In this document: positions 1 through 64,000 of the stretch, in pieces
Layout of the letters: every line of letters begins with the position of its first letter
Numbering within the stretch: position 1 is the first letter of the stretch
Assembly: GCA_027484575.1 (NCBI GenBank)
Contig: JAIXSQ010000003.1
Coordinates: 21,992 to 85,991 of the forward strand
Length of the DNA: 64,000 nucleotides
Source: Comamonadaceae bacterium
GTDB lineage: Bacteria; Pseudomonadota; Gammaproteobacteria; Burkholderiales; Burkholderiaceae_C
Reading direction: 5' to 3'
Made by a program: the position numbers and the translations under genes
The notes under the pieces: model-generated
Database searches by the model: none
What the model was told of the DNA's origin: nothing
What the model saw: the letters and a program-made list of their open reading frames with translations, nothing else

Positions 1-15
1 CTCTTTCAGGCTCAT
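1..15 (-). CDS. Start of a GatB/YqeY-family protein (partial, cut by window edge)
   Basis: Only five codons (M-S-L-K-E) lie in the window, on the minus strand, preceded by a GAGGA-like ribosome binding site. The identification rests on position: in Burkholderiales and many other proteobacteria rpsU is followed by yqeY, whose products usually begin MSLKE. YqeY-family proteins resemble the tail domain of the amidotransferase subunit GatB; their role is not settled. Five codons cannot prove the call. Confidence 0.4.
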
Positions 16-64
16 GGCGTGGTTCCTCGTGGGGTGCGTGTGGCGTGGGTGTCCGGAAACGACG

Positions 65-123
65 AGGCCTGCCGCGAGCGTCCCCGGGGCAGGCCTGGTC
101 GGGTGCCGCCCCGCAGGGCGGCA
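65..123 (-). terminator. Two perfect hairpins between rpsU and the next gene
   Basis: On the transcript of rpsU two strong stems follow the stop codon. The first is an 8-bp stem (104-111 with 116-123, loop of 4). The second is a 9-bp stem (65-73 with 88-96, loop of 14). Neither is followed by a run of T on the minus strand, so they may act as mRNA 3'-end stabilisers, a processing site or an attenuator within rpsU-yqeY rather than as simple intrinsic terminators. Confidence 0.45.
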
Positions 124-129
124 GAAGCG

Positions 130-342
130 TCAGTACAGCTTCTTGGGCAGCTGCATGCTGCGCACGCGCTTGTAGTGGCGCTTGACCGCGGCGGCCTTCT
201 TGCGCTTGCGCTCGGAAGTCGGCTTCTCGTAGAACTCGCGGGCGCGCAGCTCGGTGAGCAGGCCCAGCTTCTCGATGGTGCGCTTGAAGCGGCGCAGGGC
301 CACGTCGAACGGCTCGTTTTCCTTGACTCGAATCGTCGTCAT
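130..342 (-). CDS. rpsU: 30S ribosomal protein bS21
   Basis: This 70-residue, strongly basic protein is the small-subunit protein bS21, which sits near the anti-Shine-Dalgarno end of 16S rRNA and helps mRNA selection. It starts [13 protein letters not shown] and has the typical RRFKRTIEK and basic [11 protein letters not shown] segments; 70 residues is the normal family length. It is probably first in its transcript: a TATAAT box lies about 100 bases upstream, and two hairpins separate it from the YqeY-like gene downstream. In many bacteria rpsU heads an operon with primase and sigma-70 genes, and the YqeY link is typical of this order. Confidence 0.97.
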
Positions 343-442
343 CTAACTGTTGATCTTGATGGTGCCGCGGGAGATCGGGCCCGCGGCGAGTTGTCCCGAC
401 TGAGTGATCTGTGGCCGTCGGGGTTTGCCGGCAAAGCCGCGG

Positions 443-470
443 ATTATAGCCACGCCGGCCGGGCGGGCAA
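443..470 (-). promoter_or_regulatory. Candidate sigma-70 promoter of rpsU
   Basis: Reading the minus strand there is a perfect TATAAT (443-448) preceded, after 16 bases, by TTGCCC (465-470). This would start transcription near position 436, giving a leader of about 95 bases for rpsU. It lies between rpsU and the divergently unrelated flavoprotein gene end. Confidence 0.55.
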
Positions 471-481
471 TCCCGGGGGCT

Positions 482-1705
482 TCAGCCCGGCACCAGGGCC
501 TGCGCGCAAGCCCAGCCGCTGGCCCAGGCCCACTGGAAGTTGTAGCCCCCCAGCCAGCCGGTGATGTCCACCACCTCGCCGATGAAATGCAGCCCGGGCT
601 GGCGCTTGCACTCCAGCGTCTGCTGCGACAGCTCGCGCGTGTCCACCCCGCCGGCCATCACCTCGGCCTTGCGCCAGCCCTCGGTGCCCGACGGCACCAG
701 CTCCCAGCGGCCCAGCTCGGCGGCCAGCCGGGCCAGGGACTTGTCGGCCGCCTCGGCCACCGGCCGCTGCCAGGCCGCGTCGCGCTGCACCCAGGCGTCG
801 GCCAGCCGTGACGGCACCCAGGCCGCCAGTTCGTTGGCCAGGAGCCTGCGCGAGCGCTGCTTGGCGTCGTGCAGCGCCGCGGCCAGGTCCTGGCCGGCCG
901 CCAGGTCGACGCGGATGGGCGTGCCCGGCTGCCAGTAGCTGGAGATCTGCAGCACCGCCGGCCCCGACAGCCCGCGGTGCGTGAACAGCAGGTCCTCGTC
1001 GAAGGCCGGGGCCGCCTTGCCCTCGCCGGTGGCGATGCGCACCGGCAGCGCCAGGCCGGCCAGCGTGGCGAACGGCGCCCAGGCGCCGCCGTCGAAGGTC
1101 ATCGGCACCAGCGCCGGGCGGGGCTCGACCACCCGCAGGCCGAACTGGCGGGCCAGCCGCAGGCCGAAGTCGGTGGCGCCGATCTGCGGGATCGGCAGGC
1201 CGCCGGTGGCCACGACCACCTTGCGCGCCTGCACCGTGCCCCGGTCGGTGTCCAGCGCGTACAGCGCCTCGGCGTCGTGCCAGCGCAGCGCGCGCACCGC
1301 GCACGGCTGCCAGCGCTCGACGCCGCCGGCGCCGCACTCGGCCAGCAGCATGCGGATGAAGTCGTCGCTGCTGCGGTCGCCGAACAGCTGGCCCTTGTGC
1401 TTCTCGTGGAAGGGGATGCCGTGGCGCTGCACCAGCCCGATGAAGTCGGCGGCCGTGTAGCGCGACAGGGCCGAGCGGCAGAACTGCGGGTTCTCGCCCA
1501 GGAAGTGCTTGTGCGGCGCGCGCGGGTCGAGCTCGCGGTTGGTGAAGTTGCAGCGGCCGCCGCCGGAGATGCGGATCTTCTCGGCGACCTTGGCCGCGTG
1601 GTCGATCACCAGCACGCGCGCGCCCAGCTGGCCGGCCACGCCGGCGCAGAACAGGCCGGCGGCGCCGGCGCCGATGACGACGGCGTCGTAGGGGGTCTCG
1701 GGCAT
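482..1705 (-). CDS. BaiN/HI0933-family NAD(P)/FAD-dependent oxidoreductase
   Basis: This 407-residue flavoprotein belongs to the HI0933/YhiN/BaiN family. The N-terminus MPETPYDAVVIGAGAAGLFC carries the Rossmann GxGxxG dinucleotide-binding motif, followed by RISGGGRCNFTN, a family signature. The C-terminus contains MAGGVDT and GEVVDITGWLGGYNFQWAWASG, typical of the FAD-binding end. The start at 1705 is chosen because the longer frame (to 1756) adds only an unconserved Arg-rich stretch. The physiological substrate is not known for most members. It stands alone, with no partner gene that suggests a substrate. Confidence 0.9.
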   Translation of the reverse strand: MPETPYDAVVIGAGAAGLFCAGVAGQLGARVLVIDHAAKVAEKIRISGGGRCNFTNRELDPRAPHKHFLGENPQFCRSALSRYTAADFIGLVQRHGIPFHEKHKGQLFGDRSSDDFIRMLLAECGAGGVERWQPCAVRALRWHDAEALYALDTDRGTVQARKVVVATGGLPIPQIGATDFGLRLARQFGLRVVEPRPALVPMTFDGGAWAPFATLAGLALPVRIATGEGKAAPAFDEDLLFTHRGLSGPAVLQISSYWQPGTPIRVDLAAGQDLAAALHDAKQRSRRLLANELAAWVPSRLADAWVQRDAAWQRPVAEAADKSLARLAAELGRWELVPSGTEGWRKAEVMAGGVDTRELSQQTLECKRQPGLHFIGEVVDITGWLGGYNFQWAWASGWACAQALVPG

Positions 1706-1719
1706 GGGGCGCGATTGTC

Positions 1720-2127
1720 TCAGCGCGCGGGACGGGTCCCGGGCGGCCAGCGCCACCAGGCCGCCGCCACGGCCAGCGCGAAGGCGGTGTAGGCGGTGGT
1801 GAAGGCCCAGGGCGGCAGGTCCCAGTACAGCCCGCGCGCCAGCCAGTGCGCGACGAAGCCCTGCGCATGCAGGCCCGCCTGGCCGGCGTCGCGCCGCAGG
1901 GCCAGTTCCAGCACGGTCAGCGGGCAGTCGATGCCCAGCCAGGCCTGCGCGGCGACGTAGCCGATGGCGCCCAGGTGGGCCAGGCGGAAGGTCCAGCCGC
2001 GCACCCAGCGCCAGCCGCGGGCCTGGCCGATTGCGATGGCGGGCAGGCCGAGCACGACGAAGGCCACGATGCCGGCGTGCAGCGCGAGCACGGCGTCGGC
2101 GAGCGTCGCGGCGAGGGCGGGGGACAT
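1720..2127 (-). CDS. DUF2784 small membrane protein
   Basis: This is a 135-residue, very hydrophobic protein with about four predicted membrane segments. It shows features of the DUF2784 family: an N-terminal helix (LADAVLALHAGIVAFVVLGL), a conserved Cys in CPLTVLE, and a final WWRWPP-like tail. Starts at 2127 and 2136 are both possible; I prefer 2127 (MSPALAATLAD). Its function is unknown. Its stop is 14 bases from the flavoprotein start, so the two may be co-transcribed. Confidence 0.8.
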   Translation of the reverse strand: MSPALAATLADAVLALHAGIVAFVVLGLPAIAIGQARGWRWVRGWTFRLAHLGAIGYVAAQAWLGIDCPLTVLELALRRDAGQAGLHAQGFVAHWLARGLYWDLPPWAFTTAYTAFALAVAAAWWRWPPGTRPAR

Positions 2128-2166
2128 GCAGGCCATTGTGGGACCGCGGCCGGGTTCGGCAGGGAG

Positions 2167-2375
2167 GTCGTCATCCCCGCGCAGGCGGGGATCCAGTGAC
2201 GGCCTGTGCCGACCCATGGCCGTCCAGCCGCGCTGCGCGCGGCATCCTGGATTCCGGCTTCCGCGGGAATGACGGGGGAGGGGAGCGCATCGTCGCCCCG
2301 GCGCAAGCCGGGGCCCAGTGACGTTCGGCGGCCGTGGAACAGCCGCTGCATTCCGGCTTTCGCCGGCATGACGGG
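2167..2375. repeat. Two head-to-head palindromic repeat doublets (REP/dRS3-like)
   Basis: Four copies of a roughly 30-base unit occur here: forward at about 2169-2200 and 2291-2322, inverted at about 2247-2275 and 2346-2375. Each unit is itself a hairpin (CCCCGCGCAGGCGGGG type) flanked by GTCAT and ATCCAGTGAC. Units are paired forward/inverse around a short structured spacer; the first spacer contains CCGCGCTGCGCGCGG, whose exact reverse complement occurs in the doublet near 41.2 kb. They resemble the dRS3-type repeats of Neisseria and REP elements. They lie downstream of cobA. Confidence 0.85.
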
Positions 2376-2380
2376 GGTGG

Positions 2381-3151
2381 TCAGGCCGCCCGCGCCATCC
2401 CCGGCTGCTCGGCCACCGCCGCCAGCCCCTGCAGCACGTCACCCACCACGATCACCGCCGGGCTGCCCAGCTGCTCGCGCTCGATGGTGTCGGCCAGCTG
2501 GCCCAGGGTGGTGACCGCATGCCGCTGGTCGGGCAGGGTGGCGCGCTGGATCACGGCCACCGGGGTGTGCGCCGGCAGGCCCTGCAGCAGCTGCTGCTGG
2601 ATGGCGGCGGCGCCGCTGACGCCCATGTAGACCACCAGCGTGAGCCTGGCCTGGGCGGCGGTCTGCGCCAGCAGCGTCCAGTCGGGCGGGTCGCCGCCGC
2701 GTTGCGCATGGCCGGTGACGAACACCACGCCGCGCGCATGTTCGCGGTGCGTCAGCGGCACGCCGAGCGTGGTGACCGCGGCCAGCCCGGCCGTGATGCC
2801 GTTGACCACCTCGACCCGCACGCCGGCGGCGCGCAGGTGCTCGACCTCCTCGCCGCCGCGGCCGAACACGAAGGGGTCGCCGCCCTTCAGGCGCACCACC
2901 GTCTCGCCCTCGCGCGCGGCCATCACCATCAGCCGCTCGATGAAGGCCTGCGGCGTGCTGGCGCAGCCGCCGCGCTTGCCCACGTGGACGATCCGTGCGC
3001 CAGGACGGGCCAGGGCCACGACCCCGTCGCTCACCAGGTCGTCGACCAGCACCACGGTGGCGGCCTGCAGGGCCTTGACCGCCTTGAGGGTCAGCAGGTC
3101 GGGGTCGCCGGGGCCGGCGCCCACCAGAGTCACCAGGCCGGGGGAGGTCAT
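2381..3151 (-). CDS. cobA: Uroporphyrinogen-III C-methyltransferase (SUMT)
   Basis: This 256-residue enzyme transfers two methyl groups from S-adenosylmethionine to uroporphyrinogen III, giving precorrin-2 for siroheme or cobalamin. Visible motifs are VTLVGAGPGDPDLLTLKA at the N-terminus, LVSDGVV, the SAM-binding VRLKGGDPFVFGRGGEE, and VVNGITAGLAA. The start at 3151 gives a 4-base ATGA overlap with ybiB, so the two are translationally coupled. Placed at the end of the nitrate/nitrite reductase cluster it most likely supplies siroheme for NirB. No CysG-type dehydrogenase/ferrochelatase domain is attached. Confidence 0.93.
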   Translation of the reverse strand: MTSPGLVTLVGAGPGDPDLLTLKAVKALQAATVVLVDDLVSDGVVALARPGARIVHVGKRGGCASTPQAFIERLMVMAAREGETVVRLKGGDPFVFGRGGEEVEHLRAAGVRVEVVNGITAGLAAVTTLGVPLTHREHARGVVFVTGHAQRGGDPPDWTLLAQTAAQARLTLVVYMGVSGAAAIQQQLLQGLPAHTPVAVIQRATLPDQRHAVTTLGQLADTIEREQLGSPAVIVVGDVLQGLAAVAEQPGMARAA

Positions 3152-4074
3152 GTCGCGTGCTCCGAAGTCGTGCATTGCGTGGCCAGACGCAGGATGTGTG
3201 CCACCTGCAGCGCGATCGCGGGGGGCACGGGCTCGCGGCCGTCGAGCACGGCGCGGATGTAGGCGGCGGTGGCGGCCGGGTCGGTGCCCTCGGGCCAGCC
3301 GGGCAGGTCGGTCACGGTGCCGCGCTGGCCCTCGGACAGCGGCACCCGGCGGCCCGCCACGAAGCCGTCCATCTGCGGCAGGCGGCGCGCGTCGGCGACG
3401 GCCTCGCCCTCGGTGCCGCGCAGCAGCAGGGCGGTGGCGCCGGTGCGCTCGAACACCGCGGCCATGGACAGCGCGTACTCGGGATGCGTGTAGCTGCCCA
3501 CCAGCACGGCGGGACCGTCGACCGGGTTCATCAGCTTGACCAGGCTGTGCGCCGGATTGCGCAGCCCGATGGTGCGGCGCACCTGCAGCAGGCGCTCCAG
3601 GCCGGGATGCAGCAGCGCGGTGGGCACGAAGGCCGCCTCGCCGCCGGCCACCGCCTGCAGCGTGCCGCGCGGCGCGATCCCCAGCGGCGCGAACACCGCG
3701 TCGACCACGACGCGGCTGGATTCGGTGGGCGTGCCGTGCACCAGCACCGGCAGGCCCTCGCGGGCCAGCAGCAGGGCCAGCAGCGGCGTGAGCACCGGCA
3801 GGCGGCGCGCCCCGTTGTAGCTGGGCAGCACCACGGTCGGCCGGCGCGAGGCCGGCAGGCGGTGCAGCCGCGCATGGGTGGCGTCCAGGAAGCCGGCCAT
3901 CTCGTCGGGCGTCTCGCCCTTGACCCGCATGGCGATGCAGAAGGCGCCGACCTCCAGGTCGGTCACGCCGCCGTCCAGCAGCTGGCCGAACAGGTCGGCC
4001 GCCTGCGCGCGGTCGAGGTCGCGCGCGCCCTGCTTGCCGCGGCCGATCTCCTTGAGGTACTGAGCGATGCCCAC
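3148..4074 (-). CDS. ybiB: YbiB/TrpD2-type DNA-binding protein
   Basis: This 308-residue protein resembles YbiB, a homologue of anthranilate phosphoribosyltransferase (TrpD) that lacks that activity and binds nucleic acid in E. coli. The TrpD-like fold is visible from the helical N-terminal domain (LFGQLLDGGVTDLEVGAFCIAMRVKGET) through LPVLVHG, GLRNPAHSLVKLMNP and the LLRGTEGE motif. No ATG is available, so I take the GTG at 4074 (VGIAQYLKEIG). It ends in an ATGA overlap with cobA. It sits between nasA and cobA, separated from nasA by a repeat doublet; its link to nitrate metabolism is unclear. Confidence 0.85.
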   Translation of the reverse strand: MGIAQYLKEIGRGKQGARDLDRAQAADLFGQLLDGGVTDLEVGAFCIAMRVKGETPDEMAGFLDATHARLHRLPASRRPTVVLPSYNGARRLPVLTPLLALLLAREGLPVLVHGTPTESSRVVVDAVFAPLGIAPRGTLQAVAGGEAAFVPTALLHPGLERLLQVRRTIGLRNPAHSLVKLMNPVDGPAVLVGSYTHPEYALSMAAVFERTGATALLLRGTEGEAVADARRLPQMDGFVAGRRVPLSEGQRGTVTDLPGWPEGTDPAATAAYIRAVLDGREPVPPAIALQVAHILRLATQCTTSEHAT

Positions 4075-4137
4075 GGGGGCGATTGTTCCAGACGGCTGAT
4101 GACGAATTCGTCTAAGCAAATGGGGCGGGCGCGCAGT

Positions 4138-4231
4138 GCCCGTCATCCCCGCGAAAGCGGGGACCCGGACCGGCGCAGGCCGTGGGCGCAGGCAGTCACT
4201 GGATCCCGGCTTTCGCCGGGATGACGGGGAG
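4138..4231. repeat. Palindromic repeat doublet covering the end of nasA
   Basis: A forward unit (about 4139-4170) and an inverted unit (about 4196-4231) are separated by a GC-rich spacer. The inverted unit extends into the nasA reading frame: the nasA stop codon (4196-4198) and its last ten codons lie inside this unit. Confidence 0.85.
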
Positions 4232-7021
4232 GGGCTGCGCCGCAGGGCGGGGCGATGGACTGGCTGGCGCCTCCACCTCCCGCACCAGCCTGCGCAGCTG
4301 GGGGATGCACGACCCGCAATTGGTGCCGCAGCGCAGCTGCCCCTGCAGCGCCGCGAGCCGCGCGTCCTCGGTGCCGGCGCAGCCGCGCAGGGCGGTACGG
4401 ATGGCGTCCTCGCGCACGTCGAAACAGGTGCACACCTGCGGCGCCGCCGCGGGCTGGGCCACCGGCGGGCGGGGCGGCGCGGCCAGCAGCTGGCGCGCAT
4501 CGAGCGTCACCGGCAGCTCCTGCTGCAGCAGCGGCTGCATCCAGGCGCCGGCGGCGGTGTCGCCGGCCAGCAGCAGTGCCTCCAGCCGCCGCTCGCCGCC
4601 CGCGGGCACCAGCCGCAGGGCGCGGCGCTGGCCGCGCCGCGCATCGGCGTAGCGCAGCACCTGCGGCCCGTCCAGCCCCAGCAGCACCTCGACCTGCGCG
4701 AGCAGGCGCTCGTCGGGCGGCTCGTGGGCCGCGGCGCGCAGCAGCACGCCGTGGCGCTCGCGGCCGAAGGGCACGCAGCTGGCGTACGGGAACTCGGCCA
4801 GCAGCGGCGCCAGCCGGCCGCGGGCGCGCAGGGCGTCCTCCTCGGGCAGCCAGGCCAGGGCCAGCAGCGACCAGGGCAGCTCGGCCTTGAGCACCTTGAC
4901 CGCCGCGTGCTTGAGCTCGGGCTGCAGGCTCACCGGGCACGAGGCGCCGGTGGTCAGCGCGTTCACGCCCGCCAGCGGCTGGCCGGTGGACGAGCGGCCG
5001 CTGAGGAACTCCTCGCCCCAGTGCATGGGCAGGAAGGCCTGCGCCGGCTGCAGGCCCGCGTCGGGCTGCACCGGCACCACGATGGAGCCGCGCCGGCTGG
5101 TCACGTGCGCCAGCGCCCCGGGCGCCAGGCCGCGGCGTTCCATGTCCTGCGGATGCAGCTGCAGCGCCGGCTCGGGCGCGTGGCCGAACAGCCGTCCCAG
5201 CTGGCCGGTGCGGCTGGCGCCGTGCCACTGGTCGCGCAGCCGGCCGGTCAGCAGGGCCACGGGGTAGCGCGCGTCGCGCGGCTCGGCCACCGGCCGGAAC
5301 GGCGTGGCGTCGAAGCGGGCGCGGCCGTCGGGCGTGGCGAACCGGCCGTCGGTGTACAGGCGCGCGCGCCCCTGCGCCGCACCGGCCGGGTACGGCCACT
5401 GCTGCGGGCCCTGCGCCTCCAGCAGCGGGTACGACAGGCCGGTGATGTCCAGGTCGCGGCCGGCGGTGCTGGCGCGGTGCTCGTTCCAGACCTGCTCGGG
5501 CGTCTCGTACGGGAACAGCGTGGCCGTGCGGCCGTCCAGCGCCTCGAGGCGCCGGGCCACGTCCACCGCGATGCGCCAGTCGTGCCGCGCCGCGCCGGGG
5601 GCCGGCACGGCCGGCCGCACGCGGCTGATGCGCCGCTCGCTGTTGGTGACGGTGCCGTCCTTCTCGCCCCAGGTGGTGGCCGGCAGCAGCAGGTCGGCAT
5701 GGCGCGCGGTGGCGGTGGTGGCGAAGGCCTCCTGCACGATGACGAACTCGGCCCGCTCGACCGCGCGCCGCACCGTGGCCTGGTCGGGCAGCGACTGCAG
5801 CGGGTTGGTGCAGGCGATCCACAGGGCCTTGACCTGGCCGTCGGCGGCGGCCTGGAACATCTCGACCGCCGTCTTGCCGGGCTGCTCGGGCACCGAGGGC
5901 ACGCCCCACAGCGCGGCCACCTCGGCCCGGTGCGCGGGGTTGGCCAGGTCGCGGTGCGCCGACAGCAGGTTGGCCAGCCCGCCCACCTCGCGGCCGCCCA
6001 TGGCGTTGGGCTGGCCGGTGAGCGAGAACGGGCCGGTGCCCGGGCGCCCGATCTGGCCGGTGGCCAGGTGCAGGTTGATGAGCGCGGCGTTCTTGGCGGT
6101 GCCGCTGCTGGACTGGTTCAGGCCCTGGCAGTACAGGCTGAGCGTGGCCGGCGAGGTGGCGAACCAGCGCGCGGCGGTCAGCAGGTCCTCGGCGCGGATG
6201 CCGCAGGCGGCCGCCACCGCGGCCGGCGTCGCGTCGCGCACCAGCGCCTTGAGCGCGTCGAAGCCGCTGGTGTGGGCGGCGATGTACGCGGCATCGGTCC
6301 AGCCCTCCCACAGCATCACGTGCAGCAGGCCGTGGAACAGCAGCACGTCGGTGCCCGGCTGGATCGCCAGGTGCAGGTCGGCCTGCTCGCAGGTGTCGGT
6401 GCGGCGCGGGTCGACCACCACCAGCTTCGTGCCCGGGCGGCGCGCGCGCGCCTCCTCGAGCCGGCGGTACAGCACGGGGTGGGCCCAGGCCATGTTGCTG
6501 CCGGCGATGAACAGGCAGTCGGCCAGTTCCAGGTCCTCGTAGCAGGCCGGCGGCGCGTCGGCGCCCAGCGTGCGCTTGTAGCCGGCCACCGCGCTGCTCA
6601 TGCACAGGCGCGAGTTGGTGTCGATGTTGTTGGTGCCCAGCAGCCCCTTGGCCAGCTTGTTGAAGACGTAGTAGTCCTCGGTCAGCAGCTGGCCCGACAC
6701 GTACAGCCCGATCGCGTCGGGCCCGTGCGCGCGGGCGATGCGGTGCAGGGTGTTCGCGGCCAGGTCGAGCGCCGCGTCCCAGCCGAGCGGGCGGGCCGGC
6801 GCGCCGCGCTGCGCCCGGTGCATGGGCTGCAGCAGCCGCGCCTGCGCGTTGATGGCCGGGCTGGCGGTCAGGTGCAGGGTCGAGCCCTTGGTGCACAGCT
6901 TGCCCAGGTTGGCCGGGTGGTCCGGGTCGCCGCGCACGCCAGTGATGCGGTCGCCCTGGGCCTGGATCAGCACGCCGCAGCCGACGCCGCAGTAGGGGCA
7001 GGTGGAGCGGGTCTCAGTCAT
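4196..7021 (-). CDS. nasA: Assimilatory nitrate reductase, catalytic molybdenum subunit
   Basis: This 941-residue protein reduces nitrate to nitrite in the cytoplasm. It opens MTETRSTCPYCGVGCGV, the first three Cys of the [4Fe-4S] site, with the fourth in KLCTKGS. The molybdenum-bis-MGD domain follows, with the likely Mo ligand Cys in SRLCMSS. The C-terminal part (from about residue 860) is a BFD-like [2Fe-2S] domain with CTCFDVRED and CGTNCGSC, as in Klebsiella-type NasA. There is no signal peptide. The last ten residues (PVIPAKAGIQ) and the stop codon come from a palindromic repeat, so the native C-terminus was probably slightly different. It follows nirD after a repeat-filled gap. Confidence 0.95.
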   Translation of the reverse strand: MTETRSTCPYCGVGCGVLIQAQGDRITGVRGDPDHPANLGKLCTKGSTLHLTASPAINAQARLLQPMHRAQRGAPARPLGWDAALDLAANTLHRIARAHGPDAIGLYVSGQLLTEDYYVFNKLAKGLLGTNNIDTNSRLCMSSAVAGYKRTLGADAPPACYEDLELADCLFIAGSNMAWAHPVLYRRLEEARARRPGTKLVVVDPRRTDTCEQADLHLAIQPGTDVLLFHGLLHVMLWEGWTDAAYIAAHTSGFDALKALVRDATPAAVAAACGIRAEDLLTAARWFATSPATLSLYCQGLNQSSSGTAKNAALINLHLATGQIGRPGTGPFSLTGQPNAMGGREVGGLANLLSAHRDLANPAHRAEVAALWGVPSVPEQPGKTAVEMFQAAADGQVKALWIACTNPLQSLPDQATVRRAVERAEFVIVQEAFATTATARHADLLLPATTWGEKDGTVTNSERRISRVRPAVPAPGAARHDWRIAVDVARRLEALDGRTATLFPYETPEQVWNEHRASTAGRDLDITGLSYPLLEAQGPQQWPYPAGAAQGRARLYTDGRFATPDGRARFDATPFRPVAEPRDARYPVALLTGRLRDQWHGASRTGQLGRLFGHAPEPALQLHPQDMERRGLAPGALAHVTSRRGSIVVPVQPDAGLQPAQAFLPMHWGEEFLSGRSSTGQPLAGVNALTTGASCPVSLQPELKHAAVKVLKAELPWSLLALAWLPEEDALRARGRLAPLLAEFPYASCVPFGRERHGVLLRAAAHEPPDERLLAQVEVLLGLDGPQVLRYADARRGQRRALRLVPAGGERRLEALLLAGDTAAGAWMQPLLQQELPVTLDARQLLAAPPRPPVAQPAAAPQVCTCFDVREDAIRTALRGCAGTEDARLAALQGQLRCGTNCGSCIPQLRRLVREVEAPASPSPRPAAQPLPVIPAKAGIQ

Positions 7022-7033
7022 GCCGTGGCCGGT

Positions 7034-7155
7034 GTGCGTGGGTCCCCGCCTGCGCGGGGACGACGGTCCCCCGGCCGTCATGCCCGCGCAGGCGGGCATC
7101 CACGACCGGGCACGCTGCACGTGCCTGGGTTCCCGCCTGCGCGGGGACGACGGGC
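7034..7155. repeat. Three palindromic repeat units between nirD and nasA
   Basis: An inverted unit (about 7037-7066), a forward unit (about 7074-7105) and another inverted unit (about 7127-7155) fill almost the whole nirD-nasA gap. Each folds into a GC stem of the CCCGCCTGCGCGGGG type. They could end transcription or stabilise the upstream nrt-nir message, making nasA expression lower than nirBD. Confidence 0.85.
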
Positions 7156-7165
7156 CAGGGCGGCA

Positions 7166-7546
7166 TCACCGCCGCCCGCACGGACCGGCCACCGGCGGCG
7201 CAAGGTCCAGGGCGTGCGTGGCCAGCTCCACCGGGTCCAGCAGCACCTGGCCGTCCTGCACCTTGCAGGCGAAGCGCGGGGTGCTGCCCACGTCCGGCGC
7301 GCGGGCGCAGCCGTCGGCCAGCTCGATGGTCCAGTTGTGCAGCGGGCAGGCCACGCCGGTGCCCGAGACGATGCCTTGCGACAGCGGGCCGCCCTTGTGC
7401 GGGCAGCGGTCCAGCAGCGCGTAGACCTGGTCGTCGCCGGTGCGGAACAGCGCCACGTCCATGCCGCGCGGCCGGGCCACGCGGCGGGCGCCGCGCACCG
7501 GGATGTCGTCGACCCGGCAGATGGGTTGCCACTCGTTCATGTTCAT
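7166..7546 (-). CDS. nirD: Nitrite reductase small subunit, Rieske type
   Basis: This 126-residue protein is the small partner of NADH-dependent nitrite reductase NirB. It is a Rieske fold, and unlike the E. coli protein it keeps all four cluster ligands: CPHKGGPL and CPLHNW. The start at 7546 (MNMNEWQPICRVDD) overlaps the preceding stop as ATGA; the second Met at 7540 is also possible. The C-terminal tail (HALDLAPPVAGPCGRR) is unconserved. Coupling to the upstream two-P-box gene, rather than directly to nirB, is unusual compared with the E. coli nirBD order. Confidence 0.93.
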   Translation of the reverse strand: MNMNEWQPICRVDDIPVRGARRVARPRGMDVALFRTGDDQVYALLDRCPHKGGPLSQGIVSGTGVACPLHNWTIELADGCARAPDVGSTPRFACKVQDGQVLLDPVELATHALDLAPPVAGPCGRR

Positions 7547-8331
7547 GCCTTCAGCCCCGCGTAGAGACCGGTCACGCGGTCCATGACCTGCAGGATGTTC
7601 TCGCTGGTGATGAACACGTCCGACTGCGGCTTCGGCCCGGGGGCCGTCTTCTGCAGGGCGGCGTCGTACAGCACCCACTGCGCGTCGGCCAGCTGCAGTT
7701 CGTCCTTGATCCGGGCCGTCGCCTCCGGCGCGTTGCGCAGGGTGTCGAGCGCGGCGACGAACTCGGTGCGCGCCTTGGCGATCTCCGCGCGGGTGGCGGC
7801 CGGGTCGACCGGCACGGCCGAGGCCAGGTAGAACTGGGCCATGCGCTGCGACAGCATGCGCTGGCGGCCGGCGACGTTGACCAGCCGGCCCAGCGGCTTG
7901 CCCATCAGGGCCTCGTACTGCTGCGTGCCCTTGTGCGCCAGGGCCAGCACCTTGCCCGACAGGCCCAGCACCGTGGACACGCCGCCCTTGGCCGGTCCGG
8001 CGCCCACCAGCGCGCCCTTGTACTCGCTCCAGGCGGCCTCGAGCTCGCCGTAGGTGCCGCGCAGCTCGGGCGTGGACGCGTAGGCCTTCAGCTCGGCCAG
8101 TTGCCGGTCGAACAGCGCCATCGAGCGGTCCAGCACCTGCTGCGCCTGCACGGGCTCGACGCCCTGCACCATGGCGATGTAGGCCTTGCCCATGCGCTGC
8201 GACAGCATGCGCTGGCGGCCCGCCTTGTTGATGGCATCCGTCAGGTCGGCGACCTGGGGCAGGGCCAGGGCGGGCAGGCCCGCGGCGGCGGCCGCCGCCG
8301 CGGCCTGCAGGAAACGTCGGCGTGCGTTCAT
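7543..8331 (-). CDS. Secreted protein with two PilJ/NarX-type sensor domains
   Basis: This 262-residue protein has a twin-arginine-like leader (NARRRFLQ, then an Ala-rich hydrophobic run ending ALALPQVA), so it is probably exported. The mature part is a duplication: NKAGRQRMLSQRMGKAYI near residue 35 and VNVAGRQRMLSQRMAQFYL near residue 155, each the signature of the PilJ N-terminal/NIT-like helical sensor. This signature resembles the nitrate-binding P-box of NarX, where a conserved Arg contacts nitrate. No membrane anchor, kinase, HAMP or chemotaxis signalling domain follows. It overlaps nirB and nirD by ATGA on both sides, so it is produced in step with nitrite reductase. A periplasmic nitrate/nitrite-binding role is an inference. 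Confidence 0.82.
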   Translation of the reverse strand: MNARRRFLQAAAAAAAAGLPALALPQVADLTDAINKAGRQRMLSQRMGKAYIAMVQGVEPVQAQQVLDRSMALFDRQLAELKAYASTPELRGTYGELEAAWSEYKGALVGAGPAKGGVSTVLGLSGKVLALAHKGTQQYEALMGKPLGRLVNVAGRQRMLSQRMAQFYLASAVPVDPAATRAEIAKARTEFVAALDTLRNAPEATARIKDELQLADAQWVLYDAALQKTAPGPKPQSDVFITSENILQVMDRVTGLYAGLKA

Positions 8332-10802
8332 GTCGTGGCCTCCTCGCGCGGCTGCGGCGCCGGCAGCGTGTCGAACTGCCGCAGGTCCACCTGGGCCTGT
8401 GCATGCTGGAACCAGGGGTCGGGCTCGCCGTCCAGGGCGAACTGCAGCCGCTCCCACAAGGCCTTGCGCTGGGCGGCGTCGTCGAGGATGCGCTTCTTGA
8501 CGCTGTCCAGGCCCACCCGCGCCAGCCAGTGCACGGTGCGCTCGAGGTACCAGCCTTCCTCGCGGTACAGCTGCAGGAAGGCGCCGGCGTACTCCAGCAC
8601 CTCCTCGGAGGTCTTCACCTTCACGAAGAACTGCGCCACCTCGGTCTTGATGCCGCCGTTGCCGCCGACGTACAGCTCCCAGCCGGAGTCCACGCCGATC
8701 ACGCCCACGTCCTTGATGCCCGACTCGGCGCAGTTGCGCGGGCAGCCCGAGACCGCCAGCTTGACCTTGTGCGGCGCGTACATGCGCCACAACGCGCGCT
8801 CCAGGTCCTTGCCCATCTGCGTGCTGTCCTGGGTGCCGAAGCGGCACCACTCGCTGCCCACGCAGGTCTTGACCGTGCGCAGGGCCTTGGCATACGCATG
8901 GCCCGAGGGCATGCCCAGGTCCTGCCACACGGCCGGCAGGTCCTCCTTCCTGACGCCCAGCAGGTCGATGCGCTGGCCGCCGGTGACCTTGACCGTGGGG
9001 ATGGCGTACTTGTCGACCACGTCGGCGATGCGGCGCAGTTCGTCGGCGGTGGTCTCGCCGGCCCACATCCGCGGGATCACCGAATAGGTGCCGTCCTTCT
9101 GGATGTTCGCGTGGCTGCGCTCGTTGATGTAGCGCGACTGCGGATCGTCCTTGGCCTCCTTGGGCCAGGTGGAGATCAGGTAGTAGTTCAGCGCCGGCCG
9201 GCAGGTGGCGCAGCCGTCGGGCGTGCGCCACTCCAGGAAGCGCATGGTGGCCGCCATCGAGGTCAGCCGGTTGGCGCGGATCGCCTCGCGCACGGCCTGG
9301 TGGCCGTGGTCGGTGCAGCCGCAGACCGCCTTGGTCTTGGGCGTGGCCGAGTAGTCGCCGCCGGCCTTGAACATCAGGATCTGCTCGACCAGCCCGGTGC
9401 ACGAGCCGCAGGAGGCGCTGGCCTTGGTGTGCTTGCGCACCTCGTCCAGCGTGAACAGGCCCTTGTCCTGGATCGCCTTGCAGATCGCGCCCTTGGTCAC
9501 GCCGTTGCAACCGCAGACCTCGTCGCTGTCGGCCATGGCGGCGGCCTTGCTCTGACCCTGGTGGCCGGTGTCGCCCAGGTTGGATTCGCCGAACATCAGC
9601 TTGTCGCGCATCTCCGCGACGCTGCGGCCCTCGCGCAGCAGCTTGAAGTACCAGCTGCCGTCGACGGTGTCGCCGTACAGGCAGGCGCCCACCAGCTTGT
9701 CGTCCTTGAGCACCAGCTTCTTGTAGACGCCCCCCACCGGATCGCTCAGCACGATCTGCTCGCAGCCCGCGCCGCCCTGGAAGTCGCCGGCCGAGAACAG
9801 GTCGATGCCGGTGACCTTCAGCTTGGTCGAGGTGAGCGAGCCGGTGTAGCGGCCGATGCCGTGCTGCGCCAGGTGGTTGGCCGCGACCTTGGCCTGCTCG
9901 AACAGCGGCGCCACGAGGCCGTAGGCGATGCCGCGGTGCGCCGCGCATTCGCCCACCGCCCAGATGCGGGCGTCGGTGACGGTCTGCAGCGTGTCGTGCA
10001 CCACGATGCCGCGGTCGCAGTGCAGGCCGGCCGAGGCGGCCAGCTCGGTGCTGGGGCGGATGCCCACGGCCATCACCACCAGCTGCGCCGGCAGCTCGCT
10101 GCCGTCCTTGAAGCGGATCGCGGCCACGCGGCCGTCGGCGCCGGCCACCAGTTCCTGCGTGTGCGCCTGCATGCGGAACTTCAGGCCGCGCGCCTCCAAT
10201 GACTGCTGCAGCAGCCCGCCGGCGGTCTCGTCCAGCTGGCGCTCCATCAGCCAGGGCATGACGTGCACCACGGTCACGTCCATGCCGCGCTTGGCCAGGC
10301 CGTTGGCCGCCTCCAGCCCGAGCAGGCCGCCGCCGATCACCACCGCATGCTTGTGTTTGGCGGCGGCATCGATCATGGCCTGCGTGTCGGCGATGTCGCG
10401 GTAGGCGATCACGCCGGGCAGGTCCTTGCCGGGCACCGGCAGCATGAACGGGTTGGAGCCGGTGGCCAGCAGCAGCCGGTCGTACGGCGCCTCGGTGCCG
10501 TCGTCGGCCACCACCACCCGGCGCACACGGTCGATGCGCGCGACCTTGCGGCCGGCGTGCAGCGTGATGCCGTTGTCCTCGTACCAGGACCAGGGGTTCA
10601 GGACGATCTCGTCCAGGGTCTGCTCGCCGGCCAGCACCGGCGACAGCAGGATGCGGTTGTAGTTGGGGTGCGGCTCCGCGCCGAACACGGTGATGTCGTA
10701 CATCCCCGGCGCGACCTTCAGCAGTTCCTCCAGGGTGCGCACCCCGGCCATGCCGTTGCCCACCATCACCAGCCGCGGGCGCGGCTTGACGCGCATGTCC
10801 AT
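8328..10802 (-). CDS. nirB: NADH-dependent nitrite reductase large subunit
   Basis: This 824-residue cytoplasmic enzyme reduces nitrite to ammonium. In order it shows an FAD/NADH oxidoreductase domain (VMVGNGMAGVRTLEELL; VVIGGGLLGLEAANGLAKRG), two BFD-like [2Fe-2S] segments (CGCNGVTKGAICKAI; CGSCTGLVEQ), then the siroheme/[4Fe-4S] domain with CVGSEWCRFG and SGCPRNCAES providing the cluster Cys residues. Length is normal for the family. The start may be 10802 or the Met two codons later. It lies 11 bases from the nitrate transporter ATPase stop and overlaps the next gene as ATGA, all in one nitrate-assimilation operon. Siroheme probably comes from CobA downstream. Confidence 0.97.
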   Translation of the reverse strand: MDMRVKPRPRLVMVGNGMAGVRTLEELLKVAPGMYDITVFGAEPHPNYNRILLSPVLAGEQTLDEIVLNPWSWYEDNGITLHAGRKVARIDRVRRVVVADDGTEAPYDRLLLATGSNPFMLPVPGKDLPGVIAYRDIADTQAMIDAAAKHKHAVVIGGGLLGLEAANGLAKRGMDVTVVHVMPWLMERQLDETAGGLLQQSLEARGLKFRMQAHTQELVAGADGRVAAIRFKDGSELPAQLVVMAVGIRPSTELAASAGLHCDRGIVVHDTLQTVTDARIWAVGECAAHRGIAYGLVAPLFEQAKVAANHLAQHGIGRYTGSLTSTKLKVTGIDLFSAGDFQGGAGCEQIVLSDPVGGVYKKLVLKDDKLVGACLYGDTVDGSWYFKLLREGRSVAEMRDKLMFGESNLGDTGHQGQSKAAAMADSDEVCGCNGVTKGAICKAIQDKGLFTLDEVRKHTKASASCGSCTGLVEQILMFKAGGDYSATPKTKAVCGCTDHGHQAVREAIRANRLTSMAATMRFLEWRTPDGCATCRPALNYYLISTWPKEAKDDPQSRYINERSHANIQKDGTYSVIPRMWAGETTADELRRIADVVDKYAIPTVKVTGGQRIDLLGVRKEDLPAVWQDLGMPSGHAYAKALRTVKTCVGSEWCRFGTQDSTQMGKDLERALWRMYAPHKVKLAVSGCPRNCAESGIKDVGVIGVDSGWELYVGGNGGIKTEVAQFFVKVKTSEEVLEYAGAFLQLYREEGWYLERTVHWLARVGLDSVKKRILDDAAQRKALWERLQFALDGEPDPWFQHAQAQVDLRQFDTLPAPQPREEATT

Positions 10803-10813
10803 TCGTTGCTCCT

Positions 10814-11629
10814 TCAGGCGGCCAGCTTTTCCACGTGGGCCTGCCGCGTGTACAGGAAGTCGATCACGGCCTTGCGGGCGTGCAGGTAGCGCGTGTCCTC
10901 GGCCAGGGCCACGCGGTCGCGCGGGCGCGGGATGTCCACGTGCAGGATCTCGCCGATGGTGGCGGCCGGCCCGTTGGTGAGCATCACGATGCGGTCGGAC
11001 AGCAGCACGGCCTCGTCGACGTCGTGGGTGACCATCACGACCGTGCTCTGGGTCTTGGCCACGATCTGCAGCAGTTCGTCCTGCAGCTTGGCCCGGGTCA
11101 GGGCGTCCAGCGCGCCGAAGGGCTCGTCCATCAGCAGCACCTTGGGCTCCATCGACAGCGCGCGGGCGATGCCCACCCGCTGCTTCATGCCGCCCGAGAT
11201 CTCGCCGGGGCGCTTGGCCGCCGCCGCGGTCAGGCCCACCAGCGCCAGCGCGGCGTCGGTGCGGGCCTTGAGCTGGGCGCGGCTTTCGGTGGCGCCGAAC
11301 ACCCGCTCGACCGCCAGGTGCACGTTCTCGAAGCAGGTCAGCCAGGGCAGCAGCGAGTGGTTCTGGAACACCACCGCGCGGTCGGGCCCGGGGCCGGCGA
11401 TCTCGCGGTTGGCGCAGATCAGGCTGCCGGTGCTGGGCCGGGTCAGGCCGGCGATCAGGTTCAGCAGCGTGGACTTGCCGCAGCCCGAGTGGCCGATCAG
11501 GGCCACGAACTCGCCCTTGGCCACGGTCAGGTCGATGCCCTGCAGCGCGACGAACGGACCCTTGGCGGTCTTGAAGGTCTGGCCGACGCCCTGGACCTGG
11601 ATGTACTTGGTGGTCAGGGACTCGCTCAC
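10814..11629 (-). CDS. nrtD: Nitrate ABC transporter ATP-binding protein
   Basis: This 271-residue ABC ATPase energises nitrate import with NrtA and NrtB. It shows Walker A (GHSGCGKST), the Q-loop region, the signature (ISGGMKQRVGIARAL), Walker B (VLLMDEPFGALD) and the switch His (VTHDVDEA), which places it in the nitrate/sulfonate/taurine class. It lacks the C-terminal binding-protein-like domain of cyanobacterial NrtC. The start is GTG at 11629, overlapping the permease stop as GTGA. The symbol nrtD (also called nasD or ntrD) is given by context. Confidence 0.92.
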   Translation of the reverse strand: MSESLTTKYIQVQGVGQTFKTAKGPFVALQGIDLTVAKGEFVALIGHSGCGKSTLLNLIAGLTRPSTGSLICANREIAGPGPDRAVVFQNHSLLPWLTCFENVHLAVERVFGATESRAQLKARTDAALALVGLTAAAAKRPGEISGGMKQRVGIARALSMEPKVLLMDEPFGALDALTRAKLQDELLQIVAKTQSTVVMVTHDVDEAVLLSDRIVMLTNGPAATIGEILHVDIPRPRDRVALAEDTRYLHARKAVIDFLYTRQAHVEKLAA

Positions 11630-12567
11630 GATTTCACGTCCTCGTAGGTGAAGGCCGAGGCCAGCTTGATCAGGGCCGCTTCGAGCAGCAGGCCGACGAT
11701 GCCGATGACGCCGATGGCGATCAGGATGTTCTTGACGTTCAGGTTGTTCCACTCGTCCCACAGCCAGAAGCCGATGCCGGTGCCGCCGGTGAGCATCTCG
11801 GCGGCGACGATCACCAGCCAGGCCGTGCCCACGGCCAGCCGCACGCCGGTGAGCATGTAGGGCAGCACCGAGGGCAGCAGGATCTTGGTGACGATCTTCC
11901 ATTCGGACAGCTGCAGCACGCGGGCGACGTTCATGTAGTCGGCCGGCACCCGCTGCACGCCCACCGCGGTGTTGATCACCATCGGCCAGATCGAGCAGAT
12001 GAAGATGGTCCAGATGGCCGCCGGGTTGGCGCCCTTGAACACCATCAGGCCGATCGGCAGCCAGGCCAGCGGCGACACCGGCCGCAGCAGCGAGATCACC
12101 GGGTTGGCCATGCGCGACAGGAAGGCGAAGCGGCCGATCAGGAAGCCCAGCGGGATGCCCACCAGCGCGGCCAGGCCGAAGCCCAGGCCCACGCGCTGCA
12201 GCGAGGCCAGCACGTTCCAGCCGATGCCCTGGTCGTTCGGGCCCTTGCTGTAGAACGGGTCGCCGAAGATCACCAGCGCCTGGCGGCCGGTCTCGGCCGG
12301 CGAGGGGAAGTTGCCCTTGGAGGTGATGGCCACCAGGGCCCAGATGCCCAGCAGCGCGGCGATGCCCAGGATGGGCGGCAGCACCTTCAGCGCGATGCCG
12401 CGCCAGTCGATGCCCGGTGCCGTGGCCGGCAGCTCGGGGATGCCGGCACGCGCGGGCGCGGCGGCGTTGGCGGCGACGGTGCGCACGGCCTGGGTGGGCT
12501 GCGCGACCGGCGTGGCAGGTGGCGCCTGCTCGGGCGCGTCGGGGGTGTGGAACACGGCGGCGACCAT
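11626..12567 (-). CDS. nrtB: Nitrate ABC transporter permease
   Basis: This 313-residue inner-membrane protein forms the channel of the nitrate/nitrite ABC importer. A long Pro/Ala-rich cytoplasmic N-terminus (residues 1-60) precedes about six membrane helices, and the EAA-type loop that docks the ATPase is visible around VQRVPADYMNVARVLQLSEW. TGVRLAVGTAWLVIVAAEM and WDEWNNLN are typical of NrtB/SsuC-type permeases. It is 10 bases downstream of the binding protein and overlaps the ATPase gene by four bases, so the three form a stoichiometric operon. Confidence 0.93.
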   Translation of the reverse strand: MVAAVFHTPDAPEQAPPATPVAQPTQAVRTVAANAAAPARAGIPELPATAPGIDWRGIALKVLPPILGIAALLGIWALVAITSKGNFPSPAETGRQALVIFGDPFYSKGPNDQGIGWNVLASLQRVGLGFGLAALVGIPLGFLIGRFAFLSRMANPVISLLRPVSPLAWLPIGLMVFKGANPAAIWTIFICSIWPMVINTAVGVQRVPADYMNVARVLQLSEWKIVTKILLPSVLPYMLTGVRLAVGTAWLVIVAAEMLTGGTGIGFWLWDEWNNLNVKNILIAIGVIGIVGLLLEAALIKLASAFTYEDVKS

Positions 12568-12577
12568 CCCGTGCCCC

Positions 12578-13831
12578 TTACGCGGACGCGCCGATCTTGA
12601 AGGACTCGGCGTACTTCTTCGGGTCCTTGCCGTCCCACACCGTGCCGTCCACCAGCTTGCTGCTGCGGACCATCTCCTTGGGCACCGGCGCCTTGGCGGC
12701 GGCGGCTGCCTGCTTGTACAGCTCGACCTGGTTGACCTGCTTGGCCACGGCCAGGTAGTCCGGGTGGTCCTTGAGCAGGCCCCAGCGCTTGTGCTGCGTG
12801 AGGAACCACATGCCGTCGGACAGGTAGGGGAAGTTCACCGCGCCGTCGTTGAAGAACTTCATGTGGTTCGGGTCGTCCCAGGTCTTGCCCAGGCCGTTCT
12901 GGTAGCGGCCCAGGATGCGCTGGTTGATCACGTCGACGCTGGTGTTGACGTAGGCCTTGTCGGCGATGGTCTCGGCCATCTTGTTCTTGTTGACCAGGCC
13001 GGCGTCGATCCACTTGCCGGCCTCCAGCACCGCGGCGACCACGGCGCGGCAGGTGTTGGGATACTTCTTGACGAACTCGGCGGTGGTGCCCAGCGCCTTC
13101 TCGGGGTGGTCCTTCCAGATGTCCTGGGTGGTGGTGGCGGTGATGCCGATGCCGTCGGCGATGGCACGGTGGTTCCAGGGCTCGCCCACGCAGTAGCCGT
13201 CCATGTTGCCCACGCGCATGTTGGCCACCATCTGCGGCGGCGGCACGGTGATGACCTTGGCGTCCTTCATCGGGTTGATCCCGTGCGCCGCCATCCAGTA
13301 GTACAGCCACATCGCGTGGGTGCCGGTGGGGAAGGTCTGCGCGAAGGTGTACTCGCGCTTGTCGGCCGCCATGACCTTGGCCAGCGAGGTGCCGTCGACC
13401 GCGCCCTTGTCGGCCAGTTTCTTGGACAGCGTGATGGCCTGGCCGTTGTGGTTCAGGTTCATCAGCACGGCCATGTCCTTCTTGGGGCCGCCGGTGCCCA
13501 TGTGCACCCCGTAGATCAGGCCCCACAGCACGTGCGACATGTCCAGCTCGCCGTTGACCAGCTTGTCGCGCACGCCGGCCCAGGACGCCTCCTTGCTGGG
13601 CACGATCTTCACGCCGTATTTCTTGTCGATGCCCAGCACCGAGGCCATCACGACGCTGGCGCAGTCGGTCAGCGGGATGAAGCCGATCTTGACCTCCTCC
13701 TTCTCGGGCTTGTCCGAGCCCTGGGCCCACACCGCGGTGCGCAGCGCGGGGGAGACGCCGGTGGCGCCGACGGCGGCAGCCTGCAGCACGGTGCGGCGGG
13801 ACAGTTTGGAGCGGAGCAGGTCGGTCATCAC
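12578..13831 (-). CDS. nrtA: Nitrate-binding protein of ABC importer (NrtA/CmpA family)
   Basis: This 417-residue periplasmic protein captures nitrate for NrtBD. A Tat-type leader ([15 protein letters not shown]) precedes the mature domain beginning [17 protein letters not shown]. Family signatures are the [27 protein letters not shown] and [12 protein letters not shown] segments; NrtA/NasF-type ligand binding uses residues in these regions. Start is the Met at 13831 or the next codon. It is the first structural gene after a structured leader, so it is the likely point of NasT-controlled antitermination. Confidence 0.94.
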
Positions 13832-13854
13832 GGTGCGGTCCTTTCGGCAGGGCA

Positions 13855-13952
13855 GAAAACAAGAACGGCGTCCTCACGTCACGCAGCCGCGGTGCGGTGC
13901 ATGGGTGGGGACGCCGTCGTCCGGGGACCGCTGCGACGCCGTTGCCACGGCG
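13855..13952 (-). promoter_or_regulatory. Attenuator-like leader before nrtA, probable NasT target
   Basis: On the minus strand a hairpin CGCCGT-TGCC-ACGGCG type (13937-13952) is followed by a 9-bp stem whose arms are at 13909-13917 and 13865-13873, with a loop of about 35 bases. Directly after the second arm comes a T-rich tract (13855-13864), the layout of an intrinsic terminator. The sequence ACGGCGTC occurs twice, so the terminator's 3' arm can pair with either copy, giving mutually exclusive structures. Because the gene just upstream encodes an ANTAR antiterminator, I infer that NasT binds this leader. The canonical hexaloop (A1, G4) of ANTAR targets was not clearly found. Confidence 0.5.
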
Positions 13953-14011
13953 GTCCATGCGGGTGGGAATGCAAGGGGTGTGCCAGCTGGTCGCGGTGGC
14001 AGCCCAGCCGG

Positions 14012-14101
14012 CCTCGTCACCCCGGCGCAGGCCGGGGTCCAGTGACTTGCGTGGCGGAGGAACACGTCACCGGGTCCCGGCCTGCGCGGGGACGACGGGA
14101 C
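14012..14101. repeat. Palindromic repeat doublet between nasT and nrtA
   Basis: A forward unit (about 14013-14046) and an inverted unit (about 14066-14101) face each other around a 20-base spacer. It lies downstream of nasT and upstream of the nrtA leader. The remainder of the 323-base nasT-nrtA gap holds the leader described separately and no gene. Confidence 0.85.
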
Positions 14102-14154
14102 TGCGTCCAGCGGTGCACGGTGCGCACCGCCGTTGTGCGCCGCACCAATCCGGC

Positions 14155-14781
14155 TCAGCCCAGCAGGTCGGCCGCGTCCAGCAGGCGCTGGGCCACCTCG
14201 GCCAGCTTCAGGCCCTTGTCCATGGCCTGCTTGCGCAGGCGGGCGTAGGCCTCGTCCTCGGTCAGGCCCTGGCGCTGCATCAGCAGGCCCTTGGCCCGGT
14301 CGACCAGCCTGCGGTCGGTCAGCTGCGAGCGGGCATCCGCCAGTTCCTGGCGCAGGGCCTGCTCGTGCTGGAAACGCGCCATCGCCACGTCGAGGATGGG
14401 GCGGATGCGCTCGGGCGCGAGCCCGGCCACGATGTAGGCCGACACGCCCGCCGCGACGGCGTCGCGCACGTTGCTGGTGTCCTCGTCGTTGGTGAACAGG
14501 ACGATGGGGCGGCGCTCGTCGCGGGTGGCCATCACCACGTGCTCGAGCGCGTCGCGGGCGTCGCTCTCGGCGTCCACGATCACCAGGTCGGGCTGCAGCT
14601 GGGCGATGCGCTCGGCCAGGAACACGTCGGCCGGCAGCGTGGCCACCAGGTTGAAGCCGCTCTCCAGCAGGCCGATGCGCAGGCTGCGCGAGCGCTCGAC
14701 CAGGTCGCGCGCCAGCTCGTCGTCCGGGTCGTGCCCGGCCAGCTCCGGGGCAACGACGACGATGCGCAGGGGTTCGGCCAT
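14155..14781 (-). CDS. nasT: ANTAR-domain response regulator (nitrate antiterminator NasT)
   Basis: This 208-residue protein has a receiver-like N-terminal domain ([40 protein letters not shown]) and a C-terminal ANTAR RNA-binding domain ([25 protein letters not shown]). In nitrate clusters this family (NasT/NasR) binds leader RNA and prevents termination. The phosphoacceptor region holds Asp residues (VDAESD) but the full acidic triad is uncertain, and the receiver has an extra segment around residues 20-35. NasS, the usual nitrate-sensing partner that holds NasT, is not adjacent. It is divergent from tsaD, with 66 bases between the starts. Confidence 0.87.
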
Positions 14782-14847
14782 GGTGCGGGTCAGGGGCAAG
14801 ATCCATTCCAGCCCGGGTGGGCGGGGCCCAGAGCCTACACTCGGGAC

Positions 14848-15888
14848 GTGCTCGTGCTCGGAATCGAATCGTCCTGCGACGAAACCGGCGTCGCCCTGGT
14901 CGACGCCGGCGCCGCCCCCACCGTCCCCCGCCTGCTGGCCCATGCGCTGCACAGCCAGGTGCAGATGCACCAGGCCTATGGCGGGGTGGTGCCCGAGCTG
15001 GCCAGCCGCGACCACATCCGGCGCGTGCTGCCGCTGACCCACGAGGTGCTGCAACAGGCCGGCCGGCAACTGGCCGACGTGGACGCCGTCGCGTTCACCC
15101 GCGGTCCCGGCCTGGCCGGCGCGCTGCTGGTGGGCGCCGGGGTGGCCTGCGCGCTGGGCGCCGCGCTCGAGCGTCCCGTGCTGGGCGTGCACCACCTCGA
15201 GGGCCACCTGCTGTCACCGTTCCTGTCGGCCGACCCGCCGCAGTTTCCCTTCGTCGCGCTGCTGGTCTCGGGCGGCCACACCCAGCTGATGCGGGTGGAC
15301 GGGGTGGGGCGCTACCAGCTGCTGGGCGAGACCATCGACGACGCCGCCGGCGAGGCCTTCGACAAGAGCGCCAAGCTGCTGGGCCTGGGCTACCCGGGCG
15401 GGCCGGCGCTGTCGCGCCTGGCCCAGCAGGGCGATGCGGCGGCCTTCGCGCTGCCGCGGCCGCTGCTGCACAGCGGCGACCTGGATTTCTCGTTCGCGGG
15501 GCTGAAGACCGCGGTGCTCACGCAGGCGCGCAAGCTGGGCGACCAGCTCGATGCGCGCAAGGCCGACCTGGCCGCGGCGACCGAGGCGGCGATCGTCGAG
15601 GTGCTGCTGAAGAAGTCGCTCGCGGCGCTGAAGGCCACGGGCCTGCGGCGGCTGGTGGTGGCCGGCGGCGTGGGCGCCAACCGGCGCCTGCGCGCGCAGC
15701 TGGACGCGGCCTGCGTGCAGCGGGGCGTGCGCGTGCACTACCCCGAGCTGGCGCTGTGCACCGACAACGGCGCCATGATCGCGCTGGCCGGCGCGATGCG
15801 CATCCAGGCCGGCGTGGAGCAGGCCCGGGCCGAGTACGCCTTCGACGTCAAGCCGCGCTGGCCGCTGGAGGAGCTGCAGGGGGCCTGA
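14848..15888 (+). CDS. tsaD: tRNA N6-adenosine threonylcarbamoyltransferase
   Basis: This 346-residue enzyme transfers the threonylcarbamoyl group to A37 of ANN-decoding tRNAs, with TsaB and TsaE. It begins [17 protein letters not shown], carries the metal-binding HxxxH motif in [10 protein letters not shown] and the nucleotide-binding segments [19 protein letters not shown] and [12 protein letters not shown]. No ATG fits; the GTG at 14848 matches the family N-terminus. No Shine-Dalgarno is visible and a TACACT box ends only seven bases upstream of the GTG, so the mRNA may be leaderless. Confidence 0.95.
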
Positions 15889-15892
15889 GCGG

Positions 15893-16043
15893 CGTCCCCG
15901 CGCAGGCGGGGACGCCACCACCAGGCCCGTCATGCCCGCGCAGGCGGGGAGGGCGCCACCAAGCCCGTCATGCCCGCGCAGGCGGGCATCCACGATCAGG
16001 CGCGGTGGTCCTGCGTGGGTCCCCGCCTGCGCGGGGACGACGT
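15893..16043. repeat. Four palindromic repeat units between convergent genes
   Basis: Three forward units (about 15896-15917, 15927-15950 and 15965-15996) and one inverted unit (about 16013-16043) fill the gap between tsaD and the oppositely oriented hsp20 gene. The position suggests a bidirectional transcription end. The first and second forward units are shortened relative to the third, consistent with local duplication and decay. Confidence 0.85.
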
Positions 16044-16066
16044 GCCGCGGGGCGACGGTGCTCGCC

Positions 16067-16456
16067 TCAGGCGATCTCGATGCGCCGCGCGGTCACCACC
16101 GGCTGCTTCTTGGCCAGCACCAGCGTGAGCACGCCGTGTTCCAGCTTCGCGCTGGTGGCCTCGGCATCGATCTCCTGCGGCAGCTCGTAGGCCAGACGCA
16201 CCTGGCGCCGGGCTTCCGGACGGGTGGCGATGCGCACCACGGCGCCGTCGACCTCGATGGCCAGGTCCTCGCGGGTGACGCCGGGCACGTCGATGGCCAG
16301 GGTCCAGGACTTGTCGTCCTGCGTCGGCTGCGCGGCGGCGGCGCCCTGGGCCGGGGCGAAGACGTCCTGCACGAAGCGCTCGAACTGGCGGTCGAAGCCG
16401 CGCGCCGAGGGGACGGCCAGCACGGCACGGGCGGGATGGACGGGGGCGAAGAACAT
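16067..16456 (-). CDS. Small heat shock protein (Hsp20/alpha-crystallin)
   Basis: This 129-residue chaperone binds unfolding proteins without ATP. The alpha-crystallin domain runs from about residue 48 to 125: WTLAIDVPGVTREDLAIEVDG, then ELPQEIDAEATSAKLEHGVLTLVLAK, containing the A-x-x-x-NGVL-type motif (here LEHGVLTL). The tail RRIEIA provides the C-terminal I-x-I motif used in oligomer assembly. An excellent ribosome binding site (AAAGGAG) precedes the start. It is a single gene, convergent with tsaD and divergent from the ABC binding protein. Confidence 0.92.
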   Translation of the reverse strand: MFFAPVHPARAVLAVPSARGFDRQFERFVQDVFAPAQGAAAAQPTQDDKSWTLAIDVPGVTREDLAIEVDGAVVRIATRPEARRQVRLAYELPQEIDAEATSAKLEHGVLTLVLAKKQPVVTARRIEIA

Positions 16457-16573
16457 GCGGTCTCTCCTTTAGAAAATGGTTCGCTACACTGCGCGGCCTT
16501 CTCGTTTCACAAGCACCGCGCCCTGCACCCGATGTACGTGCCGGGGCGACGATTTCAAGAGGATTCCAGGGGA

Positions 16574-17845
16574 ATGAACGCGAGCCGCAGGCAGGCCTTG
16601 AAAACGCTGGCCGCCGCACTATCTGCTCCCGCCGCACTGCCGGCGCTGGCCGGCACCGGGCCGGTCAGGCTGGGGATGATCGAGGCGCTCTCGGGCGCCT
16701 TCGCCAACACCGGCGAGGCGGTGTTCCGCAACCTGCTGTGGGCGGTCGAGCGCGTGAACCAGCGCGGCGGCCTGAAGCTGCCGCAGGGCAACCGGCCCCT
16801 GCAGCTGGAACGCTACGACAGCAAGGGCCAGCCCGAGGAGGCGCTGGCGGCGCTGCGCTCGGCCATCGACGACGGCTGCCACTTCGTGGCGCAGGGCAAT
16901 TCGTCGGCCATCGCCGCGGCGCTGGTCGACGCGATCGGCAAGCACAACGAGCGCGAGCCGGGCAAGCGCGTGCTGTTCCTGAACTACTCGGCGGTCGATC
17001 CGGCGCTCACCAACGAGCGCTGCAGCTACTGGCATTTCCGCTTCGACGCCCATGCCGACATGCGCATGGCGGCGCTGATGGAGGTGCTGCGCGACGACCG
17101 CGCCGTGCGCAGCGCCTACCTGATCGGCCAGGACTACAGCTTCGGCCAGTCGGTGCTGCGCGAGGCGCGCCGCCAGCTGGGTGTCCAGCGCCCGGACGTG
17201 CAGATCGTCGGCGACGAGCTGCATCCGCTGGGCCGCATCAAGGACTTCGCGCCGTACGCGACCAAGATCAAGGCCAGCGGCGCCAACGCCGTGCTCACCG
17301 GCAACTGGGGCAACGACCTGACGCTGCTGGTCAAGGCGGCGCGCGACGTCGGCTTCGACGGCAAGTTCTACACCTTCTACGGCAACGCCCTGGGCGCGCC
17401 GGCGGCCATCGGCGACGCCGGCATCGGCCGCGTGATCGCGGTGGCCGATTGGCTGCCCAACCTGCCCACCGCCAGCAGCGAGGGCTTCTACCAGTCGTTC
17501 CGCCAGCGCTTCCCGCGGCCGCAGGACGACTACGTGCACATGCGCATGCAGCTGATGGTCGAGGCGCTGGCGCAGGCGATCGAGCGCGCCGGCAGCACGC
17601 AGGCCACGCCGGTGGCCGCGCAGCTGGAGCGCGCCACCGTGGCGCTGGCGGGCCAGCAGGGCGCGATGCGGGCGGCCGACCACCAGTTCCAGCAGAACCT
17701 GGTGGTGGGCGTGATGGACCGCCAGGGGGCGCCGGGCGTGCGCTTCGACGTCGAGGGCTCGGGCTACGGCTTCCGGGTGGTGCGCGTGGTGGCCGCGCGC
17801 GATGCCGAACTGCCCACCACCTGCCGCATGCAGCGGCCCGCCTGA
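16574..17845 (+). CDS. Branched-chain-amino-acid-type ABC substrate-binding protein
   Basis: This 423-residue periplasmic binding protein of the LivK/urea-amide family has a Tat-like leader (NASRRQALKTLAAALS...PALAG) and begins its mature domain VRLGMIEALSGAFANTGEAV. The N-terminal lobe motif FVAQGNSSAIAAALVDAIGKHN and AYLIGQDYSFGQSVLREAR are family hallmarks. No permease or ATPase gene is adjacent, so it is an orphan receptor or uses a transporter elsewhere. The substrate cannot be read from sequence. I chose the Met at 16574; an upstream Met (MYVPGRRF) adds a non-signal segment. Confidence 0.88.
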   Translation: MNASRRQALKTLAAALSAPAALPALAGTGPVRLGMIEALSGAFANTGEAVFRNLLWAVERVNQRGGLKLPQGNRPLQLERYDSKGQPEEALAALRSAIDDGCHFVAQGNSSAIAAALVDAIGKHNEREPGKRVLFLNYSAVDPALTNERCSYWHFRFDAHADMRMAALMEVLRDDRAVRSAYLIGQDYSFGQSVLREARRQLGVQRPDVQIVGDELHPLGRIKDFAPYATKIKASGANAVLTGNWGNDLTLLVKAARDVGFDGKFYTFYGNALGAPAAIGDAGIGRVIAVADWLPNLPTASSEGFYQSFRQRFPRPQDDYVHMRMQLMVEALAQAIERAGSTQATPVAAQLERATVALAGQQGAMRAADHQFQQNLVVGVMDRQGAPGVRFDVEGSGYGFRVVRVVAARDAELPTTCRMQRPA

Positions 17846-17861
17846 CCGTCCCGGAGACCCC

Positions 17862-19022
17862 ATGCGACAGACCGTGCTCGACCTCGAGGAATCGAAGATC
17901 CGCGAGGTGGCCAACGCCGGCTTCGGCCGCGACGACGTGCTGGCCTTCTGGTTCGGCGAGAGCGACGAGGTCACGCCCGAGGCCATCCGCCAGGCGGCGA
18001 TCGACTCGATCGCCCGCGGCGAGACCTTCTACGCCCACAACCTGGGCCTGCCCGAGCTGCGCGATGCGGTGGCCGCCTACGCCAGCGGCCTGCACGGCCG
18101 CATCGACGCCGGCCGCATCGCCATCACCTCGGGCGGCGTCAACGCGCTGATGCTGGCCTGCCAGGCGCTGCTGGATGCCGGCGACGAGGCGGTGGCGGTC
18201 ACGCCCGTGTGGCCCAACCTGGTGGCGCAGCCGAAGGTGATGGGCGCCCAGGTGCGCACCGTGGCCCTGCAGCCCGACGCGCAGGGCGCCTGGCGGCTGG
18301 ACCTGCAGCGGCTGCTGGCCGCGGTCACGCCGGCCACCAAGCTGCTGATCGTCAACGCGCCCAACAACCCCACCGGCTGGACGCTCACCCGCGCCGAGCA
18401 GCAGGCCATCCTGGACCACTGCCGCGCCACCGGCACCTGGATCCTGGCCGACGAGGTCTACGAGCGCCTGTACTTCGACGGTGATGCGGCCTGCGCGCCC
18501 AGCTTCCTCGACATCGCCGGGCCCGACGACCGCCTGGTGGTGGCGCACAGCTTTTCCAAGAGCTTCCTGATGACCGGCTGGCGCATGGGCTGGCTGGTGA
18601 TGCCGCCCGCGATGACCCATCCCATGGGCAAGCTGATCGAGTTCAACACCTCGTGCGCCAGCGTGTTCACCCAGCGCGCCGCGCTGGCGGCGCTGGCCCA
18701 CGCGGGCGAGGTGACCCCGCGGGTCGTGGCCCACCTGCGGGCCTGCCGCGATCGCCTGGTGCCCGCGCTGCAGGCGCTGCCCGGCGTGCGGCTGGCGCTG
18801 CCGGCCGGCGGCATGTACGCCTTCTTCGAGCTGCAGGGGCAGGGCGACTCGCTGGCCCTGGCCAAGCGGCTGGTGGCCGAGGCCGGCCTGGGCATCGCGC
18901 CCGGCAACGCCTTCGGCCCCGAGGCCCAGGGCTGGCTGCGCTGGTGCTTCGCGTCCAGGGACCTGGGCCGGCTCGATGAGGGCGTGCAGCGGCTGGCCGG
19001 CTGGCTGGCACGGCAGGGCTGA
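17862..19022 (+). CDS. PLP-dependent class I/II aminotransferase
   Basis: This 386-residue fold-type I enzyme of the AspC/AAT_I superfamily shows FYAHNLGLPELRDAVAAY, ITSGGVNAL, the NAPNNPTGWTLT motif contacting pyridoxal phosphate, LADEVYERLYF with the conserved Asp and Tyr, and the Schiff-base Lys in HSFSKSFLMTGWRMGW. RWCFA near the C-terminus supplies the carboxylate-binding Arg. Substrate specificity is not resolvable. It starts 17 bases after the ABC binding protein stop and may share its transcript, which could indicate an amino-acid-related substrate for both. Confidence 0.92.
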   Translation: MRQTVLDLEESKIREVANAGFGRDDVLAFWFGESDEVTPEAIRQAAIDSIARGETFYAHNLGLPELRDAVAAYASGLHGRIDAGRIAITSGGVNALMLACQALLDAGDEAVAVTPVWPNLVAQPKVMGAQVRTVALQPDAQGAWRLDLQRLLAAVTPATKLLIVNAPNNPTGWTLTRAEQQAILDHCRATGTWILADEVYERLYFDGDAACAPSFLDIAGPDDRLVVAHSFSKSFLMTGWRMGWLVMPPAMTHPMGKLIEFNTSCASVFTQRAALAALAHAGEVTPRVVAHLRACRDRLVPALQALPGVRLALPAGGMYAFFELQGQGDSLALAKRLVAEAGLGIAPGNAFGPEAQGWLRWCFASRDLGRLDEGVQRLAGWLARQG

Positions 19023-19061
19023 GCCCGTCCCGGCCCGGCCGGGGCAGCCGGGCCCCTCGTG

Positions 19062-19067
19062 TACAAT
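19062..19067 (+). promoter_or_regulatory. Candidate -10 box for rpsO
   Basis: TACAAT lies 93 bases upstream of the rpsO start, in the gap after the aminotransferase stop. The sequence 17 bases upstream is GC-only and gives no clear -35. The resulting leader of about 85 bases could host the S15 autoregulatory site known in other bacteria, but I see no specific fold I can support. Confidence 0.4.
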
Positions 19068-19159
19068 CCCGCGGTTCTGCGCCGGCTGGCCGGTCGTAGA
19101 GCAAGCACGTCGGGGCCGGTTCCAGCCCCGCACGCAAGTCCACTTTCCTAGGAAACACC

Positions 19160-19423
19160 ATGACCGCCCTGAACAAGGCCGAGATCGTCGCGGCGAACGC
19201 CCGCGGCACCGGCGACACCGGCAGCCCCGAAGTGCAGGTTGCCCTGCTGACGGCCCGCATCAACGAGCTGACCCCCCACTTCAAGACCCATGCCAAGGAC
19301 CACCACGGCCGCCGTGGCCTGCTGCGCATGGTCAACCGCCGCAAGAAGCTGCTGGCGTACCTGAAGGACAAGGATGCCGAGCGCTACACGGCGCTGATCG
19401 GCAAGCTGGGCCTGCGCAAGTAA
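19160..19423 (+). CDS. rpsO: 30S ribosomal protein uS15
   Basis: This is an 87-residue primary 16S rRNA-binding protein. The sequence contains [30 protein letters not shown] in shortened overlap form, [18 protein letters not shown] and [12 protein letters not shown], which are diagnostic of uS15, and the length is standard. It is followed by pnp, the conserved rpsO-pnp order, with a terminator-like hairpin and a second long hairpin in between. Confidence 0.98.
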
Positions 19424-19445
19424 GCAGGTCGCGACGACACGCAGG

Positions 19446-19484
19446 GCGCCTGGGTTGGCTGTGACGGCTGGCTCAGGCGCTTTG
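19446..19484 (+). terminator. Hairpin with short T run after rpsO
   Basis: GCGCCTG (19446-19452) pairs perfectly with CAGGCGC (19474-19480), followed by TTTG. This looks like a weak or partial intrinsic terminator that lets some transcripts run into pnp, as known for rpsO-pnp in E. coli. Confidence 0.5.
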
Positions 19485-19516
19485 CACATCGGAGACCCGG
19501 GAATCGACCACGCGCT

Positions 19517-19559
19517 GTGTCATTCCACCAACGGCCGCCGGCCGCTGATGGAATGGCAT
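19517..19559 (+). promoter_or_regulatory. Long stem-loop in the pnp leader
   Basis: Bases 19517-19527 pair with 19549-19559 in an 11-bp stem (CATTCCA with TGGAATG at the core, two G-U pairs), and the loop holds its own GGCC/GGCC stem. It lies 45 bases upstream of pnp. In E. coli an RNase III site in an equivalent stem controls pnp autoregulation by PNPase; this structure is a good candidate for the same role. Confidence 0.5.
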
Positions 19560-19603
19560 CGTGCTCGGATCGCGGGGATTCACCCACAGAGAGTGAGCAA
19601 GCC

Positions 19604-21936
<2,333 letters not shown>

Positions 21937-21937
<1 letters not shown>

Positions 21938-22923
21938 TGCAAGCCGTCGAGATCAGGCACCCCGGCGCACCCGAGGTGCTGCAAGCCTGCGAGCGCCCCG
22001 ACCCCGTCGCGGGTGCGGGCGAGGTGCTGATCCGGGTGGCCGCCAGCGGCGTCAACCGCCCCGACGTGCTGCAGCGCACCGGCAACTACCCGGTGCCGCC
22101 GGGCGCGTCCGACATCCCGGGCCTGGAAGTCGCCGGCACCATCGTGGCCGGCGACGCGCAGGCCATGGCGCGCTCCGGCTTCGCCCTCGGTGACCGCGTC
22201 TGCGCGCTGGTGGCCGGTGGCGGCTACGCGCAGCTGTGCGTCGCGCCGGTGGGCCAGTGCCTGCCGGTGCCCGCCGGCCTGTCCGACGTCGAGGCGGCCT
22301 CGCTGCCCGAGACCTTCTTCACCGTCTGGAGCAACGTGTTCGAACGCGGCCGCCTCCAGGCGGGCGAGACCCTGCTGGTGCAGGGCGGCACCAGCGGCAT
22401 CGGCGTGACCGCGATCCAGCTGGCCAAGGCCCTGGGCGCGACCGTCATCGCGACCGCCGGCAGCGACGCCAAGTGCGCCGCCTGCCTGCAGCTGGGCGCC
22501 GACCACGCGATCAACTACAAGGCGCAGGACTTCGCCGAGGAGGCCAGGCGCCTGACCGGCGGCCGCGGCGTCGACGTGGTCCTGGACATGGTCGCCGGCC
22601 CCTACGTGGCGCGCGAGGTCGAGTGCCTGGCCGAGGACGGCCGGCTGGTGATCATCGCGGTGCAGGGCGGCATCCAGGCCGAACTCAACGCCGGCCTGGT
22701 GCTGCGCCGCCGCCTGACGGTGACCGGCTCCACCCTGCGCCCGCGCCCCGTGGCCTTCAAGGCCGCGATCGCCGACGCGCTGCGTGCGAAGGTCTGGCCG
22801 CTGCTGGCCGCCGGCACCGTCAAGCCGGTGATCCACTCCACGTTCGCGGCCGCCCAGGCCGCGCAGGCGCACACGCTGATGGAATCGAACCAGCACGTGG
22901 GCAAGATCGTGCTGACCTGGTGA
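21937..22923 (+). CDS. NAD(P)H quinone oxidoreductase, PIG3 family
   Basis: This 328-residue medium-chain dehydrogenase/reductase of the zeta-crystallin/PIG3 branch lacks zinc ligands. Visible are the GroES-like N-terminal domain ([34 protein letters not shown] in two parts), and the Rossmann motif [22 protein letters not shown] that binds NADPH. It is in the conserved pnp-qor-tpiA-secG string of Burkholderiales and overlaps pnp by one base (TGATG), so it is translationally coupled. The physiological quinone is not known. Confidence 0.92.
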
Positions 22924-22933
22924 GCCCGACCGC

Positions 22934-23680
22934 ATGAGCAAACACAAGCTGATCGCCGGCAACTGGAAGATGAACGGCAGCCTGGCCGGCAACGACGCGC
23001 TGGTGCGCGCCGTGGTGGCCGGCCTGGGCGGCGCGCGCTGCACCGTGGCCCTGTGCGTGCCCGCGCCCTACCTGGCGCAGCTGCAGCTGCTGCGGCACGG
23101 CAGCGCGCTCGAGCTGGGCGCGCAGGACGTGAGCGCGCATGCGCAGGGCGCCTACACGGGCGAGGTGTCGGCCGCCATGCTCAAGGAGTTCGGCGCGCGC
23201 TACGCGATCGTCGGCCACTCCGAGCGCCGCCAGTACCACGGCGAGACCGACCAGCTGGTGGCCGACAAGGCCAAGGCCGCGCTGGCGCAGGGCATCACGC
23301 CCATCGTCTGCGTGGGCGAGACCCTGGCCGAGCGCGAGGGCGGCCGCACCGAGGAGGTGGTCAAGCGCCAGCTGGCCGCCGTGATCCACACGCTGGCGCA
23401 CTGCGCCGGCGAGATCGTGGTGGCCTACGAGCCGGTGTGGGCGATCGGCACCGGCAGGACCGCCACCCCCGAGCAGGCCCAGCAGGTGCACGCCGTGCTG
23501 CGTGCGCAGCTGCAGGCGGCCACCGGCCATGCCGAGCGCGTGCACATCCTCTACGGCGGCAGCATGAATGCCGCCAACGCGGCCAGCCTGCTGGCCCAGC
23601 CCGACATCGACGGCGGCCTGATCGGCGGCGCGTCGCTGAAGGCACCCGATTTCCTGCAGATCATCCAGGCGGCCGGCTGA
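22934..23680 (+). CDS. tpiA: Triosephosphate isomerase
   Basis: This 248-residue TIM-barrel enzyme interconverts dihydroxyacetone phosphate and glyceraldehyde 3-phosphate. All catalytic features are present: Lys in GNWKMNG, His in [13 protein letters not shown], Glu in [13 protein letters not shown] with the flexible loop, and the phosphate-binding ILYGGSM near the C-terminus. Length is normal. It lies 10 bases after the oxidoreductase and 32 bases before secG. Confidence 0.97.
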
Positions 23681-23712
23681 GCCGCCCACGACCACAGACG
23701 AGAGATTCCCGA

Positions 23713-24123
23713 ATGAACTGGCTCCTCACCCTCATCCTGGCCGTCCAGATCCTCACGGCGCTGGGCATGATCGGCCTGATCCTGATCCAGCACGGCAAGG
23801 GCGCCGACATGGGCGCCGCGTTCGGCAGCGGCGGCTCGGGCAGCCTGTTCGGCGCCAGCGGCAGCGCCAACTTCCTGTCGCGCACCACGGCCGTGCTGGC
23901 CACCGTGTTCTTCGTCTGCACGCTGGCGCTGGCCTACTTCGGCAACCTGCGCCCGGCCAGCCAGGGCGGCAGCAGCGTCCTGGACCGCGCCGCCGCGCCG
24001 GCGGCGCCGGCTTCCTCGCCCGCCGCCCAGATCCCCGCGCCGTCCGCCGCGGGCAGCGCCGCGGCCGTGCCGGCCGCCCCCGCCACGCCCGCCTCGGGCG
24101 CGGCGCAGATCCCCGCGCGCTGA
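23713..24123 (+). CDS. secG: Preprotein translocase subunit SecG
   Basis: This 136-residue inner-membrane protein supports SecYEG-mediated export. Two membrane helices (residues 3-22 and about 52-72) flank the conserved GKGADMGAAFGSGGSGSLFG loop. The C-terminal third is an Ala/Pro/Ser-rich extension that is common in Burkholderiales SecG and not conserved. It precedes tRNA-Leu and nuoA, the usual order in this group. Confidence 0.95.
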   Translation: MNWLLTLILAVQILTALGMIGLILIQHGKGADMGAAFGSGGSGSLFGASGSANFLSRTTAVLATVFFVCTLALAYFGNLRPASQGGSSVLDRAAAPAAPASSPAAQIPAPSAAGSAAAVPAAPATPASGAAQIPAR

Positions 24124-24242
24124 CCTGAACATTTCCCGGCGTCAACGTCAGGAGACGCTCGGGATTCAGGGTAAACTCGCAGGCTGTCTGCAGGGCCAAA
24201 AGAAGGCACGAGCCTCGGGGCGCCATCCGGACACCCACACAT

Positions 24243-24327
24243 GCCGTCGTGGTGAAATTGGTAGACACGCTATCTTGAGGGGGTAGTGGCGAAAGCTGTG
24301 CGAGTTCGAGTCTCGCCGACGGCACCA
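24243..24327 (+). tRNA. tRNA-Leu (anticodon GAG)
   Basis: The acceptor arms GCCGTCG (24243-24249) and CGACGGC (24317-24323) pair perfectly, followed by A and an encoded CCA. The anticodon loop TTGAGGG gives GAG, decoding CUC/CUU leucine. There is a long variable arm (about TGGCGAAAGCTGTGC region) and a T-loop GTTCGAG, as expected for class II tRNA-Leu. A TAAACT box at 24172-24177 is a possible -10. It lies between secG and nuoA, a conserved location. Confidence 0.96.
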
Positions 24328-24383
24328 GGACATTGAAACGGCCACCGTGGCGCAAGCCCCGGTGGCCTCATCCCGAACGCGCG

Positions 24384-24755
24384 ATGCAACTCGACCAGTA
24401 CCTCCCAGTCTTCCTGTTCATCCTGGTGGGCATCGCAGTCGGGGTGCTGCCGCAGGTGCTGGGCTGGGTCTTCGCAGGGGCTGCCGGCTTCCACAAGCCC
24501 GACGCGGCCAAGAACTCCCCCTACGAATGCGGCTTCGAGGCCTTCGAGGACGCGCGCATGAAGTTCGACGTGCGCTACTACCTCGTGGCCATCCTGTTCA
24601 TCCTCTTCGACCTCGAGATCGCGTTCCTCTTCCCCTGGGCCGTGGCCCTGCGGGAGATCGGGCCGGTGGGCTTCTGGTCGATGATGGTCTTCCTTGGAAT
24701 CCTCGTGGTGGGGTTCATCTACGAATGGAAGAAGGGCGCACTCGACTGGGAGTGA
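24384..24755 (+). CDS. nuoA: NADH-quinone oxidoreductase subunit A
   Basis: This 123-residue membrane subunit of complex I has three helices and the conserved PYECGFE motif in the loop after the first, with [24 protein letters not shown] in segments around helix two. The start at 24384 (MQLDQYLPV) matches family N-termini. It opens the nuoA-N operon, 57 bases after tRNA-Leu. Confidence 0.96.
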
Positions 24756-24791
24756 CGCTCCCTGGGCGCATCGCCAAGGACGCAAACGCAC

Positions 24792-25271
24792 ATGGCTAAC
24801 GAAGGCATTCTCGACAAGGGCGTCGTCACGACGACCGTGGACAGCGTCATCAACTGGGCCAAGACCGGCTCGCTCTGGCCGATGACCTTCGGCCTGGCGT
24901 GCTGCGCGGTGGAGATGATGCATGCGGGCGCCGCCCGCTACGACATCGACCGCTTCGGCATGCTGTTCCGCCCCAGCCCCCGGCAGTCCGACCTGATGAT
25001 CGTGGCCGGCACGCTGTGCAACAAGATGGCGCCGGCGCTGCGCAAGGTCTACGACCAGATGCCCGAGCCGCGCTGGGTGCTCTCCATGGGCACCTGCGCC
25101 AACGGCGGCGGCTACTACCACTACTCGTACTCGGTCGTGCGCGGCTGCGACCGCATCGTGCCGGTCGACGTCTACGTGCCCGGCTGCCCGCCGACGGCCG
25201 AGGCGCTGCTGTACGGGATCATCCAGCTGCAGCAGAAGATCCGCCGCACCCAGACCATCGCGCGCGCCTGA
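24792..25271 (+). CDS. nuoB: NADH-quinone oxidoreductase subunit B
   Basis: This 159-residue peripheral-arm subunit carries the terminal [4Fe-4S] cluster N2. Ligands are the tandem Cys in [17 protein letters not shown], Cys in [16 protein letters not shown] and Cys in [17 protein letters not shown]2 hands electrons to quinone at the interface with NuoD and NuoH. It ends 4 bases before nuoC. Confidence 0.98.
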
Positions 25272-25275
25272 CGTC

Positions 25276-25920
25276 ATGACCGCATCCAACCCCTACGCGG
25301 TCGAGCCCGCGGCCCTGCACGCGACGATCACCGAGGCCCTCGGGCCCCTGGCCAGGCGCGTGGACTTCAAGCTGGGCGAGGTCACCGTCACCGTGGCCCC
25401 CGAGAACTACCTGAAGGCCGCCGCCGTCCTGCGCGACGACGCGCGCTGCCGCTTCGAGCAGCTGATCGACGTCTGCGGCCTGGACTACTCCGACTACGGC
25501 AACGGCGCCTGGGACGGCCCGCGCTACGCGGTGGTCACGCACCTGCTGTCGGTCAGCCTGAACCAGCGCGTGCGCCTGCGGGTGTTCGCCGCCGACGACG
25601 AACTGCCCGAGGTCGAATCGCTGGTGCCGCTGTGGAGCGCCGCCAACTGGTTCGAGCGCGAGGCCTTCGACCTGTACGGCATCGTCTTCCTGAACCACCC
25701 CGACCTGCGCCGCATCCTGACCGACTACGGCTTCATCGGGCACCCGTTCCGCAAGGACTTCCCGGTGTCCGGGCATGTCGAGATGCGCTACGACCCCGAG
25801 CGCCAGCGCGTGATCTACCAGCCGGTGACCATCGAGCCGCGCGAGATCACGCCGCGCATCATCCGCGAGGACCACTACGGCGGCATCCAGCCGGGCCGGG
25901 GGCTGCAGAACAATGGCTGA
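25276..25920 (+). CDS. nuoC: NADH-quinone oxidoreductase subunit C
   Basis: This 214-residue subunit corresponds to the 30-kDa subunit of complex I. The signature [29 protein letters not shown] (given here in overlap, residues about 128-156) and the following [19 protein letters not shown] are diagnostic. It is a separate protein, not the NuoCD fusion of enterobacteria. It overlaps nuoD by eight bases. Confidence 0.97.
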
Positions 25921-27166
25921 GATCAAGAACTACACGCTGAACTTCGGCCCCCAGCACCCCGCCGCGCACGGCGTGCTGCGGCTGGTGCTCGAGCTCGATG
26001 GCGAGGTCATCCAGCGCGCCGACCCGCACATCGGCCTGCTGCACCGCGCCACCGAGAAGCTGGCCGAGACCAAGACCTACATCCAGTCGCTGCCCTACAT
26101 GGACCGGCTGGACTACGTCTCGATGATGTGCAACGAGCACGCCTACTGCCTGGCCATCGAGAAGCTGCTGGGCATCCAGGTGCCCGAGCGCGCCCAGTAC
26201 ATCCGCGTCATGTACGCCGAGATCACCCGGCTGCTGAACCACCTGCTGTGGCTCGGCGCGCACGGGCTGGACTGCGGCGCGATGAACATGCTGATCTACT
26301 GCTTCCGCGAGCGGGAGGACCTGTTCGACATGTACGAGGCGGTGTCGGGCGCGCGCATGCACGCGGCCTACTTCCGCCCGGGCGGCGTCTACCGCGACCT
26401 GCCCGACAGCATGCCGCAGTACAAGGCGAGCAAGGTGCGCAACGAGCGCGAGATCAAGCGCATGAACGACGAGCGCAGCGGCACGCTGCTGGACTTCGTC
26501 GAGTCGTTCACCCGGCGCTTTCCCGGCTACGTCGACGAGTACGAGACGCTGCTGACCGACAACCGCATCTGGAAGCAGCGCACCGTGGGCATCGGCGTGG
26601 TCACGCCCGAGCGCGCGCTCAACCTGGGCTTCACCGGCCCCATGCTGCGCGGCTCGGGCATCGCCTGGGACCTGCGCAAGACGCAGCCCTACGAGGTCTA
26701 CGACCGGATGGACTTCGACATCCCGCTGGGCAAGGAAGGCGACTGCTACGACCGCTACCTGGTGCGCGTGCAGGAGATGCGCGAGTCCAACCGCATCATC
26801 CAGCAGTGCGTGGCCTGGCTGCGCGCCAACCCGGGCCCGGTGATCACCGACAACCACAAGGTCGCACCGCCCAGCCGCGAATCCATGAAGTCCAACATGG
26901 AGGAGCTGATCCACCACTTCAAGCTGTTCTCCGAGGGCTTCCGGGTCCCCGAGGGCGAGGCCTATGCGGCGGTGGAGCATCCCAAGGGCGAGTTCGGCAT
27001 CTACATCGTCAGCGACGGCGCCAACAAGCCCTACCGCCTGAAGATCCGCGCCCCCGGCTTCTCGCACCTGGCGTCGCTGGACGAGATGGGCCGCGGCCAC
27101 ATGATCGCCGACGCCGTCGCCATCATCGGGACGATGGACATCGTCTTCGGAGAGATCGATCGATGA
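25913..27166 (+). CDS. nuoD: NADH-quinone oxidoreductase subunit D
   Basis: This 417-residue 49-kDa subunit is related to the large subunit of NiFe hydrogenases and forms much of the quinone-binding cavity. The motif [20 protein letters not shown] contains the conserved His/Tyr region, followed by LHRATEKL and [11 protein letters not shown]. The C-terminus ends DIVFGEIDR as usual. Its stop overlaps the nuoE ATG as ATGA. Confidence 0.98.
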
Positions 27167-27675
27167 CTGCAGCAGCAGCCGACTACACCCTCAGCGACGC
27201 CACCCGGGCGCGCTTCGACCGCGAGGTCGCCAAGTACCCCGCCGACCAGAAGCAGTCGGCGGTGATGGCCTGCCTGTCCATCGTGCAGCAGGAGCAGGGC
27301 TGGGTCAGCCAGTCCGCCGAGAAGGCGATCGCGCAGCACCTGGGCATGCCCGAGATCGCGGTGCGCGAGGTCACGACCTTCTACAACATGTACAACCAGC
27401 AGCCGCTGGGCCGCTTCAAGCTGAACGTGTGCACCAACCTGCCGTGCCAGCTGCGCGGCGGCGGCCACGCGCTGCAGCACCTGGAGCGCAAGCTGGGCGT
27501 GCCCATGAACGGCACCACGCCCGACGGCCTGTTCACCCTGCAGCAGAGCGAATGCCTGGGTGCCTGCGCCGACGCGCCGGTGATGCTGGTCAACGACCGC
27601 ACCATGTGCAGCTTCATGAGCAACGACAAGCTCGACCAGCTGGTCGACGGCCTGCGCCAGGCCGAGGGGAAGTGA
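27163..27675 (+). CDS. nuoE: NADH-quinone oxidoreductase subunit E
   Basis: This 170-residue 24-kDa subunit binds the [2Fe-2S] cluster N1a. Its four ligands are visible as C-x4-C (VCTNLPCQL) and C-x3-C ([10 protein letters not shown]). A helical N-terminal domain ([17 protein letters not shown]) contacts NuoF. The start at 27163 overlaps the nuoD stop; the nuoF start follows one base after its stop. Confidence 0.97.
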
Positions 27676-27676
27676 G

Positions 27677-29017
<1,341 letters not shown>

Positions 29018-29021
29018 CACC

Positions 29022-31190
29022 ATGATCGAGATCACCCTAGACGGCCAGAAGGTCGAGATCGCCGAAGGCAGCATGGTCATGCATGCGGCCGAGAAGGCGG
29101 GCACCTACATCCCGCACTTCTGCTACCACAAGAAGCTGTCCATCGCGGCCAACTGCCGCATGTGCCTGGTCGAGGTCGAGAAGGCCCCCAAGCCCATGCC
29201 GGCCTGCGCCACGCCGGTGACCAACGGCATGGTCGTGCGCACCCGCAGCGACAAGGCCATCAAGGCCCAGCAGTCGGTGATGGAGTTCCTGCTGATCAAC
29301 CACCCGCTGGACTGCCCGATCTGCGACCAGGGCGGCGAGTGCCAGCTGCAGGACCTGGCCGTGGGCTACGGCGGCTCCGCCTCGCGCTACCAGGAAGAAA
29401 AGCGCGTGGTGCTGCACAAGGACGTGGGCCCGCTGATCTCCATGGAGGAGATGAGCCGCTGCATCCACTGCACCCGCTGCGTGCGCTTCGGCCAGGAGCT
29501 GGCCGGCGTGATGGAGCTGGGCATGGTCAACCGGGGCGAGCACTCCGAGATCACCACCGTGCTGGGCGACACCGTCGACTCCGAGGTGTCGGGCAACATG
29601 ATCGACCTGTGCCCGGTCGGGGCGCTCACCAGCAAGCCGTTCCGCTACGCCGCCCGCACCTGGGAGCTGTCGCGCCGCAAGTCGGTCTCGCCGCACGACT
29701 CCACCGGTGCCAACCAGATCGTGCAGGTCAAGAACAACCGCGTGATGCGGGTGCTGCCGCTGGAGAACGAGGCCGTCAACGAGGTCTGGCTGGCCGACCG
29801 CGACCGCTTCTCCTACGAGGCCCTGAACGGCGACGAGCGCCTGACCACGCCCATGCTCAAGCAGGACGGCCAGTGGATCGCCGTCGACTGGCAGACCGCG
29901 CTGGAATACGTGGCCAACGGGCTCAAGCAGGTGCGTGACGAGCACGGCGCCGCGTCCATCGGCCTGCTGGCCAGCCCGCACAGCACGGTCGAGGAGCTGT
30001 TCCTGGCCGGCGCGCTGGTGCGCGGCCTGGGCAGCGGCAACGTCGACCACCGCCTGCGCCACGCGCAGTTCGCCGCCCCCGAGGGCGTGCGCTGGCTGGG
30101 CCTGCCCATCGCCGCGCTGGCCGAGCTGCAGGGTGCGCTGGTCGTGGGCTCCAACCTGCGCAAGGAGCATCCGCTGTACGCCATGCGCGTGCGCGCGGCC
30201 ACCCGCCGCGGCGCCCGCATCGCGCGCATCCACGACCGCGACGACGACTGGGCGATGGCCCTGGCCGCCTCGTCGCTGGTGCCGGCCGGCCAGTGGGCCC
30301 AGGCCCTGGCCGACGTGGCCACCGCCGTCGCGCAGGCCCAGGGCGGCAGCGCCCCGGCCGCGGGCACCGCCACCGACAGCGCCAAGGCGCTGGCCGCCGC
30401 GCTGCTGTCGGGCGAGCGCAAGGCCATCCTGCTGGGCAACGCCGCCGCGCACCATGCCAATGCGTCCACGCTGCTGGCGCTGGCGCAGTGGATCGGCCAG
30501 GCCACCGGCGCCAGCGTCGGCTACCTGACCGAGGCCGCCAACACCGTCGGCGCGCAGCTGGTGGGCGCACTGCCCGACGCCGGCGCGCTCAATGCCGGCC
30601 AGATGCTGGCCGGCGGCCTGAAGGCCGCCATCCTGCTGAACACCGAGCCGGTGCACGACAGCGCCGCCGGCGCCGCCGCCGCGCAGGGCCTGGGCCGCGC
30701 CGAGATGGTCGTCACCCTCAGCCCCTTCAAGGCCAACATGGAGTTCAGCGACGTGCTGCTGCCCATCGCGCCCTGGACCGAGACCCCCGGCACCTTCGTC
30801 AACGCCGAAGGCCGCGTGCAGTCGTTCCATGCCGTGGTCAAGCCGCTGGGCGAGACCCGCCCGGGCTGGAAGGTGCTGCGCGTGCTGGGCAACCTGCTGG
30901 GCCTGCAGGGCTTCGGCCAGGAATCGGCCGCCGAGGTGCTGGCCGCCGCCCGCGGCGCCGACCACGGCCAGCCGCTGGTGCAGGGCGAGCGCCTGTCCAA
31001 CCGCACGTCCGCCGCGATCGACGTGGCGGCCGCCGCCGGCACGCCGTGCACGGCGCCGATCTACGAGCTCGATTCCATCGTGCGCCGCGCCGAGTCGCTG
31101 CAGCTGACCGCCGACGGCCACGCCGGCCGCGCCACGCGGGTGGCGACGGCAGGGCAGGGCGCCCAGCGCCGCGAGGAGGTGGCCGCATGA
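29022..31190 (+). CDS. nuoG: NADH-quinone oxidoreductase subunit G
   Basis: This 722-residue 75-kDa subunit carries several clusters: N1b ([2Fe-2S]; IPHFCYH and CRMCLVEV), N5 with a His ligand ([18 protein letters not shown]) and N4 ([14 protein letters not shown]; the fourth Cys in LCPVGALTS). The remainder is a molybdopterin-oxidoreductase-like domain without cofactor, as in other NuoG. Ala-rich stretches around residues 430-540 look degenerate. It overlaps nuoH by ATGA. Confidence 0.97.
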
Positions 31191-32269
31191 TCGACCAGCT
31201 GTACGACTTCGGCTACGGCCTGATCGGCGCCGGCTGGTGGGCCGGCATGGCCTGGCCCGTGCTGTGGAACCTGCTCAAGATCGTCGCCGTGGTGCTGCCC
31301 CTGATGGGCGCGGTGGCCTACCTGACGCTGTGGGAGCGCAAGGCCATCGGCTTCACCCAGCTGCGCCCGGGCCCCAACCGGATCGGCCCGCTGGGCCTGC
31401 TGACGCCCATCGCCGACGCGCTCAAGCTGCTGACCAAGGAGATCATCCTCCCCACGGTCGCCAACAAGCCGCTGTTCGTCCTCGGCCCGATCATGACCAT
31501 CATGCCGGCGCTGGCGGCCTGGGCGGTCATCCCGTTCGGCCCCGACGTGGCGCTGGCCAACATCAACGCCGGCCTGCTGTTCATCATGGCCATCACCTCG
31601 CTCGAGGTGTACGGCGTGATCATCGCCGGCTGGGCCTCCAACTCGAAGTACGCCCTGCTGGGCGCGCTGCGGGCCTCGGCGCAGATGGTCAGCTACGAGA
31701 TCGCCATGGGCTTCGCGCTGGTGGTGGTGCTGATGGTCACCGGCAGCCTGAACATGACCGACGTGGTCATGCAGCAGGCGCAGGGCTGGTTCGCCGACAA
31801 GGGCCTGAACTTCCTGTCCTGGAACTGGCTGCCGCTGCTGCCCGTCTTCGTCGTCTACTTCATCTCCGGCCTGGCCGAGACCAACCGCCATCCCTTCGAC
31901 GTGGTCGAGGGCGAGTCCGAGATCGTCGCGGGCCACATGATCGAGTACTCGGGCATGAGCTTCGCCATGTTCTTCCTGGCCGAGTACGCCAACATGTGGC
32001 TGGTGTCCATCCTGGCCGTGGTGATGTTCCTCGGCGGCTGGCTGCCCCCCATCGAGTCCGAGCTGCTGGCCTGGATCCCCGGCTGGATCTGGCTGGGCCT
32101 CAAGACCTTCCTGGTCGTGACCATGTTCCTGTGGGTGCGCTCGACCTTCCCGCGCTACCGCTACGACCAGATCATGCGCCTGGGCTGGAAGATCTTCATC
32201 CCGGTCACCCTGGTGTGGCTGGTCGTGGTCGGCCTGTGGATGCAGACCCCCTGGAACATCTGGAAATAA
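31187..32269 (+). CDS. nuoH: NADH-quinone oxidoreductase subunit H
   Basis: This 360-residue membrane subunit (ND1 homologue) connects the peripheral and membrane arms and forms the quinone channel. It has eight to nine helices and the signature loops [21 protein letters not shown] and [20 protein letters not shown], whose acidic residues are needed for coupling. It starts in an ATGA overlap with nuoG. Confidence 0.97.
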
Positions 32270-32283
32270 CGGACGCCTTTCCC

Positions 32284-32805
32284 ATGTCCACCCATACCGC
32301 CACGCGGCCCGCGACCGCCTTCTCGCTGAAGGACTTCCTCTCCAGCTTCCTGCTGGTGGAGTTGTTCAAGGGCCTGCGCATCACCGGCAAGTACTTCCTG
32401 GCGCGCAAGATCACCATCCAGTTCCCCGAGGAGAAGACGCCGCTGTCGCCGCGCTTCCGGGGGCTGCACGCGCTGCGCCGCTACGACAACGGCGAGGAGC
32501 GCTGCATCGCCTGCAAGCTGTGCGAGGCCGTGTGCCCCGCGATGGCGATCACCATCGAGAGCGACCAGCGCGCCGACGGCACCCGCCGCACCACGCGCTA
32601 CGACATCGACCTGACCAAGTGCATCTTCTGCGGCTTCTGCGAGGAGAGCTGCCCGGTCGACTCGATCGTCGAGACCCACATCCTCGAGTACCACGGCGAG
32701 AAGCGCGGCGACCTGTATTACACCAAGGAGATGCTGCTGGCCGTGGGTGACCGCTACGAGTCCGAGATCGCCGAGCGCAAGGCCGCGGACGCGAAGTACC
32801 GCTGA
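32284..32805 (+). CDS. nuoI: NADH-quinone oxidoreductase subunit I
   Basis: This 173-residue ferredoxin-like subunit binds clusters N6a and N6b through two C-x2-C-x2-C-x3-C-P motifs: [12 protein letters not shown] and [12 protein letters not shown]. An amphipathic N-terminal segment docks it to the membrane arm. The start at 32284 (MSTHTATRP) is followed by [10 protein letters not shown]. It lies 14 bases after nuoH. Confidence 0.97.
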
Positions 32806-32830
32806 CGTCGCCACCACAACGACACGAACC

Positions 32831-33511
32831 ATGGACGTCAAGACCGGCTTCTTCTACTTCTTCTCGGCGGTGCTGCTGTTCGCGGCCTTCCGGGTGATCA
32901 CCGCGCGCAACACCGTGCACGCGGCCCTGTACCTGGTGCTGGCCTTCTTCCAGGCCTCGGCGATCTGGCTGCTGCTCAAGGCCGAGTTCCTGGCGATCTC
33001 GCTGGTGCTGGTCTACGTCGGCGCCGTGATGGTGCTGTTCCTGTTCGTCGTGATGATGCTGGACCTGGACACCGAGAGCCTGCGCACCAACTTCTGGAAG
33101 CACTTCCCGGTCGCCGGCCTCGTCGGCGCGGTGATCGCGCTGGAGATGGCCGCGGTGCTGATGGGCGGCTTCCGCCCGGCCGAGCCCGCGCAGGGCCCGG
33201 CGGCGGTGCAGGCGGCCGCCGCGGCCGGCGGCGCGGCGGCCCAGGTCTCCAACACCAAGGAACTGGGCAAGCTGCTGTACTCCGAGTACCTGCTGCCGCT
33301 GGAGCTGGCCGCGGTGCTGCTGCTGCTGGCCATCATCGCGGCCATCGCGCTGACCCTGCGCGAGCGCAAGGACAGCAAGCACATGGACCCGGGCATGCAG
33401 GTGCGCGTGAAGGCGGCCGACCGCCTGCGCGTGGTCAAGATGCCGCCGGTGGTGGCGGCACCCGCGCCCGTGGCGCAACCGGCCGACGCGGCCACGGAGG
33501 GAAAGGCATGA
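32831..33511 (+). CDS. nuoJ: NADH-quinone oxidoreductase subunit J
   Basis: This 226-residue ND6 homologue has five membrane helices, with the conserved [17 protein letters not shown] helix three containing the pi-bulge region. An Ala/Gly-rich loop (residues about 115-138) and a Pro/Ala-rich cytoplasmic tail (from about residue 180) extend it beyond the E. coli length, which is common in betaproteobacteria. Its stop overlaps nuoK as ATGA. Confidence 0.95.
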
Positions 33512-33816
33512 GCCTGACGCTGGGACATTTCCTGTCGCTGGGCGCGGTGCTGTTCGCGCTGTCGGTGGTCGGCATCTTCATGAACCGCCGCAACCTGATC
33601 GTCATGCTGATGGCCGTCGAGCTGATGCTGCTGGCGGTCAACATGAACTTCGTCGCCTTCTCCTACTACCTGGGCGACATGCACGGCCAGGTGTTCGTGT
33701 TCTTCATCCTGACGGTGGCCGCGGCCGAGTCGGCCATCGGCCTGGCCATCCTCGTCCTGCTGTTCCGCAACAAGTCGAACATCAACGTCGAGACGCTGAA
33801 CACCCTCAAGGGCTGA
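33508..33816 (+). CDS. nuoK: NADH-quinone oxidoreductase subunit K
   Basis: This 102-residue ND4L homologue has three membrane helices. Conserved Glu residues of the proton path are in [13 protein letters not shown] and [14 protein letters not shown]. Length and N-terminus ([16 protein letters not shown]) are normal for the family. Confidence 0.96.
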
Positions 33817-33846
33817 TCACAAGCCCGAGGCGCGGAAAAAGAAACA

Positions 33847-35877
33847 ATGAGCCAGACCCTCTCTGCATCGACCCTGCTGGCCGTGCCGCTCGCCCCCCTG
33901 GTGGGCGCGGTGCTGGCCGGCATCCTGGGCACCCAGTTCGGCGGCAACTGGATCGGCCGGCGGCTGTCGCACACCGCCACCATCCTGGGCGTGGCCATCG
34001 CCTTCGTGCTGTCGGCCATGACGCTCAAGAGCGTCGCCGTCGACGGCGCCCGCTTCAACGAAACCATCTACGAGTGGATGGTGCTGGGCGGCCTGAAGAT
34101 GGAGGTCGGCTTCCTGGTCGACGGCCTGACCGCGATGATGATGTGCGTGGTGACCTTCGTGTCGCTGATGGTGCACATCTACACCATCGGCTACATGGAA
34201 GAGGACGAGGGCTACAACCGCTTCTTCGCCTATATCTCGCTGTTCACCTTCTCGATGCTCATGCTGGTCATGAGCAACAACTTCCTGCAGCTGTTCTTCG
34301 GCTGGGAAGCGGTGGGCCTGGTGTCGTACCTGCTGATCGGCTTCTGGTTCAACAAGCCCACGGCCATCTTCGCCAACATGAAGGCCTTCCTGGTCAACCG
34401 GGTGGGCGACTTCGGCTTCATCCTGGGCATCGGCCTGATCGCCGCCTACGCCGGCACCCTGAACTACGCCGAGTTCTTCGGCAAGCTCGACGACTTCGCC
34501 AAGCTCACGCTGCCGGGCGGCACCGGCTGGATGCTGGTGACGGTCACCTGCATCTGCCTGTTCATCGGCGCCATGGGCAAGAGCGCGCAGTTCCCGCTGC
34601 ACGTGTGGCTGCCCGACTCGATGGAAGGCCCCACGCCCATCTCCGCGCTGATCCACGCCGCCACCATGGTGACGGCCGGCATCTTCATGGTGGCGCGCAT
34701 GTCGCCGCTGTACGAGCTGAGCGACGTCGCGCTGTCGTTCATCCTGGTGATCGGCGCCATCACGGCCCTGTTCATGGGCTTCCTCGGCATCATCCAGAAC
34801 GACATCAAGCGCGTGGTGGCCTATTCCACGCTGTCCCAGCTGGGCTACATGACCGTGGCGCTGGGCGCCTCGGCCTACTCGGTCGCGGTGTTCCACCTCA
34901 TGACGCACGCCTTCTTCAAGGCGCTGCTGTTCCTGGCGGCCGGCTCGGTGATCATGGGCATGCACCACAACCAGGACATCCGCTGGATGGGCGGCGTGCG
35001 CAAGTACATGCCGATCACCTGGATCACCTCGCTGCTCGGCTCGCTGGCCCTGATCGGCACGCCGCTGTTCGCGGGCTTCTACTCCAAGGACTCGATCATC
35101 GAGGCGGTGCACCTGTCCAAGCTGCCGGGGGCGGGCTTCGCGTACTTCGCGGTGATGGCGGGCGTGTTCGTGACCGCCTTCTACTCGTTCCGCATGTACT
35201 TCCTGGTCTTTCACGGCAAGGAACGCTACGACCAGAACCCCGACGCGCACCACGACGACCACGGCCACGGCCACGACGACCATGGCCACGACCACGCGCC
35301 GCACGAGTCGCCCTGGGTGGTCACCGCGCCGCTGCTGCTCTTGGCCATCCCCTCGGTGGTGATCGGCTTCCTGGCCATCGGCCCCATGCTGTACGGCGAG
35401 TTCTTCAAGGACGCGATCGTCGTCGACCTGGACAAGCACCCGGGCCTGCAGGAGATGGCCGAAGCCTTCCACGGCCCGGTGGCGATGGCGCTGCACGGCC
35501 TGACCACGCCGGTGTTCTGGCTGGCCGTCGCCGGCGTGGCGCTGGCGTACTACCTGTACATGGTCAACACCGCGCTGCCCGCGCGCATCGCCCGCGCGCT
35601 GCGCCCGCTGGTGGTGGTGCTGGAGAACAAGTACTGGATGGACTGGTTCAACGAGAACGTGCTCGCGCGCCTGGCGCGCGGCCTGGGCTGGGCGCTGTGG
35701 AAGGGCGGCGACCAGGCCATCATCGACGGCGCCGCCGTCAATGGCAGCGCGAAGCTGGTGGGCGTGTTCGCGGGCCTGGTGCGCCGCGTGCAGTCGGGCT
35801 ACCTGTACCACTACGCGCTGGCCATGATCCTGGGGGTGTTCGTCCTCATGACGTGGTTCGTCTGGCTCGGCCGATAA
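33847..35877 (+). CDS. nuoL: NADH-quinone oxidoreductase subunit L
   Basis: This 676-residue distal antiporter-like subunit (ND5) pumps protons and carries the long lateral helix. Motifs include FFGWEAVGLVSYLLIGFW, the Lys-containing MGKSAQFPLHVWLPDSMEGPTP in parts, and the HAATMVTAGIFM helix. An unusual His/Asp-rich loop (about residues 465-485, HHDDHGHGHDDHGHDHAPH) sits between helices. The C-terminal helix ends VLMTWFVWLGR. It starts 30 bases after nuoK. Confidence 0.97.
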   Translation: MSQTLSASTLLAVPLAPLVGAVLAGILGTQFGGNWIGRRLSHTATILGVAIAFVLSAMTLKSVAVDGARFNETIYEWMVLGGLKMEVGFLVDGLTAMMMCVVTFVSLMVHIYTIGYMEEDEGYNRFFAYISLFTFSMLMLVMSNNFLQLFFGWEAVGLVSYLLIGFWFNKPTAIFANMKAFLVNRVGDFGFILGIGLIAAYAGTLNYAEFFGKLDDFAKLTLPGGTGWMLVTVTCICLFIGAMGKSAQFPLHVWLPDSMEGPTPISALIHAATMVTAGIFMVARMSPLYELSDVALSFILVIGAITALFMGFLGIIQNDIKRVVAYSTLSQLGYMTVALGASAYSVAVFHLMTHAFFKALLFLAAGSVIMGMHHNQDIRWMGGVRKYMPITWITSLLGSLALIGTPLFAGFYSKDSIIEAVHLSKLPGAGFAYFAVMAGVFVTAFYSFRMYFLVFHGKERYDQNPDAHHDDHGHGHDDHGHDHAPHESPWVVTAPLLLLAIPSVVIGFLAIGPMLYGEFFKDAIVVDLDKHPGLQEMAEAFHGPVAMALHGLTTPVFWLAVAGVALAYYLYMVNTALPARIARALRPLVVVLENKYWMDWFNENVLARLARGLGWALWKGGDQAIIDGAAVNGSAKLVGVFAGLVRRVQSGYLYHYALAMILGVFVLMTWFVWLGR

Positions 35878-35890
35878 GGAGAAGAAGAAA

Positions 35891-37366
35891 GTGGGTCTGT
35901 TGAGCCTTGCCATCTGGACGCCGATCCTGTTCGGCATCGCGCTGCTGGCGCTCGGGCGCGACGAGCATGCGCGCGCCGTGCGCTGGATCGCGCTGGTCGG
36001 CGCCATCGCCGGTTTCCTGGTCACCCTGCCGCTGTACGGCGGCTTCCAGCTCGGCACCGCCGAGATGCAGTTCGTCGAGAAGTCGCCCTGGATCGAGCGC
36101 TTCAACATCCACTACCACCTGGGCGTGGACGGCATCTCGTTCTGGTTCGTGCTGCTCACCGCCTTCATCACCATCATCGTGGTGATCTCGGCCTGGGAGG
36201 TGATCACCGAGCGCGTCAACCAGTACATGGGCGCGTTCCTGATCCTGTCGGGGCTGATGATCGGCGTGTTCGCCGCCCTCGACGGCATGCTGTTCTACGT
36301 GTTCTTCGAGGCCACGCTGATCCCGATGTACCTGATCATCGGCATCTGGGGCGGCCCGCGGAAGATCTACGCGGCCTTCAAGTTCTTCCTCTACACGCTG
36401 CTGGGCTCGCTGCTGATGCTGGTGGCGCTGCTGTACCTGTACAGCAAGTCCGGCGGCAGCTTCGACATCGCTGCCTGGCACAAGTTGCCGCTGGCCGGCA
36501 GCGTGCAGACATTCCTGTTCTTCGCCTTCTTCGCGGCGTTCGCCGTGAAGGTGCCGATGTGGCCGGTGCACACCTGGCTGCCCGACGTGCACGTCGAGGC
36601 GCCCACCGGCGGCTCGGCCGTGCTGGCCGCGATCATGCTCAAGCTGGGCGCGTACGGCTTCCTGCGCTTTTCCATGCCCATCGCCCCCGACGCCGCGCGC
36701 GAGTGGGCCTGGCTGATGATCGCGCTGTCCATCGTGGCCGTGATCTACGTCGGCCTGGTGGCGATGGTCCAGCAGGACATGAAGAAGCTGGTGGCCTATT
36801 CGTCCGTGGCGCACATGGGCTTCGTCACCCTGGGCTTCTTCCTGTTCAACGACCTGGGCGTGGCCGGCGGGCTGGTGCAGATGATCGCCCACGGCTTCGT
36901 GTCGGGCGCGATGTTCCTGTGCATCGGCGTGCTGTACGACCGGGTGCACTCGCGCGAGATCGCCGCCTACGGCGGGGTGGTCAACACCATGCCGGTGTTC
37001 GCCGCCTTCGCACTGCTGTTCACCATGGCCAACTGCGGCCTGCCCGCCACCGCCGGCTTCGTCGGCGAGTGGATGGTGATCCTGGGCGCGGTCAAGGCCA
37101 ACTTCTGGATCGGCCTGCTGGCCGCCACGGCCCTCATCTGGGGCGCCGCCTATTCGCTGTGGATGTACAAGCGCGTCTACCTCGGCCCGGTGGCCAACGA
37201 CGACGTGCGCGCGCTCACCGACATCAACGCCCGCGAGTTCCTGATGCTGGCGCTGCTGGCCATCGCGGTGCTGTACATGGGCATTCACCCCAAGCCGTTC
37301 ACCGACGTGATGGACGCTTCGGTCCAGGCCTTCCTGCAGCAGGTCGCTGCCTCCAAGATCAACTGA
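35891..37366 (+). CDS. nuoM: NADH-quinone oxidoreductase subunit M
   Basis: This 491-residue antiporter-like subunit (ND4) has about 14 helices. Signatures are FFEATLIPMYLIIGIWGG, with the conserved Glu, KVPMWPVHTWLPDVHVEAPTG in parts, and MVQQDMKKLVAYSSVAHMGFV. It uses a GTG start at 35891, preceded by a purine-rich GGAGAAGAAGAAA ribosome binding region; no ATG fits the family N-terminus (GLLSLAIWTPILFG). Confidence 0.97.
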   Translation: MGLLSLAIWTPILFGIALLALGRDEHARAVRWIALVGAIAGFLVTLPLYGGFQLGTAEMQFVEKSPWIERFNIHYHLGVDGISFWFVLLTAFITIIVVISAWEVITERVNQYMGAFLILSGLMIGVFAALDGMLFYVFFEATLIPMYLIIGIWGGPRKIYAAFKFFLYTLLGSLLMLVALLYLYSKSGGSFDIAAWHKLPLAGSVQTFLFFAFFAAFAVKVPMWPVHTWLPDVHVEAPTGGSAVLAAIMLKLGAYGFLRFSMPIAPDAAREWAWLMIALSIVAVIYVGLVAMVQQDMKKLVAYSSVAHMGFVTLGFFLFNDLGVAGGLVQMIAHGFVSGAMFLCIGVLYDRVHSREIAAYGGVVNTMPVFAAFALLFTMANCGLPATAGFVGEWMVILGAVKANFWIGLLAATALIWGAAYSLWMYKRVYLGPVANDDVRALTDINAREFLMLALLAIAVLYMGIHPKPFTDVMDASVQAFLQQVAASKIN

Positions 37367-37376
37367 CGCACCGGCC

Positions 37377-38864
37377 ATGTTCGACCTGCAAAGCCTCTCC
37401 GTCGTCGCGCCCGACCTCGTCCTGCTGCTGGCCGCCTGCGCCATCGCCATCATCGACCTGGGCGTCAAGAGCCGCCTGCGCGGCCTGACCTACGCCCTGA
37501 CCATGCTCTCGCTGGCGGTGGTGGCCTGGCTCGCCGCCCGCGACGCCATCGCCGGGCAGACCGCCTACGGCTTCGGCAAGATGGTCGTCTCCGACCCCAT
37601 GGGCAACTGGCTCAAGGTGTTCTCCACCGTGGCCATGATGGTCACGCTGGTCTACAGCCGGCCCTATGCCGCCGACCGCGACATGCTGCGCGGCGGCGAG
37701 CTGTTCACGCTGTCGATGATCTCGCTGCTGGGCATCTTCATCATGGTGTCGGGCAGCAACTTCGTGGTGCTGTACCTGGGCCTGGAGCTGCTCACCCTGT
37801 CCAGCTACGCGCTGGTGGCGCTGCGCCGCGATCACGTGGGCGCGACCGAGGCCGCGATGAAGTACTTCGTGCTGGGCGCGATGGCCAGCGGCTTCCTGCT
37901 GTACGGCATCTCCATGCTGTACGGCGCCACCGGCTCGCTGGACATCGACGAGGTCTTCCAGGCCATCGCCTCGGGCCGCATCAAGCACCAGGTGCTGGTG
38001 TTCGGCCTGGTGTTCGTCGTCGCCGGCCTGGCCTTCAAGCTGGGCGCCGCGCCGTTCCACATGTGGGTGCCCGACGTCTACCAGGGCGCGCCCACGGCGG
38101 TCACGCTGCTGATCGCCGCCGCGCCCGAGCTGGCCGCCTTCGGCCTGGCCATGCGGCTGCTGGTCGAGGGCATGATCCCGCTGGCGCCCGACTGGCAGCA
38201 GATGCTGGTGCTGTTGTCGGTGGCCTCGCTGCTGGTGGGCAACCTGGCCGCCATCGCCCAGAAGAACATCAAGCGCATGCTGGCCTACTCGACCATCGCG
38301 CAGATGGGCTTCGTGGTGCTGGGCCTGGCCGCGGGCGTGGTCGGGGGCAACACCACCAATGCCCAGTTCGCCTACAGCGCGGCGATGTTCTACATCGTCA
38401 CCTACGTGCTGACCACGCTGGCCACCTTCGGCGTGATCCTGCTGCTGGCGCGCGAGGGCTTCGAGAGCGACGAGATCGCCGACCTGGCCGGCCTGAACCA
38501 GCGCAGCCCGCTGTACGCCGGCATCATGGCCGTGTGCATGTTCTCGCTGGCCGGCGTGCCGCCGCTGGTGGGCTTCTATGCCAAGCTGGCCGTGCTGCAG
38601 GCGCTGGTGGGCACCGGCCAGGCGCTGCACCTGGGCCTGGCGGTGTTCGCGGTGGTGATGTCGCTGATCGGGGCGTTCTACTACCTGCGCGTGGTCAAGG
38701 TCATGTACTTCGACTCGCCCATCACCGCCACCACCGTCTCGGCCCCGGCCGACGTGCGCGCGGTGCTGTCGATCAACGGCGCGCTCGTGCTGGTGCTGGG
38801 CATCGTCCCCGGCGGGCTGATGACGCTGTGCGCCAACGCCATCGTCAAGACGCTGGCGACCTGA
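37377..38864 (+). CDS. nuoN: NADH-quinone oxidoreductase subunit N
   Basis: This 495-residue antiporter-like subunit (ND2) has about 14 helices with FKLGAAPFHMWVPDVYQGAPT and NIKRMLAYSTIAQMGF, both typical, and a conserved Glu in LYLGLELLTLSSYAL. It closes the 14-gene complex I operon, which is complete and in canonical order with all subunits full length. Confidence 0.97.
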   Translation: MFDLQSLSVVAPDLVLLLAACAIAIIDLGVKSRLRGLTYALTMLSLAVVAWLAARDAIAGQTAYGFGKMVVSDPMGNWLKVFSTVAMMVTLVYSRPYAADRDMLRGGELFTLSMISLLGIFIMVSGSNFVVLYLGLELLTLSSYALVALRRDHVGATEAAMKYFVLGAMASGFLLYGISMLYGATGSLDIDEVFQAIASGRIKHQVLVFGLVFVVAGLAFKLGAAPFHMWVPDVYQGAPTAVTLLIAAAPELAAFGLAMRLLVEGMIPLAPDWQQMLVLLSVASLLVGNLAAIAQKNIKRMLAYSTIAQMGFVVLGLAAGVVGGNTTNAQFAYSAAMFYIVTYVLTTLATFGVILLLAREGFESDEIADLAGLNQRSPLYAGIMAVCMFSLAGVPPLVGFYAKLAVLQALVGTGQALHLGLAVFAVVMSLIGAFYYLRVVKVMYFDSPITATTVSAPADVRAVLSINGALVLVLGIVPGGLMTLCANAIVKTLAT

Positions 38865-38901
38865 GCGCCACGCCCCGGCCCCCGTCCCGAACGCGCCCCG
38901 C

Positions 38902-39207
38902 ATGTCGCAGACCGCATCGATCTGGCTGGTGATCGTGGTCGCCCTGGTGGCGGCCAACCTGCCGTTCGTGCTCGACCGCGCGGTGCTGGGCGTGTGGCAG
39001 CGGCCCACGTCCAAGCCGCTGGTGGTGCGGCTGGCCGAACTGCTGGTGTTCTACCTGCTGGTGGGCGCGCTCGGCCTGGCGCTGGAGCAGCGCCTGGGCC
39101 GCATCGCGCCGCAGGGCTGGGAGTTCTACGCCATCACCGCCACGCTGTTCCTCACGCTGGCCTTCCCGGGCTTCGTCTGGCGCTACCTGGCGCGCCGGCA
39201 TGGCTGA
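38902..39207 (+). CDS. DUF2818 membrane protein linked to complex I
   Basis: This 101-residue protein has two or three hydrophobic segments and the DUF2818 features (VAANLPFVLDR near residue 20; GWEFYAITATLFLTLAFPGFVWRYL near the end, listed in two parts). In Burkholderiales it regularly follows nuoN, suggesting a role with complex I, but no function is established. It overlaps the NUDIX gene by eight bases, so the two are probably co-translated. Confidence 0.88.
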   Translation: MSQTASIWLVIVVALVAANLPFVLDRAVLGVWQRPTSKPLVVRLAELLVFYLLVGALGLALEQRLGRIAPQGWEFYAITATLFLTLAFPGFVWRYLARRHG

Positions 39208-39796
39208 GGCCCCCGGCGGGCCGGCCGACGCCGACCGCCACCTGGCCGAGACCACCGTCGGCCGCGAGGAACTGCTGCGCGGCCATTTCCTGCACGTGGT
39301 GCGCGACCACGTGCGCCTGCCCGACGGCGCGCCGGCCACCCGCGAGTACGTGCTGCACCCCGGGGCCGTCGCCATCGTGGCCCTGCACGACGACGGCCGG
39401 CTGGTGCTCGAGCGCCAGTGGCGGCACCCGCTGCGCCGCGTGTTCCTGGAGATTCCGGCCGGCAAGCTCGACGCCGGCGAGGGCAGCCTGGCCTGCGCCC
39501 GGCGCGAACTGCTCGAGGAGACCGGCTACACGGCACGCGAGTGGGCCTTCGCCGGCACGCTGCACCCGGTCATCGCCTACGCAGACGAACACATCGACCT
39601 GTGGTTCGCCCGCGGGCTCACGCGAGGGGCACAGCGCCTCGATGCCGGCGAATTCCTGGAAGTGCTGGAGGCCACGCCGACGCAGCTGCTGGGGTGGTGC
39701 CGCGACGGCACGGTGACGGATGCCAAGACGCTGATGGCGGCACTGTGGCTGCAGAACGTCCTGGCCGGCGCGTGGGAACTCGACTGGCGCCGATAA
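39200..39796 (+). CDS. NUDIX hydrolase, ADP-ribose pyrophosphatase-like
   Basis: This 198-residue enzyme hydrolyses a nucleoside diphosphate linked to another moiety. The Nudix box is complete: GKLDAGEGSLACARRELLEETGY reads G-x5-E-x7-REL-x-EE-x-G from about residue 90. The preceding VLERQWRHPLRRVFLEIPAGK resembles NudF/ADP-ribose pyrophosphatases. Downstream of complex I it could recycle ADP-ribose from NAD breakdown, but that is inference from position. Confidence 0.9.
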   Translation: MAEAPGGPADADRHLAETTVGREELLRGHFLHVVRDHVRLPDGAPATREYVLHPGAVAIVALHDDGRLVLERQWRHPLRRVFLEIPAGKLDAGEGSLACARRELLEETGYTAREWAFAGTLHPVIAYADEHIDLWFARGLTRGAQRLDAGEFLEVLEATPTQLLGWCRDGTVTDAKTLMAALWLQNVLAGAWELDWRR

Positions 39797-39806
39797 TCCG
39801 CGCTCC

Positions 39807-40265
39807 ATGAAGGTCTACAACCTCCAGTGCGCGCAGCGCCATGCCTTCGAGGGCTGGTTCGGCTCGGAGGCCGAGTTCGACGACCAGCGCGCGCGCGGCC
39901 TGCTCGAATGCCCGCTGTGCGGCGACACCGCCGTCGCCCGCATGCCCTCGGCCCCGCGGCTGAACCTGGGCGCCACGCCGCAGCCCGCCGCAGCGGCGGC
40001 CCCCGGCGCCAAGGCCGATGTCGCCACCGTGCCCGAGGTCGAGCTGCAGAAGGCCTGGCTGCAGATGGTGCGGCAGGTGATGGCCAAGACCGAGGACGTG
40101 GGCGAGCGCTTCGCCGAGGAGGCGCGGCGCATCCACCACGGCGAGAGCGCCGAGCGCGGCATCCGCGGCCAGTGCAGCCGCGAGGAGACGCGCGAACTGC
40201 TCGAGGAGGGCATCCCGGTGCTGCCGCTGCCGGTGCCCAAGGGCCTGAAGGGCCCGCTGCAGTGA
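39807..40265 (+). CDS. DUF1178 zinc-ribbon protein
   Basis: This 152-residue protein starts MKVYNLQCAQRHAFEGWFGS and has a second CPLCGDTAV motif; the C-x-x-x-H and C-x-x-C pairs suggest a zinc ribbon, as in the DUF1178 family. The C-terminal half (RIHHGESAERGIRGQCSREET) is conserved. Family function is unknown. It ends the nuo-linked gene string and faces the sox operon. Confidence 0.88.
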   Translation: MKVYNLQCAQRHAFEGWFGSEAEFDDQRARGLLECPLCGDTAVARMPSAPRLNLGATPQPAAAAAPGAKADVATVPEVELQKAWLQMVRQVMAKTEDVGERFAEEARRIHHGESAERGIRGQCSREETRELLEEGIPVLPLPVPKGLKGPLQ

Positions 40266-40277
40266 GGCGCCGCGCCT

Positions 40278-40350
40278 GACCGTGGGTCCCCGCCTGCGCG
40301 GGGACGACGGGTCAGGGGCGTCATCCCCGCGAAGGCGGGGATCCACGCAA
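40278..40350. repeat. Palindromic repeat pair between convergent genes
   Basis: An inverted unit (about 40280-40310) and a forward unit (about 40318-40350) lie back to back between the DUF1178 gene and soxA, whose 3' ends face each other. They probably form the shared transcription end. Confidence 0.85.
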
Positions 40351-40381
40351 CACCACCGCGCCTGGCGCCGGGTCGACGGTG

Positions 40382-41326
40382 TCAGGGCCGCACGCCCGGC
40401 GTCTCCACCGCCATCCCCAGCGCCCGCTGCGCCAGGTGCAGCTCCAGCGCGACCTGCTCCTGGCCGTGCGGCGCGAAGGGCTCGGCCCGCACCCCCGCCA
40501 GGCAGCCGCGCACCCGCCGCGCCAGCGTGCCGGGGGCCTGCCACTCCAGCCGGTAGATCGGGTAGGCCGTCGCCTGCCCCTGCGGGATGACGGTGCCGCC
40601 CAGCCGGCCGCCGGCGCGTTCGTCGTGGCACTGCGCGCACGACAGCTCCAGCTGGCCCAGGCGCCGCGTCCACAGCGCCGCACCCAGCTGGCGGGCCGGC
40701 GCCAGGCGCGCATCGGCGGGCGGCGCGATGGGCAGCCCGCGCGACTGCAGGCCCACCAGCATCTCCAGCGCGATCGACTCCTCGTGCCCCGCGGGCCAGG
40801 GCGGCAGCCCCTGGTGGCGTTGGCGGCACAGGCCGATGCGCATGCCCAGGTTCACGGGCTGGCCGCCCACCGGGTCCCAGGCCGGGTAGCGCGCCGCCAC
40901 GCCGCGCAACCGCTCGACGCCGCCGTGGCAGCTGGCGCAGCTGCGGCCCTGCGGGCCGGCCGGCTGCGACCACAGCCGCTGGCCGTCCTGCACCCACAGC
41001 ATCGCCGGGTTGGCCGCGTCGTCGCGCTGCAGCGCCTGCGTGGCCGGCGACATGTCCAGGAAGCCGGAGCGCTGCGGGGCCGGCGGGGTGGGCGGCGGCG
41101 GGGCGGTGCAGGCGGCGGCCATGAGCGCGAACAACCCGGCAACGACCAGCTTCGTCGCCCCGGCTCCCCACCGCGTCGTCTTGGCCCTCCACCGCGTCGT
41201 CCCGGCGCAGGCCGGGACCCAGGCTGCCGCGCGCAGCGCGGCGTGCGGCGCATGCGCCACCGAAGACCCTGGGTCCCGGCTGTCGCCGGGAGGACGACGG
41301 CAGAGGAGACGGGCCGCGGTGCTCAC
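40382..41326 (-). CDS. soxA: SoxA-type diheme cytochrome c (start uncertain)
   Basis: The protein carries two c-type heme sites, CASCHGG and CAQCHDE, and the SoxA active-site Cys in RRVRGCLAGVRAEPFAPHG; AYPIYRLEW and VALELHLAQRALGM are family signatures. In sulfur oxidation SoxAX joins thiosulfate to the Cys of SoxY. The frame runs to a GTG at 41326 overlapping the soxZ stop, but the first 55 codons are largely repeat sequence and the real signal peptide (KLVVAGLFALMAAACTA) starts near 41150. Translation may begin at a TTG (41134), ATG (41122) or another codon near there. It is last in the iorAB-soxXYZA operon. Confidence 0.85.
   Translation of the reverse strand: MSTAARLLCRRPPGDSRDPGSSVAHAPHAALRAAAWVPACAGTTRWRAKTTRWGAGATKLVVAGLFALMAAACTAPPPPTPPAPQRSGFLDMSPATQALQRDDAANPAMLWVQDGQRLWSQPAGPQGRSCASCHGGVERLRGVAARYPAWDPVGGQPVNLGMRIGLCRQRHQGLPPWPAGHEESIALEMLVGLQSRGLPIAPPADARLAPARQLGAALWTRRLGQLELSCAQCHDERAGGRLGGTVIPQGQATAYPIYRLEWQAPGTLARRVRGCLAGVRAEPFAPHGQEQVALELHLAQRALGMAVETPGVRP
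41192..41297. repeat. Palindromic repeat doublet at the soxZ-soxA junction
   Basis: A forward unit (about 41195-41225) and an inverted unit (about 41264-41297) surround a spacer with CCGCGCGCAGCGCGG, the exact reverse complement of a spacer segment at 2228-2242. It separates the soxZ stop from the soxA signal-peptide coding region and lies inside the open reading frame of soxA. Confidence 0.85.
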
Positions 41327-41643
41327 ACCACCGTCAGCACGCGCCGCTCCACCTGCGCGAAGCCGTGGTCGCCTTCCCAGCTGAACTCCAGCGGGCCGGT
41401 GACGGTGGCGACCGTGCTGAAGGCCAGGTAGGGGTTGGCCGAGATCGCCGGGTGCAGCTCGGCCTCGAACACCACCGCGCCGTCGTAGCGGCAGGCCAGG
41501 CGCCGCACGATGTCGCGCGGCAGCGGCTTGCCGTCCGCGCCGGGGCGGTAGCCGGTCTCCATCGGGTGGGCGATGGTCACGCGGATGTCCACCACCTCGC
41601 CGCGGCGGGCCTGCGCCGGCAGCACGATCAGCACGCGCGCCAT
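41323..41643 (-). CDS. soxZ: SoxZ-like sulfur carrier subunit
   Basis: This 106-residue protein matches SoxZ: RRGEVVDIRVTIAHPMETGYR with the conserved HPMETG motif, FEAELHPAISANPYLAF and the C-terminal WEGDHGF. It is an immunoglobulin-like partner that holds SoxY. There is no signal peptide, as usual; it would be exported bound to SoxY. It overlaps the soxY stop by one base (TGATG). Confidence 0.93.
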   Translation of the reverse strand: MARVLIVLPAQARRGEVVDIRVTIAHPMETGYRPGADGKPLPRDIVRRLACRYDGAVVFEAELHPAISANPYLAFSTVATVTGPLEFSWEGDHGFAQVERRVLTVV

Positions 41644-42125
41644 CAGCTGCCCTCGCCCTCGAGGCAGGCGGCCAGCGCCACCACCACGTCGACCGCGCCC
41701 ATCCAGACGCTGCCGTCGGACATGCGGGCCAGCGCCGCCACGCGCTGGCTGGTGGCCAGCCGCATGCGCGTGGCCACGCGGGCCCGGCCGGCGCGCGGGC
41801 CGAGGCTGCAGCGCAGCACCTCGCGCTGCGGGTTGCGGTCGGTGAACAGCGCGATCTCGCGCACGTGCTCGGCCTCGGTCATGGGACTGTCGACCGCGAT
41901 GGCCACCGGCACCACGTTGCCGTTGTCCACCAGGGTCGCAATCTCCAGCGTGACGCGGCCGGTGCGCACCGGCTGGCCGGCCGCGAAATCGGCGATCGCG
42001 CCCTGCAGCTGCGTGCCCACGGGCACGCCGGTGCCCTGGGCCAGCACGGGCCGCAGCACCAGCGCGGCGGCGCCGGCGCCCAGGCCGGCGAGCGCGCGGC
42101 GGCGGGGCAGGGTGGGGGAGGGCAT
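41643..42125 (-). CDS. SoxY paralogue with AACLE arm instead of GGCGG
   Basis: This 160-residue protein has a Tat leader (PRRRALAGLGAGAAALVLRP) and a SoxY fold (VGTQLQGAIADFAAGQPV; VPVAIAVDSPMTEAEHVREI). True SoxY ends in the swinging arm GGCGG, whose Cys carries sulfur intermediates. Here the C-terminus reads VVALAACLEGEGS: one Cys is kept but the Gly arm is replaced by AACLE plus a short tail. I recall a described family of SoxY-related 'AACIE arm' proteins, and this fits it. Its cargo is unknown. It lies 10 bases after soxX and overlaps soxZ. Confidence 0.85.
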   Translation of the reverse strand: MPSPTLPRRRALAGLGAGAAALVLRPVLAQGTGVPVGTQLQGAIADFAAGQPVRTGRVTLEIATLVDNGNVVPVAIAVDSPMTEAEHVREIALFTDRNPQREVLRCSLGPRAGRARVATRMRLATSQRVAALARMSDGSVWMGAVDVVVALAACLEGEGS

Positions 42126-42135
42126 GGGGTTCCTG

Positions 42136-42600
42136 TCAGCGCAGCGTGGCCAGCCAGGCCACCACGTCCTCGACCTGCTGCGCAGTCAGGATGGGGCGTC
42201 CCTGCCAGGCGCCGCCCACGCGCGACGCGTTGGTCGTGCTGTGGAAGGCCGGCATGAAGCTGGACGGGTTGAGGTGGCGCGGGTCGACCACGCGCAGCCG
42301 CAGCTGGGCCGCGCCATAGCGCGCGCCCACGCCGGCGAGCGAGGGGGCCAAGTCGCCCTGGAACCGCTCCTCGGGGATGGGCGCCGCGTGGCACAGCAGG
42401 CACAGGCCCTGCTGCCGGCTGGCGACGATGGCGCGCCCGCGCGCCGCATCGCCCGGCTGGTCGGTCAGCGGCTGCGCGATGCGGTCGCCCTCGACGACGT
42501 AGGGCACCACGGCCGGCGTGCCCGCCGCGCCCTGCGCGAGCGCCGCACCGGCGGCACCGGCCGCCAGTGCGGCCGCGAGCAGGGTGCGGCGCACCGTCAT
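42136..42600 (-). CDS. soxX: SoxX-type monoheme cytochrome c
   Basis: This 154-residue protein has a cleavable signal (residues 1-22, ending ALAQ) and a single heme site CLLCHAAP with a likely distal Met in SSFMPAF. GRAIVASRQQGLCLLCHAAP, EERFQGDLAPSLAGVG and PILTAQQVEDVVAWLATLR are SoxX hallmarks. In the Sox system it receives electrons from SoxA. The start overlaps the molybdenum subunit stop as ATGA, coupling it to iorB. Confidence 0.9.
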   Translation of the reverse strand: MTVRRTLLAAALAAGAAGAALAQGAAGTPAVVPYVVEGDRIAQPLTDQPGDAARGRAIVASRQQGLCLLCHAAPIPEERFQGDLAPSLAGVGARYGAAQLRLRVVDPRHLNPSSFMPAFHSTTNASRVGGAWQGRPILTAQQVEDVVAWLATLR

Positions 42601-44831
42601 GCCTTCAGGCTGTGGTGCTTGAGCGGCAGCGTGCGGATGCGCTTGCCGGTGGCCGCGTAGATCGCGTTGAGCACCGCCGGCGCGGCCACGGCGATGGTGG
42701 GCTCGCCCACGCCGCCCCAGAAGCCGCCCGAGGGCACCAGCACGGTCTCGACCTTGGGCATGTGCCGCATCTGCACCACCGGGTAGTCGGCGAAGTTGCT
42801 CTGCACGATGCGCCCGTCCTTGACGGTGCACTCGCCGTACAGCGCCGCCGACAGCCCGTAGGCGAACGAGCCCTCGACCTGGGCCTCGATCTGCTGCGGG
42901 TTCACGGCGTGGCCCGGGTCGGTGGCCGCGACGATGCGGTGCACCGTGAGCTCGCCGTCCTTGTCGACCGAGACCTCGGCGCAGGCCGCCACGTAGGCGC
43001 CGAAGCCCATGGTCTGGGCCAGGCCGCGGTACACCTTCTGCCCGCGCACGTCGGGGGCGGGCCTGTCCCAGCCCACCCGCTGCGCCACCGCCTCCAGCAC
43101 CGCCAGGTGCTTGGGATGCCCGGCCATCAGCTTGCGCCGCAGCGCCAGCGGGTCCTGGCCGGTGGCGGCCGCGACCTCGTCGAGGAAGCACTCGAGGTAG
43201 ATCGCGTTCTGGTTCAGGTTCACCCCGCGCCAGAAGCCCGGCGGCACCGACGGGTTGCGCATTGCATGCTCGACCAGCAGGTTGGGCACTGTGTAGCCGA
43301 TCGCCGCCTCGGCGCCGCCGGCGGGCATCAGGCCCTGGAACACCACGGGGTCGCGGCCGTTCTGGATCGCCTGCGGGTTCACGCCGGCCAGGATGGACTG
43401 GCCCGCGATGCGCACCTGCAGCGCCACCAGGTTGCCCTGCGCGTCCAGGCCGGCCTGCAGCTTGCACTGCGTCACCGGGTGGTAGCGGCCGTGCTGCATG
43501 TCCTCCTCGCGGCTCCACAGCAGCTTGACCGGCGTGCCGGGCAGCTCCTTGGCGATCAGCACCGCCTGGCGCACCCAGTCGTGCACCGCGCCGCGCCGGC
43601 CGAAGCCGCCGCCCAGGTGGATCTTGTGCACCTCGCACTGGCGGATCGGCAGGCCCGCCGCCTCGGACGCGGCGGCCAGCGCCGCCTCGCCGTTCTGCGT
43701 GGGCGTCCACACCTCGCAGCGCTCGGGCGTCCAGCGCACCGTGGCGTTCATCGGCTCCATGGTCGCGTGGTTCTGGTGCGGGTAGCCGTACACCGCCTCG
43801 ATGCGGCGGGCCGCGCCGGCCAGCGCCGCCCTGGCATCGCCCACCGTGTTGCCGGCCACCGCGTCGCCGGTGTCGAGCGCGGTGCGCAGCTCGGCGGCGA
43901 ACTGCTCGCTGCTGGCCTTGGCGTTCGGGCCTTCGTCCCAGGTGATGGGCAGGGCGTCCAGCGCGCTCTTGGCCCGCCACCAGGTGTCGGCCACCACGGC
44001 CACCGCGCTGTCGCCCACCTGCACGACCTTCTTGACGCCGGGGCGCTTGGCGATGGCCGCCGCATCGAAGGACTTGACCTTGCCGCCGAACACCGGGCAG
44101 TCCTTGATCGCGGCGTTGAGCAGGCCGGGCATGGTCAGGTCGGCGCCGTAGACCTGCTTGCCCGTGACCTTCTCGGCCGTGTCCAGCCGGGCCAGGCGCT
44201 GGCCCGCCAGGGTCCAGGTCTTCGGGTCCTTCAGCGGCACGTCGGCCGCGGCCGGCGCGGGCAGCTTGCCGGCCGCCTCGGCCAGCTGGCCGTAGGTGAA
44301 CGTGCGCCCGGTGGGCTGGTGCGTCACCACGCTGCGCGCGGCGCGGCACTCGGCGGCCGGCACGCTCCAGCGTTGCGCGGCCGCCTGCACCAGCAGCATG
44401 CGCGCGGCCGCGCCGCCCTTGCGCACGTACTCGTGCGACTCGCGGATGCCGCGGCTGCCGCCGGTGGAGAAGTTGCCCCAGACGCGGTTGCGCGCCAGGT
44501 TCTGCCCCGGCGTGGGGTACTCGGTGGTCACCTTGCGCCAGTCGGCATCGAGCTCCTCGGCCACCAGCTGCGCCAGGCCCGTGAGCGTGCCCTGGCCCAT
44601 CTCGGAGCGCGCGATGCGGATCACGATGGTGTCGTCGGGCCGCACCACCACCCAGGCGTTGACCTCGGGCGGCAGCGCGCCGGCGGCGGCTTGCGCCTGC
44701 GCGGCCGCGGGCACATGGAAGCCCAGCGCGAGGCCGGCACCCGCGGCCGAGGCGGCGAGGGTGAGGAAGCCGCGGCGGTCGAGCAGCGCGGCGCCACGCA
44801 CGTCGGTGGCGGTGTCGGCGGCGGCGCTCAT
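42597..44831 (-). CDS. Periplasmic molybdenum hydroxylase large subunit (IorB/xanthine dehydrogenase family)
   Basis: This 744-residue molybdopterin-cytosine-dinucleotide-type subunit has a Tat leader ([19 protein letters not shown]), so it is periplasmic. Family motifs: [67 protein letters not shown] and [19 protein letters not shown], with the conserved catalytic Glu after GVG. It resembles isoquinoline 1-oxidoreductase and aldehyde dehydrogenases of the IorB class. The substrate is unknown. Its stop overlaps soxX, suggesting that electrons leave through a c-type cytochrome. Confidence 0.9.
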
Positions 44832-45331
44832 GCCACGCTCCCGTCGGCGTGCCGGATGTCCAGCCCGGCGTTGCGGGTGTTGCCCGCGGCCACGGCCTTG
44901 ATGGCGGCGCGCACCCGGTTGTAGGTGCCGCAGCGGCAGATGTTGGTCATGGCCGCGTCGATGTCGGCGTCGGTGGGCTGCGGCTTGTCGCGCAGCAGCG
45001 CGGCCGCGGCCATCACCATGCCGCACTGGCAGTAGCCGCACTGCGGCACGTCCAGCGCCACCCAGGCCTTCTGCACCGGGTGCGAGCCGTCGCGCGACAG
45101 GCCCTCGATGGTCACCACCTTGGCCTTGGCGTCCACGCTGGAGACGGGCCGCACGCAGCTGCGCGTGGGCACGCCGTCGATGTGCACCGTGCAGGCGCCG
45201 CAGGCGGCGATGCCGCAGCCGTACTTGGTTCCGGTGAGCCCCAGCTGCTCGCGCAGCACCCAGAGCAGGGGGGTGTCGGGTTCGGCGTCGAAGCTGCGCA
45301 CCTGCCCGTTGACGTTGAGTCGTCGTGCCAT
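44828..45331 (-). CDS. Molybdenum hydroxylase [2Fe-2S] subunit (IorA family)
   Basis: This 167-residue subunit carries two [2Fe-2S] clusters: the plant-ferredoxin-like [17 protein letters not shown] with a later Cys in TRSCVRPV, and the C-terminal [16 protein letters not shown] plus [14 protein letters not shown]. It feeds electrons from the Mo site of IorB outward. It has no signal peptide and is presumably co-exported with the Tat-dependent large subunit. It is the first gene of the six-gene iorAB-soxXYZA operon; the start codons overlap throughout. Confidence 0.93.
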
Positions 45332-45502
45332 GGCCTGTTGTCTCCTCGTTGGAATCAGCCGCCTCCCTGGGATCGGGGCGGTTCGGGCACTTTAGGCGGG
45401 CGCAGGCGGGGGCGCATCCGGGTCGGCCCCGACCCAGGACGGCAGTCGGGAACCACGCGCCGCGCCGTTCCCGCACGGCGGGACCCCCGCACCGGCTGCG
45501 CT

Positions 45503-45541
45503 GGATCGTGGATGCCCGCCTGCGCGGGCATGACGGGGGCC
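45503..45541. repeat. Single palindromic repeat unit upstream of iorA
   Basis: One inverted unit with a CCCGCCTGCGCGGGC stem lies between the ABC exporter stop and the iorA start. A degenerate second copy may lie at about 45467-45485. The rest of the 236-base gap (45332-45567) shows no gene; the iorA promoter must lie here or upstream, but I cannot identify it. Confidence 0.75.
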
Positions 45542-45567
45542 GGCCGCGTCGTTCCCGCGCCCCGCTG

Positions 45568-47343
<1,776 letters not shown>

Positions 47344-47365
47344 GGGCGGCAGTGTACGAGGTCCT

Positions 47366-47428
47366 TGCCTTGCCAGAAGCTGACAAGGCAGTCATTGACT
47401 TGACATCCATTGCCTAGGCAACTAATAT
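47366..47428 (+). promoter_or_regulatory. marR promoter with palindromic operator in the spacer
   Basis: TTGACA (47400-47405) and TAATAT (47423-47428) are separated by exactly 17 bases, an almost ideal sigma-70 promoter. The spacer contains the perfect 12-base palindrome TTGCCTAGGCAA (47410-47421), a placement that would block RNA polymerase, as for MarR operators. A second inverted repeat (47366-47372 with 47384-47390, TGCCTTG/CAAGGCA) lies just upstream towards the divergent ABC gene. Transcription would start about three bases before the marR ATG. Confidence 0.75.
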
Positions 47429-47437
47429 CCCGCTCCC

Positions 47438-47962
47438 ATGACCTCCACCTGCCCCGCGTCCGCCGACGCGCCGATCTACAGCCCCGATGCCCTGCGGCCG
47501 GAAAGCAGCGTCGGCTACCTCATGCGCCGCACCGTGGCCAGCATCGGCGGGGCGGTGCAGCGCGAGCTCGACGGCGCCGGCCTGACCAACGCCCAGTGGC
47601 TGCCGCTGCTCAAGCTGTCGCACCAGGGCGGCGCCAGCACGGCCGCCGAGCTGGCGCGCGACGTCCAGCTCGACGCCGGCGCGATGACGCGCCTGCTCGA
47701 CCGGCTCGAGGCCAAGCAGCTGGTGCGCCGCGTGCGGTCGCAGTCCGACCGCCGCGTGGTCAGGCTCGAACTGACCGATGCCGGCGCGCAGGCCGCCGCC
47801 GTCATCCCGCACGTGCTGTGCAAGGTGCTCAACGCGCACCTGCAGGGCTTCTCCCGCGACGAGGTCGACATGCTGCACGGCTTCCTCGCCCGCATGCTGG
47901 CCAACGGCCAGGCGGTGGCCGCCGAGCCGCCCGCCGCCGACACCCAGGACACCCCCGCATGA
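47438..47962 (+). CDS. MarR-family transcriptional regulator
   Basis: This 174-residue winged-helix regulator starts MTSTCPASADAPIYSPDALR and contains the MarR core: LTNAQWLPLLKLSHQGGASTAAELARDVQLDAGAMTRLLDRLEAKQLVRRVRS (residues about 50-105, described not quoted in one piece) and the wing SDRRVVRLELTDAG. It overlaps the outer-membrane gene by four bases, so it is the first gene of the efflux operon and most likely represses it until an aromatic or drug ligand binds. Confidence 0.92.
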   Translation: MTSTCPASADAPIYSPDALRPESSVGYLMRRTVASIGGAVQRELDGAGLTNAQWLPLLKLSHQGGASTAAELARDVQLDAGAMTRLLDRLEAKQLVRRVRSQSDRRVVRLELTDAGAQAAAVIPHVLCKVLNAHLQGFSRDEVDMLHGFLARMLANGQAVAAEPPAADTQDTPA

Positions 47963-49422
47963 CCCTCCGCTTCACCCTCCTGCCGCTGGCCGCGGCGCTG
48001 GCCCTGGCCGGCTGCGCCAGCACCCACGGCATCGCGCCGCAGGCGCAGCTGCGCACCCCCGCCGTGCCGCAGGCCGCCGATCCCGCCGCCGCACCCGCCG
48101 TCGCCGCCGACTGGTGGTCCGCCTTCGGCGACCCGCAGCTGGACCGCCTGGTGCGCCAGGCCCTGGCCGGCAGCCCCACGCTGCAGGCCGCGCAGGCCCG
48201 GCTGGCCCGTGCCCAGGCCGTGCTCGAGGTCGCCAACGCGGCCACGCTGCCGCAGGTGAATGCCAGCGGCCAGCTGCAGCGCCAGCGCTTCAACGAGAAC
48301 GGGCTGTACCCGCGGCCGCTGGCCGGCTCGGTCCAGGAGACCGGCACGCTGCAGCTGTCGGCCGGCTGGGAGATCGACTTCTTCGGCAAGTACCGCCAGG
48401 CGCTGGACGCCGCGCTGGGCAGCGCCCGCGCCGGCGAGGCCGACATCGCCGCCGCCCGCGTGCTGCTGGCCTCGAACGTGGCCCGTGGCTACCTGCAGCT
48501 GGCCCGCGTGAACGACCAGCTGGCCGTGGCGCAGCGCACGCTGGCGCAGCGCGAGCAGCAGCTGGGCTTGGTGCGCGACCGCGTGCGCGCCGGGCTGGAC
48601 ACCACGCTGGAGGAGCGCCAGAGCGAGGGCGCGATCCCCGAGGCGCGCCAGCAGGCCGAGGCCCTGCGCGAGCAGGCGGCGCTGGCCCGCAACGCACTGG
48701 CGCAGCTGGTGGCGCAGCCCGACCTGCAGCTGCAGGCGCCGTCGCTGGCCCGGCTGCAGGCACCCGCCCTGCCGGCGGCGCTGCCGGCCGACCTGCTGGG
48801 CCGGCGCGCCGACGTCGCCGCCGCCCGCTGGCGCGTGGAGGCCGCCACGCACGACGTGGCCTCGGCCCGCGCGCAGTTCTATCCCAACGTGAACCTGGCG
48901 GCGTTCGCGGGCGTCTCCTCCCTGGGCTGGAGCCGGCTGACGGACGGCAGCAGCACGCTGTGGGGCGTGGGCCCGGCCGTCAGCCTGCCGGTGTTCGATG
49001 CCGGCCGCCTGCGCGCCAACCTGCGCGGCAAGGCCGCCGACCTGGACGCCGCGGTCGAGAGCTACAACGCCGCCGTGCTCGACGCGATCCGCGACGCCTC
49101 GGACCAGGCCGCCACCGTGCAGTCGGTCGCCGTGCAGCAGCGCGAGCAGCAGCTGGCGCAGCAGTCGGCCGAGGCCGCCTACGACATCGCCCTGCAGCGC
49201 TACCGCGCCGGCCTGGGCACCTTCCTGAACGTGCTCAGCGCCGAGACCTCGGTGCTGGCCCAGCGCCGCCTGGCCGTCGACCTGGCCGGCCGTGCGCTCG
49301 ATGCCCGCGTGCAGCTGGCCCGCGCGCTGGGCGGCGGCTTCCGCCCCGACGACGCCACCCGTGCCCTGGCCGCGACGACGGCCGGCGCCGCCACCCCCGC
49401 CAACCCCACCCGGATGCCCTGA
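47959..49422 (+). CDS. Outer-membrane efflux lipoprotein (NodT/OprM family)
   Basis: This 487-residue TolC-like channel has a lipoprotein signal with lipobox LAGC near residue 18. Two outer-membrane efflux domains are visible as a repeated pattern: SPTLQAAQARLARAQAVLEVANAATLPQV and the second half from PADLLGRRADVAAARWRVEAATHDVASARAQFYPNV (partly quoted), each with long helical hairpins. It provides the exit duct for the EmrAB-type pump encoded next, giving a three-component system. Confidence 0.93.
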   Translation: MTLRFTLLPLAAALALAGCASTHGIAPQAQLRTPAVPQAADPAAAPAVAADWWSAFGDPQLDRLVRQALAGSPTLQAAQARLARAQAVLEVANAATLPQVNASGQLQRQRFNENGLYPRPLAGSVQETGTLQLSAGWEIDFFGKYRQALDAALGSARAGEADIAAARVLLASNVARGYLQLARVNDQLAVAQRTLAQREQQLGLVRDRVRAGLDTTLEERQSEGAIPEARQQAEALREQAALARNALAQLVAQPDLQLQAPSLARLQAPALPAALPADLLGRRADVAAARWRVEAATHDVASARAQFYPNVNLAAFAGVSSLGWSRLTDGSSTLWGVGPAVSLPVFDAGRLRANLRGKAADLDAAVESYNAAVLDAIRDASDQAATVQSVAVQQREQQLAQQSAEAAYDIALQRYRAGLGTFLNVLSAETSVLAQRRLAVDLAGRALDARVQLARALGGGFRPDDATRALAATTAGAATPANPTRMP

Positions 49423-49424
49423 CC

Positions 49425-50723
49425 ATGACCGACGCACAGAAGACCCCCGAGACCACCGCAGCGCGTCCTGCCGCCCGCAGGAAGGGGCTGATCGCCGTAG
49501 CCGCCGCCGTCGTGGTGGGCGGCCTGGGCTGGGGTGCCTACGAGGTGCTGGTGGCCAGCCACTACGAGAGCACCGACAACGCCTACGTGCAGGGCAACGT
49601 GGTGCAGATCACGCCGCAGGTGGGCGGCACGGTGCTGGCCATCGGCGCCGACGAGACCGACTTCGTCAAGGCCGGCCAGCCGCTGGTGCGCCTGGACCCG
49701 GCCGACGCCGCCGTGGGGCTGGCGCAGGCGGAGGCCCAGCTGGGCCAGACGGTGCGCCAGGTGCGCACCCTGTTCGCCAACAACGGCGCGCTGGCGGCGC
49801 AGGTGCAGCTGCGCCAGGCCGACGTGGCCCGGGCCGAGACCGAGGTGCAGCGCGCCGCCGACGACCTGCAGCGGCGCCAGTCGCTGGCGGGCAACGGCGC
49901 CGTCAGCCGCGAAGAGCTGAACCATGCCGCCAGCGTGCTGGCCAACGCCCGCAGCGCGCTGGCCGCGGCCCAGGCCGGCGTGACCGCCGCGCGCGAGCAG
50001 CTGGCCAGCAACCAGGCGCAGACCGAGGGCACCTCGGTCGAGCAGCACCCGGCCGTGCAGGCCGCCGCCGGCAAGGTGCGCGAGGCCTGGCTGGCCAGCC
50101 AGCGCGGCGCGCTGCCCGCGCCGGTGGACGGCTACGTGGCCAAGCGCACCGTGCAGCTGGGCCAGCGCGTGGCGCCCGGCACGCCGCTGATGTCGGTGGT
50201 GCCGCTGCAGCAGGTCTGGGTCGACGCGAACTTCAAGGAAGTGCAGCTGCGCAAGATCCGCATCGGCCAGCCGGTCACGCTGGCGGCCGACGTGTACGGC
50301 AAGTCGGTCACCTACCACGGCAAGGTCGCGGGCCTGGGCGTGGGCACCGGCGCGGCCTTCGCGCTGCTGCCGGCGCAGAACGCCACCGGCAACTGGATCA
50401 AGGTGGTGCAGCGCGTGCCGGTGCGCGTGGCGCTGGATGCGGGCGAGCTGCAGGCCAACCCGCTGCGCGTGGGCCTGTCGATGGTGGCCACGGTGGACGT
50501 CACCCAGCAGGACGGCAAGACCCTGGCCGACGCGCCGCGCCAGGCGCCCGCGGTGCAGACCGCGGTGTTCGGCGGCCAGGATGCCGGCGCCGACGACGAG
50601 GTGCGCAAGGTGATCGCCGCCCACCTGGGCCGTGCACCCGCCGTCGCCCGCGCCGCCGCCCCGGCGGCCGCCGGCGCGGCGTCCACCCGCATCGCCCAGT
50701 CGCCCGCCGGCGGGGTGCACTGA
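49425..50723 (+). CDS. emrA: EmrA-type membrane fusion protein
   Basis: This 432-residue HlyD-family adaptor has one N-terminal membrane helix (LIAVAAAVVVGGLGWGAY), then STDNAYVQGNVVQITPQVGG, the lipoyl half-motif, a long coiled coil (residues about 100-210) and the second lipoyl half (LPAPVDGYVAKRTVQLGQRV). The C-terminal VDANFKEVQLRKIRIGQPV beta domain is typical of EmrA. The final 60 residues are Ala-rich and unconserved. Its stop shares bases with the emrB start (TGATG). Confidence 0.92.
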   Translation: MTDAQKTPETTAARPAARRKGLIAVAAAVVVGGLGWGAYEVLVASHYESTDNAYVQGNVVQITPQVGGTVLAIGADETDFVKAGQPLVRLDPADAAVGLAQAEAQLGQTVRQVRTLFANNGALAAQVQLRQADVARAETEVQRAADDLQRRQSLAGNGAVSREELNHAASVLANARSALAAAQAGVTAAREQLASNQAQTEGTSVEQHPAVQAAAGKVREAWLASQRGALPAPVDGYVAKRTVQLGQRVAPGTPLMSVVPLQQVWVDANFKEVQLRKIRIGQPVTLAADVYGKSVTYHGKVAGLGVGTGAAFALLPAQNATGNWIKVVQRVPVRVALDAGELQANPLRVGLSMVATVDVTQQDGKTLADAPRQAPAVQTAVFGGQDAGADDEVRKVIAAHLGRAPAVARAAAPAAAGAASTRIAQSPAGGVH

Positions 50724-52291
50724 TGGCTGCTGCGGCTGCCGCCTGGCAGGCGCCGCCGCCCCTGGAGGGGTCGGCGCGCACCTGGGGCACGATCGCGCTG
50801 TCGGCGGCCACGTTCATGAACGTGCTGGACACCTCGATCGCCAACGTGTCGCTGCCGGCGATCGCGGGCGACCTGGGCGTCAGCCCCAACCAGGGCACCT
50901 GGGTCATCACCAGCTTCGCGGTGGCCAACGCCATCGCGGTGCCGCTGACCGGCTGGCTGTCGCAGCGCTTCGGCCAGGTGCGGCTGTTCGTGGCCAGCGT
51001 GCTGCTGTTCGTGCTGGCCTCCTGGCTGTGCGGCCTGGCGCCCAGCATGCCGCTGCTGATCGCCGCGCGCACGCTGCAGGGCTTCGTGGCCGGGCCGATG
51101 ATCCCGCTGTCGCAGTCGCTGCTGCTGGCCAGTTACCCGCGGGCGCTGGCCGGGCTGGCAATGGCCATGTGGGGCATGACCACGCTGGTGGCGCCGGTGA
51201 TGGGGCCGCTGCTGGGCGGCTGGATCACCGACAACATCGCCTGGCCCTGGATCTTCTACATCAACGTGCCCGTGGGCCTGGCCGCCGCCGCCGGTGCCTG
51301 GCGGCTGTACCGCCTGCGCGAGAGCCCCACGCGGTCGCTGCCGATCGACAAGGTCGGGCTGGGGCTGCTGGTGGTGTGGATCGCCGCGCTGCAGATGATG
51401 CTGGACCTGGGCAAGGAGCACGACTGGTTCCACTCGCCGCTGATCGTCGGCCTGGGCGTGGTGGCCGTGGTGGGCCTGGCCTTCTTCCTGGTGTGGGAGC
51501 TGACCGATGCGCACCCGGTGGTCGACCTGCGGCTGTTCGCCTCGCGCAACTTCTGGGCCGGCACGCTGACCACCTCGGTGGGCTACGGCCTGTTCTTCGG
51601 CAACGTGGTGCTGCTGCCGCTGTGGCTGCAGCAGTTCATGGGCTACACCGCGACCGACGCCGGCATGGTGCTGGCGCCCGTGGGCGTGCTGGCCATCCTG
51701 CTGTCGCCCTTCGTGGGCCGCACGGTGGGCAAGGTCGACCCGCGCAAGTACGCCAGCTTCGCCTTCCTGGTGTTCGCGTTGGTGCTGTGGCTGCGCTCGC
51801 GCTTCGCCACCACCGCCGACCTCTCCACGATCCTGATCCCCACCATCGTGCAGGGCGTGGCCATGGCGTTCTTCTTCATCCCCATGACCACGATCACGCT
51901 GGCCGGCATCGCGCCCGAGCGAATGCCGGCGGCCTCGGGGCTGAGCAACTTCGTGCGCATCACGGCCGGCGCGATGGGCACTTCGGTGTTCACCACGCTG
52001 TGGGAGAACCGCGCTGCCATGCACCACGCCCACCTGGCCGAGGCGGTCAACCCCTCCAGCCCGGCCGCCCAGGCGGCGCTGGCGGGACTGGCCAACGCTG
52101 GCCTGGGGGCCGAGCAGGCGCTGGCCCAGGTGAACCGGCTGGCCGACCAGCAGGCCTTCACCATGGCCGTGACCGACCTGTTCTGGCTGTCGGCCGTGCT
52201 GTTCCTCACGCTCGTGCCCCTGGTGTGGCTGAACCGGCGCCCGTCTCCCACTTCCGGGGCTGGCGCGGCCGATGCCGCCGGGGCACATTGA
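50723..52291 (+). CDS. emrB: EmrB/QacA-type DHA2 drug:proton antiporter
   Basis: This 522-residue MFS transporter has 14 membrane helices. Motif D1 LDTSIANVSLPAI in helix one, GWLSQRFGQVRLF (motif A), and the antiporter motif C region (GMTTLVAPVMGPLLGGWI) identify the DHA2 family. With EmrA and the NodT-like channel it should expel hydrophobic drugs. It begins with an Ala-rich, Pro-rich cytoplasmic tail. It ends the marR-oprM-emrA-emrB operon. Confidence 0.94.
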   Translation: MAAAAAAWQAPPPLEGSARTWGTIALSAATFMNVLDTSIANVSLPAIAGDLGVSPNQGTWVITSFAVANAIAVPLTGWLSQRFGQVRLFVASVLLFVLASWLCGLAPSMPLLIAARTLQGFVAGPMIPLSQSLLLASYPRALAGLAMAMWGMTTLVAPVMGPLLGGWITDNIAWPWIFYINVPVGLAAAAGAWRLYRLRESPTRSLPIDKVGLGLLVVWIAALQMMLDLGKEHDWFHSPLIVGLGVVAVVGLAFFLVWELTDAHPVVDLRLFASRNFWAGTLTTSVGYGLFFGNVVLLPLWLQQFMGYTATDAGMVLAPVGVLAILLSPFVGRTVGKVDPRKYASFAFLVFALVLWLRSRFATTADLSTILIPTIVQGVAMAFFFIPMTTITLAGIAPERMPAASGLSNFVRITAGAMGTSVFTTLWENRAAMHHAHLAEAVNPSSPAAQAALAGLANAGLGAEQALAQVNRLADQQAFTMAVTDLFWLSAVLFLTLVPLVWLNRRPSPTSGAGAADAAGAH

Positions 52292-52379
52292 CAGGTCTTT
52301 ACAAGCGGGACGCAGACAACGAAGGACCGGGGTGGAACACTTCATGCATCCCGGATTGCAGCAAGCACGGAGGTCGGTC

Positions 52380-52955
52380 ATGGACAGGACGATGTGGACA
52401 CCGGTGATGGGGTGGGTCGGCGCCATCGGCGCCGCGCTGGCGCTCGCGCTGGCCGCACCGAACGAGCGCGGCCTGCTCGGGAAACTGCCCTCCTTCAGTG
52501 CCAAACGCCTCGACCAGGTGCCGATCACGCTGCCGCACGAGCTGCCGTCCGACCGCACGCTGGCGGTGGTGGTGTTCGACAAGTCGCAGCGCGAGAAGGC
52601 CCAGTCCTGGATCGACGGCCTGGGCCTGCGCGAGCCGGGCAACCGCCTGGCCTGGATGCGCATCCCCGTGGTGCGCGACCCCGGCGACGAGGCCCAGCGC
52701 CAGCGCATCGAGCAGGTGCTGATGGAGCGCTACCCCGAGCCCGGCGACCGCGCCCGCCTGGTGCCGCTGTTCACCGACCATGCCGCCTTCGTGCGCGCCG
52801 CCGGCCTGCCCGGCACGGCCGAACCGGTGGTGCTGGTGCTGGACCGCCAGGGCCATGTGCTGGCCCGCGCCAGCGGCCCGTTCGATGCGGTCAAGGCCGC
52901 CGGCCTGCGCCAGACCGCCGCCGCGACCAACGACTTCGCGCTCGTGCTGCCCTGA
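52380..52955 (+). CDS. Hypothetical secreted thioredoxin-fold-like protein
   Basis: This 191-residue protein starts MDRTMWTPVMGWVGAIGAALALALA, a signal peptide or single anchor, then FSAKRLDQVPITLPHELPSDRTLAVVVFDKSQREKAQSW (quoted in part), resembling YtfJ/AhpC-type domains: a 'beta-alpha' start LAVVVFD and a C-terminal PVVLVLDRQGHVLARASGPFD. There is no CxxC redox motif. An upstream Met at about 52344 would add MHPGLQQARRSV. I do not recognise a specific function; it sits downstream of emrB but with its own start region. Confidence 0.65.
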   Translation: MDRTMWTPVMGWVGAIGAALALALAAPNERGLLGKLPSFSAKRLDQVPITLPHELPSDRTLAVVVFDKSQREKAQSWIDGLGLREPGNRLAWMRIPVVRDPGDEAQRQRIEQVLMERYPEPGDRARLVPLFTDHAAFVRAAGLPGTAEPVVLVLDRQGHVLARASGPFDAVKAAGLRQTAAATNDFALVLP

Positions 52956-52965
52956 GGGCCTGGCC

Positions 52966-53052
52966 GCCGTCATCCCGGCGAAGGCCGGGATCCAGTGACT
53001 TTCCCCAAGGCCGTCGAAGTCTCTGGGCCCCGGCCTTCGCCGGGGTGACGGG
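52966..53052. repeat. Palindromic repeat doublet between convergent genes
   Basis: A forward unit (about 52968-53000) and an inverted unit (about 53022-53052) face each other between the thioredoxin-like gene and the oppositely oriented AttH gene. This is the last copy in the window; none is seen from 53.1 to 64 kb. Confidence 0.85.
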
Positions 53053-53058
53053 TGGACC

Positions 53059-54135
53059 TCACAGCCGCAGCCGCGCCGCGTACCCCGTCATCTCCAGGTA
53101 GCCCCGTCCCACCGGCCGCCCGTTCGCATCCAGCAGGTCGGACACCCCTTCCCAGTACACGCTGCCGGTCGACCCGCGGCCGTCCAGCTCCTGCGCGTCC
53201 AGCAGCGCCCGCACGCCGAAGCGGCCGGCCGGCGTGTCCAGGGTCCATTCCACCGGGTAGCGCGCGTTCGACGAGGCGCTGCCCCAGCGCCGCCCGGGCG
53301 TGAAGCGCGCCTGCCCGTTCTCGAAGATGGTGGTGCGGCCCGACGCGTCGCGGAACGAGCCGCCGGTCCACAGCGCGCTGCCGTCGGCGCGGCGCAGCTG
53401 GAAGGCGGTGAGCGCGCTGCCGTCGGCCAGGTTCATGCCCACCCAGTCCCAGCCCAGGGCCTCGGGATGCAGCACCTCCTCGCTCCACTCATGGTCCAGC
53501 CAGGCGGTGCCGCGCACGGCATGGCGCCGGCCCTGCAGCGCTAGCTGGCCCTCGGCCGCCAGTTGCGGCAGCGAGTAGTAGTAGCTCGCCTGCGTCTCCT
53601 GCGGGCCCTTGCGCGACAGGCCCTGGCGCCCCTGCAGCAGCAGCGGCTGCGTGGGTGCGAAGCGCAGGTCCAGCCCGAACTCGGCGCCCGGCAGCCGCGC
53701 GGTGTAGCGGCCGTCGGGCTGGCGCGCCAGGTCCCAGTCGCGCAGGTGCACCCGGGTGTCGTCCTCGGCCGCCTGCGCCACGCCGAAGCCCGCGCGTGCG
53801 ATGCGCTGGTCGTGCCACAGCCTGCCGCCGGCCAGGTCGGTGATGGCCGCATGCGCGAACAGCAGCTGCCGGGCCGCGAAGCGCGAGGCCAGCGGCCGGG
53901 CCTCGTCAATGCGCGAGCGGAAGAAGGTCAGCTGGAAACCGAAGCCGCGCCCGCCGGCGTCGGCCGCATGGCCGGTGACGTACCACCACTCGGTGCGCAG
54001 GTCGGGATGGGCGCCGTGGTCGCGCGGGAACACCAGCGTCCGCGGGGGCAGGGCGCGCGCGGGCGAGGGCGCGAGCAGCGCCGGCAGCAGCGTGCCGGCA
54101 CCCAGCGCGTGCAGGAACGGGCGGCGCCGCAGCAT
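53059..54135 (-). CDS. AttH/CrtC lipocalin-like exported protein
   Basis: This 358-residue protein has an Arg-rich Tat-like leader (MLRRRPFLHALGAGTLLPALLAP) and the AttH/carotenoid 1,2-hydratase-like domain: RDHGAHPDLRTEWWYVTGHA, FGFQLTFFRSRI, and TAWLDHEWSEEVLHPEALGWDWVG. In many betaproteobacteria this gene ends an operon with an FtsX-type ABC permease and ATPase; those partners are absent here because the region upstream changes character at about 54.14 kb. Start is ATG 54135; two GTG codons precede it. Substrate unknown. Confidence 0.85.
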   Translation of the reverse strand: MLRRRPFLHALGAGTLLPALLAPSPARALPPRTLVFPRDHGAHPDLRTEWWYVTGHAADAGGRGFGFQLTFFRSRIDEARPLASRFAARQLLFAHAAITDLAGGRLWHDQRIARAGFGVAQAAEDDTRVHLRDWDLARQPDGRYTARLPGAEFGLDLRFAPTQPLLLQGRQGLSRKGPQETQASYYYSLPQLAAEGQLALQGRRHAVRGTAWLDHEWSEEVLHPEALGWDWVGMNLADGSALTAFQLRRADGSALWTGGSFRDASGRTTIFENGQARFTPGRRWGSASSNARYPVEWTLDTPAGRFGVRALLDAQELDGRGSTGSVYWEGVSDLLDANGRPVGRGYLEMTGYAARLRL

Positions 54136-54460
54136 CACCACCCGTTCTGAATACTACTAACTATTAGAAAGATGTAAGGCATTGATTTGCCAGGTTGTTC
54201 AGCTACTAACGATTCCTGCGCCCTTGGAGTGCCTTCGCCAGCTCGGTGCAGGGACGCAGCCGCCCCAAACCAGTTGAAGTCTGTGCAGCTCGCGAATCGG
54301 TAGGCGCTCGCCGCTTCATGTTGCTCGGAGCCGGCACTCGTTGGCGTGCCTTTCGGGGCACCACCATCGAGCTTGGTCGAGTGTGCTGATGCGTAGCGAG
54401 CTGGACGGGCAGCCATCTCGTAAAGCTACTCGTGTCCTCTTGTGGCCCTCGGATGCGAGC
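54136..54460. other. Gene-free junction between core chromosome and metal island
   Basis: This 325-base stretch separates the AttH gene from cadA. It begins with an AT-rich segment (54145-54215) unlike the DNA to its left, with CTACTAAC at both 54154-54161 and 54203-54210. On the minus strand a decayed frame ends ELAKALQGRRNR; I do not recognise it. A 93-codon minus frame (54135-54416) looks like chance or a remnant. This is the likely insertion boundary. Confidence 0.55.
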
Positions 54461-56764
54461 CTACGATAAGTCCCCGCTTCGATTCTCGGCTCGAGTCCGT
54501 GACTGCATCAGGCGCAGCCCGTTGGCCACGACCAGCAGGCTTGCGCCCATGTCGGCGAACACAGCCATCCACATGCTGGCCGAGCCGAACACTGCCAGCA
54601 CAAGGAACACAGCCTTGATGCTCAAGGCGACCGCGATGTTTTGCCAGAGCACGGAATGCGCGTTGCGGGAGAGCCTCACGGTTTCAGCCACGCGGCGCAG
54701 GTCGTCGTTCATGATGACCACATCGGCCGCCTCGATCGCTGTGTCGGTGCCAGCCGCCCCCATGGCGAACCCCACGTCGGCTTGGGCAAGCGCTGGGGCG
54801 TCGTTGATGCCGTCCCCCGTCATGCCGACCGCTACATACCGCCTTTGCAGCTCCTGGATAGCCCCGAGCTTCGCCTCGGGCAGCAAGTCACCCCTGGCGT
54901 CCAGGATGCCCGCTTGCTTCGCGATCGTGAGCGCAGTTGCTTGGTTGTCGCCCGTGAGCATAACGGACGAGACCCCCAGCTTCGCGAGGTCGGCAATGGC
55001 TTGGCGCGAGCTCTCCTTGATGGTGTCGGCGACGGCGAAGACCGCCAGCGCACGCGAATCGTCAGCCAGAAGCGTCACCGTGCGGCCTTGGGCTTCCTGG
55101 GATGCCAATCGCTCCTCCAGCTCGGGACCGCAGAGCCCGCGCTCGTGCACCGCGCGATGGTTGCCAAGCAGGAACATCCGGCCGCTGACAACCCCTTCCA
55201 CGCCCCGTCCAGCCAACGCCTTGAAGTTCGTCACATCCAGGTTCGATGCGGCCAGACCTTGGGCGATTGCTTTGGAGACAGGGTGGTCCGAACGAGACGC
55301 GAGCGCGGCAGCCAGCAGCTTCGCCTCCGCATCATCCATGCCGCGGAGCGCGAAGAACTCCACGAGCTTGGGATTACCTTCGGTGACCGTGCCGGTCTTG
55401 TCCAACGCCACGGCTTTGAGCGATCGCGCCTGTTCCAGGAACGTGCCGCCTTTGATCAGGATCCCGCGACGCGCTGCGGCGGACAGCCCGCTCACGATCG
55501 TCACGGGCGTGGAGATCACCAGCGCGCACGGGCAGGCGATTACCAGGAGCACGAGTGCCTTGTAGATTGCATCGAGCCAAGCGACGTCCGTCAGCCAGGG
55601 CAGCAGGACGGCCGTGGCCACCGCAATCGCGAAGATCGCCGGTGTGTAGACGGCCGCAAAACGATCGACGAAGCGTTGCGTCGGGGCGCGCGAGCCTTGA
55701 GCACGCTCCACAGCCTCGATGATCCGCGCCAGTGTCGTGTTCGCGGCCGCTGCGGTGACCTCAGCCTCCAGTTCACCAGTTTCATTGATGGAGCCGGCGA
55801 AGAGTGGCATCCCCGGTGCCTTGTCCACCGGGATACTCTCGCCCGTGATCGGCGCCTGGTTCACGGCGCTTTCGCCGCGGGTCACCTTGGCGTCCAACGG
55901 CACGCGCTCCCCAGGACGCACTCGGATGGTCGCGCCCACCTCGACTTCGGCTGCCTTGCGCTGGACCCACTCGCCGCCGCCGCCCTGCACCAGCGCCATC
56001 TCGGGCGCCATCGCTAGCAAGTCCCTGATGGAGTTCCTCGCCCGGTCCACGGCCCTGGCTTCGATCAGCTCCGCAATCGCATAGAGCGCCATGACCATCG
56101 CGGCTTCGGGCCACTCCCCGATCGCGAACGCGCCGGTGACAGCGACCGACATGAGTGCGTTGATGTTGAGCTTGCCGCGAAGCAGCGCAGCGACTCCCTT
56201 CCTGTAAACATCAAGGCCCGCCAGCCAGACAGCGAGCGCGGCGATCGCCATGCCGCCCAACTTCCACGGGAGCGTGTCCGGCGCGAAGAACGAGAGCGCC
56301 TCCGCGGTGACGGCCAAGCCGAGCGCGAGCGCCATACGGTGCATGCCAGCTTCCGGGGCATGCTCGTGGTCGCCTTCCCCTTGGACGATGGCGGCAGCTT
56401 CTGCGGGCACCGGGTCGAATCCGGCTCTGCGGATCGCCGCGAGCGCGGGCTCCAGCGCTTCCGCAGAAGCATCGAGGTGTAGCGTGCGGGCTCCCAGCTG
56501 GAAGCCCAGCGATCGGATGCCTGCGATGCCCTCCAAGGCGCGGCGGATCTCCGCCTCCTCAGCGCTGCAATCCATTGTCGCGATCCGGAATGACTTGCCT
56601 CCGCCTGCCAAAGCCTGAGAGGGAGGTGCCGCCGGGGTGGAGCAGACCGGGGACGCGCAACCTTCACTCTGCGCGGGTTCAGGAGGTTTCATCGGCAGCC
56701 GTGCGCAGCAAGAGGATGTGCAACAGGAATCCGGCTGCACTTCGGGACGCTTTTTCGCTTTCAT
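54461..56764 (-). CDS. cadA: Cd/Zn/Pb-translocating P1B-type ATPase
   Basis: This 767-residue efflux pump exports divalent soft metals. The N-terminus is Cys-rich (SCCTSSCCAR), followed by an HMA-like domain in which the usual GMxCxxC reads TMDCSAEEAE. Core motifs: TGES (ITGESIPVD), CPC in LVIACPCALVIS, phosphorylation DKTGT, HP in RSDHPVSKAI, and TGDGIND. The start is the Met at 56764; longer forms run into the promoter. Codon use is less GC-biased than in the first 53 kb. A MerR-type operator lies upstream but no cadR/pbrR gene is adjacent. Confidence 0.94.
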   Translation of the reverse strand: MKAKKRPEVQPDSCCTSSCCARLPMKPPEPAQSEGCASPVCSTPAAPPSQALAGGGKSFRIATMDCSAEEAEIRRALEGIAGIRSLGFQLGARTLHLDASAEALEPALAAIRRAGFDPVPAEAAAIVQGEGDHEHAPEAGMHRMALALGLAVTAEALSFFAPDTLPWKLGGMAIAALAVWLAGLDVYRKGVAALLRGKLNINALMSVAVTGAFAIGEWPEAAMVMALYAIAELIEARAVDRARNSIRDLLAMAPEMALVQGGGGEWVQRKAAEVEVGATIRVRPGERVPLDAKVTRGESAVNQAPITGESIPVDKAPGMPLFAGSINETGELEAEVTAAAANTTLARIIEAVERAQGSRAPTQRFVDRFAAVYTPAIFAIAVATAVLLPWLTDVAWLDAIYKALVLLVIACPCALVISTPVTIVSGLSAAARRGILIKGGTFLEQARSLKAVALDKTGTVTEGNPKLVEFFALRGMDDAEAKLLAAALASRSDHPVSKAIAQGLAASNLDVTNFKALAGRGVEGVVSGRMFLLGNHRAVHERGLCGPELEERLASQEAQGRTVTLLADDSRALAVFAVADTIKESSRQAIADLAKLGVSSVMLTGDNQATALTIAKQAGILDARGDLLPEAKLGAIQELQRRYVAVGMTGDGINDAPALAQADVGFAMGAAGTDTAIEAADVVIMNDDLRRVAETVRLSRNAHSVLWQNIAVALSIKAVFLVLAVFGSASMWMAVFADMGASLLVVANGLRLMQSRTRAENRSGDLS

Positions 56765-56771
56765 GGACGCC

Positions 56772-56802
56772 ATTCGAAACCTTGGAGTCGCTCGAGAGTC
56801 AA
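56772..56802 (-). promoter_or_regulatory. MerR/CadR-type promoter of cadA
   Basis: On the minus strand TTGACT (56797-56802) is followed by a 21-base dyad (56779-56799, starting ACTCT and ending AAGGT) and TCGAAT (56772-56777). The 19-base spacer is longer than the normal 17, which is the hallmark of promoters twisted open by MerR-family activators such as CadR, PbrR and ZntR. The dyad agrees with the CadR/PbrR operator at most positions. Transcription would begin about at 56765, next to the chosen ATG, implying a leaderless mRNA. Confidence 0.6.
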
Positions 56803-57082
56803 GCATGCCGGACTCGGGCGTGTGTTTTCAGTCGCGCCCGCTGCCCAACGGTGCGCCGGCCAGGACTGCTCTGCCCTCAGTCACACGGGCAACTCGCGTA
56901 CCCAGCCATGCCGCCAGCGGCTGACTCGGCGCGCCGAGCCTGGCTGACCATGGTGATCCCGCGTGCCAGTGTGGGCAGAGTAGATGACCAACTTGTCACT
57001 TGCGCGCAAGGTCACCGTCGGGGCGAGCTCCCTACAGTGACGACACGGTGCAACGTCGCACCGGGCCTTTCAGGAGTCACTC
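56803..57082. other. Gap with a 12-base palindrome upstream of the DUF4148 gene
   Basis: No gene is seen in this 280-base gap. CTTGCGCGCAAG (56999-57010) is a perfect palindrome 73 bases before the DUF4148 start and could be an operator. TACAGT (57033-57038) is a possible -10 box for that gene, without a clear -35. In many metal islands cadR would sit here; I see no trace of a MerR reading frame. Confidence 0.45.
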
Positions 57083-57379
57083 ATGTTCCGCACCGCGCTC
57101 ATCGCCATCGCTGCTGTTGCCGCTGCACCCGCGTTCGCCTCCTCGGCGTACGACATGCCCAAAGGCGAGGCGGGTTTCGTCCCCCATGCGTACACTCAAG
57201 CGGCTCAAGGCAAGCCCGGGGCCACGACCGCGCCGCAGTTTGTCGGCGGCGAGATCGGCTGGGCCGAACTGCCGGTACAGGCCAGCGGCACGTCCCGAAG
57301 TGAAGTGCGCAGCTCCCTCGAACAGGCTCGGCAGGGTGCGCGCAACATCGATCGCCAGGCTGAGACGCCCCAGATGTGA
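57083..57379 (+). CDS. Small secreted DUF4148-like protein
   Basis: This 98-residue protein has a clear signal peptide (MFRTALIAIAAVAAAPAFAS) and a short mature chain ending SRSEVRSSLEQARQGARNID, which resembles the C-terminal repeat of the DUF4148 family common in Burkholderiales. The ribosome binding site CAGGAG lies eight bases before ATG. Function is unknown; neighbours in metal clusters suggest a periplasmic stress or metal role, as inference only. Confidence 0.7.
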   Translation: MFRTALIAIAAVAAAPAFASSAYDMPKGEAGFVPHAYTQAAQGKPGATTAPQFVGGEIGWAELPVQASGTSRSEVRSSLEQARQGARNIDRQAETPQM

Positions 57380-57484
57380 TTGTCTCGCGACGGCTTTTGG
57401 CCGATGTGATCTCAAGGCCGCCGCTTAGAGCGGCCTTCGTGCTTGGTTCGGCGGATTCTCGAAGTTTCGATTGGAGTATTTTTA

Positions 57485-58406
57485 GTGGGTGCTGGTCATT
57501 CTCACGCACTTCCTTCTACCGGCAATGAGAAGTCGCTGTGGTTGGCCCTAGGCCTCACTTCGGCGTTTCTGCTTGCAGAAGTGACTGCAGGCTTCTACTT
57601 TAATAGCCTTGCGTTACTGTCAGACGCAGCTCACATGTTCACCGACGCGATTGCGCTCGCCATTGCTGTGGCGGCTTTGCGTATCGCGCGGCGACCTTCA
57701 GATAGCCGCCGCACCTTCGGCTACTACCGGTTTGAGATACTCGCTGCGGCCTTCAATGCTCTTCTATTGTTCGCTGTTGCGGCCTATATATTGTTTGAAG
57801 CCTGGCAGCGCTTTCGCCAACCGGTTGCTGTTCACTCCGCAGGGATGCTCGTCGTTGCGAGCATCGGTCTTGCTATCAACTTGATCAGTATGTGGCTTCT
57901 GAGAAGGGGCAAGGACTCTAGTCTGAATGTGAAAGGCGCCTACCTCGAGGTGTGGAGTGACATGCTCGGGTCAGTCGGTGTAATTGGTGCGGCGCTACTG
58001 ATCCAAATAACGGGTTGGTTATGGCTCGATGCTATGGTCGCGGTTGCGATTGGTCTGTGGGTTTTACCTCGGACTTGGGTTCTGCTGAAAGAGAGCCTAA
58101 ATGTACTTCTTGAAGGCGTGCCTGATGGAGTGGATCTAGGCGTTAGATGGCGTGTCCGGTGTGCATGATCTTCACGTTTGGGCGCTGACCAGCGGAAAAA
58201 CCAGCTTGACCGCGCATGTTGTGTACGACAGAGATGCGAATGCCTCCGAGTTGCTCGAGCGACTGCGCTCGAGCATTGCGGACCGATTTGATATTTTTCA
58301 CACAACTTTTCAGCTCGAGCTTGAAGCTTGCAAGCATGATCAGTTTGGATGCAATTTCCAGAGTCGCTCACATGGAGCAGCGGTGCGGACGCACGAGTCC
58401 ATATAG
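57485..58406 (+). pseudogene. Frame-disrupted cation diffusion facilitator (CzcD-like)
   Basis: The first frame (GTG at 57485, MGAGHSHALPS) encodes a normal CDF N-terminus with six membrane helices, including LLSDAAHMFTDAIALAIA with the metal-binding His/Asp pair and a second LEVWSDMLGSVGVI. It reads LLEGVPDGVDL and then loses frame at about 58138, stopping at 58168. The +1 frame continues ALDGVSGVHDLHVWALTSGK to a stop at 58406, the expected cytoplasmic domain. Comparison with intact CDFs suggests a short deletion. A GGAG site precedes the GTG. The 233-residue product would keep its membrane part but lose the cytoplasmic dimer domain. Confidence 0.8.
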
Positions 58407-58537
58407 GCAAAGAATATCTTGTCCAAATCCCACATGAGGACAGCAGCGCGAGTGCTGGTTGGCAGACACCGAGCTTGAGTTCGAGTGTTGCCTGTGGCGC
58501 GGACCTGAATCCCTCGAGCCTGCGAGCATCCTAGACA

Positions 58538-58552
58538 CGACATCGATTGTCG
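58538..58552. promoter_or_regulatory. Palindrome CGACA-TCGAT-TGTCG upstream of eptA
   Basis: A 15-base inverted repeat with 5-base arms lies 14 bases before the eptA start. It could be an operator or a weak hairpin in the leader. No clear -10/-35 pair was found in the 160-base gap between the CDF remnant and eptA. Confidence 0.35.
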
Positions 58553-58566
58553 AAGAGCCCTTTGGC

Positions 58567-60207
58567 ATGAACCACCTTCACCGCCTGCTGCAATGGCAAC
58601 CTGAGCTGACCTGTACACGCTTGGCGGTGGCGGCCGGGGTCTTTTTCGCTGTTTCTTCGAATGCATCTTTCCTGCGGGCTGTGCTTTTAGGTCGCGACCT
58701 CTCGACTCCGTCGACTTGGGGGTTTGCTTCGGCGATGCTGGTGGCCCTGACCACGGTGCACACCCTGCTGCTCTGTCTGGTGCTGGTTCGGCCAATCGCC
58801 CGGCCGCTGCTCGCACTGCTGATCGTTGCCACGGCCTTCGCGACCTACTACATGCAGCGCTTCGGGATCTACCTGGATCCAACGATGCTGCGCAACGTGC
58901 TGAAGACCGACCCTGCCGAAGCCGGCGAACTGTTCGGCTGGGGCATGCTGCCGCACCTTCTGCTGTTCGCTGGCCTGCCCCTGCTGGTGCTGTGGCGCGT
59001 CCGCCTCAAGCCCCAACGCTGGGCCCGCGCGATGGCGTGGCGCCTCGCGACATTCGCGGCGTCGGTCGCGCTGCTCGTGGGGTCGTTGCTGCTGGTGTTC
59101 CAGGACTTCTCCGCCCAGATGCGCAACCAGAAGGACGTCCGTTACCTCATCACGCCGGCCAACTTCATCTACTCCGCCACGCGCGTGGCGACCGACAGCC
59201 TGCAGGAGGCACAAGCGGCACGGACGCCGATCGGCGTCGACGCGCGGCTCGACGGATATTGGTCCTCCCGCACCAAGCCAGCCCTGCTAGTGCTGGCCAT
59301 TGGCGAGACCGCCCGAGCAGCCAACTGGGGTCTCAACGGCTACGCGCGCCAGACTACGCCCCAACTGGCGACGCGCGACGTGATCAACTTCCGCGACGTC
59401 ACGGCCTGCGGCACCAATACGGAGACCTCGTTGCCCTGCATGTTCGCCGCGGTGGGCCGGCGCGACTACGACGAGCGGCGCATTCGCACCAGTGAGTCGC
59501 TGCTCCATGTGCTCAACCGAGCAGGCTTCCAGGTGCTGTGGCGCGACAACCAGTCGGGCTGCAAGGGGGTCTGCGATGGGCTGCCGACTCAGCAACTCGA
59601 CAAGGCTGCGTTCCCCGAGTGGTGCGACGGCGGCCGCTGTCTGGACGAGGCGCTGCTGCAGGGGCTGGACACGGTCGTCCGTGACGCCAAGGGCAACCTG
59701 GTGGTCGTGCTGCACATGCTCGGCAACCACGGGCCAGCGTACTTCAAGCGCTACCCCGATGCGTTCCGGCGCTACACCGCCACCTGCGACACGGGTGAGC
59801 TGCGTCAGTGTACGCGCGACGAGATCGTCAACGCCTACGACAACGCCCTGCTCTACACCGACCATGTGTTGGCCAAGACCATCGACTTCCTGCAGTCGCA
59901 GACCAGCCGATTCGACACCGCGCTGGTGTACGTGTCGGACCATGGCGAGTCGCTCGGCGAGAAGGGGCTGTACCTTCACGGCGTGCCCTTTGCCATCGCA
60001 CCCGATGAACAGACGAAGGTGCCGATGACATGGTGGCTTTCGCCGGGCTACGTGGCGAGTTTCGGGCTCGACACGGCTTGCCTGAAGCGGGCAGCGGCGA
60101 ACCCACAGACTCACGACAACCTGTTCCACACCGCGCTGGGGCTGCTGCAGGTGCGGGCCAGCGAGTACGAGCCTTCGCTCGACATCACCCGGACATGCCG
60201 TCGTTGA
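58567..60207 (+). CDS. eptA: Lipid A phosphoethanolamine transferase (EptA/MCR type)
   Basis: This 546-residue inner-membrane enzyme moves phosphoethanolamine from phosphatidylethanolamine to lipid A. Five N-terminal helices (to about residue 190) precede the periplasmic sulfatase-like domain. Catalytic site: GETARAANWGLNGY with the first metal-binding Glu, the nucleophile Thr in ACGTNTETSLPCMF (about residue 285), NQSGCKGVCDGLP, and the zinc ligands in VSDHGESLGEKGLYLHG. Six or more Cys are placed as in EptA/MCR disulfides. Such modification lowers polymyxin binding. The Met at 58567 is chosen over a longer frame lacking a helix. It overlaps the PAP2 gene. Confidence 0.92.
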   Translation: MNHLHRLLQWQPELTCTRLAVAAGVFFAVSSNASFLRAVLLGRDLSTPSTWGFASAMLVALTTVHTLLLCLVLVRPIARPLLALLIVATAFATYYMQRFGIYLDPTMLRNVLKTDPAEAGELFGWGMLPHLLLFAGLPLLVLWRVRLKPQRWARAMAWRLATFAASVALLVGSLLLVFQDFSAQMRNQKDVRYLITPANFIYSATRVATDSLQEAQAARTPIGVDARLDGYWSSRTKPALLVLAIGETARAANWGLNGYARQTTPQLATRDVINFRDVTACGTNTETSLPCMFAAVGRRDYDERRIRTSESLLHVLNRAGFQVLWRDNQSGCKGVCDGLPTQQLDKAAFPEWCDGGRCLDEALLQGLDTVVRDAKGNLVVVLHMLGNHGPAYFKRYPDAFRRYTATCDTGELRQCTRDEIVNAYDNALLYTDHVLAKTIDFLQSQTSRFDTALVYVSDHGESLGEKGLYLHGVPFAIAPDEQTKVPMTWWLSPGYVASFGLDTACLKRAAANPQTHDNLFHTALGLLQVRASEYEPSLDITRTCRR

Positions 60208-60917
60208 GTGCCATCGCTGAGCGCGGGTTGAAGGCGGCCCTGACACGACGCTGGGCAGGCATCGACGCGTCGATTGCCGCGGCAGGTCTGGCCGTTCTGC
60301 TGGTCTGGGACGCCATGGGCAAGGACATCGCGGTGATGCGCTGGCTTGGCGGACCAGACGGGTTCCCCTGGCGCAATCACTGGCTAACTGCCGGGCTGCT
60401 GCATGGCGGCATACGCTATCTCGCCTGGGGCCTACTTGCCGCACTTGTGGTCGGCATGTGGCGGCCTTGGGGCCCCCTGCGCTTGCTGAATAGAGACCAG
60501 CGTCTCTGGGTGCTGTGCACCATCGTGGGCTGCGCAGCCTTGATCCCGCTACTCAAGCAACTCAGCGCTACCAGTTGCCCTTGGTCTCTGGCCGAGTTCG
60601 GCGGCATCGTCGTGCAGTACGTGCCCCACTGGGTCCCCCATGTCGCGGACGGCGGATCGGGTGGATGCTTTCCGTCGGGCCATGTATCCACGGCGTTCGC
60701 CTTCTTGGCGGCCTGGTTCGTTCTGCGTGACGCCGCTCCGACAGCAGCCAGGCATTGGCTGATCATCACGCTGATCGCCGGCGTGGTGCTGGGAGCGGTC
60801 CAAGTCGCGCGCGGCGCGCACTACCCGAGCCATCCGATGTGGACCGCGTGGATCTGCTGGGTCGTGAGCGCGCTGTCATTCCACATCTTTCGTCCCTCAG
60901 CAAACTTGCACCCATGA
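60195..60917 (+). CDS. PAP2-family lipid phosphatase
   Basis: This 240-residue integral-membrane protein belongs to the type 2 phosphatidic acid phosphatase family. Motif two is GGCFPSGHVSTAFAF and motif three ARGAHYPSHPMW; motif one is altered, KQLSATSCPW, without the usual RP. It overlaps eptA by 13 bases. EptA-PAP2 pairs are common; the phosphatase may recycle the diacylglycerol product or dephosphorylate lipid A, which I infer from the pairing only. Confidence 0.85.
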   Translation: MPSLSAIAERGLKAALTRRWAGIDASIAAAGLAVLLVWDAMGKDIAVMRWLGGPDGFPWRNHWLTAGLLHGGIRYLAWGLLAALVVGMWRPWGPLRLLNRDQRLWVLCTIVGCAALIPLLKQLSATSCPWSLAEFGGIVVQYVPHWVPHVADGGSGGCFPSGHVSTAFAFLAAWFVLRDAAPTAARHWLIITLIAGVVLGAVQVARGAHYPSHPMWTAWICWVVSALSFHIFRPSANLHP

Positions 60918-61244
60918 GCGATATAAGCGCGGGCCCACTGGGAACCGCTTGCCCCCCTTGCAGGGCGACCAGGACTTGCGCGAAAGAGGCATGCTGCCCG
61001 CTACTCGCACGATTGCCTGCTCGCCGCATTTCGGCACTCGGCGCTGACGCTGGAATCGACCACGGAGTTCAGGCGCGAGCGCCGCATGATCGACCATGAC
61101 GGGCGTAAATCGGTCGGCAAGCTTCGACTCGGCTGTTACCGAGTGAGAGGGGGATTCCACATGATCCGTATGCATTTTGCGCCAGCAGATTAGTTGAGAT
61201 AGCGGATGAGAACTTATCTAATCTAATTGAAGTGCAAAGCCCGC
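60918..61244. other. Gene-free gap before the two-component genes
   Basis: No convincing gene is seen in this 327-base stretch. Short frames on the minus strand (60897-61175 and 60766-61029) overlap each other and the PAP2 gene and look like chance or a decayed remnant. From about 61.14 kb the DNA becomes AT-rich, with TTATCTAATCTAATTG just before the regulator, where the promoter is expected. Confidence 0.5.
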
Positions 61245-61937
61245 ATGAAGATACTTATTGTCGAAGACGAGACTAAACTCGCTCAATACCTGAGTGATGG
61301 GCTCCGCAGGGAAGGCTTCAGTGTCGAACTTGCGCTGAACGGTGTCGATGGGCTACATTTAGCTTCCACTGGCTCGTATGACGCCTTGGTTTTGGACGGG
61401 AATCTCCCTGGAATCGACGGGTTGACGCTTCTAACGGCATTGCGCCGCACGCATCAAACACCAGTGCTTATGCTTACCGCAAGAAGCAGCATCGAAGATA
61501 AAGTCTTGGGCTTGAAAACTGGTGCCGATGATTACCTCGTCAAGCCATTCTCTTTTTCTGAATTGACTGCCAGGCTGCATAGCCTGCTTCGTCGTGCTCA
61601 GGTCTCAGCGGCGCCGTTGCAACCGTCATCGATGAGACTTGGTGATTTAGAGGTGGACACCTTGAAAAGGAGAGCGACGCGTGAAGGGGTGCGACTGCCG
61701 TTGTCTTCGAAAGAGTTCTCTCTTCTCGCCCTACTCATGGAACGTCGGGGTCAGGTAGTAACCCGGACTGAGATTGCTGCGCAGGTGTGGGACATGAACT
61801 TTGATAGCGACACTAACGTTATCGAGGTAGCTATCCGCAGGCTGCGAAATAAGCTCGACGTACCGTTCGCAACACCGCTGCTGCATACGATGCGCGGGGT
61901 AGGCTACGTTCTGGAATTGCGTGAAGATGAAGACTAG
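61245..61937 (+). CDS. OmpR/CusR-family response regulator
   Basis: This 230-residue regulator has a receiver domain (MKILIVEDETKLAQYLSDGL; phosphoacceptor Asp in ALVLDGNLPGIDG; the Lys in DYLVKPFSFSEL) and a winged-helix DNA-binding domain (LSSKEFSLLALLMERRGQVVTR; NVIEVAIRRLRNKLD). It is closest in pattern to CusR, CopR and CzcR heavy-metal regulators. Its codon use is clearly less GC-rich than the rest of the window. Start is taken at 61245, with a six-codon longer form possible. It overlaps the sensor gene by a few bases. Confidence 0.9.
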   Translation: MKILIVEDETKLAQYLSDGLRREGFSVELALNGVDGLHLASTGSYDALVLDGNLPGIDGLTLLTALRRTHQTPVLMLTARSSIEDKVLGLKTGADDYLVKPFSFSELTARLHSLLRRAQVSAAPLQPSSMRLGDLEVDTLKRRATREGVRLPLSSKEFSLLALLMERRGQVVTRTEIAAQVWDMNFDSDTNVIEVAIRRLRNKLDVPFATPLLHTMRGVGYVLELREDED

Positions 61938-63258
61938 CAACCGGCCGCGCCATGCCCTAGAAGCGCGACTAAGATTTGGGGTGACAGTCTTGGCGGTGGT
62001 CGGCTTGGGTGCAGTGCAAGGATTGACGTATCTCCTGACGACCAACGCGTTGAGTCAGCGTCAAGCTGAGCACTTGGCGGAAAAGGTCGCAGTCATTTCC
62101 CGCGTCATGCAGATCGAGCCACGACCGCGCAGCGACAAGGAGTGGCAGCAGCAACTCGACTCTTTCATGCCTGCAAGGGAAGATGTGCGAGTCCGGATTT
62201 ATGGGCCAGATCGTACGCTCATCTTCGCTGACGAACGGTCTGGCTTCCCGCGAGAACATCAGATTGAAGGCGTTATCCAGACACCCGATAATTTCTCCGC
62301 CAACATCGGCCTATCGATCGCGGCAGATGAAGAATTTCTGAAGCATCTCGCGTTCGCACTGCTTAGCTCGCTTATAACCGGCGCAGCCGTCATGAGCGCG
62401 CTGTCAACGGTGTTGGTCAGACGCGCACTACAACCTGTGAGGCGATTGGCGGATCAAACGGACCTTATTACGGTAAGGAACTTGGCGGCACGATTGTCGC
62501 CAGATGGGCAGCCTGAAGAACTCCTTCCTCTGATCAACCATTTTAATGCTTTAGTGGCGCGGCTGCAACAGAGCTATCAGAGGGCGGAGGCCTTTAATGC
62601 AAACGTTGCGCATGAGATCAACACCCCTCTTGCGACGCTATCGGCAGGGCTAGAGTTGGCGATACGAGGCGCTCCTCGCAGCGACGCAGCTGAGCAATTG
62701 GCATCTTTTCTCGAGGAAGTCCGCCGTGTGTCTTCCATCGTGGAGGATATGCTTTTTCTATCCCGTGCGGACCGTGGCGCCAAAGCGCAGCGCGCCGAAA
62801 GCGTTCAGATCGCTACGGTCGCCCAAGACGTACTTGATTACCACGAGGCACAATTAGAGCAATACGAACTCACGGCGCGTATTAATGGATGTGCGCGCGC
62901 AGTTGTCGACACACGGCTTCTGAAAAGGGCTTTATCGAATTTAATAGGGAACGCATGCCGCTACGCAAGCAGAGGCTCCACGGTGGAGATAAGAATCGAA
63001 GAGCATCAGCTCAATGATGCTGCAGGAGTGCGTGTCTCAGTTATGAACCAAGGCGACCCAATACACCCCAACGATCTTCCGCACCTGTTCGAGCGTTTTT
63101 TTCGAGCCGATGCGGCGAGATCGGGCTCGGGCGCTCATCACGGCTTAGGTCTTGCGATTGTCGCAGCTGTTGCGGCAATGCACGACGGCGAAGTTTTCTC
63201 AAGTTCCGATGCGAACGGCACAAAAATTGGAATGTGGCTCCCAATAAGCCTCGCTTGA
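61927..63258 (+). CDS. CusS/CzcS-like sensor histidine kinase
   Basis: This 443-residue kinase has two membrane helices (about residues 17-40 and 138-160) around a small periplasmic domain, then a HAMP linker, the H-box AFNANVAHEINTPLATLSAG (phosphorylated His), the N-box LIGNACRYAS, an F-box HLFERFFRAD and the G-box GAHHGLGLAIV. The shape fits CusS/CzcS metal sensors. GTG at 61921 is an alternative start. Next to eptA-PAP2 and the metal pumps it may link metal or cationic peptide stress to envelope modification; that is inference. Confidence 0.9.
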   Translation: MKTSNRPRHALEARLRFGVTVLAVVGLGAVQGLTYLLTTNALSQRQAEHLAEKVAVISRVMQIEPRPRSDKEWQQQLDSFMPAREDVRVRIYGPDRTLIFADERSGFPREHQIEGVIQTPDNFSANIGLSIAADEEFLKHLAFALLSSLITGAAVMSALSTVLVRRALQPVRRLADQTDLITVRNLAARLSPDGQPEELLPLINHFNALVARLQQSYQRAEAFNANVAHEINTPLATLSAGLELAIRGAPRSDAAEQLASFLEEVRRVSSIVEDMLFLSRADRGAKAQRAESVQIATVAQDVLDYHEAQLEQYELTARINGCARAVVDTRLLKRALSNLIGNACRYASRGSTVEIRIEEHQLNDAAGVRVSVMNQGDPIHPNDLPHLFERFFRADAARSGSGAHHGLGLAIVAAVAAMHDGEVFSSSDANGTKIGMWLPISLA

Positions 63259-63673
63259 GCCGCTTCGACGGCTCATACCTTGCGCATGGGCAGGCAAAGG
63301 AGACTAACTAGAGCCGCAGTTTTGTTCAAGCCATTCGAAATCTAGTGGTAAGCTGTGCAGCAAACAAGGGGCTGAAGTCGTCTGCATTGAGCGTAGTAGC
63401 GATCACATCAAGGGCCGACAGATCCGCGCGCCGGTACCGGCTTCAGGGGCTCCTGATGATCGCGACGCGTGCCCCCATTTGCTCGTGTTCAAGCTCGACG
63501 CTGACACGGCCAGCAATCGGCGCCAGCAGTCGCCGATCGTGTTTTTTCGGCAACTCCTAGTTCCTGCGGCCTCAATCCCATTGTGCGCCTTGGCTTCCAT
63601 GACACTCTCCTCCCCTGGATGAAAGGCCTGCAGGCGCAGGGAAGTCTGGGGCGATTCAGGCCGTATCAGCGAC
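63259..63673. other. Decayed region after the sensor kinase
   Basis: No intact gene. On the minus strand a strong ribosome binding site (GGGGAGGAG) precedes an ATG at 63600 that opens MEAKAHNGIEAAGTRSCRK; a second frame then reads HDRRLLAPIAGRVSVELEHEQMG and stops shortly after. The two pieces together look like one short gene broken by a frameshift. I do not recognise its family. Confidence 0.4.
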
Positions 63674-63934
63674 TCACTTGAGTTCAAAGCGTGCCGTCAC
63701 CGGCTTTCGTCCCTGCAGCGTCACTACCGCCACCACCTTGGTGCGTTTGGCTGCGGGGTAGCTGCCGGTCGCCTCGAACTTACCAGCCGTCAGCGCCAAG
63801 GCCGCTTCCGTCTTGGCGGTGCCCGCCAAGATCGTCAGCTTGGCGGAGCCACCTTGCAGGTCGATCGGCTTGCCGTGGTCGGAGCGGTGCGTGTCAAGGT
63901 AGTTGCCGCCTGCATCATGCCGCCAAAGGCGGGT
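63674..63934 (-). pseudogene. 3' fragment of a periplasmic metal-resistance-type protein
   Basis: The minus frame ends at 63674 and reads GKPIDLQGGSAKLTILAG, then LTAGKFEATGSYPAAKRTKVV and VTLQGRKPVTARFELK. This resembles the C-terminal half of small periplasmic proteins found beside czc/cus efflux genes. There is no start: an in-frame TGA lies at 63935-63937, and the DNA upstream encodes, in another frame, ALNPDREALAALCQRRR followed by a stop, apparently an unrelated gene remnant. The fragment is therefore truncated by a junction near 63.92 kb. Confidence 0.5.
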
Positions 63935-64000
63935 TCACTTCATCGTTCCGGCGTCTCTGACACAAGGCGGCCAAGGCTTCACGGTCCGGGTTCAATGCCA

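Follow-up and report, generated by a model that had tools for sequence, protein, structure and literature searches.

The operon iorA-iorB-soxX-soxY-soxZ-soxA, on the minus strand at positions 40382-45331 of the window (the whole 64,000-nucleotide stretch of Comamonadaceae DNA analysed here), joins a molybdenum hydroxylase to Sox proteins but contains no gene for SoxB, which in Sox sulfur oxidation is normally the sulfate-releasing enzyme. Does this gene set serve the thiosulfate cycle, or does it form an oxidation unit of its own?

Components of the operon

Gene calls, profile searches and alignments bear out the original prediction of six adjoining minus-strand genes with intact heme, cluster and active-site motifs. 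The genes overlap or nearly touch: iorA and iorB share 4 bases, as do iorB and soxX; 10 bases separate soxX from soxY; soxY and soxZ have 1 base in common; and soxZ and soxA overlap by 4 bases. Judging from these overlaps, separate transcripts for iorAB and soxXYZA are unlikely.

The first gene, iorA (44828..45331; like all features below, on the minus strand), lies next to iorB in the conserved order and encodes a 167-residue [2Fe-2S] small subunit in which Pfam recognises both [2Fe-2S] domains (Fer2_2, 98.3 bits; Fer2, 36.2 bits). The Mo-binding large subunit is encoded separately by iorB (42597..44831), whose 744-residue product has an XO-family fold, an N-terminal RR (Tat-type) signal and the Pfam domains MoCoBD_1 and MoCoBD_2; no match to TIGR04555, the sulfite-oxidase-family Mo subunit of SoxCD, was found in IorB with the NCBIfam profiles. 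The Glu of the GxGE motif is present as Glu710 in GVGEP (codon at 42702..42704), is invariant in 30 aligned IorB sequences and, from family knowledge, is presumably the catalytic residue. Aldehydes and N-heterocycles are the substrates of XO-family enzymes. Among solved structures, IorB is nearest to an aldehyde dehydrogenase, the large subunit of the Gluconobacter enzyme (8gy3_C), which is both the best PDB sequence match and the top Foldseek match of the AlphaFold model (pLDDT 79.8; TM 0.79/0.80, 28% identity).

Downstream, soxX (42136..42600) encodes a monoheme c-type cytochrome of 154 residues with the motif CLLCH (TIGR04485, 80 bits; cut-off, 61). The 160-residue SoxY paralogue (41643..42125) matches TIGR04487, "SoxY-related AACIE arm protein," with 186.7 bits (cut-off, 172), a name that was not found in the literature searched. 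Against the true-SoxY profile TIGR04488 it scores 81.2 bits, below the cut-off of 125, and the canonical GGCGG arm is replaced by AACLE (41658..41672), in which the carrier Cys154 and E156 are invariant across 43 SoxY sequences. Its partner subunit, SoxZ (41323..41643; 106 residues), is recognised by Pfam SoxZ (88.7 bits; cut-off, 25) and falls slightly below the cut-off of TIGR04490 (74.1 bits against 76). The two genes are separate, and their products score 57.8 bits (SoxY) and 37.9 bits (SoxZ) against the SoxYZ fusion profile TIGR04557, below its cut-off of 140.

The last gene, soxA (40382..41326), encodes a diheme c-type cytochrome (TIGR04484, 197 bits; cut-off, 110) with two heme motifs, CASCH and CAQCH, and a heme-ligand Cys275 that is invariant in 17 aligned SoxA sequences. 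Its best PDB match is 1h31_A (147.7 bits), and its conserved part covers about residues 84 to 314. The start of SoxA is unsure, because in the alignment its N terminus is about 60 residues longer than those of its relatives and the 5' part of the frame contains a dispersed repeat (41196..41220; 8 copies in the window at up to 3 mismatches, 0 expected). The SoxA of a canonical cluster in the same genome is 26% identical and has no first CxxCH.

Conservation of the locus and its genomic partners

The complete six-gene order is found on a single strand in 132 of 152 loci, or in 120 of 139 distinct loci once duplicates are removed. This conservation indicates that the grouping is not due to chance and upholds the proposal that iorAB and soxXYZA are one unit distinct from canonical Sox. 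Nor is the neighbourhood a random one: of the 132 distinct loci that have an AC-arm SoxY and enough sequence on the relevant side, 130 contain IorB, 115 of them at a distance of up to 1 kb, 14 at up to 2.3 kb and one at 5.1 kb. The two exceptions are L055, whose genome (G074, 90% complete) has no IorB match at E 1e-180, and L079, a 4.3-kb contig with 1.7 kb of room from which soxX is missing too. Named hosts of operon loci include Ramlibacter, Polaromonas, Massilia, Duganella, Noviherbaspirillum and alphaproteobacteria.

The SoxY arm follows the pattern [A/S/V][A/G]Cx[E/D] in 145 of the 152 loci and reads AACLI or AACVI in two more (family f57), while the five loci with GGCGG, SGCGM or GSCGL arms all lack IorAB. 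Where soxX/soxA are missing (L048 and L081), iorAB and soxYZ can stay together; in genome G197 soxX and most of soxA are gone while iorAB-soxYZ is retained, and genome G184 has the iorAB-soxYZ pair without soxXA. At L076 soxA is absent, and L119 and L156 have about 5 kb of other sequence between genes of the operon. A sister IorAB group (56-58% identity), whose IorB branches next to the operon type as a clade with full support, lies opposite its own soxXYZA in 7 loci (SoxX was not found in one), with SACFD or TACFD as the SoxY arm.

As to SoxB, its predicted absence holds for the operon but not for the genome. A search of the window's genome revealed a separate canonical sox cluster on contig C13 with SoxB, SoxA, SoxZ, a GGCGG-type SoxY and SoxC, including the genome's sole TIGR04555 match; the SoxX of this cluster was not identified in that search. 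Among 51 genomes with an AACIE-arm SoxY, SoxB exceeded the cut-off in 36, was a fragment in one more and was missing from 14, and the six genes are complete in 13 of the 14 loci of these SoxB-less genomes. The corresponding SoxB counts were 163/299 in a draw from the family and 17/32 among named isolates, and SoxB is slightly commoner with the AACIE-arm SoxY (36/51 versus 127/248; P = 0.013, no kinship correction). Of 19 genomes examined for SoxC, two had a match over the cut-off: the genome of the window and G119. Neither SoxB (0/4) nor SoxC (0/4) occurs in the f57 genomes, which are additional to the 51 and in which the AACIE-arm-type protein is the only SoxY.

The sulfide dehydrogenase subunit FccB lies in the locus itself in 33 of 120 operon loci (alphaproteobacteria, Oxalobacteraceae and Rhizobacter), in three placements, and is found in 53 of 55 genomes with an AACIE-arm SoxY. 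When the comparison is confined to genomes lacking a SoxB match at E 1e-100, FccB is present in 14 of 14 with the AACIE-arm SoxY, spanning 9 genera, versus 42 of 120 others (Fisher P = 1.7e-6, no kinship correction). SoxB-bearing genomes show no such association (35/37 versus 112/128; P = 0.37, no kinship correction), and FccB is frequent in the family regardless (203/299). The window's genome has FccAB outside the operon, within the same 20-kb stretch as the canonical sox cluster on C13.

Possible reactions of the operon

Operon conservation, the arm change that accompanies it, the SoxB-less and mostly SoxC-less genomes and the FccAB tie are the basis of our interpretation. We are highly confident that the six genes are one functional unit separate from the thiosulfate cycle, and the conserved operon is likely a SoxB-independent periplasmic oxidation unit. 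As to the complete mechanism, we tentatively suggest that IorAB oxidises a small, probably sulfur-containing compound while SoxXA-SoxYZ, together with FccAB, take up the electrons and sulfur. IorAB would be exported by the Tat route and would hydroxylate its putative substrate without need of carrier binding. Electrons would pass from its [2Fe-2S] clusters to SoxX/SoxA, and sulfur freed at the thiol or sulfide level would be conjugated by SoxXA to Cys154 of SoxY. FccAB, operon-borne or encoded elsewhere in the genome, would oxidise or exchange that sulfide or persulfide. SoxB and SoxCD would not be needed, so the sulfur would probably leave as sulfane or polysulfide and not as sulfate. With lower confidence still, the operon could represent an undescribed periplasmic organosulfur oxidation, in which an XO-family Mo hydroxylase, a dedicated SoxXA-SoxYZ whose arm reads [A/S]ACx[E/D], and FccAB run a SoxYZ cycle without SoxB/SoxCD that is self-sufficient where this SoxY is the only one.

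Plasmid-borne members of the same IorAB subfamily in Sinorhizobium, Agrobacterium and Methylosinus trichosporium OB3b bear on this mechanism. They adjoin a cytochrome c, and a tblastn check found no soxXYZA in the plasmid loci fetched. The predicted exit of electrons through SoxX/SoxA, as putative acceptors, fits these loci, because a cytochrome c stands in their place there. In the tree, IorAB without soxXYZA falls within the sox-linked clade in at least 5 places, so that IorAB can do without the Sox part.

It is unlikely, if still a serious alternative, that oxidation takes place on the carrier: SoxXA would conjugate a thiol or sulfane to Cys154 of SoxY, and the loaded arm would enter IorAB, where the bound group is hydroxylated or the sulfane oxidised in place of SoxCD and SoxB. 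The near-constant pairing of IorB with the AC-arm SoxY, an arm change seen only where IorAB is present and the persistence of iorAB-soxYZ at L048 and L081 all favour this idea. However, the IorB of soxXYZA-less relatives is changed at only 2 of 188 near-invariant positions in S. meliloti (186 kept) and at none in OB3b (188/188), no more than in sox-linked members, and so gives no sign of a SoxY-specific constraint. Another SoxYZ carrier could serve IorAB in such cells, as the OB3b plasmid also carries a soxYZ-soxB of the GGCGG type and a SoxY lies on the same record in 4 of 29 Sinorhizobium/Rhizobium records with this IorB type (the two arms inspected end in NGCL and NGCR); against this, 25 of the 29 have no SoxY on that same record. 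To our knowledge, S-oxidation or sp3 hydroxylation would also be new for XO-family enzymes. The predicted carrier-bound substrate thus survives in part: obligate binding is doubtful given the nearly unchanged relatives, and other SoxYZ proteins in some of these cells make the idea slightly more probable.

Rather improbably, IorAB might oxidise an ordinary aldehyde or heterocycle, with SoxXA-SoxYZ-FccAB guarding it against sulfide or thiosulfate, or giving sulfane sulfur to the Mo centre and so restoring its sulfido ligand in the periplasm. Dependence does look one-sided, as IorAB recurs without soxXYZA and the AC-arm SoxY lacks IorAB just twice (L055 and L079), yet this asymmetry weakens where the cell has another SoxYZ. 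The FccB of all 14 SoxB-less genomes could supply or remove sulfide, and extracts of one report present the related idea that a SoxYZ fusion shields methanol dehydrogenase from thiosulfate (PMC11237559). XdhC/MocA maturation genes adjoin soxXYZA-less IorAB in Agrobacterium and OB3b but were matched in just 3 of 120 operon loci; two of the three, L210 and L211, belong to f57 and have XdhC and MocA immediately after soxA, so that SoxYZ is no replacement for XdhC. Neither the Gluconobacter aldehyde dehydrogenase nor other exported relatives are known to need any such service.

SoxX and SoxA could also be nothing but the cytochromes of an aldehyde or sugar dehydrogenase, with soxYZ the passenger of a captured sox block, which we consider quite improbable. 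A cytochrome c does adjoin soxXYZA-less IorAB and, according to extracts of PMC6365646, an iorAB-like deoxyribose dehydrogenase of Pseudomonas simiae; however, a mere passenger would sit poorly with the invariance of Cys154 and E156, with the retention of soxYZ in both architectures, even after loss of soxXA, and with an active-site Cys275 kept in SoxA. Least probable is a modified form of ordinary thiosulfate oxidation, with the operon SoxYZ supplying the SoxB and SoxCD that the same genome encodes: SoxB and SoxC are present in the window's genome and SoxB is mildly enriched with the AACIE-arm SoxY, but the 14 SoxB-less genomes largely refute it, the four f57 genomes lack both enzymes, the GGCGG arm is lost and, in extracts of PMC5748708, only soxY1 of the two soxY genes of Bradyrhizobium diazoefficiens is essential for thiosulfate oxidation (soxY2 would, we infer, be of the AACIE type).

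Our favoured reading, a SoxB-independent oxidation unit, has practical consequences. Because annotation labels most operon genes as sulfur oxidation, bacteria with this operon only could be miscounted as thiosulfate oxidisers, which they probably are not, at least via the known cycle. If the proposed mechanism is true, an operon widespread in soil and freshwater would be an unrecognised sulfur-linked oxidation route. The function of the AACIE-arm SoxY, which has a name but no explanation, can be tested directly in SoxB-less isolates and in genomes that have no other SoxY.

Comparison with known systems

The operon resembles canonical Sox (SoxXA-SoxYZ-SoxB with or without SoxCD) in its SoxX, its SoxA with heme-ligand Cys, the C-terminal Cys of SoxY and, by its Pfam match, SoxZ. 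It differs in having a Mo hydroxylase instead of SoxB/SoxCD and an AACxE arm instead of GGCGG, and in its occurrence in SoxB-less genomes. With the cytochrome c-linked IorAB-type hydroxylases (Gluconobacter 8GY3 and the P. simiae deoxyribose dehydrogenase) it shares [2Fe-2S] and Mo subunits, an RR export signal and cytochrome partner genes, but here the partner cytochromes are SoxX and SoxA, the putative acceptors, and the covalent carrier SoxYZ is added. The quinoprotein dehydrogenase-associated carrier of TIGR04557 and the divergent SoxYZ of symbionts (PMC11237559) are likewise carriers tied to a dehydrogenase and not to SoxB; those are fusions beside PQQ/alcohol dehydrogenases, whereas in the window SoxY and SoxZ are encoded apart and accompany SoxXA plus a Mo hydroxylase. 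FccAB, the flavocytochrome c sulfide dehydrogenase (5n1t, 3vrd, 1fcd), belongs to some operon loci and is absent from the window's operon. The window SoxY exceeds the cut-off of TIGR04487, an exception-type NCBIfam family, and carries the arm of that family as AACLE. That entry names the SoxY paralogue only; its IorAB partner, a convergent second architecture and the tie to FccAB are established here.

The six-gene operon and its conservation

The window (G000:C5:21992-85991 in the coordinates of its own genome, G000) carries the predicted operon on its minus strand, and profile searches named the gene families. The [2Fe-2S] subunit (iorA, 44828-45331) and the molybdenum subunit (iorB, 42597-44831) of a xanthine-oxidase-family enzyme are followed by soxX (42136-42600), a soxY paralog assigned to TIGR04487, the "SoxY-related AACIE arm protein" (41643-42125; here AC-arm SoxY), soxZ (41323-41643), which scores slightly below the strict family cutoff, and soxA (40382-41326). 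Neighboring genes overlap or almost abut, and the heme, cluster, and active-site motifs said to be intact were so among those checked. The soxA frame is about 60 residues longer in its 5' part than those of its relatives. A dispersed palindromic repeat has eight copies in the window versus zero expected (41196-41220, 40284-40308, 52969-52993, and five more); the copy at 41196-41220 sits in the 5' portion of soxA.

TIGR04487 scored above its cutoff in 39 of the 299 genomes of a family draw. Neighborhoods were fetched for 52 loci from this draw, with TIGR04487 scores down to about 87 bits, for 80 named loci (the top 80 of 579, a selection that favors complete operons), and for 20 loci from a phylum draw of 398 genomes. 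All six genes are present, in an unchanged order and on a common strand, in 132 of 152 loci and, with duplicates removed by SoxY C terminus, in 120 of 139 distinct loci, two of which (L119 and L156) have about 5 kb situated within the operon. The 19 incomplete loci comprise nine truncated by contig ends (L051, L067, L082, L104, L106, L117, L120, L141, and L142), five SoxY of other types without IorAB (L085, L086, and L213-L215), and five real variants, losses, or unclear cases. At L048 (genome G197, 8619-12311), iorA-iorB-soxY-soxZ is intact, soxX is lost, and only fragments of soxA are left, in a one-contig genome without SoxB; L081 has iorAB-soxYZ alone, and L076 is missing soxA. L079 has neither iorB nor soxX within 1.7 kb. 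At L055 (G074), no iorAB lies within 5 kb upstream of soxXYZA, whose SoxY has an AGCVE arm, and a search of the genome gave no close IorB.

Co-occurrence of this SoxY with IorAB, proposed as a check in the original prediction, is borne out for IorB in 130 of the 132 distinct loci with room. Conserved gene order together with the conserved arm rules out a random neighborhood or artifact.

The SoxY arms of the 152 loci are AACIE (75), AACLE (28), AACVE (21), AACTE (10), SACTE (4), AGCVE (2), and, once each, AGCIE, SACVD, SACVE, VACIE, SACID, AACLI, and AACVI. GGCGG (3), SGCGM (1), and GSCGL (1) are found only in five loci without IorAB. One such locus, L213, reaches 144 bits against TIGR04487, above several true arm variants, which indicates that arm and partner shift together and not with overall similarity. 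The acidic residue is missing at two loci of family f57, L210 and L211, where the arm reads AACLI or AACVI. Besides the window, the SoxY alignment comprised 42 of the 50 loci L035-L084 and the IorB alignment 29 of the 47 sequences available; the SoxA alignment had 17 rows.

SoxB and the sulfide dehydrogenase

INDEPENDENCE from SoxB was assessed in 51 genomes with AC-arm SoxY. SoxB scored above cutoff in 36, was absent from 14, and was a fragment in one incomplete genome. Of the 14 loci from SoxB-less genomes, 13 hold all six genes. SoxB occurs in 163 of the 299 family-draw genomes, and despite its mild enrichment with AC-arm SoxY (p = 0.013), the operon does not depend on it. Among named isolates, 17 of 32 have SoxB, and those lacking it include Ramlibacter monticola, Rhizobacter sp. 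OV335, Noviherbaspirillum sp. Root189, Pseudoduganella flava, and Duganella levis. SoxB was found in 16 of 20 phylum-draw genomes; the four without it are the four f57 genomes, in which AC-arm SoxY is the sole SoxY. Of 19 genomes examined for SoxC, two had it above cutoff: that of the window and G119.

The search for a separate canonical sox cluster, also suggested in the original prediction, found one on contig C13 of the window's genome, with SoxB (834 bits), SoxA, SoxZ, a GGCGG-type SoxY, and SoxC (598 bits). Its SoxX was not identified, and genes resembling those for flavocytochrome c sulfide dehydrogenase (FccAB) lie within the same 20-kb stretch. SoxA from this cluster shares 26% identity with the operon SoxA, whose first heme motif it lacks. 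The two are separate systems.

Clustering of neighboring open reading frames (52 loci, then 150 plus the window) yielded FccAB as the sole recurrent partner that tells on mechanism. Other recurrent neighbors, namely dihydrolipoamide-type, HslV-like, and TctC-like binding proteins, seem by eye to reflect host relatedness or scatter. The flavoprotein FccB of the operon loci has FCSD domains, with 5n1t_A as its best PDB match (495 bits). Among the 120 distinct complete loci, 13 have it between iorB and soxX, 17 have it downstream of soxA, and 3 have it upstream of iorA in divergent orientation; a gene annotated as "NAD(P)/FAD-dependent oxidoreductase" is found in its place on plasmids of Methylobacterium sp. 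NMS14P, Neorhizobium galegae, and Roseomonas marmotae. L210 and L211, from genomes that lack SoxB and any further SoxY, have FccB within the operon and XdhC and MocA-like genes directly 3' of soxA.

Genome-wide, FccB was detected in 53 of 55 genomes with AC-arm SoxY, the two misses being 90% and 85% complete, and in 203 of the 299 family-draw genomes. Where SoxB is absent, all 14 genomes with AC-arm SoxY have FccB versus 42 of 120 without it (p = 1.7e-6, uncorrected for kinship, the 14 coming from 9 genera). Where SoxB is present, there is no association (35 of 37 versus 112 of 128, p = 0.37, likewise uncorrected for kinship). Named isolates have SoxB in 5 of 18 cases with FccB in the locus versus 12 of 14 without (p = 0.0016), a pattern that largely tracks Oxalobacteraceae.

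Another SoxYZ-FccAB pairing occurs in Sinorhizobium meliloti R11 (pSymA, L270), S. meliloti T073 (L271), and Rhizobium gallicum M101 (L272), where FccAB directly follows soxYZ and neither soxXA nor soxB lies in the 3 to 4 kb fetched on either side. The SoxY of L271 and L272, read to the end, terminates in NGCL or NGCR.

IorAB in other settings

IorAB is not confined to Sox loci and occurs in several lineages without soxXYZA nearby. At L255 (G110, 71% identity), no sox genes lie in the 4.6 kb downstream of iorAB. At L259 (G160), iorB (66% identity) has an internal stop codon and is apparently decaying; sox genes were not found nearby. Twenty-nine of 36 records, with at least 79.5% identity to S. 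meliloti IorB, are on Sinorhizobium/Rhizobium plasmids, and in the three Sinorhizobium neighborhoods read, cytochrome c precedes iorAB and soxXYZA is not near. Nor is it near IorAB in Agrobacterium or Methylosinus OB3b, where the companions are XdhC, MocA, and a cytochrome c (after iorB in the former, before iorA in the latter). On pSymA of Sinorhizobium medicae ml29 (L268), cytochrome c-iorA-iorB without soxXYZA is preceded by a two-component system and followed by a "sorbosone dehydrogenase family" gene, which may hint at a sugar or aldehyde substrate.

The IorB tree places the Sinorhizobium, Agrobacterium, and OB3b proteins without soxXYZA inside the operon clade. Across 188 positions near-invariant among 119 sox-linked IorB, changes number 2 in S. 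meliloti, 3 in S. medicae, 0 in OB3b, and 9 in Agrobacterium; leave-one-out counts among operon members range from 0 to 4, and a sox-linked Roseomonas IorB has 9. IorAB thus looks much alike without its Sox partners.

An IorB search also returned a group at 56 to 60% identity. In seven loci of a convergent type (L246-L250, L256, and L258), iorA-iorB and a soxXYZA block meet across their 3' ends, SoxX being undetected at L250, and the SoxY arm is SACFD or TACFD. The one such SoxY tested scored 58 bits against TIGR04487 (cutoff 172), so loci of this type would remain unnamed. In IorB trees (67, 51, and 47 sequences), the convergent type forms a fully supported clade next to the operon type. G184 shows a third form, in which soxXA is missing beside iorAB-soxYZ and the arm is SACVD. 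The recurrence of the same partners in differing arrangements argues for a functional link.

Proposed mechanism and comparison with known systems

In the most economical reading, a small sulfur-containing compound would be oxidized and the freed sulfur captured on SoxYZ, with neither SoxB nor SoxCD taking part; we infer how the substrate would be processed up to the release of sulfur. IorAB would be the core, a periplasmic, cytochrome-linked molybdenum hydroxylase, with SoxX and SoxA occupying the place of its cytochrome. Because Cys154, the SoxY carrier residue, is invariant, the altered-arm SoxYZ was probably retained for something covalent, and FccAB would suggest sulfide or persulfide as an intermediate.

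Of the two main alternatives, hydroxylation of a carrier-bound substrate, as originally proposed, is unlikely. An obligate carrier is argued against by the near-unchanged IorAB that sits beside cytochrome c within the operon clade without soxXYZA, and by the closest solved relative of IorB, a Gluconobacter aldehyde dehydrogenase. Some of these cells may have a substitute SoxYZ: the OB3b plasmid with this IorAB also bears soxYZ (GGCGG arm) and soxB, and SoxY is on the same record in 4 of the 29 Sinorhizobium/Rhizobium IorB records (S. meliloti T073 and R. gallicum M101 are two of them) and absent from the same record in the other 25. This possibility slightly raised our estimate for a bound substrate and slightly lowered that for the second alternative, a service role in which the SoxYZ system would guard or re-sulfurate the molybdenum center, which we likewise regard as unlikely. 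Its simplest version, SoxYZ standing in for XdhC, looked attractive as XdhC and MocA adjoin the soxXYZA-less IorAB of Agrobacterium and OB3b, but was downgraded because L210 and L211 have XdhC and MocA next to SoxYZ.

The operon is real, conserved, and SoxB independent, and its tie to sulfide dehydrogenase is new; the SoxY paralog itself is an already named family. Among the open-license PMC papers listed by the searches, none linked AACIE-arm SoxY or soxXYZA to IorAB, or SoxYZ or SoxA to the xanthine dehydrogenase family, and none used the name "AACIE arm"; those matching "SoxY-related," TIGR04487, or "soxY paralog" were unrelated, judging by title. Nor did the operon appear among the matches listed on Bradyrhizobium sox, soxY2, SoxYZ-like carriers, Polynucleobacter sox, or methanethiol with SoxYZ. 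An IorAB-like deoxyribose dehydrogenase has a cytochrome c gene (PMC6365646). Thiosulfate oxidation in B. diazoefficiens needs soxY1, not soxY2 (PMC5748708). Nine genomes of genus g241 (6 to 9 Mb) each have an AACIE SoxY, a SoxY close to SoxB, and, in a frame of about 280 to 330 amino acids, a SoxY match; we infer that Bradyrhizobium soxY2 is of the AACIE type. Other divergent SoxYZ, beside DMSO reductase and alcohol and methanol dehydrogenases, have been proposed to act outside thiosulfate oxidation (PMC11237559).
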